The notes under the pieces were generated by a model. The model made no database searches and was not told the origin of the DNA. It saw only the letters and a list, made by a program, of their open reading frames with translations. Positions 1 to 64,000 of a stretch of DNA of 64,000 nucleotides are shown in pieces. Location: assembly GCF_025917315.1 (NCBI RefSeq), contig NZ_CP080627.1, positions 1,488,001-1,552,000 on the forward strand. The letters are read 5' to 3'. The DNA comes from Halomonas qaidamensis (GTDB lineage: Bacteria > Pseudomonadota > Gammaproteobacteria > Pseudomonadales > Halomonadaceae). A program made the position numbers and the translations under genes. Each line of letters opens with the position of its first letter. Within the stretch, counting starts at the first letter, position 1.

Positions 1-1
1 C

Positions 2-694
2 TTTCATGGCCTTTCCGGCGGCGGCGGTGGCTTCTCGGAGTTCACCGTAATGGGTGAGCACATGGTACATAAGCTGCCGGATGACCTCAGCTTCGAACAA
101 GGGGCACTCGTGGAACCCGCGGCGGTTGCCTTACATGCGGTGCGCCAAAGCAGTTTAAAAGCGGGAGATAGCGCGGCAGTGTTTGGCGCAGGCCCAATTG
201 GGTTAATGACCATTGAAGCGCTGAAAGCTGCGGGTGCCGCTCAAATTTACGCCGTTGAAGTCGCGCCTTCACGTAAAGCCAAAGCTGAAGCACTTGGTGC
301 AATTGTGGTTGACCCGCAGCAAGAAGATGCCGTGGAGAAACTGCAAACGTTAAGCAATGGCGGCGTTGACGTGGCGTTCGAGGTGACCGGGATTCCGGCA
401 GTGCTGAACCAGTCGTTGCATAGCACCCATGAAGGCGGCGAAGTCATTGTGGTGAGTATTTGGGAGGGAGAGGCAAGCTTCCAGCCAAATGACCTAGTCA
501 TTAAAGAGCGCACCATGAAAGGGATTATTGCCTATCGCCATGTTTATCCGGCGGTGATGGCACTCATGCAGCGCGGCTACTTCCGCGCTGAAGATATGGT
601 GACTCAACGCATCCCGCTAGCAGATATTGTCGAGGAGGGGTTTGAAGCACTGTTAAATGACAAGGCGCAGGTGAAAATCATCGTCACGCCTTAA
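2..694 (+). CDS. (R,R)-2,3-butanediol dehydrogenase, 5'-truncated by window edge
   Basis: This is the C-terminal 230 residues of a zinc-containing medium-chain alcohol dehydrogenase. The frame is open back to base 2, so the start lies outside the window. The glycine-rich stretch at the edge, the VEPAAVALHAV segment and the nucleotide-binding GAGPIGL motif match BdhA-type 2,3-butanediol/acetoin dehydrogenases. These interconvert acetoin and butanediol with NAD(H) in the cytoplasm. The catalytic zinc ligands of the N-terminal part are not visible. The reading frame is intact to its TAA stop. A related sorbitol or threonine dehydrogenase is possible, but the VEPAAVALHAV context favours butanediol dehydrogenase. 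Confidence 0.85.
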   Translation, partial: FHGLSGGGGGFSEFTVMGEHMVHKLPDDLSFEQGALVEPAAVALHAVRQSSLKAGDSAAVFGAGPIGLMTIEALKAAGAAQIYAVEVAPSRKAKAEALGAIVVDPQQEDAVEKLQTLSNGGVDVAFEVTGIPAVLNQSLHSTHEGGEVIVVSIWEGEASFQPNDLVIKERTMKGIIAYRHVYPAVMALMQRGYFRAEDMVTQRIPLADIVEEGFEALLNDKAQVKIIVTP

Positions 695-743
695 CCCAAT
701 AGCGGCGTTAATCACGCTAGGTTGACGCATTGTGAGGCAGAGG

Positions 744-815
744 TGCCCAAAAATGTGCAGTGCTGGTGCATTTTATTTGCTGCAATGCGTCGTAACACTT
801 TTGAAAACCAGTAAC
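744..815 (+). promoter_or_regulatory. Possible enhancer sites upstream of the sigma-54 promoter
   Basis: The 110 bases before the sigma-54-like promoter hold two overlapping imperfect dyads ending in GTGCA (744-759 and 756-770). They also hold a direct repeat of GTAAC (792-796 and 811-815). The first pair resembles NtrC sites (TGCAC-N-GTGCA type) and the second resembles CbrB half sites as I recall them. The distance is typical for bacterial enhancer-binding proteins. This is inference from pattern only. Confidence 0.3.
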
Positions 816-854
816 TTTATATTAAGTAATTGTTTTAATTGAGTTATTAAAAAA

Positions 855-871
855 TTGGCACGCAGATCGCT
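855..871 (+). promoter_or_regulatory. Sigma-54 (RpoN) type promoter
   Basis: TTGGCACG, four bases, then TCGCT. The invariant GG (857-858) and GC (869-870) are exactly 10 bases apart, as in -24/-12 promoters. There is one mismatch to the usual TTGC box. The predicted transcript start is near 882. The only thing downstream on this strand is a terminator at 998-1020, so the product would be non-coding. Confidence 0.6.
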
Positions 872-881
872 ATATATTAAG

Positions 882-1020
882 TAAGCAGCAAATGAATAGA
901 GTTGATAGATGAACTAGGTCTCTCTCCCTTCTTTGCTACATCGCCCCAGCTTGTGCTGGTAAGCGATACACCGAGTGAGCTGGCGTGCTCCACCTGGGTC
1001 CCCTTCGGGGGACTTTTTTT
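882..1020 (+). ncRNA. Candidate sigma-54-dependent small RNA, about 139 nt
   Basis: No reading frame here has a ribosome-binding site: the two ATGs (892, 909) meet stops within seven codons. The interval starts at the predicted sigma-54 start and ends in a strong intrinsic terminator. Its middle holds a pyrimidine-rich, probably unpaired stretch (about 919-933) complementary to Shine-Dalgarno-type purine runs. Hairpins follow: CCAGC/GCTGG (946-950, 955-959) inside TCGC/GCGA (941-944, 963-966), GAGC/GCTC (977-980, 987-990), then the terminator stem. The layout resembles RpoN-controlled regulatory RNAs such as CrcZ or NrsZ. I do not see CrcZ-like A-rich Hfq/Crc motifs, so the identity is unknown. 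Confidence 0.5.
998..1020 (+). terminator. Strong intrinsic terminator with TTCG tetraloop
   Basis: The six-base stem GTCCCC/GGGGAC (998-1003 and 1008-1013) encloses a TTCG loop and is followed directly by seven T. It reads on the plus strand, 300 bases after the dehydrogenase stop and just after the putative small RNA. Confidence 0.85.
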
Positions 1021-1023
1021 ATG

Positions 1024-1045
1024 CGCCCGACCTAAATGTCGGGCG
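1024..1045. terminator. Hairpin between the small-RNA terminator and the pepQ end
   Basis: An eight-base perfect stem, CGCCCGAC/GTCGGGCG, with a six-base loop lies 14 bases past the pepQ stop on the minus strand. It lacks a T run in the minus direction and has only a loose one (TGTTGTGTTT) in the plus direction. It probably marks the 3' end of pepQ or backs up the terminator beside it. Confidence 0.4.
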
Positions 1046-1058
1046 TGTTGTGTTTGCG

Positions 1059-2348
1059 TTATGGGGTCAGGTTTTGCTGGCTGTTCTCCGTCACGACAAT
1101 GTTATCTTCAATACGAATGCCGCCACAGTTGGCTAGCAAGTCAACGAGGCTCCAGTTGATCGGTAGCGTTTTGTTGCGCAAGGGCTCTAATAGCATTGGG
1201 ATATAGTAAAACCCAGGCTCTATGGTTACTACCATGCCAGGGCGCAGTGTACGGGTTAAACGTAGCGCTGGATGCTGTTCAGGAGCAGGGGCGAGTGTTC
1301 CGTCTGGATGACGCAGCCCTGCCACATCGTGAACCTGTAATCCCAACGAATGCCCTAATCCGTGTGGGCAAAAGGCCCGCGTAATCCCCTCATCAACTGC
1401 CTGTTCTGCACTGCCCTGGAAAAGATCATTGGCAATAAGAATATCTGCCAGCAAACGATGCATTTGCTCATGTAGCGCAATGAACTCCACGCCTGGGGCA
1501 ACGCTTTCTACCAGCGTATCTTTTAACTGATTAATATCATCAATTAAGTTGCGATAGAGGCTTGGCGCGTCAGGTCCAGCATAAGTGCGTGTAATATCCG
1601 CGCAGTAGCCGCGAAAACGGCGTCCAGCGTCAACCAGCAGGCTATGTCGCTTCGTAGGGCTGCTTAAGTCGTAGTGTTGGTAGTGTAATACGCCTGCATG
1701 GTTATTCAGCCCAATGATGTTCTGATAGGGAACATCGGACTCCCGCTGTCTGCTGGCAGCCAAGTACGCCAGTTGAATATCTAACTCAGCCGATGCGCCA
1801 ATAAACGCCGCCTGCGCTGCTTGATGTCCTGCCATGGCGAGCCGGTTAGCTTCACTCAAACAGGCAATCTCATAAGCAGTTTTAAACATGCGTAGTTCGT
1901 CTAGAGCGTTAACCAGCGGTTGCGGTTGGTACTGTGCGTCTAGCGCGAGTTGTGTGGTGGGATCAATATCACCGATCACAGCAGCGCGGCCAGCTAGCGT
2001 TGGTAGTGGTTTTTCGCTACACAGTTGAATATCAAACTCAGTAACCCACGGCTCTTCAGGCAGGTGGGTAGGCAAATGCCAGAAATCAGCTGGCGCATAC
2101 AGGTGTAGCTGCGGGCGTTTTTCCGGTTGAATTAACAGCCAGCTGTGCTGGATGTCGGCCATGCCTACCCAGTGCATAAAATGGCCGTAGGTTTGGAAGG
2201 TGGGTGCTTGATCATCGCCAAAGTGTGGGTTGGCGTGGCCGCTGTAAATGGCCACGCTATCGAGACGGTGACTGGCTAACAGGTCTGTATAGGCTTGCTG
2301 TAAATGTGCTAAGTGGTCGCGCTGCAAGTTAAACAAAGAAGCTGACAT
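1059..2348 (-). CDS. pepQ: Xaa-Pro dipeptidase PepQ (M24 metallopeptidase)
   Basis: This 429-residue protein is close to the length of E. coli PepQ. It hydrolyses dipeptides with C-terminal proline in the cytoplasm, using two metal ions in a pita-bread fold. All five metal ligands are visible: D240 (VDAG), D251 (ADITRTY), H333 (HGLGHSLGLQVHDVAG), E377 (EPGFYY) and E414 (RIED). The N-terminal creatinase-like domain fills the first 150 residues. It lies on the same strand as the dipeptide transporter and LysR gene upstream, so imported proline peptides are a natural substrate. The nearest gene upstream ends 83 bases away. PepQ enzymes can also have organophosphorus-hydrolase (prolidase) activity. 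That is family knowledge and not seen here. Confidence 0.93.
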   Translation of the reverse strand: MSASLFNLQRDHLAHLQQAYTDLLASHRLDSVAIYSGHANPHFGDDQAPTFQTYGHFMHWVGMADIQHSWLLIQPEKRPQLHLYAPADFWHLPTHLPEEPWVTEFDIQLCSEKPLPTLAGRAAVIGDIDPTTQLALDAQYQPQPLVNALDELRMFKTAYEIACLSEANRLAMAGHQAAQAAFIGASAELDIQLAYLAASRQRESDVPYQNIIGLNNHAGVLHYQHYDLSSPTKRHSLLVDAGRRFRGYCADITRTYAGPDAPSLYRNLIDDINQLKDTLVESVAPGVEFIALHEQMHRLLADILIANDLFQGSAEQAVDEGITRAFCPHGLGHSLGLQVHDVAGLRHPDGTLAPAPEQHPALRLTRTLRPGMVVTIEPGFYYIPMLLEPLRNKTLPINWSLVDLLANCGGIRIEDNIVVTENSQQNLTP

Positions 2349-2431
2349 TCAGGTGGGGTCCTTTTTTAATGGCGGCTAGACTAGGATCTTAGAGTTCGTT
2401 ATCAAATTAGGCGTTGGTGCTCATCGCTGGT

Positions 2432-3343
2432 TTAACTGCGTGGCGGAGCGATCTCACTCCACAAGCTATCCAGCTCGGCGTGATGCTGGTTCTGGTGACG
2501 GTATAGGCGCAGCTCCATCGGTACGTCCCAACGGCTATCGCCTGCTCTAACTAATGTTCCGTTGGATAGCTCAGCAGCTATGTTGCGTTCGGGTAACCAG
2601 CTCATGCCATAGCCAAGAAGAACCAACTCTTTAATGCCCGCCGCATAGAGGTTTTCACTTTGCGCCGTGAGGTAGGTACTCTGCGGTAGACGAGCAAGAT
2701 GCGCCTTTACCGCTGAGCCTAATAAGCCCCGCTTTGGATAGGCCAGCCAAGGCGCGGGCTGCTGGCGTGAGCCGGGTAGCAACGCGCAAGGTGCGCCATT
2801 CATATCTAGGCCTGTGACAGGAATTAAACGTTCGTGACCAATGACCCGATACGTGCAGGCACTGGTATCAATATCTAAATCGCACCGCCCGATGGGCCAA
2901 TAGCAGATAGCTAGATCGCACTCTGCTCGGCCAAGCGCTTGAAAATAATCGCTTGCTACCCAGCCAGTTGCGCGTAAATAGGGCTGAATACGTTCTTGCC
3001 AGCCCGTAGACGCAAGCCATTCTGGCAAAAACTGCGGTAGTAGACTTTGCGGAGCAGCCACCATGATACGCCGTTGTTGTCCGGCGCTGATTTCACGCAC
3101 GCGGTCACGCGTCAAGCGCACGCGATCGGTTACCTGCTCGCAAAGCGTCAGGAACTCTTCTCCCGCGGGGGTCAGCGAAAGTGGCAACGTTTGCCGGTTG
3201 ATCAGCGTTACGCCCATCTCTTCCTCTAGCAATTTAATGCGCCGTGAAAAGGTGGGCTGTGTAACATGCTGCTCATCCGCTGCGCGGGAGAAGTGTCGCG
3301 TTCTGGCCAGGGCAATAAAGTCTTCTAGCCAGCGAATTTCCAT
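2432..3343 (-). CDS. LysR-family transcriptional regulator, HypT-like
   Basis: This 303-residue protein has the LysR winged helix-turn-helix at residues 1-60 (FSRAADEQHVTQPTFSRRIKLLEEEMG) and a substrate-binding domain after about residue 90. The opening ExxWLEDF and the NRQTLPLSLTPAG wing resemble the HypT/YjiE group, which in E. coli answers hypochlorite through methionine oxidation. That assignment rests on N-terminal resemblance only. A GAGG ribosome-binding site sits 6 bases before the ATG. It starts 49 bases after the dppF stop on the same strand and precedes pepQ, so it may be co-transcribed and may control peptide use. A general LysR call is safe; the inducer is unknown. Confidence 0.85.
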   Translation of the reverse strand: MEIRWLEDFIALARTRHFSRAADEQHVTQPTFSRRIKLLEEEMGVTLINRQTLPLSLTPAGEEFLTLCEQVTDRVRLTRDRVREISAGQQRRIMVAAPQSLLPQFLPEWLASTGWQERIQPYLRATGWVASDYFQALGRAECDLAICYWPIGRCDLDIDTSACTYRVIGHERLIPVTGLDMNGAPCALLPGSRQQPAPWLAYPKRGLLGSAVKAHLARLPQSTYLTAQSENLYAAGIKELVLLGYGMSWLPERNIAAELSNGTLVRAGDSRWDVPMELRLYRHQNQHHAELDSLWSEIAPPRS

Positions 3344-3392
3344 GTCTTACCTCGCAGTGATGCCAAATATAGTGCTGTTGTTGAAACTGGCG

Positions 3393-4502
3393 TCATAGGC
3401 GGCCTTCTTCAACAGCGTGGCACGCAACACGAGTGCCGTCATCTTGGGTTTGCAGGGCGGGAATTTCCTGATGGCAACGGGCGTTGGCGTAGGGGCAGCG
3501 GCCATGGAATACACAGCCGCTTGGTAAGTTGACCGGTGTAGGCACTTCGCCGGTAAGACGAATATGCTGCGGGCGATCATCTTTTAAGCGCGGAATTGCG
3601 GAAAGTAGCGCCTGGGTATAAGGGTGACGTGGTTTAGCAAATAGTGTTGCTGTCGTTGCTACTTCACATACGGTGCCTAAATACATCACGGCTACCCGGG
3701 TGCCAAAGTGCTCAACAACGGCTAAATCGTGGGTGATGAATAAATAAGTTAGGTTACGCTCTTGTTGCGCCTCCATCAGCAAGTTGAGTACTTGGGCTTG
3801 GATAGACACGTCCAGCGCTGAAATAGGCTCGTCGGCGACGATAAATTCAGGATCAACGGCTAGGGCGCGTGCAATGGCGATACGCTGGCGCTGGCCGCCG
3901 GAAAATTCATGCCCAAAACGCTTGCCCCAGTCGGGGTCAATGCCTACTGAACCCATAACGTCCTGAACCTTTTCAAGTATCTTTTCACGGTTCCAGTTTG
4001 GGTGGTGTAGGCGCAGCGGTTCTTCCAGCGTCTGCTGAATTGTCATCCGGGGGTTAAGCGATGCGTAAGGGTTTTGGAAAATCATTTGCATGCGCTTGCG
4101 ATAAGGCAAGAGCTGGCGCGAGCTTAAGTTGTCGATGCGCTGTCCGTCATAGCGAATCTCACCCTCTGTGGGGGTGAGTAAGCCCATAACTGTTCTGGCA
4201 ACAGTGGATTTACCACAGCCAGATTCACCCACTACACAAAGAGCTTCGCCGCGCTTGATATCAAGGTTAACACCGTTAATCGCGTGAACATGCTCTTGGT
4301 GACGAACTAGCTTGCCGCCTTTAAAGCGCAGCTGTTCCAAAAAATCCCCTGATAAAGAAAAACGCTTTTTTAGCCCTCGAATTTGCAGTAGCGATTCACT
4401 GCTCTCTTCGTTTTGAGTGGGCGTCGTTTGAGTAGACGACTTGGTTTGAGTAGGCATAGCTTGATTCGGCGACGTACTAGGGGTTTCTACCTGAGCACTC
4501 AT
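3393..4502 (-). CDS. dppF: Dipeptide/oligopeptide ABC transporter ATP-binding protein DppF
   Basis: This 369-residue ABC ATPase of the OppF/DppF group powers peptide import at the inner-membrane face. It carries a Walker A (GESGCGKS, residues 92-99), the ABC signature (FSGGQRQR), a Walker B (IVADEPISALDV) and the C-terminal oligopeptide-transporter domain with its cysteine-rich segment (CVFHGRCPYA ... C). Residues 1-37 form an extra Ser/Thr/Gln-rich extension with no clear match. It overlaps dppD by four bases and is the last gene of the dppABCDF unit. Its partner ATPase is DppD. Confidence 0.92.
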   Translation of the reverse strand: MSAQVETPSTSPNQAMPTQTKSSTQTTPTQNEESSESLLQIRGLKKRFSLSGDFLEQLRFKGGKLVRHQEHVHAINGVNLDIKRGEALCVVGESGCGKSTVARTVMGLLTPTEGEIRYDGQRIDNLSSRQLLPYRKRMQMIFQNPYASLNPRMTIQQTLEEPLRLHHPNWNREKILEKVQDVMGSVGIDPDWGKRFGHEFSGGQRQRIAIARALAVDPEFIVADEPISALDVSIQAQVLNLLMEAQQERNLTYLFITHDLAVVEHFGTRVAVMYLGTVCEVATTATLFAKPRHPYTQALLSAIPRLKDDRPQHIRLTGEVPTPVNLPSGCVFHGRCPYANARCHQEIPALQTQDDGTRVACHAVEEGRL

Positions 4503-5515
4503 TGTGTTTCCTCCTTCAGGCGACGATCTTCAAGCATTTCAGCCACCATATGGCAGGCAACACGGCAATTGCCGGATTCGACAAATTCAGGTACTTGCTG
4601 GGTGCAGGCAGGGCGTGGCTGACCATCTGCTCTATTGATGAAGTCGCAGCGAGGATGAAATGCACAGCCACTGGGTAAGTTAGAGAGTGACGGCATGCTG
4701 CCACGGATCTGATTGAGTTTTTCGCCGGGTGTCGCCATTTGTGGTAATGCATTGATCAGCCCTTGGGTATAGGGGTGCTGCGGATCATTGATAATTTCCC
4801 GCGTGAGGCCTTGTTCAATAACACGACCTGCATACATAACCAGCATACGCTGAGTGACCTGACTCACGACACCCAAGTCGTGAGTGATAAGAATCAAGCC
4901 CACATTGTGCTGTTCACATAGCTCAAGCAGCAGTGCCATGATTTCCGCTTGGATGGTCACGTCCAGGGCGGTAGTCGGTTCATCGGCAATGATAATATCG
5001 GGGTCGAGCAGCAGGGCGATGGCGATGATAATACGCTGACGCATACCACCAGAAAGCTCGTGGGGGTATTGATCTAAGCGTGTTTCTGGTGACGGAATCT
5101 GAACTTGGCGCAATTTATCCAAGGAAATAGCGCGTGCTTCTTTGGTGGAGATACGTCGATGGGCTTTTAAGCACTCGACCATCTGTTCACCAATTGAGAG
5201 CACGGGATTTAATGTCATCATCGGGTCTTGGAAGATCATCGAGATGCGGTTACCACGTACTTTGCGCAGACCGCGCTCAGACATGGTGTTAAGCGTCTGA
5301 CCTTCAAATTTAATGCTGCCGCCCGCTATAAAGCCGGGTTTAGCGATCAGGTTAAGCAGTGAGAAAGCGGCGACGGATTTACCCGCGCCAGACTCGCCCA
5401 CGATGCCTAAGCGTTCGCCGCGTTCCAGGGTGAAACTAACATCACGTAATGCGCGCACTTCCCCTTGGCGAAGGGCAAAACGAACGTCGAGTTGGGAGAC
5501 TTCAAGTAGCGCCAT
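4499..5515 (-). CDS. dppD: Dipeptide/oligopeptide ABC transporter ATP-binding protein DppD
   Basis: This is a 338-residue ABC ATPase. Walker A is GESGAGKS at residues 40-47, the signature is LSGGMRQR, Walker B is [12 protein letters not shown], and the switch histidine lies in LITHDLG. The C-terminal OppD/DppD extension carries the Cys cluster (CAFHPRC). It pairs with DppF to drive the DppB/DppC channel. It starts seven bases after dppC and overlaps dppF by four, which shows tight operon coupling. Confidence 0.92.
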
Positions 5516-5522
5516 GGTGTCC

Positions 5523-6467
5523 TCAGCCTTTGTAGAGTCGTGGGTTCATGACATCGCGCAGCCAATCGCCCAATAGATTGATAGACAGCACCAGCACAAT
5601 GAGTACCGCACCAGGAATTAGGGTGATCCACCAAGACCCCGACTGTATATAGTCAAAGCCTGATTTAATTAGCGATCCAAGCGATGGGTGGGTTTCAGGC
5701 ATACCCAAACCTAAAAACGACAATGCGGCTTCTGAAATAATGGCGTTGGCAATTTGCACCGTCGAGATAACAAAAATCGGTGAAAGCGTATTGGGCAAGA
5801 CGTGTCGGAACATAATGCGCTTGCTGCGTAGGCCCATGACCCGTGCGGCATCGACATACTCTTTATTTTTCTCAGCCAGCACCGAAGCGCGCACCGTACG
5901 TGCATACTGAGGCCACTCGGCCAACCCAATAATCAAAATAAGCATGAGCACGGCATATTGGCTGTAAAACGCGCTGCCCATGGTGGCTTTCACCAGTGCA
6001 CCCACCACGATAGCGACCATCAGGGTGGAAAATGACAGCTGTATATCAGCTAAGCGCATCAAAAAAGCATCGATGCGACCGCCTAGGTAGCCTGCCATTA
6101 AGCCGAATGTTACGCCGAGCAGTGCTTGAAGTATGACCGCGCCAAAACCAATCAGTAACGATACGCGGGTGCCGTAGAGAATAATCGACCATAAATCGCG
6201 CCCCTGGGCATCGGTGCCTAAGCTGTAACGCTCATCGGCTCCCTCAATCCAAAAGGGCGGTAACTCAGACGACATAATATCGATATGACGTAGATCATAA
6301 GGATCAGTGGGGGCTAGCAAGGGCGCTGCAAACGCTGCAATCACCAAGCAAATGAATACTGCGAGGCATAGTTGAGCCGTGCGGTCACGTTTAAAGCTGT
6401 ACCATAAATAAGAGTCGCGCAGGCGTTCCCAGCGGCTAGGTGCAGTCGTTGTTGTGGGCGTTGTCAT
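5523..6467 (-). CDS. dppC: Dipeptide/oligopeptide ABC transporter permease DppC
   Basis: This 314-residue inner-membrane permease has an N-terminal OppC-type transmembrane helix near residues 33-52, then a periplasmic segment and the binding-protein-dependent permease domain. The EAA loop that docks the ATPases is visible as YVDAARVMGLRSKRIMFRHVLPN, cut here only by my naming. The ATG overlaps the dppB stop by four bases. It works with DppB to form the translocation path for peptides delivered by DppA. Confidence 0.9.
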   Translation of the reverse strand: MTTPTTTTAPSRWERLRDSYLWYSFKRDRTAQLCLAVFICLVIAAFAAPLLAPTDPYDLRHIDIMSSELPPFWIEGADERYSLGTDAQGRDLWSIILYGTRVSLLIGFGAVILQALLGVTFGLMAGYLGGRIDAFLMRLADIQLSFSTLMVAIVVGALVKATMGSAFYSQYAVLMLILIIGLAEWPQYARTVRASVLAEKNKEYVDAARVMGLRSKRIMFRHVLPNTLSPIFVISTVQIANAIISEAALSFLGLGMPETHPSLGSLIKSGFDYIQSGSWWITLIPGAVLIVLVLSINLLGDWLRDVMNPRLYKG

Positions 6468-7513
6468 GCGGGCTTACCTGTCAGTTTTACGGTGGGGTTC
6501 ACGAAGCCGTAGATCAAATCCACAATGGTGTTCGTCACCACGAAAATGACGCCGACAATCATCAGGTAGGTAACGATCAGTGGTATATCGGCTCGGTTAA
6601 TTGCATCAAGGAACATCAGTCCCATGCCCGGCCATTGGAAAACGGTTTCTGTCAAAATGGTGTAAGCCACCATGGTACCAATCTGTACACCGCCAACGGT
6701 GATAACTGGCAGCATGGTGTTTTTAAGCGCGTGAACAAAGTAAACACGGCGCATTGAAATGCCTTTGGCACGGGCGTACTTCACGTACTCTGACTGCAGT
6801 ACTTCCATCATTTCCGCGCGAATCAGGCGGATAAACAGCGGCAGCATAATAGATGCGAGTGAAACAGCGGGGAGTACCAAATGCTGTAAACCATTCCACG
6901 TGGCTAAGTTGGTGTCCCAGTGGCCTACTACATGCACTAAATCATAGCCGCGGCCAAAGGATGGCATATTACCCTCTGTCGATAGCAGGTCATTTAGCCA
7001 AGCTCCCCAGCTGGTACTTTCAGGAAACAGGGTGACGGTGATACCAATCGAGAAAATCTGAATCAATAAAATGGCGGTCAAAAACACCGGTATTGAAATG
7101 CCGATAATGGAAGCACCCATAAAAAAACGCGATATGAAAGAGCGAGGTTTTATAGCGCTATAAACGCCAATGGGCACAGAAAAAAGCACAATAATAAGCG
7201 TGGCCGCAAAAACGAGTTCGAGGGTGGCAGGCAAGTGACGAGCAATTACTTCAAGCGCAGGTTCGCGGTAGAAGTAGGAGTACCCGAAGTCGCCTTGCAT
7301 CGCATTTTTCGCAAAGCGTGCATACTGAACTAGAAACGGATCATTTAAGCCTAAGCGTTCGCGAATGGCTTCACGTTCGCTTTCGGGGACCGACTGTCCG
7401 ACCATCTGCTGTACAGGGTCACCCAGGTTATCCTGGATGGCGAAGGCCAGTACACTGATGACAAACATCACCAATATCGCGTGCATCAGGCGCTTGATTA
7501 AAAAAGCAATCAT
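6464..7513 (-). CDS. dppB: Dipeptide/oligopeptide ABC transporter permease DppB
   Basis: This 349-residue permease has the OppB-type N-terminus (LIKRLMHAILVMFVISVLAF) and an EAA loop (VKYARAKGISMRRVYFVHAL). I chose the ATG at 7513 because AGGTGG lies eight bases before it; an upstream GTG in frame (7525) has no such site. There are about six transmembrane segments with one large periplasmic loop. It follows dppA after 151 bases that hold a hairpin, and overlaps dppC. Confidence 0.9.
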   Translation of the reverse strand: MIAFLIKRLMHAILVMFVISVLAFAIQDNLGDPVQQMVGQSVPESEREAIRERLGLNDPFLVQYARFAKNAMQGDFGYSYFYREPALEVIARHLPATLELVFAATLIIVLFSVPIGVYSAIKPRSFISRFFMGASIIGISIPVFLTAILLIQIFSIGITVTLFPESTSWGAWLNDLLSTEGNMPSFGRGYDLVHVVGHWDTNLATWNGLQHLVLPAVSLASIMLPLFIRLIRAEMMEVLQSEYVKYARAKGISMRRVYFVHALKNTMLPVITVGGVQIGTMVAYTILTETVFQWPGMGLMFLDAINRADIPLIVTYLMIVGVIFVVTNTIVDLIYGFVNPTVKLTGKPA

Positions 7514-7601
7514 GGCGTACGCCACCTATGTCATAGGTTTAATAGAGAATTAATTGCAAGTAAGGGTTGAGCTTATGGTGAGGCTGTTAACCACATAAAA
7601 C

Positions 7602-7633
7602 GCTTCGTTCCCCAGGGGGCTAGGGAACGAAGC
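7602..7633 (-). terminator. Intercistronic hairpin between dppA and dppB
   Basis: An 11-base perfect stem (7602-7612 with 7623-7633) with a 10-base loop is followed in the minus direction by GTTTTA. It lies 32 bases after the dppA stop. Such structures behind binding-protein genes usually cut most transcripts or protect the upstream mRNA, giving more binding protein than permease. That role is inferred. Confidence 0.65.
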
Positions 7634-7664
7634 ATCCTTGCACGTGTAAAAGTAAGCGTGGAAA

Positions 7665-9236
7665 TTAGCGATTAATGACCAGGTCACCTAGGTAGGGGAA
7701 GTCGAGGGCGTTAACAACCGGCTCGATTTCAATGCCGTCAGCAGCACCGTAGGCGAGGTTTTGCCAATGCAGCATGATGTAGCCTACGTCCTCATAAAGC
7801 ATAGCTTCGGCTTCACTTAGCATCTCATTGCGTTTTTCTAGGTCGGTTTCACTATCTGCTGCTGTCACAAGCGCATCAATTTCTTCGTTACAGTAGCTGC
7901 CGTAGTTGTATTGACCAGCGCCAGTCTCTTCATCAATGCAGAAAGAGAGGTACTGGAAGAAGTTGGCGGTATCTTCGGTATCAGCGTGCCAGCCAATCAT
8001 TGCTATGTCAGATTCGCGGGTATCGTATTCGGGCCAGTACTGAGCCAGCGGCATGGTGCGCAGATTAACGTTAATGTTGATCTGAGCCAGCATATTAGCC
8101 ACTGCTTGAGCGATCTGGGCATCGTTTACATAGCGGTTATTCGGCGCGATCATGTCAACGCTGAATCCCTCTTCATAGCCCGCTTCTGCCATTAGCTCTT
8201 TAGCGCGTTCAACGTCGTAACGCGGTACTAAATCAGGATTGTGACCAGAGTAGCCCTCCGGAGAGAACTGAGCAGCTGGCGTGGCGAAACCACGCATTAG
8301 GCGGTCTGCAATGCCTTCTTGGTTAACTGCCAGGTCAACGGCTTGGCGAACACGCGCATCCTGGAAGGCTTCAACGCGTTCTTCGTTGAGCTGGAAACCA
8401 ATAATGCGTGTACCGGCGATTTCAACTAAATGAGCATCGTTAGCCTCACGTACACGGTCTAGGTCGTTAGGCGGTACGGCATCGATGAAGTCAACGCCGC
8501 CTGACAGTAGTGCTGCCACGCGTGAAGCGTTTTCAGCAATAGGCGTCAGAATAATTTTAGAGACGTTACCTTCGCTGTCGGTATCCCAGTAATCTTCAAA
8601 GCGTTCAAAATCAACTCGAACACCTTGGCGGCGTTCAGTGATAATAAAAGGACCTGTGCCAGAAACGTTACGCGATGCAAATGAGTTGCCCGCTTTTACG
8701 ATTTCTGCTTTTTCATTGCCGTCATCAGTTTCACCAGTGTAGAACTCACTATCCATGGGGAAAATATAAGTGGCAAGGTTGAGCAGTAGTGGGTAGGGCT
8801 CCGTGGTTGTAATTTCGACAGTGTAATCATCAACTGCTTCAGCGCTGGCAACGGGCTCAAAAATGGCGCGATAATCGGGGCTTTCTTTCAGACGTTCGAT
8901 GGTCCACACCACATCTTTGGCGGTGAATTCGTTACCCGAGTGGAAGGTGACGCCTTCTCGCAGCGTCATGCGTGTAGTGGTTTCGTCTACTTGTTCCCAC
9001 TCAGTCGCTAAGCGCGGCTCGAATTGAAAATCTTTTGTCCAACGTACCAGCGGATCAAATGCTAAGTGGGAAAGGCGCAGCATGCCGCCAGATAACTGCT
9101 CATGAATATCAAGTGTTTCAGGATCGGCTGAGTAACCAATGCGCAGGGTTTCTGCACTAGCGGTCATTGGCAACATTGCCGTACCCGCAACCACAGCACC
9201 AATGACAGAAGCCAATAGTGTTTTTTTAAACGTCAT
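7665..9236 (-). CDS. dppA: Peptide ABC transporter periplasmic binding protein DppA
   Basis: This is a 523-residue family 5 solute-binding protein. A signal peptide is seen at residues 1-28 (cleavage after TASA), so the mature protein sits in the periplasm. The start of the mature part (LRIGYSADPETLDIHEQ) and the later blocks (GTGPFI; VRQAVDLAVNQE) are typical of DppA/OppA proteins. An AGGGA ribosome-binding site precedes the ATG by six bases. It is the first gene of dppABCDF. The family also includes heme, nickel and glutathione binders, but the neighbouring dipeptidase supports peptides. Confidence 0.9.
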   Translation of the reverse strand: MTFKKTLLASVIGAVVAGTAMLPMTASAETLRIGYSADPETLDIHEQLSGGMLRLSHLAFDPLVRWTKDFQFEPRLATEWEQVDETTTRMTLREGVTFHSGNEFTAKDVVWTIERLKESPDYRAIFEPVASAEAVDDYTVEITTTEPYPLLLNLATYIFPMDSEFYTGETDDGNEKAEIVKAGNSFASRNVSGTGPFIITERRQGVRVDFERFEDYWDTDSEGNVSKIILTPIAENASRVAALLSGGVDFIDAVPPNDLDRVREANDAHLVEIAGTRIIGFQLNEERVEAFQDARVRQAVDLAVNQEGIADRLMRGFATPAAQFSPEGYSGHNPDLVPRYDVERAKELMAEAGYEEGFSVDMIAPNNRYVNDAQIAQAVANMLAQININVNLRTMPLAQYWPEYDTRESDIAMIGWHADTEDTANFFQYLSFCIDEETGAGQYNYGSYCNEEIDALVTAADSETDLEKRNEMLSEAEAMLYEDVGYIMLHWQNLAYGAADGIEIEPVVNALDFPYLGDLVINR

Positions 9237-9553
9237 AATGTTTCCCTTTGTATTGTTTATTGTTCACTTTGCCGGTTAAACCTAGCGCTTATACACGCCA
9301 AATGCTTTTAAAAACCAGCAAAACAGACACGGTCAGCTTATAAGCTGTCTAACAACCTAATGCTCTTAAAACCTAGACTAAACATAGAGAGTTGGGGTTG
9401 CGTCATACAATCGAAATAATGAGAGGTATCATTCGTCTGCTGAATGACAGGGCTGGGTAGGGTCTTGGCAAGAGGGGGGATTAGACGAAGGTGGGGTAAG
9501 ATGAAAGCCGCTACTCGGAACTTTAGGCCAAGAGCGGCAAGCAAAAAAGGGGC
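9237..9553. other. Gene-free spacer upstream of dppA
   Basis: These 317 bases lie between the dppA start and the stop of the next minus-strand gene. They should contain the dppA promoter. I see a 12-base palindrome AGCTTATAAGCT near 9336-9347, but no confident -35/-10 pair. A 68-codon frame here lacks a ribosome-binding site and recognisable features. Confidence 0.5.
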
Positions 9554-9940
9554 TTAAGCGAAGTGTTGGTGTAACCAGTGGTTAATAGCATCTGACTCGT
9601 AGAGCCACTCTTCCTGCCCGTTTTCATGATTAATTTTAAGGCAAGGAACTTTAACCTTGCCCCCGCCTTCTTGCAGGGCTTTTTTATGGGCGGGATCTAA
9701 CTGAGCATCACGCAATTCGATATTTAGGCCCAGTCGTGCGATCTCTTTACGTACTTTGATACAGAAAGGGCAGGTACGGAATTGATAGAGAGCCAAGCGT
9801 TGACAGGCGGCATCGACTTTTGCCTGCTCTTCCTCACTACGCTCGACGGATTTTGGCGTTGATAGTTTCTCCGATATTAACATAACGGGGGCTAAAATCA
9901 GGCGAACACCTTTAAAGAAATAGCGAATCAAAACACGCAT
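9554..9940 (-). CDS. Membrane-anchored glutaredoxin-like protein
   Basis: This is a 128-residue protein. Residues 3-23 are hydrophobic and probably anchor it in the inner membrane. The rest is a thioredoxin-fold glutaredoxin/GST-N-terminal domain with the redox motif C57-P-F-C60 and the cis-proline P99 in KVPCL. It ends in the glutathione-binding-like YESDAINHWL. A role in thiol-disulfide exchange or glutathione-dependent reduction is likely; the target is unknown. It is a single gene, divergent from mpl. Confidence 0.8.
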   Translation of the reverse strand: MRVLIRYFFKGVRLILAPVMLISEKLSTPKSVERSEEEQAKVDAACQRLALYQFRTCPFCIKVRKEIARLGLNIELRDAQLDPAHKKALQEGGGKVKVPCLKINHENGQEEWLYESDAINHWLHQHFA

Positions 9941-10180
9941 TGTAAGCTCCTCGGCAACACTAAGATGGGTCAGCAGTAGGATGTGTATGTATGATCGTAT
10001 TTAAAAGATCATGAGCAAAAAGGTAGCCGCATCCTGCATCAAGCTGGACGTTTTGTCACTTCTGAACGAGCTTTTGCCTAGTTTTAAAGCCAACATCTGC
10101 CTTGAACTAGATGAGCAAGTTAACGTTGCATGCTAGTCTCACCAGCCTAGTTAACTAGTTAAGTAAGGAGCGCTTCACCT

Positions 10181-11566
10181 ATGCGTCTGCATATTATCGG
10201 CATCTGCGGCACTTTTATGGGGAGCCTGGCTTTACTAGCGCGGGAGCTAGGGCATCAGGTAAGCGGCTCAGATACGAATGTGTATCCTCCTATGAGCACC
10301 CAATTGGAAGAGGCGGGGATAACCTTGATAGAAGGATATCACGCCGAAAATCTTGCTAATCAACCTGCACTTGTCATTGTAGGCAACGCGCTATCTCGGG
10401 GTAATCCAGAAGTTGAGGCGCTGCTTAACAGTGGTTTGCCGTATACCTCAGGGGCTCAGTGGCTGGCTGAGCATGTACTGACTGGCAGGCAAGTTATTGC
10501 CGTTGCAGGTACTCACGGCAAGACCACCACTGCTAGCCTTCTAGCATGGCTATTGGAAAGCGCTGGCTTAACGCCTGGATTCTTAATTGGCGGCGTGCCA
10601 CGTAACTTTGGCGTGTCGGCGCGTTTAGGCAAGCCCGACAGTCCCTTTATTGTCGAGGCTGATGAGTACGATACGGCGTTTTTTGACAAGCGCTCTAAGT
10701 TTGTTCATTACCGCCCCCAAATGGTGGTGATGAACAATTTAGAGTTTGACCATGCCGACATATTTCCTGACCTTGCTGCGATTGAGCGCCAATTCCACCA
10801 CTTGGTACGAACCGTGCCAAGCAAAGGTTGCTTGCTAGTCGCCGATCAACAGCCTGCGTTAGAGCGTGTCCTTGAAATGGGAGCGTGGTCACCTATCGAG
10901 CGTTTCGGCACGTTAGAGAGCAGTGAGTGGCAACTACGTTTAGAGCGCGCTGATGGCAGCCGCTTTCAGGTGCTTCACCTTGATGAAAACAGTGAAGAAG
11001 ACGGTGTTGTCGAGTGGACATTAACCGGAGAGCACAACGCACGCAATGCGCTTGCAGCACTTGCCGCTGCGAGCCGTTGTGGGGTGAATCTTGCCCGCGC
11101 TTGCGCCGCACTTGCTCGTTTTCAAACGCCTCGTCGCCGTCAGGAGGTCATTGGGGAGGTGGGGGGGGTGCAAGTCATTGATGACTTCGCTCACCACCCA
11201 ACAGCGATCGCGGCCACGTTAAAAGGGTTGCGGGCAGCCACTACCAAAGGGCGACTGCTCGCGGTGATTGAACCACGCTCTAACACTATGCGTTTAGGCG
11301 CACTTCGTGCCCAGCTAAAAGAGAGCGTTGCCGATGCAGATGCTGTCTTCTGGTTTCAACCGGCAGGACTCGATTGGTCAATGGAGGCGTTAGTGGCTGA
11401 GCAAGGCGAGCGCGCTGAGCTATATAGCGATATCGATGCACTTGTTCATGCGGTTGTTACTCAAGCGTCACTACTCGACCGTATTGTTGTGATGTCCAAT
11501 GGCGGTTTCGAGGGGGTTCACCAGCGTCTATTGAGTGCGCTATCTGCCAAGGAGCAAACTGAGTGA
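10181..11566 (+). CDS. mpl: UDP-N-acetylmuramate:L-alanyl-gamma-D-glutamyl-meso-DAP ligase Mpl
   Basis: This 461-residue Mur ligase family enzyme recycles cell-wall tripeptide by attaching it to UDP-MurNAc in an ATP-dependent cytoplasmic reaction. The N-terminal Rossmann motif GICGTFMG is the Mpl form (MurC has GIGG.GM.G). The ATP loop AGTHGKTTTAS is at residues 109-119 and the C-terminal domain carries DDFAHHP. An AAGGAG site precedes the ATG. A 12-base palindrome (CTAGTTAACTAG, 10147-10158) sits just before that site and could be an operator. ubiX overlaps its stop. Confidence 0.95.
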   Translation: MRLHIIGICGTFMGSLALLARELGHQVSGSDTNVYPPMSTQLEEAGITLIEGYHAENLANQPALVIVGNALSRGNPEVEALLNSGLPYTSGAQWLAEHVLTGRQVIAVAGTHGKTTTASLLAWLLESAGLTPGFLIGGVPRNFGVSARLGKPDSPFIVEADEYDTAFFDKRSKFVHYRPQMVVMNNLEFDHADIFPDLAAIERQFHHLVRTVPSKGCLLVADQQPALERVLEMGAWSPIERFGTLESSEWQLRLERADGSRFQVLHLDENSEEDGVVEWTLTGEHNARNALAALAAASRCGVNLARACAALARFQTPRRRQEVIGEVGGVQVIDDFAHHPTAIAATLKGLRAATTKGRLLAVIEPRSNTMRLGALRAQLKESVADADAVFWFQPAGLDWSMEALVAEQGERAELYSDIDALVHAVVTQASLLDRIVVMSNGGFEGVHQRLLSALSAKEQTE

Positions 11567-12228
11567 CAGACTTTAAACCTCCGGTGACGGTGGCGCTGAC
11601 AGGTGCTTCGGGTGCGCAGTATGGTCTGCGCCTGATTGACGTATTAGTAGCATCAGGGCATGAAGTGTGGGTAATGATTTCCAAAGCAGCGCATATGGTC
11701 ATCGCTACGGAAACCGATGTGTCGTTACCAGCTCAGCCGAAACGCTTAGTAGAAGCACTTTCCAAGCAGAGTGGTGCTCAGCCTGGCCAAATTCGCTGCT
11801 TTGGTCGTGAAGACTGGATGGCGCCTGTCGCATCGGGGTCTGGTGCCCCCTCTGCGATGGTGATTTGCCCCTGCTCTACAGGCACGCTGTCAGCAGTTGC
11901 GACGGGTGCGAGCAATAACTTAATTGAGCGTGCCGCTGATGTTGCTATAAAAGAGCGACGGACCTTAGTTATGGTGCCACGTGAAAGCCCGTTTTCCCCC
12001 ATTCACCTAGAGCACATGCTGGCGCTAAGCCGCTTGGGTGTAGTGATTTTGCCTGCGGCTCCTGGCTTTTATCACCGCCCAGAACGGATAGAAGATTTGA
12101 TCGACTTTGTAGTCGCCCGGATACTCAATCAACTGGGCATCACTCATCGCCTGATGCCGCGTTGGGGAGAGGGGTATGAAACCGCACCTAGCGATGCAGA
12201 TAATGATGTAAACAACACGGAAGAGTAA
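11563..12228 (+). CDS. ubiX: Flavin prenyltransferase UbiX
   Basis: This 221-residue enzyme joins dimethylallyl phosphate to FMN to make the prenylated flavin used by UbiD in ubiquinone synthesis. The FMN-binding GASGAQYG motif is at residues 14-21, with further family blocks CPCSTGTLSA and PRESPFSPIHLE. It starts at GTG within the mpl stop (four-base overlap), so translation is coupled. About 15 charged residues extend past the usual C-terminus. ubiD is not in the window. Confidence 0.95.
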   Translation: MTDFKPPVTVALTGASGAQYGLRLIDVLVASGHEVWVMISKAAHMVIATETDVSLPAQPKRLVEALSKQSGAQPGQIRCFGREDWMAPVASGSGAPSAMVICPCSTGTLSAVATGASNNLIERAADVAIKERRTLVMVPRESPFSPIHLEHMLALSRLGVVILPAAPGFYHRPERIEDLIDFVVARILNQLGITHRLMPRWGEGYETAPSDADNDVNNTEE

Positions 12229-12854
12229 TGATGATGTCATGGGCGACGCTGTCGGTGTTTGTACCCACATTTTTATTCGTTTCCCTAACGCCGGGGATGT
12301 GTATGACCTTGGCGATGGTGCTGGGTATGACCCAGGGGGTGAAGCGAACGCTGTGGATGATGATAGGCGAGTTAATTGGCGTAGGCATCGTAGCCGCCGC
12401 CGCTGGGGCTGGCGTGGCAGCATTAATGCTACGTCATCCTGAGCTTTTTATTGCGTTTAAGTGGGTGGGCGGCGCTTATTTGGCTTATTTAGGCATCATG
12501 ATGTGGCGTTCTAGAGGGCGTATGGCTATCCCTGCAGAGCTGAATGCCGGACCTGCTGCTGGAAGGCTACAGTTGGCTATTCAGGGGTTAGTGACGGCGG
12601 TGGCCAACCCAAAAGGATGGGCTTTTTTTATGGTGCTGCTACCACCGTTTTTAGATAGCGGTCGGCCACTAGCACCTCAACTAACCCTTTTGATTGCAGT
12701 GATTTTAATCATTGAATTTGCCAGCATGCTGGTCTATGCCACTGGTGGGAAAACGCTACGTAATGCGTTGGGTAAAAGTGGCAATGTACGCTTACTCAAC
12801 CGCATTGCAGGAACATTAATGATAGGCGTTGGGGGTTGGCTGGCGTTGGGATAG
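12228..12854 (+). CDS. LysE/RhtB-family amino-acid exporter
   Basis: This 208-residue inner-membrane protein has about six hydrophobic segments and the LysE family N-terminal block (PTFLFVSLTPGMCMTLAM). Members export amino acids such as lysine, threonine, homoserine or leucine. The substrate cannot be told from sequence. The first ATG overlaps the ubiX stop by one base. Two more in-frame ATGs follow at once, and the third (12234) is best spaced from GGAAGAG. It is likely co-transcribed with mpl and ubiX. Confidence 0.85.
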   Translation: MMMSWATLSVFVPTFLFVSLTPGMCMTLAMVLGMTQGVKRTLWMMIGELIGVGIVAAAAGAGVAALMLRHPELFIAFKWVGGAYLAYLGIMMWRSRGRMAIPAELNAGPAAGRLQLAIQGLVTAVANPKGWAFFMVLLPPFLDSGRPLAPQLTLLIAVILIIEFASMLVYATGGKTLRNALGKSGNVRLLNRIAGTLMIGVGGWLALG

Positions 12855-12880
12855 ACGACTGGCTTAGTGGCGTTGAACTG

Positions 12881-14272
12881 CTAAACAGGGGGCAGCAGAA
12901 TAAGCCGTAGAGCTATTAGTGCACTGGTGGCAGCTAATAGTCTGACCCAGGGGCAGGGTGGTAGCGGCGCTCTAGTGCGGCGCTGCCAATTCAGCCGAAC
13001 GATAGCGCATACCAGCAAGCCGAGGAGAGCACCGCCAATGAGGTCGCTCAACCAATGTACGCCTAATACTAAGCGCGACAATGCCATGGGTGTTACCAGG
13101 GCTATTGCCAGCCAATAAATCCAGACGCGTTGTTTGCGGTGCAATTCTGCTGCAATGAATGCAGCGGCTAACCCAATAACGACAACGGTCGTTGAGGTAT
13201 GTGCACTGGGGTAGGAAAATGAGCCAATCAGATAGTCTGGTGTTTCTGGCCGGGCACGCCCGAAAACCATTTTTCCCGCTGTGTTGAGCAGCGCAATGCC
13301 ACCAATGGCAAAGGTCCAATGGCAGAGTGCATCGATACGTTTGTGGTGTATCAGCCAAACAGCCAAAGGCAGAATCAGCGCGGCAATTCCTAGTGAGTCT
13401 CCTAGTTTAGCGAAGCCTAAGCTAATGAAATGAAGTGGCTCATTGGTTAACCAGTTAAACAGGCGCTGAGCTTGTAAATCTATCGCCAGCGGACCTTGAT
13501 GATTCATTACTAGCAGAGTCCAGGCTGAGACACTTGCCAATGTGATGACAAACAGCAGTAGCGAGGCTAACGGTACTTCATCATTTAAGCTCATTGAGAG
13601 CCATGAGCGACGCATAAAGGGGATGCGACGAATAAGGCGTGCTGTTGCAAGGTAGAAAAAGCCATGGCGACCCACCTGGGCTCTTCCCCAGGAGAAAATC
13701 ACCGCAAGCACGACGAGACTGGCGCCTAATGTAATGAGCACCGTTTCTATATTTTGGGGTAGATTGAGATGCTGTTGCCAGGTTCTACCCAATAAGTAGC
13801 CAGGCAATACGTAAGCCGGTGCCCATAGGGCAGCTGAGGCGATATTGGCCCACAAAAATGTGCGCTGAGGCATTCGCATCATACCCGCAATAAGCGGAAT
13901 AATGGGGCGCACTGGGCCGACAAACCGGCCAATAAACACAGAGTGGACACCGTAACGTTCAAAAAAACGTACGCCGCGCGCCAGCCATTCTGGATGAACG
14001 GATAAAGGCCAACGATTGGTAACTTGTTTACGGTAGTGATAGCCAAGCTGGTAGCTAATGCCATCCCCTAAGACCGCACCCAGCAAAGCGGCACTAATAA
14101 GCCATGGTAGAGCAATAGCTTCATGCCCCGCTATAGAGGAGGCCGCAGTGATAAGCACAACGCCTGGAACCAACAAGCCCACTAGCGCAAGCGATTCAAG
14201 TAGCGATATCAGCGCAACCGCCAGCATTAATATCGCTGGTGAAAGCGACAGATCAAAAAGCGTATCAACCAT
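12881..14272 (-). CDS. DedA-PAP2 fusion: predicted undecaprenyl-phosphate flippase/phosphatase
   Basis: This 463-residue polytopic protein has two domains. Residues 1-200 are a DedA/SNARE-associated domain with D70 and the GRFVGPVRP motif (115-123) needed in DedA proteins. Residues 240-440 are a PAP2 acid phosphatase domain with all three motifs: K334...R341-P342, PSAH (H358), and R400...H406...D410. DedA members flip undecaprenyl phosphate and PAP2 members remove the second phosphate from undecaprenyl pyrophosphate. A fusion could link both steps of carrier recycling at the inner membrane, which is inference. The substrate could also be another lipid phosphate. The gene converges on the LysE gene with 26 bases between. 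Confidence 0.88.
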   Translation of the reverse strand: MVDTLFDLSLSPAILMLAVALISLLESLALVGLLVPGVVLITAASSIAGHEAIALPWLISAALLGAVLGDGISYQLGYHYRKQVTNRWPLSVHPEWLARGVRFFERYGVHSVFIGRFVGPVRPIIPLIAGMMRMPQRTFLWANIASAALWAPAYVLPGYLLGRTWQQHLNLPQNIETVLITLGASLVVLAVIFSWGRAQVGRHGFFYLATARLIRRIPFMRRSWLSMSLNDEVPLASLLLFVITLASVSAWTLLVMNHQGPLAIDLQAQRLFNWLTNEPLHFISLGFAKLGDSLGIAALILPLAVWLIHHKRIDALCHWTFAIGGIALLNTAGKMVFGRARPETPDYLIGSFSYPSAHTSTTVVVIGLAAAFIAAELHRKQRVWIYWLAIALVTPMALSRLVLGVHWLSDLIGGALLGLLVCAIVRLNWQRRTRAPLPPCPWVRLLAATSALIALRLILLPPV

Positions 14273-14299
14273 GATAAGTCCCGCTCCATTTGATGATTA

Positions 14300-15235
14300 T
14301 CAGGCAGTCGATAACGCCTTAGCACGTGCTTCCAGGCGGTTTATGTAGCGTTCAAAGCGCTCATTGCGGCACGGTAGGCAAACCGCTATGCAGGTTTCTA
14401 ATTGTCCTGTTTCAACTAAAACGCACTGTGATAATGCGCGCTGTAGACGCTCCCTTACCAACATGGCACCACTTTCGCTTGTATCTGGCAATACGAGCCA
14501 GAACGTAGAATTGTCTGCCCGACCTAGAATGTCATAGTCGCGGCAGCGGCTGTTCACTTCATTGCATAGGGCACCCAGCAGCGCTGTTTTTGCACGTGAG
14601 CCAAACTGCTCTTCTGCCATATCAAGCTGAGGTAAATGCATAACAAGAACTGCCAAACGCTTGTTGAGCATTGCTGCACGTTGAAACTCATTATGCAGAC
14701 GCTCTTTTAATGTATCGATATGATAGGCATCGCAATCGTTATCATTTGGGTCTGTTGCCCTTAACAAAGCGCGTTGTCGTGCATGCTCCCAGGGAGGGAG
14801 TGCTAATAACAGCATAAGAGCGATATAAGCGACTCCCTCTACCGGCGAGGCAGTGCCGTGACTATGTAACAGCCACCAAAGAGGGGCAGAAAATACAGCC
14901 AGTATTATAGCGCTCGATAGCGGCAATAGAAAAAATGCAGCGGTTGTCGGTAGGCCGATCCACAAACTAGAGACGCTAGGATGGTGATAGAAAGCCGCTA
15001 GGGTGATGATATAACTGCTGCATAATAATATAACGCGAGAGATAACAGTATTTAGCGTCTGGCTGTGATGCATCAATAGCGCTGCCAGTAACAGCAGCGT
15101 TACAAACATTGGCACTAAAAGGTCGCGATAATTCCCCATGCCATAAAGCCAGAGCGTGTATCCTGCCACTAGGATCACGCTGCTGGTATAAGCAAAGGTC
15201 ATTAATTGCCTGTGCAGCGGCGGTGGGTCAATCAT
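14300..15235 (-). CDS. Membrane protein with degenerate GGDEF-like domain
   Basis: This is a 311-residue protein. The first 150 residues hold five to six transmembrane segments. Residues 170-311 resemble a diguanylate cyclase domain, but the place of the GGDEF active site reads ADNSTF (after LGR, residues 237-245). It should therefore not make c-di-GMP, and could instead bind a nucleotide or a partner. It overlaps the upstream gene by eight bases, which suggests co-translation. No EAL or receiver domain is present. Confidence 0.65.
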   Translation of the reverse strand: MIDPPPLHRQLMTFAYTSSVILVAGYTLWLYGMGNYRDLLVPMFVTLLLLAALLMHHSQTLNTVISRVILLCSSYIITLAAFYHHPSVSSLWIGLPTTAAFFLLPLSSAIILAVFSAPLWWLLHSHGTASPVEGVAYIALMLLLALPPWEHARQRALLRATDPNDNDCDAYHIDTLKERLHNEFQRAAMLNKRLAVLVMHLPQLDMAEEQFGSRAKTALLGALCNEVNSRCRDYDILGRADNSTFWLVLPDTSESGAMLVRERLQRALSQCVLVETGQLETCIAVCLPCRNERFERYINRLEARAKALSTA

Positions 15236-16085
15236 TACTATCTTCTCGTGGGTGAGGCGGGAAGTTGGCCAGCGTCTCGACCGTTAAACCTGATAACTCT
15301 AAGTCTATTAGCGGTAGGTGGTAGGAAAGCTGTTTTTCCGGAAGACCGGCACAGAGTAGTTTGCGTCGGTGGGCTGCCTCCTGGGAATTATGTGACAGCA
15401 TTAAGGTGGCAAGTGTCTGGCTGTTTAAACGATAAACGTTTTCAAAGTTATAGGTGAGGTTGCATAGCTTTTGCGCGGCCGCCCAAAGCTGGTGACGCTT
15501 TACTTGGATAATTAACAGTTCTGCATAAATGGCTTCACGTTCAGAGCGGGTTTGTTCTCGATTAAGATCTCTTAACAGTTGCCCGCTTGGCCACAGATTA
15601 AGCCCTGGAATAAGCCGAAGGCGTGAGCGAATGGAGCCATTCATATCAATTAATTGACACGCTTTGGCGCTGGATAAAATGCTTAGTGTAATTAAAGCAG
15701 TTAAGAGTAAGAGTCCTTCAGGCAAGGAAAATAGCGGGATGATTAATAGCCAGCTCATCAGTGCGGCCAGCGCATTGAAGACTACTACCCAGCGCTTCTG
15801 AGGCAGCATAAACATCGCTGGCCACGCCCATATTAGCAAGCTGTGACGCTCCGGCGCTGCGGCAATAAGTCCTAGTAGCAATACCCCGGTGATTAGCTGC
15901 CAGGGTGGGCCCTTAGAGCGGCGGTGGCTAAAATCGAGCAATAACGCAGTAACGAAAAGCCAACCTACAGACAGCCAAAGCACTAGCGCAGCCATTGGCT
16001 GCGCCGTATGCGTCCAAAGCGCTAACACCAACGCGGCTGCGAACAGATTGGCTCTTAGTAGGCGTATTTTGTACTTGCTTTGCAT
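15228..16085 (-). CDS. Membrane protein with vestigial GGDEF-like domain
   Basis: This is a 285-residue protein. Residues 10-145 are strongly hydrophobic, with about five to six segments. Residues 165-285 follow the secondary-structure pattern of a GGDEF domain, ending in VYRLNSQTLATLML where VYRLGGDEFAVLL would be expected. The signature is thus NSQTL at residues 221-225. No catalytic activity is expected. It is the first gene of a two-gene unit with the next degenerate GGDEF protein; together they may form a membrane complex. The function is unknown and the GGDEF relationship is my inference from motif position. Confidence 0.55.
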   Translation of the reverse strand: MQSKYKIRLLRANLFAAALVLALWTHTAQPMAALVLWLSVGWLFVTALLLDFSHRRSKGPPWQLITGVLLLGLIAAAPERHSLLIWAWPAMFMLPQKRWVVVFNALAALMSWLLIIPLFSLPEGLLLLTALITLSILSSAKACQLIDMNGSIRSRLRLIPGLNLWPSGQLLRDLNREQTRSEREAIYAELLIIQVKRHQLWAAAQKLCNLTYNFENVYRLNSQTLATLMLSHNSQEAAHRRKLLCAGLPEKQLSYHLPLIDLELSGLTVETLANFPPHPREDSND

Positions 16086-16234
16086 GGTGGCTTACTATTC
16101 ACCTCTACTTCAGGGTTGCCCATAGCATAGTCGGCTTGATGACATATCAGCGTCGTGATTAGGCAGCCGGTATAGCCACTATAACGCGTTGGTGGCGTAA
16201 CATACTGCCAAACAGGCCTTACCACTACTATAGA

Positions 16235-16252
16235 ATGCAACTTGCCTTGCAT
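16235..16252. promoter_or_regulatory. Palindrome in the proA promoter region
   Basis: ATGCAA, six bases, TTGCAT: a perfect 6+6 dyad 24 bases before the proA start and close to a possible -10 (TAGAAT). It may be an operator or a 5'-leader hairpin. Nothing identifies the binding protein. Confidence 0.25.
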
Positions 16253-16275
16253 ACGCAATATCACAGGGAGAAAGT

Positions 16276-17580
16276 ATGAGCGGTTTAAACGCACAAGATG
16301 AAGCTCTTCAGCAATTGGCGGGGGGGGATGTGTCCGCTTATATCCAGGTGCTTGGACAAAGCGCTCGCGCAGCAGCTAAGGAGCTGCGTCGTGTTGACAC
16401 AGGGTTAAAGAATCGTGCGCTTGAGGCAATGGCACTTCGCCTGGCAGCCTCTCGACAAGTGATATTGGAAGCTAATGCGCTTGACTTGCAGCGTGGAAAA
16501 GAGAGTGGCTTAGACACTGCGTTGCTAGATCGTTTAGCGCTTAATGATGCGCGTATTGAAGCCATGATCGAAGGCCTTCATCAGGTGGCCGCTTTGCCAG
16601 ATCCTGTTGGAGAAATTGACGATATGCGCTATCGCCCGAGCGGCATTCAGGTGGGCAAAATGCGTGTTCCGATAGGCGTTATTGGCATCATTTATGAATC
16701 TCGTCCTAACGTTACTCTTGAGGCAGCTAGCTTATGCTTAAAGTCTGGTAATGCCTGCCTATTACGAGGGGGATCTGAGGCGAGTGCATCAAATGCCGCT
16801 ATTAGCCGCTGCATTCAGGAAGGATTAGCTGATGTGGGCCTGCCCTCTGCGTCTGTGCAGGTCGTTGTCACGACTGACCGGGCGGCGGTGGGAGCGATGA
16901 TTAGCATGCCTGATTATGTTGACGTCATTATTCCGAGAGGAGGAAAGTCACTGATCGAACGTATTTCCCGTGAGGCCACGGTACCGGTTATTAAGCACCT
17001 CGACGGCGTGTGTCATGTTTACATTGACACTACCGCAGACCCCGCTAAAGCGATGGCTATCGCGGTGAATGCGAAAACGCATCGCTACGGTACCTGCAAT
17101 ACGATGGAAACTCTGTTAGTTGATGCACCGATCGCCGATATTGTGCTGCCCGAGCTGGCGCGTGCTTACGCCGAGCACAATGTAGAACTACGTGGTTGCG
17201 AGCGTACACGGGCGTTGTTGCCGCAAGCAGCGTTGGCCACAGAAGAAGACTGGGGTGCTGAGTATCTTGCGCCTATTTTAGCGATTAAAGTTGTTGATGG
17301 TATGGATGAGGCTATCCAGCATATTGAGCAATATGGCTCCCATCATACCGATGCCATTGTGACTCAAGATATCAGTCTGGCGAGACGCTTCATGGCAGAG
17401 GTGGACTCGAGTTCAGTTATCGTAAATGCTTCTACACGCTTTGCTGATGGCTTCGAGTATGGGCTGGGCGCAGAAATTGGTATCTCAACCGATAAGCTGC
17501 ATGCGCGAGGTCCGGTGGGATTAGAAGGGCTCACAACGCAAAAATATGTCGTGTTTGGAGATGGGCAAGTTAGGCAATGA
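16276..17580 (+). CDS. proA: Gamma-glutamyl phosphate reductase ProA
   Basis: This 434-residue NADPH-dependent enzyme makes glutamate-5-semialdehyde in proline synthesis. The catalytic Cys274 is in [12 protein letters not shown]. Other family blocks are [15 protein letters not shown] and HTDAIVT near the C-terminus. A GGGAG site precedes the ATG. proB is not beside it. In this lineage proA heads the nadD-rsfS-rlmH block, and here its stop overlaps the nadD start by four bases. Proline is an osmoprotectant in halophiles, so this step may matter for salt response, but nothing in the sequence shows that. Confidence 0.97.
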
Positions 17581-18236
17581 ATTCAACACCCACACGAATA
17601 GGTATGCTGGGAGGAACCTTTGATCCTGTGCATTTGGGGCATTTGCGAAGCGCCATTGAGGTTCGTGAAGCCCTGAAACTCGATCGTCTGCATATGATTC
17701 CAGCACCTCAGCCCCCCTTGCGTGGTACGCCTCAGGTTTCGCCGGTGCAACGCTTAGAATTATTAACGCTTGGTATCGGCGATACGCCCGGTGTAGTGGC
17801 AGATGATCGTGAGTTACGTCGAGAGGGGCCTTCATATAGCGTCGATACACTTGTCGAGCTGCGGCAAGCGTATGGTGATAGCGCTCGACTAGTGATGATT
17901 ATCGGGTTTGATGCTTTTCTGCGATTAGCCAAATGGCACAACGTCAATCAGATATTCTCTCTGGCGCATCTGGTGGTTATCGCACGGCCGGGTTATAGCA
18001 CCTCCTGGCCTGATGCGTTAAGGGAACTGGTGGGTGATCGTGAAGTCGATAGTGTAGATGAACTGATGCTATGCCCGAATGGCAACATCCTTACGTTAGC
18101 TCTTCCCTCTATGATGGCCATCTCGGCGACATACATAAGAGAGCGTTTGCAACAGGGCAAAAGCGTACGCTATTTACTGCCTGAGGCCGTTGAAGAAGTC
18201 ATTCTTCAGCATGGTTTATATCATTCTCACGAATAG
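17577..18236 (+). CDS. nadD: Nicotinate-nucleotide adenylyltransferase NadD
   Basis: This 219-residue cytoplasmic enzyme makes deamido-NAD from nicotinate mononucleotide and ATP. The nucleotidyltransferase motif [13 protein letters not shown] (HxGH) lies at residues 11-23 and the SATYIRERL block near the C-terminus completes the ATP site. The ATG overlaps the proA stop. The 105 bases before rsfS are the only sizeable gap in this block and may hold an internal promoter. Confidence 0.96.
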
Positions 18237-18341
18237 CGCTGGCAGTCATGAAAGAAGCCGTTACAATGGCCGGCTTACTGATTGAATCACCGAGCTTGCT
18301 ATTGTTGAGCTTATTACGACAAGGGGTTGCCTTTAGGAGCC

Positions 18342-18728
18342 ATGCACATCGATACACTTAAAAATCTAGCGGTTGATGCCCTAGAAGAACTTAAAGCACG
18401 TGATATTACCCAGCTAGATGTTTCCAAGCTGACTGAAGTTACCGATCTGATGCTGATTGCCAGCGGTACCTCTACCCGTCATGTATCTGCTCTAGCGCAG
18501 AACGTAGTCGAGAAAGCCAAAGCAGCAGGTCTTAAGCCTCGCGGTGTCGAAGGTGGTGACAATGCCGATTGGGTGCTGGTAGATCTGGGTGACGTAGTTG
18601 TTCACATCATGTTACCTGAAGCGCGAGTGCTCTATGATCTTGAGCGTTTATGGGCAGATTTGCCCAATGATGCTGGAGCGATTGGTGAATCACTGAAGCG
18701 GTTTGAAGAGCGGGCTACGATGTCATGA
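18342..18728 (+). CDS. rsfS: Ribosome silencing factor RsfS
   Basis: This 128-residue protein of the Iojap/RsfS family binds ribosomal protein uL14 and blocks joining of the subunits when nutrients are low. The family core is visible: ALEELKARDITQLDV, SGTSTRHVSALAQNV, GDNADWVLVDLGDVVVHIM. I start at ATG 18342, which fits family length. An in-frame TTG at 18327 would add five residues. The GGAG before the ATG is unusually close (two bases). The stop overlaps rlmH by four bases. Confidence 0.94.
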   Translation: MHIDTLKNLAVDALEELKARDITQLDVSKLTEVTDLMLIASGTSTRHVSALAQNVVEKAKAAGLKPRGVEGGDNADWVLVDLGDVVVHIMLPEARVLYDLERLWADLPNDAGAIGESLKRFEERATMS

Positions 18729-19192
18729 AGATTCGGCTGTTAGCGGTGGGTAACAAAATGCCTGGATGGGTGGAAGAAGGTGTTGAGACCTACCGCAAAC
18801 GGCTACCGCGGGATTTCACACTTGAAATTGAAGAAATCCCATTGGGTCAGCGTGGTAAAAATGCTGATATCGTTAAGGCGCGTGCACAAGAAGCCCAGCG
18901 TATTCGTGACAAGCTTCGTGGTGACGAGTATATCGTGGCACTTGAAGTTAAGGGTAAAACCTGGAGTACCGAGCAACTGGCTAGCGAGGCAGATGCTTGG
19001 CGCATGCTAGGCAAAGATATTGTGCTGTTGGTGGGAGGTCCTGATGGTTTGGAGCCATCGCTCTCAGCAATGGCAGATAAAGCGTGGTCTTTATCGCCTC
19101 TCACGTTACCGCATCCTTTAGTACGCATCATGCTGGCTGAGCAGCTTTACCGAGCCTGGACCCTGTTAGTAGGTCATCCCTATCATCGATAA
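18725..19192 (+). CDS. rlmH: 23S rRNA (pseudouridine-1915-N3)-methyltransferase RlmH
   Basis: This 155-residue SPOUT methyltransferase has exactly the usual length. The knotted AdoMet site (VLLVGGPDGL) and the C-terminal LSPLTLPHPLVRIMLAEQLYRAW block are diagnostic. It methylates a pseudouridine in helix 69 of assembled ribosomes. It overlaps rsfS, and the two form a ribosome-maturation pair conserved across bacteria. Confidence 0.97.
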   Translation: MKIRLLAVGNKMPGWVEEGVETYRKRLPRDFTLEIEEIPLGQRGKNADIVKARAQEAQRIRDKLRGDEYIVALEVKGKTWSTEQLASEADAWRMLGKDIVLLVGGPDGLEPSLSAMADKAWSLSPLTLPHPLVRIMLAEQLYRAWTLLVGHPYHR

Positions 19193-19227
19193 TTGCTTTT
19201 CGTCTGATTTGAGAGTCATCGTTACCC

Positions 19228-21135
19228 ATGCCTAAGCGCCGTGACACGCTTAAAAACCCTGAGCAAGAATTACGTATTTTTCGTGTCAGGGCGCTGCTTG
19301 CTGTTCTAGTAGTGATTGTTTTGACGGGATTGTTGACCGGGCGGTTAGCATATTTACAGATCGTGCAGCACGATTTGTATAGCACTCGCTCTGAAAAAAA
19401 CCGTGTTCGCGTTGAACCGCTACCACCTAATCGTGGGCTGATTTACGATCGCAATGGTGTTCTTCTTGCTGAGAACCGTCCTACCTATAACCTCACATTA
19501 GTCCGCGAACGTGTCGATGACCTAGACGAAACGTTAGCTCTTTTAGTGGAGCTTCTAGACTTACCTGAAGATGACATTGACGCGTTCAATGTGCGTTCAA
19601 GGCAACGTCAGCGTCCGTTTCAGCCTGCGCTATTAATGAGCGATTTGAGTGAAGACCAGATCGCACGGCTAGCGGTGAATCGACATCGCCTGCCAGGGGT
19701 TGAAGTAGAAGCCCAGCTGCTCCGTTATTATCCCGACGCTGAAATGATGGCTCATGCACTAGGATACGTGGGGCGCATCAACGCAGAAGAGTTGCAAACT
19801 CTCGATGCTGGGCGATATGCGGGGACACACTTTATTGGTAAAACCGGCGTTGAGCGTTTTTACGAAACAGAACTGCATGGCCAAGCCGGGCTACGTAAAG
19901 TGGAAACGAATGCACGTGGGCGTGTACTTAGAGAGCTTGGACGTACTGACCCAGTGCCTGGGGAAAACCTTACGCTAACGCTTGATAAGTCAATGCAAAT
20001 GTTGGCGTATGAGCTGTTGGATGGAAGGCGTGGTTCTATCGTTGCTATCGTGCCTGGCACGGGTGAAATTCTCGCGATGGTCTCGACACCTGGTTTCGAT
20101 AGTAATCAATTTGTAACGGGAATTGATGTCGCTTCCTATCGAGGCCTACAGGAAAATATCGACTTGCCGCTGTTTAATCGAGCCATTCGTGGTCATTACC
20201 CGCCAGGTTCAACTATTAAACCTTTTTTAGCGCTTGCGGGGCTGGTTGAAGGGGTTATTACCCCGGATAGTACCATTAGCGACCCAGGATTTTATCAATT
20301 ACCTAATGATTCACGTCGTTATCGTAACTGGCTACGCTGGGGGCATGGGCGGGTCGATATGGAGCGCTCGATTGCTGTTTCAAACAACACGTATTACTAC
20401 TCACTTGCCCATGACCTAGGTATAGATAATCTGCATGAGCAAATGTCTAATTTTGGCTTTGGCCAGCGCGTTGCACATGATGTTCAGGGTGAAAGTACTG
20501 GACTAATGCCGTCTCGTGATTGGAAGCGCGCGCGTTTCAATCAGCCCTGGTATCCCGGTGAAACACTTTCAGTAGGTATCGGCCAGGGCTACTGGCAGGT
20601 AACACCGTTACAGTTGGCGAGTGCAACTGCCACCTTGGCAAATCGTGGTCATTGGGTAAAACCGCGTCTTGCGTTAGAAATTGGTGACGAACCCGTAGCT
20701 CTCGATTTGCCGGACACGCTACCTGATATTCAGTTAGATAATGAGAATTGGTGGAGTCGTGTTTTTAGTGGCATGGAAAAAGTTATCAGTGGTAACGAAG
20801 GCACCGCACGGCGAACAGGAGTAGGGCTTGAGTATCGTATGGGCGGTAAATCAGGTACTGCCCAGGTATTTTCGCTGGGGCAAGATCAGCGGTATAACGC
20901 TGAAGAGCTTGAGGAGCGCCTGCGCGATCACGCGCTCTTTATGGCGTTTGCACCGCTTGAAGATCCACAAATTGCGGTATCAGTCATTGTTGAAAATGCC
21001 GGTGGAGGCAGTACGCATGCTGCGCACTTAGCACGTGCGATGACGGATGCATGGTTATTAAACGATGATGCGCCGGACGTTGAAGAGGTTAAGGAAGTAC
21101 TGGAAGAAGATACTGCTAACGTGGAGGGCAATTAA
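19228..21135 (+). CDS. mrdA: Penicillin-binding protein 2 (peptidoglycan transpeptidase)
   Basis: This 635-residue class B PBP cross-links septum-independent wall in the elongasome. One transmembrane helix (residues 20-42) is followed by the pedestal domain (NRGLIYDRNG) and the transpeptidase domain. Active-site motifs are S328-T-I-K331, SNN, and KSGTAQ. The stop overlaps the rodA start by one base, matching its obligate partnership with the RodA glycosyltransferase. It is the target of mecillinam (family knowledge). Confidence 0.97.
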   Translation: MPKRRDTLKNPEQELRIFRVRALLAVLVVIVLTGLLTGRLAYLQIVQHDLYSTRSEKNRVRVEPLPPNRGLIYDRNGVLLAENRPTYNLTLVRERVDDLDETLALLVELLDLPEDDIDAFNVRSRQRQRPFQPALLMSDLSEDQIARLAVNRHRLPGVEVEAQLLRYYPDAEMMAHALGYVGRINAEELQTLDAGRYAGTHFIGKTGVERFYETELHGQAGLRKVETNARGRVLRELGRTDPVPGENLTLTLDKSMQMLAYELLDGRRGSIVAIVPGTGEILAMVSTPGFDSNQFVTGIDVASYRGLQENIDLPLFNRAIRGHYPPGSTIKPFLALAGLVEGVITPDSTISDPGFYQLPNDSRRYRNWLRWGHGRVDMERSIAVSNNTYYYSLAHDLGIDNLHEQMSNFGFGQRVAHDVQGESTGLMPSRDWKRARFNQPWYPGETLSVGIGQGYWQVTPLQLASATATLANRGHWVKPRLALEIGDEPVALDLPDTLPDIQLDNENWWSRVFSGMEKVISGNEGTARRTGVGLEYRMGGKSGTAQVFSLGQDQRYNAEELEERLRDHALFMAFAPLEDPQIAVSVIVENAGGGSTHAAHLARAMTDAWLLNDDAPDVEEVKEVLEEDTANVEGN

Positions 21136-22298
21136 TGCGGTCATGGCCAGCGATTTCTCATCCGTTACGCCGTTACCCCGTCCGCCCTCCGGATAGCGGT
21201 ATTGCTAGGCGCAAAAGCATTTGGGAACGTATCCATCTTGATCCATGGCTATTAGGTTTGTTGCTGTTGCTAATGGGGGGTGGGTTGTTAGTGCTTTATA
21301 GCGCTTCTGGGCAACGTATTGATACCGTAATTGCGCAAGCGATCCGTTTTTGCATAGCTATTGTTGTTATGGTCGTTATTGCGCAATTTTCGCCGTCTAC
21401 TTTTTTGCGCTGGGCCCCCTTAGCATATGGCGTTGGGTTGGCCATGTTATTGGCGGTGGAAATTGCTGGTGATGTGGGTATGGGGGCAAAGCGGTGGCTG
21501 GTCATCCCTGGTGTCATTCGTTTTCAGCCGTCAGAAATGATGAAGTTAGCAGTGCCGTTAATGGTTGCCGCGTATTTGAATCGGTGCCAACTGCCACCGC
21601 GTTTCAGAGATATTGTAGTATGCGCGGTCATCATTGGTTTGCCCGTGGTACTCACCGCTATCCAGCCGGACCTTGGAACATCATTGTTAGTGGCTAGCGC
21701 AGCGGTCATTGTAGTGCTTTTGGCAGGTCTTTCCTGGCGTTTAATTGGTTTGATCGGGGCCTTAATAGCGGCAGGACTTCCCGTTTTATGGATGAATATG
21801 CATAACTACCAACGGCAACGGGTCTTAACCTTTTTAGACCCGGACAGCGATCCATTGGGGTCAGGTTGGAATATTATTCAATCAACCACGGCCATAGGTA
21901 GCGGTGGCTTGTGGGGGAAGGGGTGGCTAGAGGGAACCCAGTCTCAGTTAGAGTTTCTACCCGAGCGACATACTGATTTTATTATTGCCGTTTTAGGTGA
22001 AGAATTTGGCTTAGTCGGCATGCTGGTGCTACTGGCCCTTTATGTCATGATTGTGGCACGAGGTCTTTGGCTGGCTACTTCTTCCCAAGATACCTTTGGG
22101 CGACTATTTGCTGGCAGCATTATCCTGACATTTTTTATCTATGTATTCGTTAATGTGGGCATGGTGAGCGGTATTTTACCTGTCGTTGGCGTACCACTGC
22201 CGCTTGTAAGCTATGGAGGGACATCCAGCGTGACCTTACTGGCAGGGTTCGGTATTCTCATGTCAATACATGCCCATCGGCGGTTGTTACCGCGTTAA
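21135..22298 (+). CDS. rodA: Peptidoglycan glycosyltransferase RodA (SEDS)
   Basis: This 387-residue inner-membrane SEDS protein has about ten transmembrane helices. Family blocks seen are QPSEMMKLAVPL, QPDLGTSL, and LPERHTDFIIAVLGEEFG in the large periplasmic loop, with LVSYGGTS at the end. It polymerises lipid II into glycan strands for rod-shape elongation with PBP2. The first 35 residues form a cytoplasmic, Arg/Pro-rich tail longer than in E. coli. Confidence 0.96.
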   Translation: MRSWPAISHPLRRYPVRPPDSGIARRKSIWERIHLDPWLLGLLLLLMGGGLLVLYSASGQRIDTVIAQAIRFCIAIVVMVVIAQFSPSTFLRWAPLAYGVGLAMLLAVEIAGDVGMGAKRWLVIPGVIRFQPSEMMKLAVPLMVAAYLNRCQLPPRFRDIVVCAVIIGLPVVLTAIQPDLGTSLLVASAAVIVVLLAGLSWRLIGLIGALIAAGLPVLWMNMHNYQRQRVLTFLDPDSDPLGSGWNIIQSTTAIGSGGLWGKGWLEGTQSQLEFLPERHTDFIIAVLGEEFGLVGMLVLLALYVMIVARGLWLATSSQDTFGRLFAGSIILTFFIYVFVNVGMVSGILPVVGVPLPLVSYGGTSSVTLLAGFGILMSIHAHRRLLPR

Positions 22299-22345
22299 TA
22301 TCAAATGGATAAGCAGCGGTGCTTTTTCACAGGAGTGGTGAGTTA

Positions 22346-23359
22346 ATGAACTGGGCCCGAATTCAAGCAGGCGGCTGTGTGACAGCTATGCTACTGGCGT
22401 GTTCTACAAGTACCTGGGCTGATGGTGCGTCGACGTTTGATCCGCAGCAGCACGCAGGCACTCAACTGTTAGTTGACGAGTTAGCAGCGCAAGGAATACC
22501 CGCAGATTGGCTAATCGAAACCCTCAATCAAGCCAGTTTTAGCCAAACGGTGTTAGACGCGATGGAAGGCGCTGCCGAACGTCGCTTAAGGTGGCATGAG
22601 TATCGCGATATATTCTTAACACAACAACGCATTGAAGAAGGCGCTGATTTCATTAATGAGTACGAGGATGCCCTTGCACAAGCTGAAGATGTGTATGGCG
22701 TTCCTCCTGAGGTTATTGCTGCCATTATTGGTGTTGAAACCTATTACGGTAAGCATAAAGGCCGCCATCGTGTACTAGACTCATTGGCCACACTGGCGTT
22801 TTACCACCCGGTTCGTGGCGGCTTTTTCCGAGGCGAGCTAGCGGCTTTTCTGAAAATTGCCTACGAGCAAGGCGTCGAAGCTGATGAGCTTTATGGATCG
22901 TATGCAGGGGCAATGGGGTATCCCCAGTTTATTCCTACTAGTTATGAGGCCTATGCTGTTGATTTCGATGGCGATGGTATACGAGATTTATGGGAAAACC
23001 CGGTTGATGCAATTGGCAGTGTGGCAAATTACTTCGCTGTACATGGCTGGCAGCGTGATGGGGTCATTTATCATGAGGCCAATGGTCCTGATGTAGCCCC
23101 TGAATCGCTGCCTATTAATCAAACCAGTAAACCCGTGGTTACTGTATCTGAATCAATCGAGGCTGGCATTGAACCACAGAGTGCGCTTGATCCTGAGTTA
23201 CTTGTAGTGCCTTTAAGGCTAGAGCTTGCCGATGAAAGTATCCGGTATCGTTTAGGGGAGTATAACTTTTACGTTATTACTCGCTATAACCATAGCCATC
23301 TCTATGCAATGGCGGTGGCGGAATTATCGGAAGCCATTGAGCAGCAAGTTGAGGACTAA
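22346..23359 (+). CDS. mltB: Membrane-bound lytic transglycosylase MltB
   Basis: This 337-residue enzyme cleaves glycan strands to 1,6-anhydro-muropeptides. Start ATG 22346 is preceded by AGGAG; a GTG 27 bases earlier is in frame but less likely. The lipobox LLAC places the lipidated cysteine at residue 19, giving an outer-membrane lipoprotein. The catalytic glutamate lies in IGVETYYGKHKG, followed by the family block SYAGAMGYPQFIPTSY. It sits between rodA and rlpA in the wall-elongation operon. Confidence 0.94.
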   Translation: MNWARIQAGGCVTAMLLACSTSTWADGASTFDPQQHAGTQLLVDELAAQGIPADWLIETLNQASFSQTVLDAMEGAAERRLRWHEYRDIFLTQQRIEEGADFINEYEDALAQAEDVYGVPPEVIAAIIGVETYYGKHKGRHRVLDSLATLAFYHPVRGGFFRGELAAFLKIAYEQGVEADELYGSYAGAMGYPQFIPTSYEAYAVDFDGDGIRDLWENPVDAIGSVANYFAVHGWQRDGVIYHEANGPDVAPESLPINQTSKPVVTVSESIEAGIEPQSALDPELLVVPLRLELADESIRYRLGEYNFYVITRYNHSHLYAMAVAELSEAIEQQVED

Positions 23360-23361
23360 AC

Positions 23362-24348
23362 ATGAGAACAGTGCTGTCTGAAGCTCGCAGTATCGGTGGC
23401 GCAGTGGTCATCATGGCGTTGGTTAGCGGTTGTGCCAGCCAGGAAGCCAAACAAAGTAGCGTTGACAAGAATCAACCAATTAGCGCGCCTGCCTCTACTA
23501 GTACAGGCGGAGCGAGTGGTGGTGTGCAAAACAGCGGTTCATCAACAGGTGAGCGCTATGCTATGACTGGGGATGCCTATCCGTTGGAGCCGCCGGATGT
23601 GAGCAAAGTGCCAGATGCAGAGCCTCGTATTGAACCGCTTTCACGTGCTGGAAATCGCTCCACCTATGAAGTGTGGGGAGAAACCTATCACGTATTGCCA
23701 GACGCAAAAGGCTATGCTCAACAGGGTACGGCTTCTTGGTACGGTGAAAAATTTCACGGCTATGCCACGTCAAACGGTGAAATTTATGACATGTATAAAA
23801 TGTCTGCTGCACACCGTTCGTTGCCATTACCCACTTTTGCGCGCGTGACCAGCTTAGATAACGGCCGCTCTGTTATTGTTCGCATCAATGATCGTGGGCC
23901 TTTTCATAGTGATCGTGAAATTGACCTTTCCTATGCAGCGGCTGCACGGCTAGGCTTTTTAGATAATGGCACTGGCGCCGTTCGCGTTGAGGCTATTGAG
24001 CCTGAACAATGGCTGGCACAGCAAGGTAGGGGGGGCAGTAGTGGAGCAGCTAATGCAGTTTCCTCGATACCTCCTGAGGTGAATGCGCAGCCTGTAAGAG
24101 AGGCTGCTGTACAGCGATCAATGGCAACCGATGATGCCATTTATCTACAAATTGCGGCGCTGGGTAGTGAAGAGGGTGCTCAGCAGTTACAGCGGCGCCT
24201 GGTCGATGAGCTGCCGCATAAAGTACGGGTGATGAGTGATACAGGTGTGCACCGTGTGCAAGTCGGGCCAGTGAGTCCTACGCAGGAACCCCAGGCACGC
24301 GAAGAACTACGTCGGGCTGGCTTTCCACAAGTATTTATCGTGAGATAG
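23362..24348 (+). CDS. rlpA: Septal ring lytic transglycosylase RlpA
   Basis: This 328-residue lipoprotein has lipobox VSGC near residue 28. A low-complexity Ser/Gly linker follows. The double-psi beta-barrel domain runs from about 117 to 205 (GTASWYGEKFHGYATSNGE; RVNDRGPF-like RINDRGPF), and a SPOR domain binding denuded glycans lies at 255-328. In Pseudomonas, RlpA cleaves stem-less glycan at division sites. It starts three bases after mltB. Confidence 0.95.
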   Translation: MRTVLSEARSIGGAVVIMALVSGCASQEAKQSSVDKNQPISAPASTSTGGASGGVQNSGSSTGERYAMTGDAYPLEPPDVSKVPDAEPRIEPLSRAGNRSTYEVWGETYHVLPDAKGYAQQGTASWYGEKFHGYATSNGEIYDMYKMSAAHRSLPLPTFARVTSLDNGRSVIVRINDRGPFHSDREIDLSYAAAARLGFLDNGTGAVRVEAIEPEQWLAQQGRGGSSGAANAVSSIPPEVNAQPVREAAVQRSMATDDAIYLQIAALGSEEGAQQLQRRLVDELPHKVRVMSDTGVHRVQVGPVSPTQEPQAREELRRAGFPQVFIVR

Positions 24349-24417
24349 TTCACCCCATTTATTAGCTAAAATAACGTGCTTTGTTAACGTTTTTTATTTT
24401 TTTATGAGAAGTTAGTA

Positions 24418-25617
24418 ATGAATGTATTGATGTCTATTCGCCGTACTGCCGGGCTTTGTTTGTTTGCGGTTTTTGCCGCGGTTGTTTCTCCGGCTGTTGC
24501 TCAGGTGATCCCCCAGCCGCAGACAATTATTCCTTCAGCCCCTCAGCTTGCAGCGAGTTCCTGGATTTTGATGGACGCTAACAGCGGCCGGATTCTTGCT
24601 GAGCATAATTCTGACGAGCGTTTGCCGCCAGCAAGCCTCACCAAGCTGATGACCGCTTATTTGGTAGAGCGTGAGTTAGATCGGGGCACGATTAGCTTGA
24701 CGGATATGATTAATGTCAGTGAGAAAGCTTGGCGTACCGGTGGCTCCAAGATGTTCATTGAAGTGGGAGATCGTGTCTCTGTCGATGACCTGCTGCATGG
24801 TATTATTATTGTGTCGGGCAATGATGCAAGTGTAGCAATGGCTGAGCATCTGGCTGGCGGTGAAACACCCTTTGCCGATTTAATGAACCAGCACGCGACG
24901 CGTCTGGGGATGCATAACACTAATTTCCAAAATGCGACGGGTCTTCCTGGCGATAATCATTACTCAACCGCCCGGGATATGGCGCTGTTATCACAGCATA
25001 TTATTAACGACTATCCTGAGCATTACGCTATTTACTCTCAGCGCAACTTTGCTTTTGGTGGTATCGATCAACCGAACCGTAACCGGTTGTTATGGCGTGA
25101 TCCTAGTGTCGATGGCTTAAAAACTGGGTGGACAACGGAAGCGGGTTATTGTTTGGTTTCTTCGGCTCAGCGTGATGGAATGCGTTTGATTTCAGTCGTG
25201 ATGGGTACCAACTCGGAAGAGGCGAGGGCGCAAGAAACGCAAAAGCTCCTAAGTTACGGTTTCCGCTTCTATGAGACGATGAAGCTCTATGAGCGGGGTG
25301 CTGTACTTGCAACGCCGCGCATTTGGGGCGGCGATAGTAACGAGTTACGTGTAGGCGTGGATGAAGAAGTATTTATGACGCTACCGCGTAATCGTAATGA
25401 AGAGCTGCGTGCCCGTCTAAATTTAAATGCTGATCTTCAAGCGCCAGTGGCTGTTGGCGATGAAGTGGGTACCTTAGAAGTTTATTTAGGTGAAGAAGTG
25501 GTGGGAGAGCGCCAGTTAGTGGCTCTTGAAAATGTCGAAGAGGGCGGTTTTTTTAAGCGCCTATTTGACCAAGTGAGGCGGTTTTTCAGTGGTTTGATCA
25601 GTAACTTTACCGATTAA
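24418..25617 (+). CDS. dacA: D-alanyl-D-alanine carboxypeptidase DacA (PBP5/6 type)
   Basis: This 399-residue protein has a signal peptide to about residue 29. The catalytic tetrad S73-LT-K76, SGN and KTG (in LKTGWT) are present. The C-terminal beta-domain ends in an amphipathic helix (KRLFDQVRRFFSGL) that anchors PBP5 proteins to the inner membrane. It trims pentapeptides and so sets cross-link level. The ribosome-binding site is weak (GAGAAG), and an in-frame ATG four codons later is possible. The 69-base gap from rlpA is T-rich. Confidence 0.95.
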   Translation: MNVLMSIRRTAGLCLFAVFAAVVSPAVAQVIPQPQTIIPSAPQLAASSWILMDANSGRILAEHNSDERLPPASLTKLMTAYLVERELDRGTISLTDMINVSEKAWRTGGSKMFIEVGDRVSVDDLLHGIIIVSGNDASVAMAEHLAGGETPFADLMNQHATRLGMHNTNFQNATGLPGDNHYSTARDMALLSQHIINDYPEHYAIYSQRNFAFGGIDQPNRNRLLWRDPSVDGLKTGWTTEAGYCLVSSAQRDGMRLISVVMGTNSEEARAQETQKLLSYGFRFYETMKLYERGAVLATPRIWGGDSNELRVGVDEEVFMTLPRNRNEELRARLNLNADLQAPVAVGDEVGTLEVYLGEEVVGERQLVALENVEEGGFFKRLFDQVRRFFSGLISNFTD

Positions 25618-25626
25618 CAGAAGCAC

Positions 25627-25662
25627 GCTTAAGTGCAAAATTTTTCTATTTTGCACTTAAGC
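25627..25662. terminator. 14-base perfect inverted repeat after dacA
   Basis: A perfect 14-base stem (25627-25640 with 25649-25662) has an eight-base loop and lies ten bases after the dacA stop. The inner half is A/T. It lacks a T run after the stem, so it may be an mRNA-protecting 3' end or a weak terminator that separates dacA from ybeD. Confidence 0.6.
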
Positions 25663-25734
25663 TATTAATCTTATAAAGCTGTATTGCACTCCTATTTTAT
25701 ACACACATATCCATATTCCGTGTAAAGGCGAGTT

Positions 25735-26046
25735 ATGAAAAAAGGCGCGAAAAATGGACTGAGAGATTTACGTCAGGCCGAAGTAACCGAGCCACCTAAA
25801 ATCACATTTCCCTGTGATTATTCATTAAAAGTAGTCGGTGATGCTGCCGAAGATTTCCCTGCCTGTGTTTGCCAAGTAATCATCAAGCATGCCCCTGACT
25901 TCGATGAGGCTACTCTTCAAGTGGTCGAGAGTCGCAACGGTCGTTTCCAATCTGTACGTGTCACGATTGTAGCTACCGGTGAACCTCAGCTAAGCCAACT
26001 TTTTGATGATTTAAAAGCGACGGGTCGCGTACATATGGTGGTATAG
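25735..26046 (+). CDS. ybeD: YbeD family protein (DUF493), lipoate-associated
   Basis: This 103-residue protein has a C-terminal ACT-like alpha/beta domain ([32 protein letters not shown]) typical of YbeD/DUF493. The role is not settled; it is almost always next to lipB, so a regulatory part in lipoate metabolism is inferred. A purine-rich site (AAAGGCGAG) precedes the ATG. It starts 117 bases after dacA and two bases before lipB. Confidence 0.9.
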
Positions 26047-26048
26047 CC

Positions 26049-26696
26049 ATGGTTAGCCAACCAATAGAGCTGCATCGTCTTGGGCATCGCGCTTACTTAC
26101 CTGTATGGAAGGCAATGCGTGAACTCACAGACATTCGGGATGAAACAACGCCTGACCAGTTCTGGTTAGTAGAACATGATCCTGTTTTTACTCAAGGCCA
26201 GGCGGGTAAGCCAGAGCATGTATTAATGCCTGGTGAAATTCCTGTAGTCAAAACGGATCGTGGCGGGCAAGTGACCTATCACGGCCCCGGCCAAGTAGTA
26301 CTCTATCCCTTACTTGATGTGCGGCGTGGCAAAATCGGTGTTCGAGAACTAGTCACTGCGTTAGAGAACTCAGTGATTGATGTGCTTGCTCTCTATGGCG
26401 TGGCTGCTTGGGCGAAGCCTGATGCACCTGGTGTTTATATTGATACGCCGCAGGGTGAGGCAAAAATCGCCTCGCTGGGGTTACGTATTCGGCGGGGCTC
26501 AAGCTATCACGGGGTGGCGCTAAATATAGACGGTGATTTATCACCCTTTGGCAGGATTAACCCGTGTGGCTATGCGGGTATGCAGGTGACTCGGTTGGCA
26601 GATGTAGTATCACTGCCAATCGATCACTGTGTAGGCGACCAGTTAGCGTCTGCATTAGCTGAACAGCTACAGCGTGAGTTGCAGCCTGTTAATTAA
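26049..26696 (+). CDS. lipB: Octanoyl-[acyl-carrier protein]:protein octanoyltransferase LipB
   Basis: This 215-residue enzyme moves octanoate from acyl carrier protein to the lipoyl domains of 2-oxoacid dehydrogenases. Family blocks are [16 protein letters not shown], the catalytic lysine in [18 protein letters not shown] and the catalytic cysteine in [12 protein letters not shown]. It is coupled to ybeD and faces lipA, which adds the sulfurs. Confidence 0.97.
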
Positions 26697-26698
26697 GC

Positions 26699-26750
26699 AA
26701 AAAAAACTACCTGCACGCAGGCTAATTGACAATAGTGATTGCGTGCAGGT
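26699..26750 (-). terminator. Terminator of lipA, shared with lipB end
   Basis: The ten-base perfect stem ACCTGCACGC/GCGTGCAGGT (26709-26718, 26741-26750) has a 22-base loop. In the minus direction it is followed by AG and eight T. It lies between the converging lipB and lipA genes. Confidence 0.75.
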
Positions 26751-26781
26751 CATCAATTTACATTGATCTACTTACATTGGT

Positions 26782-27837
26782 CTATCCAACGTTGAATGCA
26801 GGAATACGATTTGCATCAGGTTCTTGGCCAGGAACTGTGGCGGGTGAGGCGAGACCGAGATTGTTTTTCTCAAAGACGCGATCGGCGCGATAACTAGAGC
26901 GCACTAACGGACCGGAAGGCACTTCCATAAATCCTTTTTCTAGGCCAAGCACACGATAGCGATCAAACTCTTCAGGCGTGACCCAGCGCTCTACAGCCAA
27001 ATGGTTTTTGGTTGGCCGTAAATATTGCCCCAGCGTCACAATATCAACGCCAATCTCTCTTAGGTCATCAAAGGTTTTAAGAATCTCTTCCTCTGTCTCG
27101 CCTAAACCAAGCATCAAGCTTGTCTTGGTGATGATATCAGGTCGATACTGTTTAGCATGTGCTAGTACATCCAGCGTTTTACGATAACCAGCGCGAGGAT
27201 CGCGTACTTTGCTAGTGAGGCGCTCAACGGTCTCTACGTTCTGCGCAAATACTTCCAAACCTGAATCCACCACCCGCTCAACGGCTGCTTTGTCAGCGTC
27301 AAAGTCGGGTGTTAATGCTTCCACGACTACTTCTGGTGTGCGTGATTTAATCGCCTTAATGCAGTTGGCATAATGGGTAGCGCCACCGTCATCCAGGTCA
27401 TCGCGGTCAACAGATGTCAGTACGATGTAACGGAGTCCCATTAGCTCGACGGATTTCGCTGTATTCTCGGGTTCATCTAAATCTAGCCAGCCTTTCGGGT
27501 TGCCCGTATCTACCGCGCAGAATCGGCATGCGCGCGTACAAACAGACCCCATCAACATGATAGTGGCAGTGCCATTGCTCCAGCATTCGCCCATGTTCGG
27601 GCAGTGCGACTCTGCACAGACAGTGCTGAGGCGGTGCGTCGAGACATTTTTTTTGACTGCCTCGAAACGTTCGCCCCCTGGGATCTGCGCGCGCAACCAC
27701 TTGGGTTTACGTTCGAGATTGAGAGGAGATTCTGTCTGTGCTTTACGCTGTTTCATGCCGTCTTTGATGACGGACATGCCATGCTCATTACGGAATTTTT
27801 CGCCGCTAGGAACACGGGTTGTGGGGTTATTGCTCAT
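26782..27837 (-). CDS. lipA: Lipoyl synthase LipA (radical SAM)
   Basis: This 351-residue enzyme inserts two sulfurs into protein-bound octanoate. The auxiliary cluster motif [12 protein letters not shown] and the radical-SAM motif CTRACRFC are both present. The C-terminal RSSYRAD serine ligates the auxiliary cluster. I start at ATG 27837; an upstream ATG (27876) would add 13 residues with no clear ribosome-binding site. The N-terminus is about 30 residues longer than in E. coli. It converges on lipB. Confidence 0.96.
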
Positions 27838-28090
27838 AGGAGAGAGCCTCTTTACTGTGCGGCAGGCAATGCCCAAATGTTGTGACGCCTAACCATGCGT
27901 TACTACAGCTTGCTACGGCGTGGCGTGTAAAGCCCTTTGCGTTGACTAATGATTTGCCTTCGCGAGTACATTCCGAACCCAAAATACGCTAACTGATACA
28001 TAGGTAGTAGAGTAATGTAACATACCTCTCAGTCGACAAGACACTACGCACCTGTGATCCACCTTACACCACACCTTATGATTTGCTTTG

Positions 28091-29077
28091 CTAAATTGCC
28101 ATCATGGGCAAACAAGAGACGCCATGGCTCGGTAAAGGGCTAGAGGGAGTTTTAAAGTACTGCCGATAATCTGAAAGATGCTCTTTGGTAAAGCGTAAAA
28201 AAAGATCAGCAACCGGGGTCGGGAAATGGTCGCGACGGTAGACAGTGCACCATGAGCGCCGAATAGGAAAATTAGGCAATGGCAGCGCTGATAATAGCCC
28301 TTGCTCTAGCTCAAGCTGAACTGCTAAACGAGGCAAAACAGCAACGCCTAGGTGAGCCATAACACCTTGTTTAATTGCTTCATTCGTGCCTAATTCAATG
28401 CGGTGGGGAAGGCCAACCTCTTGATCAGCAGCCAGTTGTTCAAAGGCGTTACGTACCCCAGATCCTGGTTCCCGCATTAACACATAATGACGTGCAAAGT
28501 CGGTTAAGGTGGGTGTCTCCATGTGAAGTAATGGATGGTCTGGCCAGACTAACGCGATCAGTTCATTTTCAAGAATGGGCATCACCACTAGGCCATCATC
28601 CTCTGGCACCATCGCCATAATCACAACATCATCTTTTTGCTCTGTTAAACGCTCTAAAGCCTGGCTCCGGTTGCATACTTTAAGACGGATACGCACATCG
28701 GGATAGCGCGCCCTAAAGCGCGCTAGTAAATAAGGCACCACATATTGAGCCGATGACACCGCGGCAATATTGAGTTCGCCACGAATGTTTCCATTAATAT
28801 CTGAAAGATTCATCTGCAGTCGAGAAAGTTGACCAAAAATTTCTCGTGCAGAGATAGCCAAGGTGTCCGCCGCAGGTAGCACATAAAGAGTTTTACCGGC
28901 ATATTTAAACAGTGGATGACCAAGAGCAAGTTCTAATTGGCGGATTTGCGCGCTGACTGCAGGCTGAGTAAGCCCTAACTGCTCTGCAGCGCGTGAATAG
29001 GAGCGCTGGCGGTGAACTGCCTGAAACACCTGTAATTGTCGGAAGGTTAAACGATTGAGCAGTGTAAGGGATGACAT
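28091..29077 (-). CDS. LysR-family regulator, CbbR-like
   Basis: This is a 328-residue regulator. The helix-turn-helix is at residues 11-70 (YSRAAEQLGLTQPAVSAQIRQLE). The linker and effector domain begin GELNIAAVSSAQYVVPYLLARF, and MREPGSGVRNAFE is typical of the CbbR/CysB-like effector site. CbbR proteins govern carbon fixation, but many relatives do not, and no cbb genes are here. It is divergent from the large PhaC-like gene, with 227 bases between the starts, so that gene is the natural target. The C-terminal 15 residues are unusual. Confidence 0.85.
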   Translation of the reverse strand: MSSLTLLNRLTFRQLQVFQAVHRQRSYSRAAEQLGLTQPAVSAQIRQLELALGHPLFKYAGKTLYVLPAADTLAISAREIFGQLSRLQMNLSDINGNIRGELNIAAVSSAQYVVPYLLARFRARYPDVRIRLKVCNRSQALERLTEQKDDVVIMAMVPEDDGLVVMPILENELIALVWPDHPLLHMETPTLTDFARHYVLMREPGSGVRNAFEQLAADQEVGLPHRIELGTNEAIKQGVMAHLGVAVLPRLAVQLELEQGLLSALPLPNFPIRRSWCTVYRRDHFPTPVADLFLRFTKEHLSDYRQYFKTPSSPLPSHGVSCLPMMAI

Positions 29078-29218
29078 AACAACCTCTAGGTATACACCCT
29101 CCTAAGACAGAAAGTGCTTCAAAACAAAATCTCAGTATCATGCTGGAAATGCTATCACCAATGATGTGCAAGCGTCTTTATGGCAACAATCATGAAATTG
29201 CAAAGGTAAGCATCGACG

Positions 29219-29286
29219 TTAAGCGGCGAGTGGCCTAAACTATATTGCATTGCAGCATCATCGCTTCGGGACAGATGCTTCGCATC
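29219..29286 (+). promoter_or_regulatory. Possible promoter and leader hairpin of the PhaC-like gene
   Basis: TTAAGC (29219-29224) and TATATT (29241-29246) are 16 bases apart and could be -35/-10 boxes. A small GATGC-TTC-GCATC hairpin (29274-29286) lies in the leader, 19 bases before the start codon. Both are guesses from pattern. Confidence 0.3.
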
Positions 29287-29304
29287 AACCCAATGGGAGA
29301 ATTT

Positions 29305-31893
29305 ATGAACTTTCTCGCTCATCCTATGTTGCCTGGCAGCGCGCTGAAAAGCCTGTGGCCAGGAACGTCTGATCAAATGGCTTCACTACCGGGCGGCGAG
29401 GCCCTTGCTAGCATGGTAGATCCGTTCGGATTCGGACGGGCTGCAGCGAGCTACTGGCGCGATAGTATCGAACGTAGCGTCCTTTATTGGGATGTTATGC
29501 GCGAGCGCGGAAATCAATACCTTGAGCATATGGAGCAAACCAAGCCGAACGTGCTGGGGTTTGATACCGAAGTGCTCATTGATGGTCGTACGCTTCCGCA
29601 TCCAACTAACTATGAACTGTTGAGAGTTCTTCCCCCCAGTCATATCCAGGTTAATCCTGAAAAACGGCCGTTTGTTGTTGTCGATCCTAGGGCTGGCCAT
29701 GGTCCAGGTATCGGAGGGTTTAAGCCTGATAGCGAGCTTGGGGTTGCTTTGAAGGCTGGCCATCCTTGTTACTTTATTGGCTTTCTGCCTTTCCCAGAGC
29801 CAGGTCAAACCGTTGAGGATGTGGTAGAAGCGGAAATCGCGTTTTTACGCCATGTCATTGCTTTACACCCTGAAACCGCTGAAAAGCCAATGGTAGTCGG
29901 TAATTGTCAGGCGGGCTGGCAAATAATGATGGCTGCAGCGCTAGAGCCGGATGTGTTTGGCCCCATTCTTATTGCCGGTGCTCCGCTTTCTTACTGGGCG
30001 GGGGAGCACGGCAAAGCGCCGATGCGCTATACCGGCGGGATGACGGGTGGTAGCTGGATTACCGCGTTAACCAGTGATATTGGTAATGGCCTTTTTGACG
30101 GTGCGTGGTTGGTACAAAACTTCGAGCGTCTTAATCCGGCTAATACCTACTGGAAAAAGCAGTACCATCTTTATGACAATATTGACACCGAATCGAAACG
30201 CTATCTGGAATTTGAGCGTTGGTGGGGTGGTCACGTTGTCTTAGGTGGAGAAGAAATTCAGTATATCGTTGACAATCTGTTTGTTGGTAATCGACTCTCA
30301 ACAGCCCAGTTAGTCACTCGCGATGGGCGTCGTGTTGATCTGCGCAACGTACGCTCGCCTGTTGTTGTCTTCTGCTCTCGTGGCGACGATATTACACCGC
30401 CGCCTCAGGCGTTAGGTTGGATTCGTGACTTATACGAAGGCGAAGAAGACATTATTGCCAACGAGCAAACGATCGTTTACTGCCTGCACGATACAACGGG
30501 TCACTTGGGAATTTTTGTTTCCGGCAGTGTGTCACGCAAAGAGCATACTGAGTTTACGGCTAACATGGATTATATCGATGTTATGCCACCAGGGCTGTAC
30601 GAAACGACGGTCTCGCATGTCAGCGATCATGATGACGCGGAGTTACTTGAACGCGACTATTTACTTGAGTTCACGTCACGTAACTTTGAGGAGTTAGATC
30701 AGGATGTAATGCATAGTCCTGAAGATGATCGTCGATTTGCGACTGTTGCGCGTATTTCTGAGATCAACCTTGGTTTTTATCGGTTATATGTTCAGCCTTG
30801 GGTGCAGGCCACAATGACGCCAGAGGCGGCGCGCTGGATTCGCCGTATGCATCCTATTCGCTTAGGTTACAAACTTCTTTCTGATCGGAACCCGCTGACA
30901 GTGCCACTACCGGTCATGGCAGAAACAGTTCGTCGCAACCGCCAGCAAGTGAGCCAAGATAACGTCTTTAAAGCGTTTGAAACCATGTGCTCTGATCAAA
31001 TTGTGGCGCATCTCAATGCTGTGCGGGATTTGCGCGATAGCACAACAGAAAGATTGTTTATGGACATTTATGGCCAGCCTCTCTTGCAAGCCGCAGTAGG
31101 TTTGTATGGTGATGCGCATGTCCATCGCCGCCGTCCCGGTGCTGAGCCAGAACATCAGCGTTTTGTTGAAAACCGCAAAAATGAGCTGCGCAATAAAATT
31201 GCTCAGGGTGGCGCTCACGAAGCGGTCATGCGCTCGGTAATCTATGTGTTGGGTGGAGCACCGGCGACAGACGAACGTAACTTCAAACGGTTACGTGCTT
31301 CCCGTGCCGAGCTAGAGCCTAGCTCAACCTTGAGTGAGTTTAAGCGTTTGGTGCGCGATCAGTTCTTTATTCTGAAATTAGATCGTGAGCGTGCGCTATC
31401 GTCATTGCCCGAACTGCTAGAAGGGCAAAGCAACAGCGATATTGACGGCCATATCGAGCATCTTAAGCATGTATTTGCCGCTAGCGGCGAGTTGTCTGAG
31501 CATGCTGCGCAACGTTTTGATCAGGTGAAGCAGTTGTTCGACCAAGCGCGTCCACCAAAGGCGGCTCCGCTAAAAGCAGTCGAGAGCAAACCAGTGGTCG
31601 AAGCCGAAAAGGTAGACGCGAAAGCCCCTGAAGTGGCGACTCATGCTGCGGCAAGCTCTTCAGCTAACAGCACTTTAGTAGACGATGCTTCTACAGAAGA
31701 TGCGTCTAGTGAAAGCTCTTCCGGTAAATCTTCTGAAACAAACCTTTCTGGCGAAAATTCGACAGCTACTAGTAAAGTAGAGGTTGAAGCACCCAAAGAG
31801 ATTGAAGCACCCAAAGAGGTTGAGGCACCTAAAGAAGTAAGCAAATCTAAGCCAAATGTGGCAACGCGTCGGAAACCACCGCGCAAGCGTTAA
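29305..31893 (+). CDS. PhaC-like alpha/beta-hydrolase, DUF3141-type protein
   Basis: This is an 862-residue protein. I start at ATG 29305 behind GGGAGA. The N-terminal half resembles a polyhydroxyalkanoate synthase. It has a cysteine nucleophile elbow GNCQAG (C201), an Asp in SRGDDITPP (D361) and a His in TTGHLGIF (H400), in the order and form of the PhaC triad. The middle (about 480-760) is helical and unassigned. The last 110 residues are low complexity, rich in Ala, Ser and Glu, with three APKE[IV]E-like repeats and a basic end (RRKPPRKR). It should be cytosolic; no signal is seen. The family (DUF3141, from memory) has no firm function. A true polymerase is doubtful without phaA/B/P genes nearby. 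Confidence 0.7.
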   Translation: MNFLAHPMLPGSALKSLWPGTSDQMASLPGGEALASMVDPFGFGRAAASYWRDSIERSVLYWDVMRERGNQYLEHMEQTKPNVLGFDTEVLIDGRTLPHPTNYELLRVLPPSHIQVNPEKRPFVVVDPRAGHGPGIGGFKPDSELGVALKAGHPCYFIGFLPFPEPGQTVEDVVEAEIAFLRHVIALHPETAEKPMVVGNCQAGWQIMMAAALEPDVFGPILIAGAPLSYWAGEHGKAPMRYTGGMTGGSWITALTSDIGNGLFDGAWLVQNFERLNPANTYWKKQYHLYDNIDTESKRYLEFERWWGGHVVLGGEEIQYIVDNLFVGNRLSTAQLVTRDGRRVDLRNVRSPVVVFCSRGDDITPPPQALGWIRDLYEGEEDIIANEQTIVYCLHDTTGHLGIFVSGSVSRKEHTEFTANMDYIDVMPPGLYETTVSHVSDHDDAELLERDYLLEFTSRNFEELDQDVMHSPEDDRRFATVARISEINLGFYRLYVQPWVQATMTPEAARWIRRMHPIRLGYKLLSDRNPLTVPLPVMAETVRRNRQQVSQDNVFKAFETMCSDQIVAHLNAVRDLRDSTTERLFMDIYGQPLLQAAVGLYGDAHVHRRRPGAEPEHQRFVENRKNELRNKIAQGGAHEAVMRSVIYVLGGAPATDERNFKRLRASRAELEPSSTLSEFKRLVRDQFFILKLDRERALSSLPELLEGQSNSDIDGHIEHLKHVFAASGELSEHAAQRFDQVKQLFDQARPPKAAPLKAVESKPVVEAEKVDAKAPEVATHAAASSSANSTLVDDASTEDASSESSSGKSSETNLSGENSTATSKVEVEAPKEIEAPKEVEAPKEVSKSKPNVATRRKPPRKR

Positions 31894-31914
31894 GCGCTGT
31901 ATTATGCTCATCTA

Positions 31915-31945
31915 CGCCTCTGTTTTCATACAGGGGCGTTTTTTT
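31915..31945 (+). terminator. Intrinsic terminator of the PhaC-like gene
   Basis: The stem CGCCTCTG/CAGGGGCG (31915-31922, 31931-31938, one G-T pair) has an eight-base loop and is followed by seven T. The remaining 253 bases up to topA should hold the topA promoter, but I see no confident boxes. Confidence 0.8.
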
Positions 31946-32198
31946 ACATGCATATTTTGGGTTGCTGTCTGCGTACTGGCAGTCTAGTGTCTAGCTACTT
32001 CATTATGAAAAATAGTGCAGATAAGCACCTCGTGGCTGGGCGTCAGTTTGTTACCTACGCGTCGGTTGTTACTGGCGCTTGTTGCAGGCCTGGGGTAGGG
32101 TAGGCGCATTTTTCTCATGGCCGTCAAGTGGTAACGACAGGCGGCAACGTATTCAGAGCATGGGCGATAGCGCCTGGGCAACAGGAAAGTGGAGTACT

Positions 32199-34826
32199 AT
32201 GGGCAAGTCACTGGTCATCGTCGAGTCGCCTGCGAAAGCGAAGACGATCAATAAGTATCTCGGCAACGATTTCATCGTAAAGTCGAGCGTGGGTCACATC
32301 CGTGACCTGCCGACCAGCGGCTCAGGTAAGACAGCCTCCGATCCGAAGGAGCGCGCTCGCCAGGCTGCGGCAACACGTAAGATGTCGGCGGAAGAGAAAG
32401 CAGAGTACAAAAAGCGTAAAGCCCATGATCAGCTAATTAGGCGGATGGGGATTGATCCGGATAATGGCTGGGAAGCACGCTACGAAGTGCTCCCAGGTAA
32501 AGAAAAGGTTGTCGCGGAATTAAAGAAGCTGGCTGAAAAAGCGGATGCTGTTTATCTCGCGACGGATTTGGATCGCGAAGGGGAGGCAATTGCTTGGCAT
32601 TTACGCGAGACGATTGGTGGTGATGACAGTCGCTATAAGCGCGTTGTATTTAATGAAATAACCAAAAATGCCATTCAGGATGCGTTTAAGTCGCCAGGGG
32701 CGTTAAATATTCCCCGCGTGGAAGCGCAACAAGCGCGCCGCTTTTTGGACCGCGTGGTTGGTTTTATGCTTTCTCCTTTGCTGTGGGCCAAAATTGCCAG
32801 AGGCTTATCAGCAGGTCGTGTTCAATCTGTTGCCGTTCGTTTAATCGTTGAGCGTGAACGAGAAATTCGTGCGTTTATTCCTGAAGAGTTTTGGGATGTC
32901 CACGCCGATCTTGCGTCCCCGGATGGGGAGTTAGTCAGGTTTGCGCTGGTGCGTCAGGATGGTAAGCCCTTCCGTCCTACCTCCGAAAAAGACACGCTTA
33001 CACGCATTGAGCAACTGCGTAAAGCCAAGCTTGCGATTACCTCCCGTGAAGACAAACCGACGAGCTCCAAGCCTACCGCGCCGTTTATTACCTCAACGTT
33101 GCAGCAGGCTGCTAGCGGCCGATTAGGGTTCTCGGTTAAGAAAACCATGACCATGGCCCAGCGCCTCTACGAAGCTGGCTACATTACCTACATGCGTACC
33201 GACTCCACTAATCTTTCAAAGGATGCGGTTGAGAGTGTTCGCTCATTTATTGATGAAGAGTACGGTGCACGCTATTTACCTGAGTCTGCTAACCGTTACA
33301 GCAGTAAAGAAAGCGCCCAAGAAGCCCATGAAGCGATTCGCCCTTCTAGCGTTGAACGGAAAGCGACTGATCTCTCAGGTATGGAGCGCGATGCTGAGCG
33401 CCTGTATGAGTTAATTTGGCGTCAATTTGTCGCTTGTCAGATGACGCCAGCGCAGTATCTTTCCAGTACGTTGAGCGTTGAGGTTGACGGTTACGATTTG
33501 CGTGCCAAAGGGCGAGTGCTCAAGTTTGATGGTTACACGCGGGTGATGAAGCCATCAGGTAAAAATGAAGATCAAAGCCTGCCTGATTTGCCGAAAGGCA
33601 CGGCAATGTCGCTTGAAAAGCTTGACCCGCAGCAGCACTTTACAAAGCCTGCCCCGCGCTATACAGAAGCCAGCTTAGTAAAAGAGCTCGAAAAGCAGGG
33701 TATTGGCCGTCCTTCTACTTATGCTTCTATTATTTCCACGATTCAGGATCGTGGCTACGTAAAATTAGAGAGTCGCCGTTTTTATGCTGAAAAACTGGGT
33801 GATATTGTCACCGAACGGTTGAAAGAGTCTTTCCCGGATTTGATGGATTACTCGTTTACGGCTCGAATGGAAGATAGTCTGGATGAAGTTGCGGAAGGTG
33901 AGCGCAACTGGCAAGCCCTGTTGGATGCTTTCTATAGTGAATTTAGCCAAGAGCTCAGCAAGGCGGAAAGTGATGAGGGGATGCGGCCTAATCAGCCGGT
34001 CCCTACGGATATTGACTGTCCAAGCTGTGGCCGAAAAATGCAAATTCGTACGGCCTCTACCGGTGTCTTTTTAGGTTGCAGTGGTTATAACCTGCCGCCT
34101 AAAGAGCGCTGCAAAACCACCATTGATTTAATCCCTGGTGAAGAGGCCGTTGCAGAAGATGCGGGTGAAGAAGCAGAAACCAACGCGCTTCGTGCCAAGC
34201 GTCGTTGTCAGAAGTGCGGTACGGCCATGGATAACTATCTGATTGATGAAGGTCGCAAGCTGCATATTTGCGGCAATAGCCCTGATTGTGATGGTTATGA
34301 GGTAGAAACAGGTAAGTTTAAAATCAAAGGCTATGATGGCCCCATTATCGAATGCGATAAATGTGGTTCCGAGATGCAGCTTAAATCGGGTCGATTTGGT
34401 AAATACTTCGGCTGCACCAACAGTGACTGCAAGAACACACGTAAATTACTGCGTAGCGGCGATGTGGCACCACCCAAGATGGATCCGATACCAATGCCGG
34501 AACTAGCTTGCCAAAAAGTGGAAGATCATTATGTGTTGCGTGATGGTGCCAGCGGTTTATTCCTAGCGGCCAGCAAGTTTCCTAAAAATCGTGAAACTCG
34601 ACCGCCGCTGGTGAAAGAGCTGCAAGCTCACGCCGATGAGCTACCAGAAAAGTACCACTTTATCCTAAAGGCACCCAGCGAAGACCCGGATGGCAGGCCT
34701 GCACAAATTCGTTATTCACGCAAAAATAAAGAGCAGTTCGTGATGACCGATGAAGAGGGTAAGGCAACCGGCTGGAAAGCGACCTTTGAGGCAGGTAAAT
34801 GGCATGTGGAGGATAAGCGTAAGTGA
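32199..34826 (+). CDS. topA: DNA topoisomerase I TopA
   Basis: This is an 875-residue type IA topoisomerase that relaxes negative supercoils. I start at ATG 32199 ([15 protein letters not shown]), the family N-terminus; the frame is open 120 bases further up. The Toprim domain follows (TDLDREGEA), the active-site tyrosine is Y331 in [10 protein letters not shown], and the arginine pair is in RVQSVAVR. Three four-cysteine zinc ribbons lie near residues 610-770 ([24 protein letters not shown]), and a C-terminal ribbon-like domain follows. It overlaps the next gene by four bases. Confidence 0.97.
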
Positions 34827-35284
34827 GCCCACGTTCGCGAACCAATCAACTGCTCTACCAAGTTGAGCTTTTAGTGGGGCTGCCGTCGGGTGACGACGAA
34901 CATGCTCAGGCTCGGCAAATAGCGATTGAAGAGAGCGCCCTGGCGCTCTTTGAGCTGGCGTTAAATTCGTTGCTTAAAGAAGTCACTGAGCATGCGCGCC
35001 TCAATGAGCATGGCTGGAAAGCGCTGCTTGATGAGCGAGGCCCAGCTGTTGCTGAGCTACAGCGCTTGCGCGATACAATGCGTCAGCCAGATAGCTGGTT
35101 GAATTGGTTGATAGGCCAAGTCGAGAAGCTACATAGTGATAACGGAGCAGGTCAGCGCACCGTACAAAATCCTTCTATGATTGCCGTCGGTAGCCAGACA
35201 ACGCTTGCTAACCAGCTGTTAGCTAACCTTACCGCTGCTAAGCATGATATTGCCGCCTTACGTGAAACTAGCCAAGAGTGGTAA
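34823..35284 (+). CDS. Small helical protein, DUF6586-like, downstream of topA
   Basis: This 153-residue, mostly helical protein starts at GTG inside the topA stop (four-base overlap). The opening [12 protein letters not shown] and the later helices resemble a small family found after topA in Pseudomonas (DUF6586 as I recall). No catalytic motif, signal or membrane segment is seen. Translational coupling suggests a link to topoisomerase or DNA upkeep, which is only a context guess. Confidence 0.6.
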
Positions 35285-35337
35285 CCATAGCGACAAATAC
35301 AGTGCTTAGAGCGCGCAAATCGCAAAAGGAGATATAA

Positions 35338-35802
35338 ATGCGCTATAACCAAGTCAAAGACTTAGTTGAGTGGGCCGCAAGCTATCATGGCGATATGGCG
35401 CGTCAATATCGCGCTGCTGCGGACTCAAGTGACCATCAACGTCTTGCCATGGCATTAACGTATTTAGCCGATAGTGAGTTGCGAATGAAAACTGGACTCG
35501 AAGCGCTGTTTAATGATGGCTCTGACCATCGTGAAGTGCTGGAGATATGGTTTGATGATCCTAGCGACTTTCCCCAGCCTCCTGAGCTTGAGGCGCTCGC
35601 TGAACAAACAGTGGCAGATTCTATCGATGAACTGACTCACATAGCGATTAAGTCGCATCAAAAGCTACAGCATCTTTATGAGCATCGTGCGTCACGTGCC
35701 AAGATAGAGCCAGAAGCAGCCTTCTTTAATGCCTTGGCAGAAGGGCATAACGCCGAAGCGCGTAAGCTCGTGACGAGCATGCAAGAATTCGAGGATATCT
35801 AG
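35338..35802 (+). CDS. Unknown acidic all-helical protein
   Basis: This is a 154-residue protein I do not recognise. It is acidic and predicted to be helical throughout. The pattern YHGDMARQYRAAAD ... RLAMALTYLADSELRMK would suit a ferritin-like four-helix bundle, but no full metal-ligand set is evident. AAAGGAG lies seven bases before the ATG, so it is surely translated. It follows the topA partner gene by 53 bases, probably in one operon. The 210 bases after it show no clear terminator. Confidence 0.7.
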   Translation: MRYNQVKDLVEWAASYHGDMARQYRAAADSSDHQRLAMALTYLADSELRMKTGLEALFNDGSDHREVLEIWFDDPSDFPQPPELEALAEQTVADSIDELTHIAIKSHQKLQHLYEHRASRAKIEPEAAFFNALAEGHNAEARKLVTSMQEFEDI

Positions 35803-36012
35803 CCAGTAATTTGAGGGATAACTAGGTTAGTTTTACAAGATAAGAGTGGCAAGATAGCCTGAGAACGATTAACAGCGGCGCGGTTGTCAACCTTGTCGTA
35901 TGGGCAGGTTATTTGGCTTATTAAGGCACTGACATTTGGTGCTGGAATAAGGTATAACGACTGCTACAAACGCTTTGTTGGCTGTTGATGCTGGCCTATA
36001 TAGAGATTGACA

Positions 36013-36645
36013 ATGATGCCCGTAAACCGTCGCCGTTTTTTAGCATTGGCGCTGGGCTGGCCCGCTGTGGCTAGCGCAGCGACTTCTAGCACTGTAAATG
36101 ATTACGAACCCACAGATCTAGTGGAGACGCTGCTTTCGCGCGCCAATATTCCGCGTCACAGCAATGAGCTTTGGGTGTTAATTGATGATAAAGAAGCTAC
36201 GCTGAGTATCTATCGCGGTAATACGGTGGTTGAACATTATTCACCTATATCGCTTGGGCGTGGTGGCGCAAAAACGCAGCGAGTCCGTGGTGATAATGTG
36301 ACTCCACTTGGCGAGTTTCGAATAAACCGATTTAATTACGAAAGTCAGTGGCATATTTTTATAGGTATCGATTATCCTACGCCACCGCATGCACGCATGG
36401 CGCTCGAAAAAGGCATTTATTCTCAAGCAGATTATGATGATTATTTTGATCACTATCGGCGTCACGGTGCTCCGCCGCAAAATACGGCATTAGGTGGCGC
36501 TATTGGTATACATGGTATTGGGGGTGGTGATCCAGATATTCATGGTCAATATCACTGGACCCAAGGCTGTGTTGCTGTCACCAATGAGCAGATTGAACAA
36601 GTTGCTTCGCTGGTAGGTGTTGGCACTCGCGTAGTGATCCGCTAG
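36013..36645 (+). CDS. L,D-transpeptidase (YkuD domain) with twin-arginine-type signal
   Basis: This is a 210-residue protein. The N-terminus NRRRFLALALGWPAVASAA looks like a Tat or Tat-like signal peptide. The YkuD domain spans about residues 50-210, with H167 (IGIHGIG) and the catalytic cysteine C186 in HWTQGCVAVT. Such enzymes make 3-3 cross-links or attach lipoproteins to peptidoglycan in the periplasm. There is no LysM domain. ATG 36013 or 36016 starts it; the ribosome-binding site is weak. It sits 224 bases before the lpp gene. Confidence 0.85.
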   Translation: MMPVNRRRFLALALGWPAVASAATSSTVNDYEPTDLVETLLSRANIPRHSNELWVLIDDKEATLSIYRGNTVVEHYSPISLGRGGAKTQRVRGDNVTPLGEFRINRFNYESQWHIFIGIDYPTPPHARMALEKGIYSQADYDDYFDHYRRHGAPPQNTALGGAIGIHGIGGGDPDIHGQYHWTQGCVAVTNEQIEQVASLVGVGTRVVIR

Positions 36646-36869
36646 GCTGATGTGGTTAAAGGAAGTTCTAGGTTTTTAAATACGTGGCTATAGACAACCG
36701 CTGTGGTCTATTATAAAACAGCGTTTGACTTGCGTGTCTTGGACTTATGCCAAGCCACAAGTCGCTGTAAAGAACCTGCACCGCAGGTAGACAAAACTGG
36801 GCTAACACTTTAGCCTTAGGTTTGTCATACCCTTAATGTTGTACCCAAGGAAGACTCAAGGAGAACACT

Positions 36870-37133
36870 ATGACTCTGAAGACTGCTCTGAAGATGACTG
36901 CCGCTGCCGCTTCTCTGGCAATCCTGGCTGGCTGTGCTTCTACCAGCGCTCTGGAAGAAGTTCGCATGACTGCTGAATCTGCACAGGCTGATGCCGCAGA
37001 AGCACGCAGCATGGCTTCACAAGCGATGAATACTGCAAACCAAGCTCAGCGCGATGCGCAAGCTGCGCTGCAGATGTCTGAGCAAAACCGTGAAGAAATG
37101 AACCGCATGTTCCAGCGCTCCATGCAGAAGTAA
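36870..37133 (+). CDS. lpp: Major outer-membrane lipoprotein, Lpp/OprI family
   Basis: This 87-residue precursor has lipobox LAGC with C22, leaving a 66-residue mature chain. The mature chain is an alanine-zipper coiled coil (heptads such as AESAQADAAEARSMASQAM) ending in Lys, the residue that L,D-transpeptidases link to diaminopimelate. Codon choice is biased to a few codons (many CTG, GCT and GAA), as in highly expressed genes. AAGGAG lies before the ATG. The leader holds an ACCTGC/GCAGGT hairpin (36774-36788). Two hairpins follow the stop. Confidence 0.88.
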   Translation: MTLKTALKMTAAAASLAILAGCASTSALEEVRMTAESAQADAAEARSMASQAMNTANQAQRDAQAALQMSEQNREEMNRMFQRSMQK

Positions 37134-37144
37134 TTCTGTTTGGG

Positions 37145-37166
37145 CCCTAAGCGTTAAACCTTAGGG
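37145..37166 (+). repeat. Hairpin in the lpp 3' untranslated region
   Basis: The stem CCCTAAG/CTTAGGG (7 bases) has an eight-base loop and lies 12 bases after the lpp stop and before the main terminator. It probably stabilises the abundant lpp mRNA. Confidence 0.5.
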
Positions 37167-37179
37167 TTGCTGTAGATGT

Positions 37180-37207
37180 AAAAAACCCCGCCTCGGCGGG
37201 GTTTTTT
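37180..37207. terminator. Bidirectional terminator between lpp and the L,D-transpeptidase gene
   Basis: CCCCGC-CTCG-GCGGGG (37186-37201) is flanked by six A before and six T after. It can end both the lpp transcript and the converging minus-strand gene, whose stop is 22 bases away. Confidence 0.9.
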
Positions 37208-37228
37208 GCTCTTTGGATTTTTCTTCGA

Positions 37229-38353
37229 TTAAGCTTCTTCCTCAGTTCGATTCGTTGTCGTAAGTTCAATTTCTTCTAATAAGCCATCAAGTTCTAACGT
37301 TTCTTCAGCAGGAGCCTGTTCTGGCGCTTGGGGGCCATAAAGCGCTACAAAGCGGCCATTTGGATTTTCCACTGCTAGCTTAACCTGAGCGTAATCCACT
37401 TCTGCTTGGTCTTCAGCGAGCTCGCTCACCCGCTCGATGGCATTAAGCAATGGCTCGAAATCGCCAACGTTTTCTTCAAGCTGAGGGTAAGACTGTACAA
37501 ACAGTGTGCCGTCTGCTGCCCAGCCTGCTTTAAACGGTGCATCCATCAAGTTGACCTGAGTGCCACTAGGTAGGCGCTCATAGAGCGATTCGATATCTTC
37601 AGGGTACATACGAATACAGCCGCGGCTTACCCGCATGCCCACGCCTTCAGGGCGGTTAGTGCCATGAATCAGGTAACTAGGCATCGCCAGCAATATAGCG
37701 TGACGACCCAATGGGTTATTGGGGCCAGGGGGCACAATAGAGGGCGCTGGCTCGCCACGTGCTGCTGCTTCACGACGCATAGATGCTGGTGGTGCCCAGG
37801 CAGGATCTTTCACCTTTACTGTGGTGCGGGTGATACCAACAGGGGTGGCAAATTCTTCGCGGCCAACGCTGACAGGATAGGTTTCAACAATGCCTGGATT
37901 ATCGGCTGGGTAATAGTAAAGTCGCAGTTCGGAAAGGTTGACGACTACGCCTTCACGAGGGGCGGGCGGCAAAATATAGCGTGCTGGTATAACAACTTCT
38001 GTTCCTTTTCCAGGCACCCACAAGCTGACGTCTGGATTCGCCATGCGGATTTCTTCATAGCCGATATTATGGCGCCGTGCGATGTCAATTAGTGTTTCTT
38101 CAGGGTTTTCTACGACGACGGTATAATTTTCTCCAATAATGTCACCCGTCTCAGGTAGACGAAAATGGCCGCGTGGTAGCTCCCTTTGTTCTGCAAGCTG
38201 GTCAGCGGTGGCTAATGCTTCTTCGGTAAGAGCTGCTGCCCCTTCCGTTGTGGTATTAGGCGGCTGTGCATAAATAGAGCTAGAAAGGCTTGCCGTCAGC
38301 AAGACTGCTAGACTAGTTGGGGCCCAAACGTTATATAACCTGCGAATATTCAT
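37229..38353 (-). CDS. L,D-transpeptidase ErfK/YbiS type with LysM domain
   Basis: This is a 374-residue periplasmic protein with a signal peptide to A29. A LysM glycan-binding domain spans about 77-123, and the YkuD domain about 133-265 has H230 and the catalytic cysteine C246 in RVSRGCIRM. A further acidic C-terminal domain ends in a Glu-rich tail. This architecture is that of the E. coli enzymes (ErfK, YcfS, YbiS) that join Lpp to peptidoglycan. It converges on the lpp gene, so anchoring of that lipoprotein is the likely job. Confidence 0.9.
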   Translation of the reverse strand: MNIRRLYNVWAPTSLAVLLTASLSSSIYAQPPNTTTEGAAALTEEALATADQLAEQRELPRGHFRLPETGDIIGENYTVVVENPEETLIDIARRHNIGYEEIRMANPDVSLWVPGKGTEVVIPARYILPPAPREGVVVNLSELRLYYYPADNPGIVETYPVSVGREEFATPVGITRTTVKVKDPAWAPPASMRREAAARGEPAPSIVPPGPNNPLGRHAILLAMPSYLIHGTNRPEGVGMRVSRGCIRMYPEDIESLYERLPSGTQVNLMDAPFKAGWAADGTLFVQSYPQLEENVGDFEPLLNAIERVSELAEDQAEVDYAQVKLAVENPNGRFVALYGPQAPEQAPAEETLELDGLLEEIELTTTNRTEEEA

Positions 38354-38472
38354 GGTGGTTCCTAATCAATTTATGCGCTAATCACTGCGTAGTTGCATTG
38401 CTATTAGCGATATGTCATTAGCGATAGTAGGCGGGCCGGAGATGGAGCCATTGTATAAGTTTGCCCCAAGGT

Positions 38473-41400
38473 TCACGCCGCCGCTACTTTTTGGTTGAGT
38501 GTTGTTAGCAGCGCTTCGACCTTTTCAAAACGCTGTTCAATGGTTTCCATTGGAAATTCAAATCGTAACGTGTCTGAGCCATCCAAACGGTAATGTTGAG
38601 GCGATTTCTGGATAAGTGTCACTAGCGTTAATGGGTCGACCTGAGTGGCGCTATTGAAAATGACGCGGCCACGATTTTCACCGGCTTCAATGCGCGCAAC
38701 GCCCAGTTGTTCAGCACGGTGGCGCAGCCTAGTTTGACGTATCAGGTTTTTTAAAGGTTGAGGAAGGAGACCAAAACGATCAATAAGCTCCACTTGTAGT
38801 TCTTTGAGTTCCGCATCGCTCTGAGTGTTGGCGATACGCTTATACATCACTAGGCGCTGTTGTACGTCATGAATATAGTCGTCTGGAATCAACGCTGGCA
38901 GATTGAGGCTAATCTCGACGCCGGTGTTGAAGGGGACGTCAATGTTAGGCGTTTTGCCCGCACGTATAGCCTTCACCGCGCGATCCAGCATTTCCATATA
39001 AAGCGTGTAGCCGATGGTTTCCATTTGGCCGCTCTGCTCGTCGCCTAGCAGCTCGCCAGCGCCGCGAATTTCCATGTCGTGACTTGCCAGGGTAAAACCA
39101 GCGCCCAGATCATCAGAAGCGCTAATCGCTTCAAGACGTTTAACGGCATCTCGTGTCATTGCCTTGGGGGGCGGTGTTAGTAGGTAAGCGTATGCTTGAT
39201 GGTGGCTGCGGCCAACGCGTCCACGTAGCTGGTGTAGCTGGGCCAGACCGAACTTATCGGCGCGCTCAATCAGAATTGTGTTGGCGCTGGGTACGTCAAT
39301 GCCGGTTTCTATAATAGTCGAGCATACAAGTACATTGAAGCGACGATGATAGAAGTCTGACATGACTCGCTCAAGGCTGCGTTCTGGTAACTGGCCGTGA
39401 GCGACGGCTACTCGCGCTTCTGGCACCAGATCGCGAATTTGTTCGGCGGCGTTTTCAATCGTTTTGACTTCATTATGCAAAAAATAGACTTGTCCGCCGC
39501 GTAGTATTTCGCGCAGTAGGGCCTCTTTAATGATGCTACTGTCTCGCTGTTGCACAAACGTCTTGACCGATAAGCGCCGTGCTGGCGGGGTGGCAATAAT
39601 CGAAAGGTCTCGGATACCGCTCATGGCCATGTTAAGGGTGCGCGGAATCGGTGTCGCCGTTAGCGTCAAAATATCGATTTCGGCGCGTAGCGTTTTGAGT
39701 TTCTCTTTCTGGGCGACCCCAAAACGGTGTTCTTCATCGATAATTAAGAGCCCCATTTTGGGAAGCTCAACGCTTTTAGACAGCAGCTTATGGGTGCCAA
39801 TTACAATGTCAGTCTGCCCATTCTTGATGCTTTCCAGGGTTTGCGTCGTTTCTTTGCCACTGGTGAAGCGTGAGATAAGACTAATGTTCACGGCGGTGTC
39901 AGCAAAACGGTCTCGGAAGTTTTCAAAATGCTGGCGAGCTAACAGGGTAGTGGGCACAAGCACTACCACTTGGCGACCGGTCTGGACGGCCAGAAATGCA
40001 GCGCGCATCGCGACTTCGGTCTTGCCAAAACCTACATCGCCACAAACAACGCGATCCATTGGTTGAGCAGAGACCATGTCGCTAATAACTGCTTCGATAG
40101 CGGCATGTTGGTCGGGGGTTTCTTCAAATGGGAAGCTGGCAGAGAAGCGGACATACTCCTCTCCAGGTGTATCATAAATAAACCCTTCCTGAGCCTCTCG
40201 CCGAGCGTAGATATCTAACAGCTCGGCGGCAGTGTCTCGGATTTTCTCAGCTGCTTTGCGGCGTGCTTTTTCCCATTGGTCAGAGCCTAGTCGGTGTAGC
40301 GGGGCGAGCTCGTCATCAGCGCCGCTATAGCGAGAAATAAGATGCAGGCTATCGACAGGTACATAAAGCTTGGCACCGTCGGCATATGAAAGGGCTAAGA
40401 ATTCATTAGCCTGACCACCAGCTTCAAGGGTTTCCAGCCCCAAATAGCGGCCTACGCCATGTGCTTGGTGCACAACTGGGGCACCTTCTCTCAGCTCGGA
40501 AAGGTGCCGCACGGCCAATTCATTGTCGTCGGTGGCTTTTTCTCGTCGCCGGCTCTGGCGCACTACATCGCCAAATAGCTCAGTCTCGCTAATCACTGCG
40601 ACATCAGGCTCGGTAAGCCACAAGCCACTACCTACCAAGCTTTCAGTTATAGCAATTCGATCAGTGCTGCTTAAAAAGTCTTGGAAGCTGTTGATATGAG
40701 GCAGCGTTAATTTAAGCGGCGCTAGTATTTCTTCTAACGCTTCTCTGCGCCCCCTTGATTCGGCAACAAACAGAACCCGCGTAGCGTGCTGTGTATTTAA
40801 AAAGGCGGCTAGTTCATTCAGCGGTTGCTTGGCGCGAGCGTTAATTGCAAGTGAGGGTAGTGCCTGGGCTTTCGGCGCCAGGGCATGACGCTGTGTATCG
40901 TCTTCGGTGAGTTCGATTCGTGGGCGTGCTTTAATCGCCGAAAAAACGTCATTCACGGGAATGAACGCGCGAAGAGGCGGTAAAAGAGGACGTGTTGGAT
41001 CAACACCTAAATTTTCGTAGCGTGATTCAATCGAGCGCCAGTGCTGTTCAGCTGCTTCGAACACGCCGGGTAATAGTGCCACACGGGTGTCATCGGTGAC
41101 GTGCTCAAATAAAGAAGCAGTTTCGTCGAAGAACAGCGGTAAATATTGCTCCAGACCTGGCGAGGGAATCGCTTTCAGCGCATCGTTATAGAGTGGGCAC
41201 TGGCGCGGATCAACATCAAAAAGCGTTTCAAACTGTTCTCGAAAACAGGCAATAGCGCTGCGGCTTAATGAGTACTCATGCGCTGGTAGTAGCTCAATCA
41301 CACCGACTTTGTTGGTGGATCGCTGATTACCGGGGTCAAAATGGCGTAGCGTATCGATTTCGTCATCAAACAAATCAATACGAATTGGCTCATCCATGCC

Positions 41401-41922
41401 CATGGCGAAAAGGTCAATGATGGCACCACGCATGGCGTATTCACCAGGCTCGTAGACCGTTTCTACAGCACGATAGCCTGCTCGGGAGAGCGACTCGCGA
41501 AATGCTTCCCGTTTTAGCTTTGCGCCTTCTTTCAACGTCATAACGCGCCCAGCTATATATGACACGGGGGGAAGCCGCTGCATTAATGTATTAATTGGCA
41601 CCAGAACAATGCCGCGTACCCCATCCTGCAATAATCGTAGGGTGCGTAGGCGTGACGATATAATATCCTGATGCGGGGAGAAGCTGTCATAAGGCAGCGT
41701 TTCCCAGTCTGGGAAGGGCAAAACGGGCACATTACTGTAGAACGCCAGATCCTGTTCCAATCGTTGCGCGCTGGCAGTGTTGGGCGTAATGACCAATAAT
41801 GGTGCGCTTAAGGCGACCTGGGCCAGTGCCAGGGCAGTTGCACTGCCCGGCGGCGCTGTTAGGTAAAGCGTGTCGCGTGTCCCTTTTGGCTGGGGCGGTT
41901 CGAGCAGAGAAAAAGAAGGCAT
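38473..41922 (-). CDS. mfd: Transcription-repair coupling factor Mfd
   Basis: This 1149-residue ATP-dependent translocase removes stalled RNA polymerase and recruits UvrA. The UvrB-like N-terminal module (DWETLPYDSFSPHQDIIS), the polymerase-interacting domain near 480-540, Walker A (GDVGFGKTE), the DEEH box and the RecG-type TRG helicase motifs (GRVGRSHHQAYAY) are in order. I start at ATG 41922 by family length; the frame is open 42 bases further to another ATG, with no clear ribosome-binding site for either. Confidence 0.96.
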   Translation of the reverse strand: MPSFSLLEPPQPKGTRDTLYLTAPPGSATALALAQVALSAPLLVITPNTASAQRLEQDLAFYSNVPVLPFPDWETLPYDSFSPHQDIISSRLRTLRLLQDGVRGIVLVPINTLMQRLPPVSYIAGRVMTLKEGAKLKREAFRESLSRAGYRAVETVYEPGEYAMRGAIIDLFAMGMDEPIRIDLFDDEIDTLRHFDPGNQRSTNKVGVIELLPAHEYSLSRSAIACFREQFETLFDVDPRQCPLYNDALKAIPSPGLEQYLPLFFDETASLFEHVTDDTRVALLPGVFEAAEQHWRSIESRYENLGVDPTRPLLPPLRAFIPVNDVFSAIKARPRIELTEDDTQRHALAPKAQALPSLAINARAKQPLNELAAFLNTQHATRVLFVAESRGRREALEEILAPLKLTLPHINSFQDFLSSTDRIAITESLVGSGLWLTEPDVAVISETELFGDVVRQSRRREKATDDNELAVRHLSELREGAPVVHQAHGVGRYLGLETLEAGGQANEFLALSYADGAKLYVPVDSLHLISRYSGADDELAPLHRLGSDQWEKARRKAAEKIRDTAAELLDIYARREAQEGFIYDTPGEEYVRFSASFPFEETPDQHAAIEAVISDMVSAQPMDRVVCGDVGFGKTEVAMRAAFLAVQTGRQVVVLVPTTLLARQHFENFRDRFADTAVNISLISRFTSGKETTQTLESIKNGQTDIVIGTHKLLSKSVELPKMGLLIIDEEHRFGVAQKEKLKTLRAEIDILTLTATPIPRTLNMAMSGIRDLSIIATPPARRLSVKTFVQQRDSSIIKEALLREILRGGQVYFLHNEVKTIENAAEQIRDLVPEARVAVAHGQLPERSLERVMSDFYHRRFNVLVCSTIIETGIDVPSANTILIERADKFGLAQLHQLRGRVGRSHHQAYAYLLTPPPKAMTRDAVKRLEAISASDDLGAGFTLASHDMEIRGAGELLGDEQSGQMETIGYTLYMEMLDRAVKAIRAGKTPNIDVPFNTGVEISLNLPALIPDDYIHDVQQRLVMYKRIANTQSDAELKELQVELIDRFGLLPQPLKNLIRQTRLRHRAEQLGVARIEAGENRGRVIFNSATQVDPLTLVTLIQKSPQHYRLDGSDTLRFEFPMETIEQRFEKVEALLTTLNQKVAAA

Positions 41923-42229
41923 AGTCACGGTATCGTTTTTGCGCTGAAACGGAAACTGGATCATACACGATCAGTACTTTCAGGCAGAGGCCTATGCAAA
42001 GCAAACACAGGTTACGGAAGCCTGCAAGGTACAGACGTGCAGGAGTCATGAGGTACACAAGCTACCTACTGTTTCGTGTCGTGTGTCGATACATTGTTGC
42101 AGCTTGTAGTCAATTCGTTTTTTCTGTAATACCCCTACATGGTGTGCGACTATCCATTCATTGCGACATGTAGGTAAGCCCAGGATAATGTTCTAAGAAA
42201 TTTCTTTTCACTACCCAATGAGGCCGCAC

Positions 42230-43693
42230 GTGAGTCAGCAAGCTCTCGAAAACGTTTTTCAGGAATGGCAAAGCAACGAAGCTCTGGCTGAGCAAATGAT
42301 ACCGTTGGTGGGTCAGTTGTATCGTCAGAACAATGTTGTCGCCACTATGTTTGGTCGTTCCTTGATTAAGCGGTCAGTCATTCGCATCCTCAAAGATCAC
42401 CGTTTTGTGCGCAAAATTGAAGGGACCGAGTTATCTGTCGAAGATACGTTCCCCATTGTGAAAGCAATGAGTGAGATGAATCTTGGTCCTGCCCATGTTG
42501 ACGTTGGCAAGTTAGCAGTTAATTTTAAGCGCCAAGGCGGTGGTGACCTTAGTGCTTTCCTGCGTAAAGAGCTTGCTGAGATTATTGATGGTTTTCAGCC
42601 GAACGGTAGCAAAGGCGAGCCTCAAGACGTCGTTCTTTACGGTTTTGGGCGTATTGGCCGCTTGCTTGCACGCGTGATGGTTGAAAAGGCGGGTGGTGGT
42701 AACTTGCTGCGTTTGCGGGCGATTGTTGTACGTGGCCGTGGTGATGTTGCTAAAGATCTTGAAAAGCGTGCCAGCTTGCTGCGCAGAGACTCGGTGCATG
42801 GTCCCTTTGATGGCACCATTTCAGTCGATGTTGAAGCGCGCACGTTGATCGTTAATGGTAACGTGATTCAGGTTATTTACGCCGACTCTCCCAGTGAGAT
42901 TGATTACACCGCTTACGGCATCAATAACGCTGTTATCGTTGACAACACTGGTATTTGGCGTGATGAGGCGGGTCTGGGTCAGCACCTGGAATGCAAGGGC
43001 GCTAAGAAAGCATTGTTAACAGCGCCGGGCAAAGGCGATATTAAAAATATCGTATTTGGCATTAACCACGAAACAATTGGTGATAATGACCAAATTGTGT
43101 CGGCAGCCTCCTGTACCACCAACGCCATTGTGCCAGTGCTGAAAGCACTGAATGATGAGTATGGTGTGGTGACCGGCCACGTAGAGACAGTGCACGCCTA
43201 TACTAACGATCAAAACCTTATCGATAATTACCACAAGGGTGATCGTCGTGGTCGTAGTGCAGCACTTAATATGGTACTGACCGAAACAGGTGCAGCAAAA
43301 GCCGTTGCAAAAGCGCTTCCCGAGCTTGAGGGTAAGCTAACGGGCAATGCCATTCGTGTGCCAACACCCAATGTATCTATGGCTATTTTGAATCTGACCT
43401 TGGAAAAGGGCACCGATGCTGCAGCGCTGAATGACTACCTGCGTCGCATGTCGATTGACTCTTCTTATCAGAAGCAAATTGACTTTGTAGATTCCGCTGA
43501 AGTTGTATCGTCTGATTTTGTTGGTAACCGCCATGCGGGTATCGTTGACGCTAAAGCTACTATTGCAAACGGTAATCATGCTGTTGTGTATGTGTGGTAT
43601 GACAATGAATTTGGCTATAGCTGCCAGGTTATTCGTATCCTTCAGCATATGTCGAACGTAAAGTTTCTGAAGCTGCCCCATCAAACCGATTGA
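42230..43693 (+). CDS. Long-form glyceraldehyde-3-phosphate dehydrogenase
   Basis: This is a 487-residue enzyme. I choose GTG 42230, since TGAGG lies six bases before it, over ATG 42218. Residues 1-125 are an extra domain absent from ordinary GAPDH. The Rossmann start (YGFGRIGRLLARV) and catalytic C295 in SAASCTTNAI are intact, as are HAYTNDQ and WYDNEFGYS. This long form occurs beside mfd and nqr in Pseudomonas too. It may serve gluconeogenesis or use NADP; the cofactor cannot be told with confidence. It ends in a strong terminator. Confidence 0.9.
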   Translation: MSQQALENVFQEWQSNEALAEQMIPLVGQLYRQNNVVATMFGRSLIKRSVIRILKDHRFVRKIEGTELSVEDTFPIVKAMSEMNLGPAHVDVGKLAVNFKRQGGGDLSAFLRKELAEIIDGFQPNGSKGEPQDVVLYGFGRIGRLLARVMVEKAGGGNLLRLRAIVVRGRGDVAKDLEKRASLLRRDSVHGPFDGTISVDVEARTLIVNGNVIQVIYADSPSEIDYTAYGINNAVIVDNTGIWRDEAGLGQHLECKGAKKALLTAPGKGDIKNIVFGINHETIGDNDQIVSAASCTTNAIVPVLKALNDEYGVVTGHVETVHAYTNDQNLIDNYHKGDRRGRSAALNMVLTETGAAKAVAKALPELEGKLTGNAIRVPTPNVSMAILNLTLEKGTDAAALNDYLRRMSIDSSYQKQIDFVDSAEVVSSDFVGNRHAGIVDAKATIANGNHAVVYVWYDNEFGYSCQVIRILQHMSNVKFLKLPHQTD

Positions 43694-43750
43694 TCACTAA
43701 CTGCATGTAAGCAGCTGCTCTAGCGCTGTGGAGCATGAAGTAACGTAAAA

Positions 43751-43774
43751 CGCCACCTTCAGGTGGCGTTTTTT
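43751..43774 (+). terminator. Intrinsic terminator after the GAPDH gene
   Basis: CGCCACC-TTCA-GGTGGCG is followed by six T, with four A just before it. The next 229 bases up to nqrA contain no gene. Confidence 0.9.
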
Positions 43775-43914
43775 GTGGCGAAAACAAATCTACTTAAAGC
43801 GTATATAGCACTTTCGGAGGCCGTCAGGGATGTGGTCATTGGCCGCGCTTATCTTTATAATACGAGAGATTTTTCGGGGTGGTTCAACTTTGCTTGAGCC
43901 GGACTGGTAACAAT

Positions 43915-43953
43915 CTGAGCAGAAAATAAGAATTTCACTGAGCAGAAAATAAG
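43915..43953 (+). repeat. 16-base direct repeat upstream of nqrA
   Basis: CTGAGCAGAAAATAAG occurs twice, at 43915-43930 and 43938-43953, 23 bases apart start to start. It lies 50-90 bases before the nqrA start in the presumed promoter region. It may be a paired regulator site. The spacing is about two helical turns. No known regulator motif is recognised. Confidence 0.6.
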
Positions 43954-44003
43954 CATTCGAACCCCTTACCTTCGTATATCCGATCCATCAACTGGGCGAG
44001 ACT

Positions 44004-45353
44004 ATGATCGAAGTCAAAAAAGGCCTGGATCTCCCCATCACGGGAGCGCCCGAGCAGCGTATTGAAGATGCGCGGCCTGTGCGCCACGTGGCAATCCTGG
44101 GCACCGACTACGTTGGCATGAAGCCAACGATGGAAGTTCAGGAAGGGGATAAGGTCAAACTAGGCCAATTGCTCTTCACCGATAAGAAAATTGATGGTGT
44201 ACGCTTTACAGCGCCCGCCAGCGGTGAAGTAGTTGCTATTAACCGTGGCGAAAAGAGACGTTTGCTTTCTGTTGTTATTAAAGTCGATGAAAATGAAGAA
44301 GCGATGACATTTGCTTCCCATGATCGTGGCGCTTTAGAGCAGCTTGAACGTCAAACTGTTGTTGATCAACTGGTAGAGTCAGGTCTTTGGACTGCTTTGC
44401 GCACCCGGCCTTTTTCTCGCACGCCAGCCATCGACAGCACACCTACTGATATTTTTGTCACTGCCGTGGATACCCATCCGCTCAGTGCTGACCCTGCGGT
44501 AGTGATCAACGAAAACTCCCAAGCATTTGAAGACGGCCTCAAGGTGCTAACCCGCCTGACCGAGGGCAACGTTTTTCTGTGCACGGGTGCCAATGCGTCC
44601 CTTCCTGGTGGTGATGTTAGCGGCGTAAAAGCTGAAAGCTTTGCTGGCCCGCATCCTGCTGGTCTGGTGGGCACGCATATTCACTACCTTTCACCGGTAG
44701 CCCTGCATAAAAAAGTGTGGCACATCGGTTATCAAGATGTGATTGCCTTCGGCAAGCTGTTTATCGAAGGTAAGCTCGATATGAGCCGTATTATTGCCGT
44801 GGGTGGCCCGCGTGCTGAAAAGCCTCGTTTATTACGCACCCGTATAGGTGCTAGTACTGAGGAACTCTTAGCAGGTGAGATCATCAAACCTGAAGACACC
44901 CGCGTAATTTCAGGCTCTGTATTCTCTGGTGCTTCAGCAGAAGGGAATCTGACCTATCTGGGGCGTTTCCATAATCAAATTAGCTTGCTCGAAGAGGGCA
45001 ACAAGCGCGCCTTTATGGGGTGGTTGTCTACAGGCGCTAATCGCCACTCTGTTATGGGCATCTATATCTCCAAGATTAAAGGCCTGAGTAACTACGCGCC
45101 GACAACGTCTACCAATGGTTCTGAACGTGCCATGGTACCGGTGGGTAATTACGAACGCGTCATGCCGTTGGACGTAATGCCAACACAGTTACTGCGTTCG
45201 CTGATTGTGGGCGACATTGAGGTTGCCATGCAGCTTGGGTGTCTTGAGCTGGACGAAGAGGATCTGGCACTGTGTACCTATGTTTGCCCCGGTAAATATG
45301 AGTACGGCCCTATCCTGCGTGACAATCTCACCATGATCGAGAAAGAGGCCTGA
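44004..45353 (+). CDS. nqrA: Na+-translocating NADH-quinone reductase subunit A
   Basis: This is a 449-residue cytoplasmic-side subunit of the sodium-pumping NADH:ubiquinone oxidoreductase. The opening [14 protein letters not shown] and the block [20 protein letters not shown] are family markers. It has no transmembrane segment. It is the first gene of nqrABCDEF. The stop overlaps the first of two possible nqrB starts. Confidence 0.96.
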
Positions 45354-45355
45354 TG

Positions 45356-46579
45356 ATGGGTATTCGACAAACACTCGATAATCTCGAGCCGCACTTCCAT
45401 AAAGGTGGTAAATACGAAAAGTTCTACCCGCTCTACGAAGCGGTAGATACTATTTTTTATTCGCCGCCTAGCGTCGCTAAAACCACTTCTCACGTGCGTG
45501 ATGGTATTGACCTGAAGCGCATCATGATTACAGTGTGGATGTGTACTTTTCCTGCCATGTTCTTTGGTATGTGGAACGCGGGCTGGCAGGCAAATACCGC
45601 AATTGATGCAGGCTATGCATCCATGAGCGGTTGGCGCGAAGCGATTATGATGACCCTAGCGGGTGGGCATGATCCAAGCAGTCTGTGGGCCAACTTTGTA
45701 CTGGGTGCGACTTACTTCTTACCTATTTACCTCGTTACGTTCGTGGTAGGTGGTTTTTGGGAAGTGATGTTCGCCATCAAGCGCGGTCATGAAGTTAACG
45801 AAGGCTTCTTCGTAACGTCTGTGCTTTTTGCTCTGATTCTACCGGCAACTATTCCGCTATGGCAGGTTGCTTTAGGTATCACCTTCGGCGTCGTCATAGG
45901 TAAAGAGATCTTTGGTGGTACAGGTAAAAACTTCCTGAACCCTGCTTTAACTGGTCGAGCATTTCTATACTTTGCCTATCCGGCGCAAATTTCCGGTGAC
46001 GCAGTATGGGTAGCAGCCGATGGCTATACTGGTGCAACAGCACTTTCCATGGCCTTCCAGGACGGTATGACTGCGTTGACCAACACTTACAGCTGGTGGG
46101 ATGCCTTCTTAGGCTTCATTCCTGGCTCAGTAGGTGAAGTATCAACGCTGGCAATCCTTATCGGTGCCGCAGTACTGCTTTGGACTAAGATCGCTAACTG
46201 GCGAATTATGCTGGGCGTTTTCTTGGGCATGGTTATTACCAGTACGCTGTTCAACTTAATTGGTTCTGACAGCAATCCCATGTTCGCAATGCCTTGGTAT
46301 TGGCACCTAGTGATTGGCGGTTTCGCTTTCGGCATGGTGTTTATGGCAACGGACCCAGTGTCTGCGGCTATGACCAACCAAGGTCGCTTAGTGTTTGGTG
46401 CGCTAATTGGTGTGATGACCGTGCTAATTCGCGTAGTAAACCCGGCCTTCCCTGAAGGGATCATGTTAGCCATTTTGTTTGCCAACTTGTTTGCGCCGCT
46501 GATTGACCACATGTTCGTCCAGGCCAATATTAAACGCCGTCTCAAGCGGACTGGCGTACCGGCCGAGGAGACAGCCTAA
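45356..46579 (+). CDS. nqrB: Na+-translocating NADH-quinone reductase subunit B
   Basis: This 407-residue inner-membrane subunit has about ten helices. The covalent FMN is carried on T228 in the GATAL motif (YTGATALSM). I start at the second ATG (MGIRQ), which matches the family; the first ATG is one codon earlier. It overlaps nqrC by one base. It holds the riboflavin and quinone region of the pump. Confidence 0.95.
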
Positions 46580-47400
46580 TGGCACAAGGTAACAACTCCA
46601 TCAAGAAGATCCTGATCGTAGCGTTTTCGCTGTGTATCGTGTGCTCGGTGATCGTGTCGACGGCTGCTGTGGCGCTACGTCCTGCACAGCAGTTAAATCA
46701 GGAGCTGGACCGTAAAACCAACATTCTTAACGTGGCACGCCTTTATGAGCCTGGTATGGATGTTGAAGAAGCGTTCCGCACCCAGATCACTGCGCGTGTG
46801 GTAGAGCTTGATTCTGGTGAGTATACCGATCAGTTCGACCCAGATACCTTTGATGGCTTCGAAGCGTCTCGCGATCCGGCAACGGGTCGTACACTGTCTG
46901 GCGACCGTGATATCGCAGGTTTGTCTCGTGTTGAGAACTTTGCGACTGTCTACCTTGTTGGCGATGAAGAGAATCCAGACCAAATTGTTCTGCCTATCCG
47001 TGGGCAAGGACTTTGGGGACGCATGATGGGCTTCTTGGCTGTCGAAGGTGACGGTAATACCATTGTCAGTATCACCTACTATGACCACAGCGAAACACCG
47101 GGCCTTGGCGCTGAGGTGAATAATCCGCGCTGGCAAGCTCAGTGGGAAGGTAAGAAGATTTACGATGAAGAGGGCGACCTCTCACCGGAAATCCACCTGA
47201 CCAAAGGCGGTGCAAGCAATGAGTACGAAGTTGATGCGCTATCTGGTGCAACGCTGACTAGTAACGGCGTGACTAACATGCTGCAGTTCTGGTTCAGCGA
47301 AGAAGGTTTCGGTCCTTATTTGGCGAAGTTCCGTAGTGGAACTGAGCCAGAAGACGCCGAAGATACCGACACCAACTTCGACGACGTTGAGGGGGCCTGA
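46579..47400 (+). CDS. nqrC: Na+-translocating NADH-quinone reductase subunit C
   Basis: This 273-residue subunit has one N-terminal transmembrane helix (residues 9-29) and a periplasmic FMN domain. The FMN threonine is T225 in SGATLTS, the same number as I recall for Vibrio cholerae. The C-terminal 15 residues are acidic (Glu/Asp run). It needs the ApbE flavin transferase, which is not encoded in this window. Confidence 0.95.
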
Positions 47401-47402
47401 TC

Positions 47403-48071
47403 ATGGCGGATGCAAATGCAAAAAGCGTCTTAACGGCGCCGATCTTTAAGAATAATCCCATTGCGCTCCAGATTTTAGGGATTTGTTCTGCACTAGCGGT
47501 GACTACCAGCATGAGCGTCTCGCTGGTAATGGCGCTAGCGGTAATTTTTGTTACGGCCTTTTCGAACCTATTCGTATCGTTGATTCGGAACCATATTCCG
47601 TCTTCGATCCGTATCATTGTTCAAATGACCATCATTGCGTCACTAGTTATCGTGGTTGACCAGATCCTCAAAGCTTACGCTTATGAAATGTCTAAGCAGC
47701 TGTCGGTATTCGTGGGTCTGATCATTACCAACTGTATCGTAATGGGCCGTGCAGAAGGCTTTGCTATGTCCAATACCCCGGGCATGTCGTTCCTTGATGG
47801 TATTGGAAATGGCCTGGGTTACGGTTTCGTTTTAATGGTCGTTGGCTTCTTCCGTGAATTGCTAGGTGCTGGCAGCATCTTTGGTTTCACCGTCCTGCCT
47901 ACCATTCAAAATGGTGGTTGGTATGTGCCTAACGGTATGATGCTGCTACCGCCTTCTGCCTTCTTTATTATCGGTTTGCTGATCTGGGTACTGCGTTCAG
48001 TCAATCCTGAGCAGGTAGAAGAGAACGAGTTCAAAATGAAGCACAACACCAAGCCGAAGGAGGCCGTGTAA
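47403..48071 (+). CDS. nqrD: Na+-translocating NADH-quinone reductase subunit D
   Basis: This 222-residue inner-membrane subunit has six helices and is homologous to NqrE in inverted topology. Family blocks are [17 protein letters not shown] and [13 protein letters not shown], with the cysteine that helps hold the intramembrane iron centre with NqrE. It is two bases from nqrC and one from nqrE. Confidence 0.95.
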
Positions 48072-48072
48072 C

Positions 48073-48690
48073 ATGGAACACTATCTAAGCCTTTTCGTTG
48101 CTTCGGTTTTTGTTGAGAACTTGGCACTGGCTTTCTTCTTAGGAATGTGTACGTTCCTGGCGGTTTCCAAGAAAGTTTCGGCTGCCTTTGGCCTTGGAAT
48201 TGCTGTTATTGTCGTACTGACTATTTCAGTACCGGTCAATAACCTAGTGTTCAACTTGCTGCTGGCTGAAGGCGCATTGTCTTGGACCGGCGTAAGCGGT
48301 GCTGAAAATATCGATCTTTCATTCCTGGGGCTTCTGAGCTACATCGGCGTTATTGCCGCACTGGTTCAGATTCTGGAAATGTTCCTCGATAAATACGTTC
48401 CTGCGCTCTACAACGCACTGGGCGTCTTCCTACCGCTGATTACCGTTAACTGCGCCATCCTAGGTGGTGTTCTGTTCATGGTTGAGCGTAACTACAACTT
48501 TGGCGAATCCGTAATCTATGGTTTCGGTTCTGGTGTTGGCTGGGCGCTTGCTATTACAGCGCTGGCTGGTATCCGTGAGAAGCTGAAGTATAGCGACGTG
48601 CCTGGCGGTCTTCAGGGTCTTGGCATCACGTTTATTACCGTTGGCTTAATGTCGTTGGGCTTTATGTCCTTCTCAGGCATTCAGCTTTAA
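48073..48690 (+). CDS. nqrE: Na+-translocating NADH-quinone reductase subunit E
   Basis: This 205-residue six-helix subunit has family blocks [20 protein letters not shown] and [13 protein letters not shown] with the iron-centre cysteines. It pairs with NqrD to form the sodium-path scaffold. It is followed by a 68-base gap that contains a large hairpin before nqrF. Confidence 0.96.
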
Positions 48691-48698
48691 TCGGAGCC

Positions 48699-48738
48699 GG
48701 TTTTCTCGGCAGCCCAGGCTGCCGAGGTACAGAAAACC
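48699..48738 (+). repeat. Long hairpin between nqrE and nqrF
   Basis: The outer stem GGTTTTCT/AGAAAACC (48699-48706, 48731-48738) surrounds the inner stem CGGCAGC/GCTGCCG (48707-48713, 48718-48724) with a CCAG loop and a one-sided six-base bulge. No T run follows. It occupies nearly the whole gap inside the operon and may be a processing or stability element that sets nqrF level. Confidence 0.6.
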
Positions 48739-48758
48739 TTCAGCAATAGGAAACCGAC

Positions 48759-49991
48759 ATGGTTGATACATCTGTCATCTTGCTCGGTGTTGTCATGTTC
48801 ACGATCATCGTTATTAGTTTGACGGCGATCATTCTGGCAGCGCGCAGCAAGCTAGTGAGTAGCGGGGACGTGACGATTGAAGTCAACGGCGACCCCGAGC
48901 ATACCCTGCAGACTCAGGCTGGTGGTAAGCTTCTTAACACCTTAGCTGCAAACGGAATCTTTCTTTCTTCTGCCTGTGGCGGTGGCGGCTCTTGTGCTCA
49001 GTGTAAGTGCCGAGTAGAAGAGGGCGGCGGCTCTATTTTGCCGACAGAAGAATCCCATTTCACTATGCGTGAGAAGAAAGAAGGCTGGCGTCTATCTTGT
49101 CAGGTTCCTGTAAAACAGGACATGAAAGTAGAAGTGCCTGAAGAAGTGTTTGGTGTGAAGAAGTGGGAAACTGAAGTAACTGCCAACCCCAATGTGGCTA
49201 CCTTCATTAAAGAGCTGAACCTTAAGCTACCTGAAGGTGAAGAAGTTGCTTTCCGCGCAGGTGGTTATGTTCAGCTGGTAGCGCCGCCCTACGATATTAA
49301 ATTCGCCGATTTTGACATCGAAGAAGAGTATCGTGGCGATTGGGAAAAATTTGATATGTTCAAAATTTCCCATAAGAACGACGAGGAAGTAATCCGCGCC
49401 TACTCAATGGCTAACTACCCGGATGAAAAAGGCCTCCTCAAGTTCAACATTCGTATCGCGACACCGCCTCCGGGTACTAACCACCCGCCGGGTCTTATGT
49501 CTACCTACGTCTTCAATCTGAAACCGGGTGACAAAGTGACCGTTATGGGTCCGTTTGGTGAGTTCTTCGCCAGAGACACTGATGCAGAAATGGTCTTCAT
49601 CGGTGGTGGTGCAGGCATGGCGCCGATGCGTAGCCATATCTTTGACCAGCTCAAGCGCTTGAAGTCGTCGCGCAAGATCTCCTTCTGGTACGGTGCGCGT
49701 TCTTGGCGTGAAACCTTCTACAATGAAGAGTACGATCAGCTGGCTGAAGAGTTCCCGAACTTTGAGTGGCATCTGGCACTGTCAGACCCGCAGCCAGAGG
49801 ATAACTGGGAAGGGCCGACCGGCTTCATCCACAATGTACTGTATGAAAACTACCTGAAGGATCATCCTGCTCCTGAAGATTGTGAGTACTACATGTGTGG
49901 GCCGCCGATGATGAACGCGTCTGTTATTAAGCTACTGCTGGATATGGGCGTAGAGCCGGAAAACATTCTGTTAGATGACTTCGGCGGTTAA
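48759..49991 (+). CDS. nqrF: Na+-translocating NADH-quinone reductase subunit F
   Basis: This 410-residue subunit takes electrons from NADH. It has an N-terminal transmembrane helix (residues 6-27), then a [2Fe-2S] domain with C73, C79, C82 and C114. The FAD domain (RAYSMANYP) and the NADH domain ([14 protein letters not shown]) follow. The product ends LLDDFGG as in the family. A terminator follows 35 bases after the stop. Confidence 0.97.
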
Positions 49992-50026
49992 TACAGTATT
50001 GAAGTAAACTGCCTTCAGGCATAAGC

Positions 50027-50056
50027 GGGGCTGACCTTTTGGTCAGCCTCGTTTTT
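50027..50056 (+). terminator. Intrinsic terminator of the nqr operon
   Basis: GGGGCTGACC/GGTCAGCCTC (one G-T pair) with a TTTT loop is followed by G and five T. Confidence 0.85.
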
Positions 50057-50192
50057 GTGAGCACTGGAAAAACGCTTTGCCGTCTGATCATTTTGGAGTG
50101 GCTGAGGTACAATAGATATTAAAATTCTACGGCACTTAACGACATGATCGTTGTCGGCAGGTGAACAGTTAATGCAATGCTGGGAGGTACGC

Positions 50193-50447
50193 ATGACAAT
50201 CTGGCTACTGGTATTTGGTTTTATGGCACTGGTAATGACAGCCATGGCTGTTGGGGTATTAATGGGTCGAAAGCCTATCGCTGGCTCCTGTGGCGGTTTA
50301 AATCAGCTGGGCTTAAAAGATGGCTGTGACATCTGTGGTGGTAAAGATGAGGTTTGCGAAGAAGAAAACCGTAAGCGTGGAAGTGTGCGCCGCCGTAGCG
50401 ATGAAAGTCGTGGAGCTGACCTAGGTTATGACGCAACACGTCGTTAA
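50193..50447 (+). CDS. nqrM: NQR maturation protein NqrM
   Basis: This is an 84-residue protein. I start at ATG 50193 with GGAGG five bases before it. One transmembrane helix (residues 3-25) is followed by four cysteines C33, C45, C48 and C55 in the pattern GSCGGLN ... GCDICGGKDEVC. NqrM helps insert the iron between NqrD and NqrE. The C-terminal tail is charged. It has its own transcript unit, since a terminator separates it from nqrF. Confidence 0.92.
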   Translation: MTIWLLVFGFMALVMTAMAVGVLMGRKPIAGSCGGLNQLGLKDGCDICGGKDEVCEEENRKRGSVRRRSDESRGADLGYDATRR

Positions 50448-50468
50448 TCTGGCAACTTGCTTTTCAGA

Positions 50469-50490
50469 CGCCCACTTGCTGTGGGTGTTT
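50469..50490 (+). terminator. Weak hairpin after nqrM
   Basis: The stem CGCCCAC/GTGGGTG (one G-T pair) has a five-base loop and is followed by only three T. It is a possible weak terminator between nqrM and sthA. Confidence 0.4.
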
Positions 50491-50544
50491 ACGTAAATGC
50501 TCTTAAAGCGCTTTTACCGTAAGGAATAAGGAGATCCAAGTCGT

Positions 50545-51936
50545 ATGGCTGTTCACAATTACGATGTCGTGGTGATAGGTACTGGTCCCGCTGGGGAAAG
50601 CGCTGCCATAAACGCCGCTAAGCATGGCAAGCGAGTGGCGATTATTGAAAAGCAGGCCCAGGTGGGTGGCAACTGTACGCACTGGGGTACTATCCCTTCA
50701 AAAGCGCTGCGCCATCAGGTCAAACAGATCATGGCGTTCAATACCAACCGCATGTTCCGCGATATCGGTGAACCCCGCTGGTTTTCTTTTCCCAAAGTGA
50801 TGGAACGTTCGCGTGGCACCATCGATAAACAAGTTGAAATGCGCACGACATTTTACGCGCGCAACCGTATTGATCTGTTTCATGGTATGGCTCGTTTTAA
50901 AGATGACCATACCGTGGTGGTGCGAGATCGACAGGAAGGTGTGGAAGAGCTGATTGCTAAAAAAATTGTTATTTCTACCGGCTCTCGGCCTTATCGTCCG
51001 GCGGATATTAACTTTCGTCATCCGCGTATTTACTGCTCTGATACGATTCTCAGCCTTTCCCATACACCGCGGACACTGGTGATCTTTGGTGCGGGTGTTA
51101 TCGGTTGTGAGTACGCCTCTATCTTTTCGGGCCTAGGCGTTAAGGTTGATTTAATCAACAACCGCGATAGCCTCCTTTCATTTTTGGATGATGAAATCAG
51201 TGATGCGCTTTCCTATCATCTGCGCAAACACGGTGTCTTGATTCGTCACAACGAAGACTATAAAAGTGTCGAAGGCGACGAAGCTGGCGTAACCGTAAAC
51301 CTGAAGTCGGGCAAGAAAATCCGCGCCGATGCGTTTCTCTGGGCGAATGGCCGTACCGGTAATACGGATAGTCTTGGGCTTGAGAATATCGGCTTAGAGG
51401 CAAACGGCCGAGGCCAGCTTAGCGTTGATGAGCACTACCGCACCACGATTCCGCATATTTACGCTGCAGGCGATGTGATTGGTTGGCCGAGTCTCGCCAG
51501 TGCTGCCTACGACCAGGGGTTAAACTCCTGTAACGAGCTACTAGAAAAAGAGTATCGTTTCGTTAGCGATGTGCCCACCGGGATTTACACCATTCCCGAA
51601 ATCAGCTCTTTTGGCCCCAACGAGCGTGAGCTAACCGAAGCCAAAGTGCCCTACGAAGTGGGTAAAGCCTTCTTTAAAGATACTGCTCGTGCGCAAATTA
51701 CCGGCGATACAGTGGGAATGCTGAAAATTTTGTTCCATCAAGATACGCTGGAGATTTTGGGTATCCATTGCTTTGGTGACCAGGCGTCGGAAATTCTACA
51801 CATTGGGCAGGCAATTATGCAGCAGGAAGGTGAGGCGAATACTGTGAAGTACTTCATTAACACCACCTTCAATTATCCTACAATGGCAGAAGCATATCGG
51901 GTAGCAGCACAAAATGGCTTAAACCGAATGTTTTAA
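50545..51936 (+). CDS. sthA: Soluble pyridine nucleotide transhydrogenase SthA
   Basis: This 463-residue FAD protein moves hydride between NADPH and NAD+. The FAD motif ([12 protein letters not shown]) opens the chain. [14 protein letters not shown] replaces the two-cysteine disulfide of lipoamide dehydrogenases, as in all SthA. The second dinucleotide site is [11 protein letters not shown] and the interface domain ends [28 protein letters not shown] precedes the start at a long spacing of 11 bases. It sits after nqr, so NADPH and NADH balance genes are grouped. Confidence 0.97.
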
Positions 51937-51947
51937 AATGTTCGAAG

Positions 51948-51966
51948 TAGGGGGTATTCCCCCCTA
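51948..51966. terminator. GC hairpin between sthA and the C39 peptidase gene
   Basis: TAGGGGG/CCCCCTA with a five-base loop lies in the 44-base gap between converging genes. It has no strong T run on either side. It is probably a shared 3' end. Confidence 0.45.
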
Positions 51967-51980
51967 TGTTCACCATCTAT

Positions 51981-52922
51981 TTACCAATTATCCAGCAATT
52001 GCTGAGCGCGGGGCTGCCAGTCTCCGTCTAAAGCGGCAGCGCGAATAAGTGCTTCGCGGGCAGTGTCCGTTTGCCCTTGTTGTAGCTTTAAAATTGCAAA
52101 ATTAAGCCATGCAGCCCCCATGGAGGGATCAAGCTGTGTGGCTGATGCGAAGGCTTCCATTGCTGCTTTAGGTTGTTGATCGGCGTATAGCGCATTACCG
52201 AGCGCAAATTGACCCAGCGGTTGGGCAGGGAAGCGTTCTACAAAGGCTTGCCAACTGGAAAGCGTTGCTACAGGCCCATGCTGCTCCTCATAAGCGCTAA
52301 TGGCTTCCAGTGCATTGCGGGCGGTCACGCCTTCGGGCAGGCTGTCAGGTTCGCTAACCACAAAACCCCAGCGTTCACTGCGTGCCCAAGTAGCATCAAA
52401 GCGGCTAAACGACATTGTATGCCGTTCGATTTCACCACTGCGTAAGATCAGCGTTTCATTAGGCAAATCAAAACCGATGGCCACCGCGTAGTGCCACATT
52501 GGGAAGGCTGGTAATGATAAGTTTTGCATTACTACTACTGGGTCGCCTGTTTCCAGGTGGCCAAGCAGCGCGTCCATAGTGGGGCGAATTGGAATTGCCA
52601 GCTGCTGATAACGGCGTACGGTGGCTAGCATTTCAGGTTGAACGCTACCATCTCGGCCAGGCAAAAACACCTGTGGGATTAACTGCTCAAGCCCTGCACT
52701 TACCCCCTGGTGATTAAGCACCATTGCCAGTGTTGCTGGGCCACATTGATACTCCGTTTGGGCGTAAAACGGTACTTCGGTGAGCTCAGTTTGCGGTGTA
52801 AGGCTAGCTTTAGTGCTTTCTAGTAGCACTGGGCTGCGGGCGCAGCCGCTAAGCAGAGTGGTCAGCAGTAAAGCCAGCAGTAAAACGCCCGCAAAGCGGG
52901 CGTTTAAAAGGTGTTTTATCAT
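51981..52922 (-). CDS. C39-type cysteine peptidase lipoprotein with TPR (PA2778 family)
   Basis: This is a 313-residue protein. I start at ATG 52922, which places a lipobox LSGC with C27 after one hydrophobic helix, so the protein is exported and lipidated. The peptidase domain carries C60 (YQCGPATLAMVLNH), H144 (MWHYAVAIGFD) and a following Asp/Asn, as in C39/papain-like folds. Residues 225-313 form two or three TPR repeats (FALGNALYADQQPKAAMEAF; AWLNFAILKLQQGQ). It follows the small PA2779-type gene by 10 bases. The function is unknown; processing of a leader peptide is a family-based possibility. Confidence 0.82.
   Translation of the reverse strand: MIKHLLNARFAGVLLLALLLTTLLSGCARSPVLLESTKASLTPQTELTEVPFYAQTEYQCGPATLAMVLNHQGVSAGLEQLIPQVFLPGRDGSVQPEMLATVRRYQQLAIPIRPTMDALLGHLETGDPVVVMQNLSLPAFPMWHYAVAIGFDLPNETLILRSGEIERHTMSFSRFDATWARSERWGFVVSEPDSLPEGVTARNALEAISAYEEQHGPVATLSSWQAFVERFPAQPLGQFALGNALYADQQPKAAMEAFASATQLDPSMGAAWLNFAILKLQQGQTDTAREALIRAAALDGDWQPRAQQLLDNW
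52883..52905 (-). terminator. Terminator-like hairpin inside the 5' end of the C39 peptidase gene
   Basis: AAACGCCCGC/GCGGGCGTTT (10-base perfect stem, three-base loop) is followed by TTTTA-like sequence on the minus strand. It lies within codons 6-13 of the peptidase gene. It could act as an attenuator that lowers peptidase output relative to the small gene just upstream. Confidence 0.45.
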
Positions 52923-52932
52923 GGAAGACAAA

Positions 52933-53361
52933 TCAGCGAGTGAATGGGTAAACATCGGTCAGGCCGAGAATGTCAGTCACTAGTAGGATCACAAATACTG
53001 CAAACAGAGCGCCAATCACGCCGGCGCCGGCGGGCAGCTGTTCAAGCTGTTCGGCCATTTGCTTCGCTTCGGCGTCGCTCAGCGCAGCAACGCGAGCTTC
53101 AACGTCATCTAAATTAACACCTTGCTTTAGCAGCTGTTCTTGCACGTCTGCACGGGAAAGAATGTCATTGATGCGCTCGCGATCAGCACCAGCACGGTCA
53201 CCTGCTAAAACAGATTGCGTAGAGACTAAGTTTGTAGAGGCTAAGTTTGTGGAAGCAGTGTCCATACCCTGTGGGGCTGTAGGAGCAGCAGCAACAGGTA
53301 GGCTGGTAATGACTAACGCAGCGATCAGTAAACTTGAGAGGTAAGCACGCACTTTTTTCAT
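52933..53361 (-). CDS. Small exported membrane protein, PA2779 family
   Basis: This is a 142-residue protein. I start at ATG 53361 with AAGGA eight bases before it. A signal peptide runs to about residue 26 (PVAAA). A Ser/Thr/Asn-rich repeat (STNLASTNLVST) follows, then a helical acidic segment. LSDAEAKQMAEQLEQLPAGAG (94-114) comes next, and then one transmembrane helix (about 114-133). The stretch before the helix looks like a double-glycine-type leader such as C39 peptidases cut. The function is unknown; it precedes the C39 gene in one unit. Confidence 0.75.
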   Translation of the reverse strand: MKKVRAYLSSLLIAALVITSLPVAAAPTAPQGMDTASTNLASTNLVSTQSVLAGDRAGADRERINDILSRADVQEQLLKQGVNLDDVEARVAALSDAEAKQMAEQLEQLPAGAGVIGALFAVFVILLVTDILGLTDVYPFTR

Positions 53362-53461
53362 TGTCTTCATCCTTAGACGTATCGGGGAGCAAGTTAATTT
53401 ATAACTTGAATCAATAGTATAGAAATAAACCGCACTGGATTTAAGGCAAAAACTAAAAGTA

Positions 53462-54525
53462 CTAATTATTTGCACTAATGCGGTAGGTCCATGGGTTTTC
53501 AGCTAAAAGCCCCTTGCCACCAGCCATAGTCATGGCTAGGTCATGAAGTCCAGGCCATAACGGCACCGCTGAAGCGCCCTTCACAGCAAGGTCTAAACGT
53601 TGGGCCATCAACAGAAGCTTGTGTAAACGTTTCATTGATAGGCGGCTGATCGCTTTTTGATAAGCGGGGCGGCGTTTATCAAAAATCATCGGCTTCTGGG
53701 TTTTGCACGCGTGCTCAAAGCTTTGCCCTTGATCCAAATGCTGGTGTAACGATAACAGGGTACGTAGCTCACGACTGAGTGCCCAAAGCACAATGGGGGC
53801 TTCAACCCCTTCACTGCGCAGCCCATTGACGATGCGCGAGGTGCGGCTTGGCTCACCTTTTAAACAGGCATCCGCCAGATTGAACACATCGAAGCGAGTG
53901 CTGTCTTCCACGCCCTGGGCAATGCTTTCGACATTAAGACGAGTGTTAGGCGGATGAATAAGCGCAAGTTTTTGCAGCTCTTGATCAGCGGCCAACAGAT
54001 TACCTTCTGTACGTTCACCCAATAAACGAGCCGCTTCTAAGTCAATTTGCAAACCATGTAGCGATGCACGATCCCGGAGCCAATAGCCTAAACGTGAGGC
54101 ATCAACGGGCCATACAGGTACAAATAACCCTTGTTTGTCGAGCGCTTTAAACCAAGCGCTTTTTTGCTGCTTAGCGTCTAACTTGCCCATGCTGATCAGC
54201 AGTAAATCGTCACTACCACCCATCATCTCAGCATACTGAGCCAGTGCTTTACTGCCATCTTGGCCCAGTTTGTGTGTTCCTAACCGCAGTTCAAGGAGCT
54301 TATTAGAGGCGAATAAGGAGAGATTGCTGGCGGTTTCCAGCAGTCGGCCCCAGGAAAAATTAGCCTCTACATCAAGCACTTCCCGTTCTTCGACTCCCGC
54401 TTGCCGCGCGGCTAAGCGCACGGCATCGCAGGCATCTCGATGTTGCAATGGTTCATCACCGGCAACAATCACGACCTTGGGCAATTTTTTTGCTAAGGCC
54501 GCGGGAAGCTGGTCCGAAAATACCT

Positions 54526-54529
<4 letters not shown>
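53462..54529 (-). CDS. holA: DNA polymerase III subunit delta HolA
   Basis: This 355-residue clamp-loader subunit opens the beta sliding clamp. It has the AAA+-like fold without an active ATP site. Family blocks seen are IVAGDEPLQHRDACDAVR, the LLLISMGKLDAKQQKSAWFKAL region and the C-terminal LDLAVKG. It overlaps lptE by four bases, in the conserved leuS-lptE-holA order. Confidence 0.94.
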
Positions 54530-57713
<3,184 letters not shown>

Positions 57714-57784
57714 CTATGCAGGTGTATCCTTGAACGGGTAGCCGATGATAGGCCACACCCTGGGTCGACAAAAGGAGAGGGACC

Positions 57785-58303
57785 ATGGAACAACATAACG
57801 ATCACCGTTTGCGCGAAGGCTACGAGCGCCTGCTAGAGCGCATGCAGGACGGGGCTAATGAGCTTACCTGGGAAAACCTTCAAAAGGATTTAGACGAGGC
57901 CGTTGCTTTTGAAGCAGAGCTTGAAGAGTACACCAAAGACGAGCTAGCGCTGCTGCGTGCCTGGGTAGAGCGTGATTTGAAAGATATGCGCTACTACATG
58001 GCAGATACCGGTAAGCAGGTTGCAAGCTGGTTAGGTATCGATATCGACAGCCTGTCACGACGGGTGGCGGAATCGCTGCTTTCAATCGCCGACCGCAGCG
58101 TGGTGGAACGCGAACGCTTCGAAGATGACCTGGAAGCCGCGCGCGCCGACTACTGCGAAGGTGAAGTAGCCGCGCCCGGCCTGATGGCGTGCGTGCATTG
58201 CGATGCCCAGGTGATGCTAGAAAGCGTCTCTCGCCTGGAACCATGCCACCAGTGTGGCCACCGCTACTTCTACCGTTTTCCGAGCAAAATCGTCGAAACA
58301 TGA
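57785..58303 (+). CDS. ybeL: Zinc-ribbon protein YbeL (DUF1451)
   Basis: This is a 172-residue protein with an N-terminal helical part and a C-terminal zinc ribbon (CVHCDAQ ... CHQCGHR). The strong site AAAGGAGAGG precedes the ATG. It is divergent from leuS, the same neighbourhood as in E. coli. The function is unknown; the family is conserved in gammaproteobacteria. Confidence 0.88.
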   Translation: MEQHNDHRLREGYERLLERMQDGANELTWENLQKDLDEAVAFEAELEEYTKDELALLRAWVERDLKDMRYYMADTGKQVASWLGIDIDSLSRRVAESLLSIADRSVVERERFEDDLEAARADYCEGEVAAPGLMACVHCDAQVMLESVSRLEPCHQCGHRYFYRFPSKIVET

Positions 58304-58323
58304 GTGGCTAATTCGCCCATCAT

Positions 58324-59637
58324 TTAATTGACCCACATGCTCAGGCCTGCGATCGCTCCTAGCGAGAGCAGGCTCATCATCGCTGCATACAGTAAATTAT
58401 TTTTCATCATGCGGTAGCCGCTAACCCCGTAACGCCCCTGCAGTGAAAGATTAATGCCGGAAAGTGGCCCAACGCTGGTGCCTACCGCCCAGGCGCTCAG
58501 CGCGACAAAGGCAAACAGCGTTTGCTCACCACTGGCTAAATTCAAAATAGATGCCAGTACGGAAACGCCAATAATCGGGTGCAACCCTACCAGCGCACTT
58601 AACGTAATCGCCGCAAAGCTCACCATGGCCTGCCACATGCCAAAGGTGGCAAATAGCGTCCAGTCGTCACCTGCTGCCGCTGCAACCAGGGTAGAAAGCC
58701 CCAGGGTTAATAAGCCTGCTGCTAAAAACAACGAAATTTCCCCGCGCATTGCGGGTAGCCGTGTGGTGGTATGCTGGCGAATGCGTCGCAAGGTATAGCG
58801 CGCGCCTTCCTTCAGGTTGCTGAGTACCGCCACTGCTGGTAGTAAAAAGGTAATGATGCTGACAATGGTGAGCGACGGCGTCAGCCAAAAGTGAAACAGC
58901 ATCACCAGCGCGGCCATGCCCGCAGGCATTAACAGACTACGCGGCGAAAGCGAAAAGCCGTCTACCTCGGCTAAATCAAACCGCCGCCTAAGCTCTAACG
59001 TCGTTAACAGCCCTGAAAGCATCGCCAACGGAAAACCAATTAGCGCAATCTGGCCGTACTGCACTTCTGGCACTAATGCGATGACTATCGCCATAGAGGC
59101 AAAGAAAGGCGACCATAGCGCCGCGCTACTCAGCCCACGGTTAAGCGCCAATAGCTGGGGCGTGGTTAGCGGTGAGCGCCTGGCTAAACGGTCGCCGACC
59201 ATAAAGACCGTCGAAAGATTCAAAATAGTGCCGAGAAAGTGTACCCCCAGCCACGTACGCAGCACGCCATCTGCACCGGTCACCCGCTTACCCGGCGGGC
59301 GCTTATTACCGTGGGTGCCCAACAAAGAAATAAAGCTAACGCCCACTAGCATACTGACCACAAACACATTGCCCTGAAGCATGGCAGGCCAATTCACATT
59401 GGCACCGTAAACCACCCGCGCCACCATCAGCATCAACACCCCAAGGACAATCAGTACCCCCGCTTGAATACGCGAACGCCTAGGGATATCTCGCCACAAC
59501 AGCGCCACTGCCGCCCACAATAAATAGCTCACCGCCTGCGCCGTTGGCATCGCACCGGTAAAGCCCACTATCTGCGCTAAAAGCCCCAGCAGCACCAGCA
59601 CACCCGCCACCCGCCGCCGCATCGTTGTCTCTTGCAT
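58324..59637 (-). CDS. Polytopic membrane protein, putative permease
   Basis: This is a 437-residue protein with about ten to twelve hydrophobic segments. AAGGG lies seven bases before the ATG. Two halves each end in a Gly/Ser/Asn-rich re-entrant-like stretch (LGTILNLSTVFMVGDR; VGTSVGPLSGINLSLQGRYG), which recalls anion or citrate transporter-type folds. I cannot name the family or substrate. It converges on ybeL with 20 bases between. Confidence 0.7.
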   Translation of the reverse strand: MQETTMRRRVAGVLVLLGLLAQIVGFTGAMPTAQAVSYLLWAAVALLWRDIPRRSRIQAGVLIVLGVLMLMVARVVYGANVNWPAMLQGNVFVVSMLVGVSFISLLGTHGNKRPPGKRVTGADGVLRTWLGVHFLGTILNLSTVFMVGDRLARRSPLTTPQLLALNRGLSSAALWSPFFASMAIVIALVPEVQYGQIALIGFPLAMLSGLLTTLELRRRFDLAEVDGFSLSPRSLLMPAGMAALVMLFHFWLTPSLTIVSIITFLLPAVAVLSNLKEGARYTLRRIRQHTTTRLPAMRGEISLFLAAGLLTLGLSTLVAAAAGDDWTLFATFGMWQAMVSFAAITLSALVGLHPIIGVSVLASILNLASGEQTLFAFVALSAWAVGTSVGPLSGINLSLQGRYGVSGYRMMKNNLLYAAMMSLLSLGAIAGLSMWVN

Positions 59638-59893
59638 CTCAATCCCTTACTGGTTGAGTTAGCAGGCTAATAGGATTCTTAACCGTTGGCTAGCGCAAGA
59701 GAAGCGAAGAGGGCGTTTACCGAAAGAAAAGTCTAATTCTCGTAGCGCGATGATAATGCCGCCAACATTGGCCGCGCCGTTATAACCAATGAAAGCCCAA
59801 TGAAAGCAACGTGTAGCGCGTAACGAATCTGCGAGGAACGAGCAGCGAGACACCCGCGAAGACGTGGCTCGAAAAAAGGGGGCTACAGCTTCG
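59638..59893. other. Spacer with an open minus-strand frame, possible dispersed element
   Basis: No convincing gene lies in these 256 bases. A frame on the minus strand is open from inside the toxin gene to 59659, but it has no ribosome-binding site and an odd composition. From memory, similar unnamed short proteins occur many times in Halomonas annotations, which would fit a dispersed non-coding repeat. This needs a genome-wide match to confirm. Confidence 0.35.
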
Positions 59894-60166
59894 TTAGGAC
59901 TGATCGTAGTGACCACCAATAGCGAATATATAGATGGACCTGTCATCGAATCGATATATTAAACGATCTTTCTGTGATATCCGCTTAGACCACAGGCCAG
60001 AGAGGTTATGCTTTAGAGGTTCAGGTTTTCCAAGGCCACAGGAAGGGTCGTTTGATCGCAGCATTTCCTTAAGCAATTTGCACCAGGCTTTGTGTAATCG
60101 TTTGTCTTTTTCGCGCATAACCTCATACGCTTCCCAAGTGTTGCCCTCAAAGACCAGTGATCTCAT
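59894..60166 (-). CDS. yoeB: YoeB/Txe-family toxin (ribosome-dependent mRNA endonuclease)
   Basis: This is a 90-residue RelE-fold toxin. The segment GKPEPLKHNLSGLWSKRI matches E. coli YoeB almost residue for residue. The catalytic residues are present as E49, R68, H86 and Y87. The C-terminus has three extra residues after HY. I start at ATG 60166, inside the antitoxin gene (20-base overlap); the frame is open further up. It cuts mRNA at the ribosomal A site when freed from the antitoxin. It looks active. Confidence 0.93.
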   Translation of the reverse strand: MRSLVFEGNTWEAYEVMREKDKRLHKAWCKLLKEMLRSNDPSCGLGKPEPLKHNLSGLWSKRISQKDRLIYRFDDRSIYIFAIGGHYDQS

Positions 60167-60419
60167 CCATTTGCTCGCTCGTCGGTTTATAGCCTGTTTT
60201 ACTGCTGTGGGTGTCAAGAGAGTCGCTAATCTGCTGCATGAGATTCTTGTTTTGGAGCACGTGGAGGGTTTCCTGTTCTCGCTCCCAGTCCTCAGCGCTG
60301 ATTACCACGAAAGCCTCTCCGGCTCGTCGCGTTACTTTGAGCGGCTCATGCCTGCTAATTACTTGCTCTACAACACTTTTAAGGTTATCCCTGAATTTGT
60401 TTACGCTAATTGTGTCCAT
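60147..60419 (-). CDS. yefM: YefM/Phd-family antitoxin
   Basis: This is a 90-residue protein. The N-terminal Phd/YefM DNA-binding domain (MDTISVNKFRDNLKSVV; RRAGEAFVVISAEDW) is followed by a disordered C-terminal tail that wraps the toxin. AAGGTG lies six bases before the ATG. It precedes and overlaps the toxin gene. It should repress its own promoter with the toxin as co-repressor, through the palindrome just upstream. Confidence 0.92.
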   Translation of the reverse strand: MDTISVNKFRDNLKSVVEQVISRHEPLKVTRRAGEAFVVISAEDWEREQETLHVLQNKNLMQQISDSLDTHSSKTGYKPTSEQMDEITGL

Positions 60420-60432
60420 AACGGCACCTTGC

Positions 60433-60481
60433 TGTACGGGTTTTCCGTACAAGTATACGAAAAAAGCCCCAACAAGACCAA
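60433..60481 (-). promoter_or_regulatory. yefM-yoeB promoter and operator palindrome
   Basis: On the minus strand, TTGGTC (60476-60481) and TATACT (60452-60457) are 18 bases apart and form a plausible -35/-10 pair. A perfect seven-base dyad TGTACGG/CCGTACA (60433-60439, 60445-60451) covers the expected start of transcription. E. coli YefM binds TGTAC-core palindromes at the same place, so this is the likely autorepression site. Confidence 0.6.
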
Positions 60482-60576
60482 GCACGGTGACGCCTCTTTC
60501 GTTGCGGCTTCGCCGTCACTAAAGCCGCGCGTGCTGCGGGCATTATGCATCACCACTGTGAGGGGTGAGGTTTTTC

Positions 60577-61950
60577 ATGAACAAGCGTGATTTTCTGAAA
60601 TTGCTGGCGCTGGTATTCGTTAGTAGTAAGGCCAGTGGGCGTGGCGGTGATGATGACAAGACCATCGATAATGGTCATCAGCGGATTGTGGTTATCGGGG
60701 CCGGTTTGGCGGGGTTAGTGGCGGCAAAAGAGCTCATGGGGGCGGGGCATAATGTGATTGTGTTGGAAGCGCGAGACCGTATTGGTGGCCGAATCTGGAC
60801 GAGCAAGAAATGGCCTGACGTACCCCTTGATATGGGCGCGACGTGGATTCACGGTGTTTCTGGTAATCCAATTAGCGAGCTGGCCGATCAATTGGGGGCG
60901 AGGCGCTTGGTGACAAGCTACGAGCGAGCCGTTACTTACACTACCGACGGTCAAGCATTCTCGGAAGTCGAAGAAGCCAAACTTGAGGCTGTCCGGAGAA
61001 GAATGTTTGCTGCATTGCGCAAAGCACAGAGTGCGGATGCAGACACCTCTATCAGGCAGGTGGTCAACTTGCTTGAGAAAAATTTCGCAAGCGATCCAGA
61101 AGCGCTACGCTTCCTGAGTTTCTGCTTGTCGGGAAACATTGAACAAGAGTATGCGGGGAGTGCGAGTCGTCTTTCATCATATTGGTACGACAGTGCAGAA
61201 GAGTTCGATGGGGATGATGTTTTGTTTGCACAGGGATTCAGCGTCATCACCGAGTATTTGGCGCAGGATGTCGACATTAGGCTGTCTCAGGTGGTCAACG
61301 AAATAAAGTTGCAGGATGAATCAGCGGTCAGCGTCCGCACCACAGACAATGAATTTATAGCTGATCGGGTTGTTGTCACACTGCCACTCGGTGTGCTGCA
61401 ACACAATGATGTGCGCTTCGTTCCAGCGTTACCCGAAGAAAAGCGAAATGCTATTAGCAAGCTTGGCATGGGGGTGTTGAATAAGTGCTACCTTAGATTT
61501 GAGCAAGCCTTCTGGCCTGAGGACATGGATTGGCTTGAATATGTTTCGGCAAAGCATGGCGAGTGGACTGAATGGGTTAGCTTTCAGCGAGCGGTAAACA
61601 TGCCAATATTGCTAGGGTTTAATGCCGCTGATCGTGGGCGTGACATTGAAGCATGGTCAGACGAGCAGATTGTGGCGAGTGCTATGGAAACGTTGAGGAC
61701 TATCTTTGGTGCCGATATACCGCAGCCCGTCGACTATCAAATAACGCGCTGGGCATCTGACTCCTTTACGAGAGGTTCGTACTCTTACAATGCCCTAGGT
61801 TCAACAACCGTGATGCGCGATGCTCTGGCAAACGCGTTGAATAAACAGTTATTTTTTGCCGGGGAAGCGACCGACAGAGATTATTTCGGGACCGCGCATG
61901 GAGCTTTTTTATCTGGTCTACGAGTATCTAGAGATATTCTATCGATATGA
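60577..61950 (+). CDS. Flavin-containing amine oxidase
   Basis: This is a 457-residue FAD enzyme of the monoamine/polyamine oxidase family. The dinucleotide motif GAGLAG is at 41-46, followed by ARDRIGGR (65-72) and the C-terminal FAD block LFFAGEATDRDYFGTAHGAFLSG. ATG 60577 has GAGG six bases before it. The first 20 residues (MNKRDFLKLLALVFVSS) look like an export signal, possibly Tat-like with KR in place of RR. Its amine substrate is unknown. It is divergent from the toxin-antitoxin promoter, with 157 bases between. Confidence 0.85.
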   Translation: MNKRDFLKLLALVFVSSKASGRGGDDDKTIDNGHQRIVVIGAGLAGLVAAKELMGAGHNVIVLEARDRIGGRIWTSKKWPDVPLDMGATWIHGVSGNPISELADQLGARRLVTSYERAVTYTTDGQAFSEVEEAKLEAVRRRMFAALRKAQSADADTSIRQVVNLLEKNFASDPEALRFLSFCLSGNIEQEYAGSASRLSSYWYDSAEEFDGDDVLFAQGFSVITEYLAQDVDIRLSQVVNEIKLQDESAVSVRTTDNEFIADRVVVTLPLGVLQHNDVRFVPALPEEKRNAISKLGMGVLNKCYLRFEQAFWPEDMDWLEYVSAKHGEWTEWVSFQRAVNMPILLGFNAADRGRDIEAWSDEQIVASAMETLRTIFGADIPQPVDYQITRWASDSFTRGSYSYNALGSTTVMRDALANALNKQLFFAGEATDRDYFGTAHGAFLSGLRVSRDILSI

Positions 61951-62054
61951 CTTATCGCCAACCAGGAGCGTATTGTAAATGGTGCTATAAAATGGTGAGA
62001 AACTGGTAGAGCAATCGATAGAAAGAACAATAACTTTATATTTTTGGAGCAGCC

Positions 62055-62396
62055 ATGCCACATTGCATTGTTGAACATTCGGCATCGTTGGACGGTGAGT
62101 TGATATTGCCATTGGTATTTTCAGGTGCCATGAAGTCGGCGCTATTTGAGACTGATGGCAGTGACATAAAAGTAAGGTCAATCGCTTATCAAAACTATCT
62201 GACGGGGCAGGAAAAATCTGATTTTATACATGTGATTTTAAAGATTTTGTCGGGTAGAACCTCTGACCAGAAACATATGCTTTCAACGGCGGTATTAACA
62301 CAACTTCAAGAACTTGAACTTCACGATTGCTCATTAACCGTCGAAGTAATAGATATTGAGCGTGCTAGTTACTCAAAGCTGGTTCATGGAAAATAG
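62055..62396 (+). CDS. 5-carboxymethyl-2-hydroxymuconate isomerase-like tautomerase
   Basis: This is a 113-residue protein of the CHMI branch of the tautomerase superfamily. The catalytic base Pro2 is present, and MPHCIVEHSA parallels HpaF. DFIHVILKILSGRTSDQK is the conserved core. In 4-hydroxyphenylacetate breakdown this enzyme isomerises the ring-cleavage product, but no other hpa gene is in the window, so its role here is open. It follows the amine oxidase by 104 bases on the same strand. Confidence 0.8.
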   Translation: MPHCIVEHSASLDGELILPLVFSGAMKSALFETDGSDIKVRSIAYQNYLTGQEKSDFIHVILKILSGRTSDQKHMLSTAVLTQLQELELHDCSLTVEVIDIERASYSKLVHGK

Positions 62397-62462
62397 GAAA
62401 TGTGATGAGTTGTTACGAGGCTTTGAGTCTGACGTTACAAGCATAGGCCACCTGCTTGTGCC

Positions 62463-62499
62463 CGGATCAGTGTCGCTTTGGAAAGCCGATACTGATCCG
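62463..62499. terminator. Hairpin between the tautomerase and dioxygenase genes
   Basis: CGGATCAGT/ACTGATCCG (nine-base perfect stem) has a 19-base loop that can fold further (CTTT/AAAG). It lies between converging genes. Only a short T run (GTTTG) follows on the plus strand. Confidence 0.5.
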
Positions 62500-62518
62500 T
62501 TTGCAATGTATCTTTGAG

Positions 62519-63610
62519 TCAGTTTTGCATGGGGATATCGTCTTTCCAGCGAAATCCAATTCCACCCGCTTTCCAGACACCGTCGTTATTAAATGGATGT
62601 GGCCCACCAAGATTAATATGCTGAGGCAGCCCAAAATGGGGGGCTAGGTTCTGTTTTGCTTTGACTGTTACTCGATCCATAATGCGCAGCCCCTGCTCTT
62701 CGGCAGACATATGCGCTTCTGGGGCAGCCCTATGTGCCAGAGCCCAGTTATCAATGTATAGCAAATCACCAGTATCGTAGTGATATCGAATGCCGTAGCC
62801 TTTTTCAAAGGAGGCGTCCAGCAAGTCGTTATAATCATTGAAAAGCTGCTTGAGCTCTTCTTCATTGAGCAAGCGCATCTGTTCCACGTTAGCTGCCTGC
62901 CGTTGAAGTTCATTAATGGGCACACCGTCTTCTGGCAGCCGTTCGATCACCGCACCTGTCATGCCTAGATGTAACCAGACGCTCTTGCGCCCAGAAATGG
63001 GATGAGTGTGAACAACAGGATGACTCACGCCTGAGGCGGAATTCACAGAGACTAGACGTTCCCAAAAGGCTTGTTTTTCCTTTGGCAGCACATCGAAAGC
63101 GGCGCCTTGGTGAGCGAAGTGAGTGCTGCCACCGTGTTCCGGGGCTCGCGCCATATAATAGGCAGAGTGGGAGAAGGTGTCGGCTTCGAAGCTCCCATCA
63201 TTGTGCCACTGTGGGCCGACACCTAAGATGCCGTAGCGGTGATCATTAGAACAGCGGAAAATATCTCTGTTCATATCGGGAGTGGCAGGATGGACGCCAT
63301 GAGTGGAATGGATTTCGCCAGCGCCCCACCATTTACTCGCATTAACCAGTTCATCCGTAGAAAGGTCAGTTTGATGCTTGAAAACGATGAAGCCGCGATT
63401 TGCCATTTCTACTTCCAGCGCTTTAATGACGGGGTCGGGAAGTCGTGAGCGAACATCAGCGCCGTAAATTTCAATGCCAAGTGGTGCTAGCGGTTTAATG
63501 CTTAACCCCTGCTGTTCAAAAAGCGAGATATGCTTAGGCGTGAGGGGTGGAATGGTTGGGGGCGTAGTGCTGAACGCGGTAGTGTTGGACGTTTCTGCTG
63601 ATGTACCCAT
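62519..63610 (-). CDS. TauD/TfdA-family Fe(II)/2-oxoglutarate dioxygenase
   Basis: This 363-residue enzyme has the iron ligands H136 and D138 (QWHNDGSF) and H293 (WALAHRAAP), and an arginine pair near 312-316 for 2-oxoglutarate. Family members hydroxylate taurine, herbicides, carnitine precursors and others; the substrate here is unknown. I start at ATG 63610; a TTG 18 bases earlier is in frame. A Ser/Thr/Pro-rich tail fills the first 25 residues. Three tandem repeats run up to the start codon. The LysR gene upstream on the same strand may regulate it. Confidence 0.85.
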   Translation of the reverse strand: MGTSAETSNTTAFSTTPPTIPPLTPKHISLFEQQGLSIKPLAPLGIEIYGADVRSRLPDPVIKALEVEMANRGFIVFKHQTDLSTDELVNASKWWGAGEIHSTHGVHPATPDMNRDIFRCSNDHRYGILGVGPQWHNDGSFEADTFSHSAYYMARAPEHGGSTHFAHQGAAFDVLPKEKQAFWERLVSVNSASGVSHPVVHTHPISGRKSVWLHLGMTGAVIERLPEDGVPINELQRQAANVEQMRLLNEEELKQLFNDYNDLLDASFEKGYGIRYHYDTGDLLYIDNWALAHRAAPEAHMSAEEQGLRIMDRVTVKAKQNLAPHFGLPQHINLGGPHPFNNDGVWKAGGIGFRWKDDIPMQN

Positions 63611-63666
63611 AGTTTTGAATTGTCCCAAATAGTTTTGAATTGCCTTAATAGTTTTGAATTACCTTA
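63609..63666. repeat. Triple 19-20 base tandem repeat at the dioxygenase start
   Basis: Three near-identical units beginning ATAGTTTTGAATT lie at 63609-63628, 63629-63647 and 63648-63666. The first 13 bases are the same in all copies; the tails differ by a few bases. They abut the ATG of the minus-strand dioxygenase gene, so they replace its ribosome-binding region. They could be regulator sites or a slippage-prone tract. Confidence 0.75.
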
Positions 63667-63769
63667 ATGGTTAGTTTTTTATTAAGCCTAACGCAGTATA
63701 TGGTGTTGGCAAATCCACGGTGTTCAAAGGTAAACACCAGTAAGAAAAGCAGCCTTAGCAACGATTGCC

Positions 63770-64000
63770 TCAGTGGCGTCGTGCCTCCTCCAGTTCCTCA
63801 ATCATTTTTTTAGCGGCGTTGGAAAGTGTGCGGTTAGTGTGAACGAGGTAGCCCAGCGGGCGCTGTATGGGCGCGGTATCTACGTCTAGCTCGACCAGAT
63901 CGCTATCAATCATGTTTTCGGGTAGTAGGCTCCAGCCAAGCCCTACGCTGCACATCATTTTCAGCGTTTCTAAATAGTTCGTCGCCATGCTGACAGGAAG
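63770..64000 (-). CDS. LysR-family regulator, 3' end only
   Basis: These are the last 76 residues of a LysR effector domain; the gene runs off the right edge (the frame is open to base 64000). The stretch NYLETLKMMCSVGLGWSLLPENMID is the typical end of subdomain II in LysR proteins. The DNA-binding part is not visible. It lies upstream of the dioxygenase gene on the same strand, 159 bases from its start. Confidence 0.8.
   Translation of the reverse strand, partial: LPVSMATNYLETLKMMCSVGLGWSLLPENMIDSDLVELDVDTAPIQRPLGYLVHTNRTLSNAAKKMIEELEEARRH

Follow-up and report, generated by a model that had tools for sequence, protein, structure and literature searches.

Known small RNAs under nitrogen and sigma-54 control

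Small RNAs that respond to nitrogen are already known as regulators, and four systems described elsewhere provide the closest comparisons. In Pseudomonas aeruginosa, NrsZ is described as an intergenic small RNA of ~226 nt, encoded between ntrC and PA5126, whose production under nitrogen limitation depends on NtrB/C and RpoN; its functional part is the first 60 nt, and it activates rhlA (PMC8395346). The same source describes CrcZ, CrcY, and CrcX of Pseudomonas as RpoN-dependent, CbrB-driven intergenic RNAs, of which CrcZ (~407 nt) lies beside cbrB and carries several A-rich Hfq motifs (PMC8395346). The enterobacterial GlnZ is described as a repressor of sucA that derives from the glnA 3′ end, glnA being an NtrC-regulated gene (PMC9731577). 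NfeR1 (alpha-r14) of Sinorhizobium meliloti, as presented in the source cited, carries three anti-Shine-Dalgarno motifs (CCUCCUCCC) and takes part in a loop with NtrBC, in which NtrC represses NfeR1 and NfeR1 silences ntrBC by pairing (PMC10746234). Among the open-licence papers listed in our searches, none describes such an RNA, or any RNA component of NtrC-dependent regulation, in Halomonadaceae.

A putative small-RNA gene between bdh and pepQ

The genome analyzed (G000; 3.8 Mb) belongs to Halomonadaceae, and the window is the whole 64-kb stretch of its DNA that was examined, numbered from its first base. An intergenic gap in the window separates bdh, which ends at 694, from pepQ (1059 to 2348, minus strand); both names come from an earlier note on this DNA, and the sequences agree with them by eye. 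The features of the gap are as follows.

755 to 769, plus strand: NtrC-type enhancer palindrome, degenerate (GTGC-N7-GTGC, 6/8 fixed bases), 101 bases before the sigma-54 box
856 to 871, plus strand: sigma-54 −24/−12 promoter box TGGCACGCAGATCGCT, with GG at 857-858, GC at 869-870, and ten bases between
882 to 1020, plus strand: putative small RNA of 139 nt, its extent inferred from box and terminator
888 to 901, plus strand: stem A, 5′ strand (GCAAA-U-GAA-U-AGAG), covarying with 922-936
922 to 936, plus strand: stem A, 3′ strand (CUCU-CCC-UUC-UUUGC), a mostly paired pyrimidine tract that pairs with 888-901
940 to 967, plus strand: stem 1 (940-944 with 963-967; inner 946-950 with 955-959), which varies and covaries
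975 to 991, plus strand: core GUGAGCUGGCGUGCUCC, which includes stem 2 (977-980 paired to 987-990), the putative seed
998 to 1020, plus strand: intrinsic terminator (stem 998-1003/1008-1013, UUCG loop, U1014-1020)

The earlier note had read this interval as a sigma-54-driven small RNA with a near-consensus GG-N10-GC box, a TTCG-loop terminator at its end, and no gene between them. Each of these elements was recovered. Apart from the box at 856-871, no site in the window matches TGGCACGNNNNTYGCW exactly; if one mismatch is tolerated, 4 sites match (1.75 expected), a number reached by 10 of 100 shuffles. A hairpin at 998-1013 followed by U1014-1020 forms the terminator. The gap contains no credible gene, the ORFs listed there being short or antisense to pepQ, and a small ORF near 892 was rejected because its ATG is AAG, GTG, or TTG in some relatives and the start codon is thus not conserved. 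The start of the RNA is set at 882, presumably 12 bases past the GC, and the end at the U run (1020). No Rfam family reached the gathering threshold in the window, and nine sub-threshold matches fell within 700-1060. The GG-N10-GC box and the stems are conserved among relatives; a lack of such conservation was one outcome that the earlier note had named as able to refute it. The sigma-54 reading is thus supported, and 882-1020 has the look of a real small-RNA gene. Directly past the terminator, on the side of the pepQ 3′ end, lies another strong inverted repeat (1021-1048).

We have high confidence that this is an NtrC/sigma-54 small RNA. The fuller reading, which we hold to be likely, is that nitrogen limitation induces it, that it acts in trans, that its 3′ module also ends the glnK-amtB mRNA, and that it pairs through its core, with ntrB as the best candidate target. 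The reading draws on the promoter box, the structure, its conservation, its twin on amtB, and NtrC-type sites in relatives, each of which is visible in the sequences. Both the RNA family and its double setting, as a gene of its own and as the tail of amtB, look new.

The proposed control by NtrC and sigma-54 would match that of NrsZ: the locus has a sigma-54 box, and relatives have an NtrC-type site. Unlike NrsZ, the RNA is 139 nt long, lies between bdh and pepQ, is conserved at its 3′ end, and has a copy on amtB, and ntrC is >1.2 Mb from the window copy. An intergenic position and, presumably, RpoN dependence are shared with CrcZ, CrcY, and CrcX; the RNA differs from CrcZ in its 139-nt length and in lying beside pepQ rather than cbrB. 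The earlier note had compared the locus to both NrsZ and CrcZ, while remarking that CrcZ A-rich motifs were missing. The remark was correct, as the A-rich motif AANAANAA is absent from 882-1020, and of the comparison the NrsZ part (NtrC and sigma-54) fits and the CrcZ part (no AANAANAA, not beside cbrB) does not.

Structure and covariation

The predicted fold of 882-1020 has an energy of −47.8 kcal/mol (z −2.45), and 3 of 200 shuffles folded equally well. In a structure alignment (A2) of 36 genus-type sequences out of 46 collected, the 27 base pairs, which make up three stems plus the terminator, were kept at 97.9%. Changes on both sides were seen in 14 of the 27 pairs, and none of 500 shuffles matched either this number or the covariation score; the pair-type count was reached by 29 of 500. 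The stacked hairpins proposed in the earlier note are thus borne out by the fold, and the covariation that it had suggested looking for among relatives is present in stems A and 1.

Stem A variants change as a block (GCAAA/UUUGC, GGUGA/UCACC, GCAAU/AUUGC, and GGCAG/CUGCC), which indicates that the pyrimidine tract is paired; within it, CCC alone stays open. An unpaired tract at 919-933, as the earlier note had it, is contradicted by the covarying pairs between 922-936 and 888-901. The further suggestion that an open tract pairs with ribosome-binding sites is unsupported, because the tract lies in a covarying stem and is missing from the shortest copies in other genera. In one relative, the RNA is 187 nt long (L019:1414-1600), with the loop of stem A enlarged by ACTGTTAAACATAG repeats.

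The outer pairs of stem 1 changed on both sides in 5/5 cases in A2 and in 4/5 in an alignment across genera (A1). Stem 2 and its loop were invariant in all aligned copies of both alignments (34/34 and 36/36), and since stem 2 never varies, it provides no covariation evidence. Stem 1, the invariant GUGAGCUGGCGUGCUCC hairpin, and the terminator together make up what we call the 3′ module, which would be the working part of the RNA.

Such invariance suits a protein landing site as well as it suits a seed. The RNA could then act as a decoy in the way that CrcZ does for Hfq, and the copy on amtB would serve either as another decoy or as a stability element. We consider this unlikely: each RNA holds one such hairpin, whereas the decoys described in the source cited have several sites (PMC8395346), and the AANAANAA motif is lacking. 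Two features are relevant to Hfq under the preferred reading of a pairing RNA, namely the presence of hfq in the genome and the U-tailed terminator in which the RNA ends.

Distribution across Halomonadaceae

Of the 275 family genomes, 226 contain a match to 840-1020. R1, a covariance model built from 34 sequences of the 3′ module, matched 227 of the 275, covering 15 of 24 genera and often giving two matches per genome. Of 390 genomes in an order-level sample, 36 matched R1, 16 inside the family and 20 outside; none of the 20 scored >32.9 bits, compared to 91.3 bits for the window copy, and one family member (G126) was equally weak at 26.2 bits. Five of the 20 outside matches were read (L070 to L074) and rejected as distant homologues, as they have no core. 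With the outside-family matches all weak and the five that were read lacking the core, the RNA appears to be characteristic of the family. An exact 17-mer search of genome contigs found at least 119 stretches; among the 80 listed, seven were not from Halomonadaceae, and these had no module. Viral contigs gave eight matches, with the module in none.

Sigma-54 boxes and NtrC-type sites

The loci analyzed held 146 distinct copies of the module, which a script sorted into 100 stand-alone copies (a few doubtful, e.g., L104) and 46 amtB copies. In the 330 bases upstream, scores for sigma-54 reached 20/22 or higher at 69 of the 100 stand-alone copies, 0 of the 46 amtB copies, and 3 of 500 letter shuffles; the other 31 stand-alone copies scored <20. 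The box stands 57 bases ahead of the core at L068, L153, and L190, where the RNA would thus amount to barely more than the module. At four other loci (L087 from Halomonas halmophila, L088 from H. caseinilytica, L141, and L158), a sigma-54-like TGGCATG-N4-TCGGA sits right before the core, without stem 1, and the possible RNA is only ~50 nt (seen by eye, outside the range of the scored scan).

Of the 82 stand-alone copies that could be tested, 54 are preceded by the palindrome GCAC-N7-GTGC, which we take to be the NtrC consensus, with at least 7/8 bases (letter-shuffle mean, 4.5); in 43 of the 54, it starts 99 to 104 bases before the box. Enhancer-like dyads had been noted upstream of the window's box, and in relatives they can be identified with this palindrome at its near-fixed place. 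The window's own copy at 755-769, with only 6/8, is not among the 54 and stands in the same place as the 7/8 or 8/8 palindromes of relatives. Across the 64-kb window, the motif with one mismatch is not enriched (23 matches versus 38 expected). The genome encodes ntrC (753 bits against a cut-off of 558.6; C1:245824). NtrC, bound ~120 bases upstream of the start, would activate sigma-54 polymerase at 856-871, which would then make the 139-nt RNA ending at 1020. The ntrBC operon of the same genome is probably autoregulated, since the region upstream of ntrB (L246:228-413) holds both a sigma-54-type box, TTGGCGCGCTTTTTGCA, and GCACTATAATGGTGC, an NtrC-type palindrome that is nearly perfect.

Control of a sigma-54 small RNA by some other activator, such as CbrB or an acetoin-type regulator encoded near bdh, would fit the degenerate state of the window's palindrome. 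An NtrC-family activator gene does lie near bdh, ~4 kb before the window (C1:1483614-1484459, minus strand; 675-aa frame); it scored 301.9 bits to the ntrC model, below the cut-off, and is perhaps an acetoin regulator. We nevertheless judge this alternative improbable. In genus loci, bdh neighbors the RNA in only 17 of 30 cases and pepQ in 28 of 30, which speaks against bdh-tied control, and the palindrome is retained in other genera with different neighbors.

A twin of the 3′ module at the end of amtB

Within its own genome, R1 found two significant places only, the window copy and C1:3444129-3444203 (41.9 bits; E = 2.4e-7), the next-best place having an E value of 1.2. The second copy is the 3′ end of amtB, directly past the stop codon, and its core reads GUGAGCUGGCGUGUUC where the window copy has GUGAGCUGGCGUGCUCC. 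The glnK-amtB pair sits behind a sigma-54-type box, TGGCACGGTATGCGCA. A second PII (GlnB/GlnK-like) gene lies downstream of amtB on the same strand (L202:1150-1488). In other genera, the second module copy likewise directly follows an AmtB ammonium channel gene ending in EEEEYEGVDLAECGLEAYPEFNVAKK or similar. Stem 1 spans the amtB stop codon in five of seven copies (L035, L039, L041, L044, and L045; for L037 and L051, the script picked other stems), and changes in the last codons of amtB are matched across the stem (GUCGCC/GGCGA versus GUCGGC/GCCGA). A single module match per genome was found in g21 (18/18 listed) and g17 (7/7 listed), and the two of these that were read, L059 and L062, are amtB copies.

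The copy on amtB ties the RNA to nitrogen. We examined 22 genomes that lack the RNA; amt genes occur in 19 of them, and the core was found in 0 of 28 readable 3′ ends (paralogues included, 160 bases past the stop scanned; best core match, 10/16). The absence of the core from these ends argues that the module is not an inherent part of being amtB. It is very improbable that the module is nothing more than a terminator, mobile or convergent, that has no function in trans, since, while it does end in a terminator in both settings, the core upstream is invariant where the terminator stems vary, stems A and 1 covary, and the 28 readable amt 3′ ends of the RNA-less genomes have no core.

Under the preferred reading of a nitrogen-induced small RNA, the module tail of the glnK-amtB mRNA would probably be released, so that one regulon would yield the same RNA from two genes. 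The proposal resembles GlnZ, where the 3′ end of a nitrogen gene under NtrC control likewise gives rise to a small RNA. Unlike GlnZ, the source here is amtB together with a stand-alone gene, with no third significant place in the genome, and sucA pairing is unsupported (0/8 genomes); as a target, sucA was rejected because its pairing was no better than that of shuffles in 8/8 genomes, 16 to 100% of shuffles being as strong.

Outside the genus type, 14 of 53 stand-alone copies share at least 12 of 17 bases with TTCAACGTCGCCAAGAA, which stands for the final codons of AmtB (0.85% of shuffles do), compared with 2 of 47 genus-type copies; stem 1 itself contributes part of this match. These matches hint at a more speculative scenario, which we regard as possible but less likely than not: the stand-alone gene would be a duplicated amtB mRNA 3′ end, last codons included, and gene and amtB tail would both feed back on ntrBC, one regulon thus holding the module twice. 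With one copy as a separate gene and another at the tail of an mRNA, the module makes a good comparative case for how message ends give rise to small-RNA genes.

ntrB as a candidate target of the core

Expression, processing, Hfq use, pairing, and feedback are steps that we infer for the RNA, whose most likely action would be antisense pairing via the invariant core. In a comparison of 67 starts, taken from the window and from four further loci, ntrB came fourth, beating 98% of block shuffles, and it was then traced by gene order in six relatives from the genus. Predicted pairing energies (which ignore folding of the RNA itself) were −22.1 kcal/mol in the own genome, −25.6 in G225, and −24.2 in both G240 and G255; in these four, the pairing covers the Shine-Dalgarno sequence, start codon (AGGAYACGCCAUG), and early codons. 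G239 uses the same site as the own genome (−19.4 kcal/mol), and G241 a different one ~30 bases before the start (−25.7 kcal/mol; 15 contiguous pairs, three of them G-U). In G210, one of the seven species, the pairing is lost (−15.0 kcal/mol). Of 614 starts in 38 stretches, the fraction at least as strong was 0.0375 for the own genome, 0.0098 for G240, 0.0065 for G241, and 0.19 for G239. Stretches from G260, G261, G234, G242, G191, G165, and G178 gave no ntrB.

Across 61 ortholog groups, each with at least four genomes and all from one chromosome region, ntrB (six genomes, G255 not included) had the lowest mean energy (−22.0; groups, −16.87, standard deviation 2.15). None of 100 shuffled cores ranked ntrB first (best rank, 3). 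This run used a changed start-codon rule, an earlier version having kept nine groups, ntrB not among them. We take the ranking as a lead, not proof, because the groups come from one region and from relatives that are not independent, the runners-up are close (−21.3 and −21.0), and ntrB was chosen after inspection of the own genome, G239, G240, G241, G210, and G255, before the groups were ranked. On these predicted pairings, ntrB is a tentative candidate target of the core. Pairing at the ntrB leader and start codon would produce negative feedback on NtrBC.

The proposed silencing of ntrBC by pairing recalls NfeR1, with the predicted ntrB pairing leading the 61 groups and lost in G210. Unlike NfeR1, the site here suggests activation rather than repression by NtrC, and the CCUCCUCCC motif is absent from 882-1020. 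The predicted ntrBC loop is directly testable in a tractable genus that is not pathogenic. Halomonas bluephagenesis is described as making PHB, a bioplastic, typically when nitrogen is limiting (PMC13101641).

Other target searches were less productive. When the own genome was searched for antisense matches over 17 bases with three or fewer mismatches, 13 were obtained; two were the RNA's own copies, and no convincing ribosome-binding site coincided with any of the remaining 11. A CACGCCAG-N2-30-ATG screen of four genomes, with at least 97 matches among those listed for the own genome versus 28 in the reversed control, was dropped because the excess was put down to codon usage. The ortholog group MSAKTLALIEEHDVKWVDLRFT, presumably glnA, ranked 5 of 61, with a predicted core pairing of −20.2 in 5/5 genomes; this constancy may only reflect conserved codons. 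As a target, aceE was rejected, with no pairing better than that of shuffles in the 6 of 8 genomes for which a script located a start (upstream of the likely true start in three genomes). The own genome carries two full-length aceE-type genes, at C1:1382869-1385520 and C1:3012185-3014836, both above the family cut-off.
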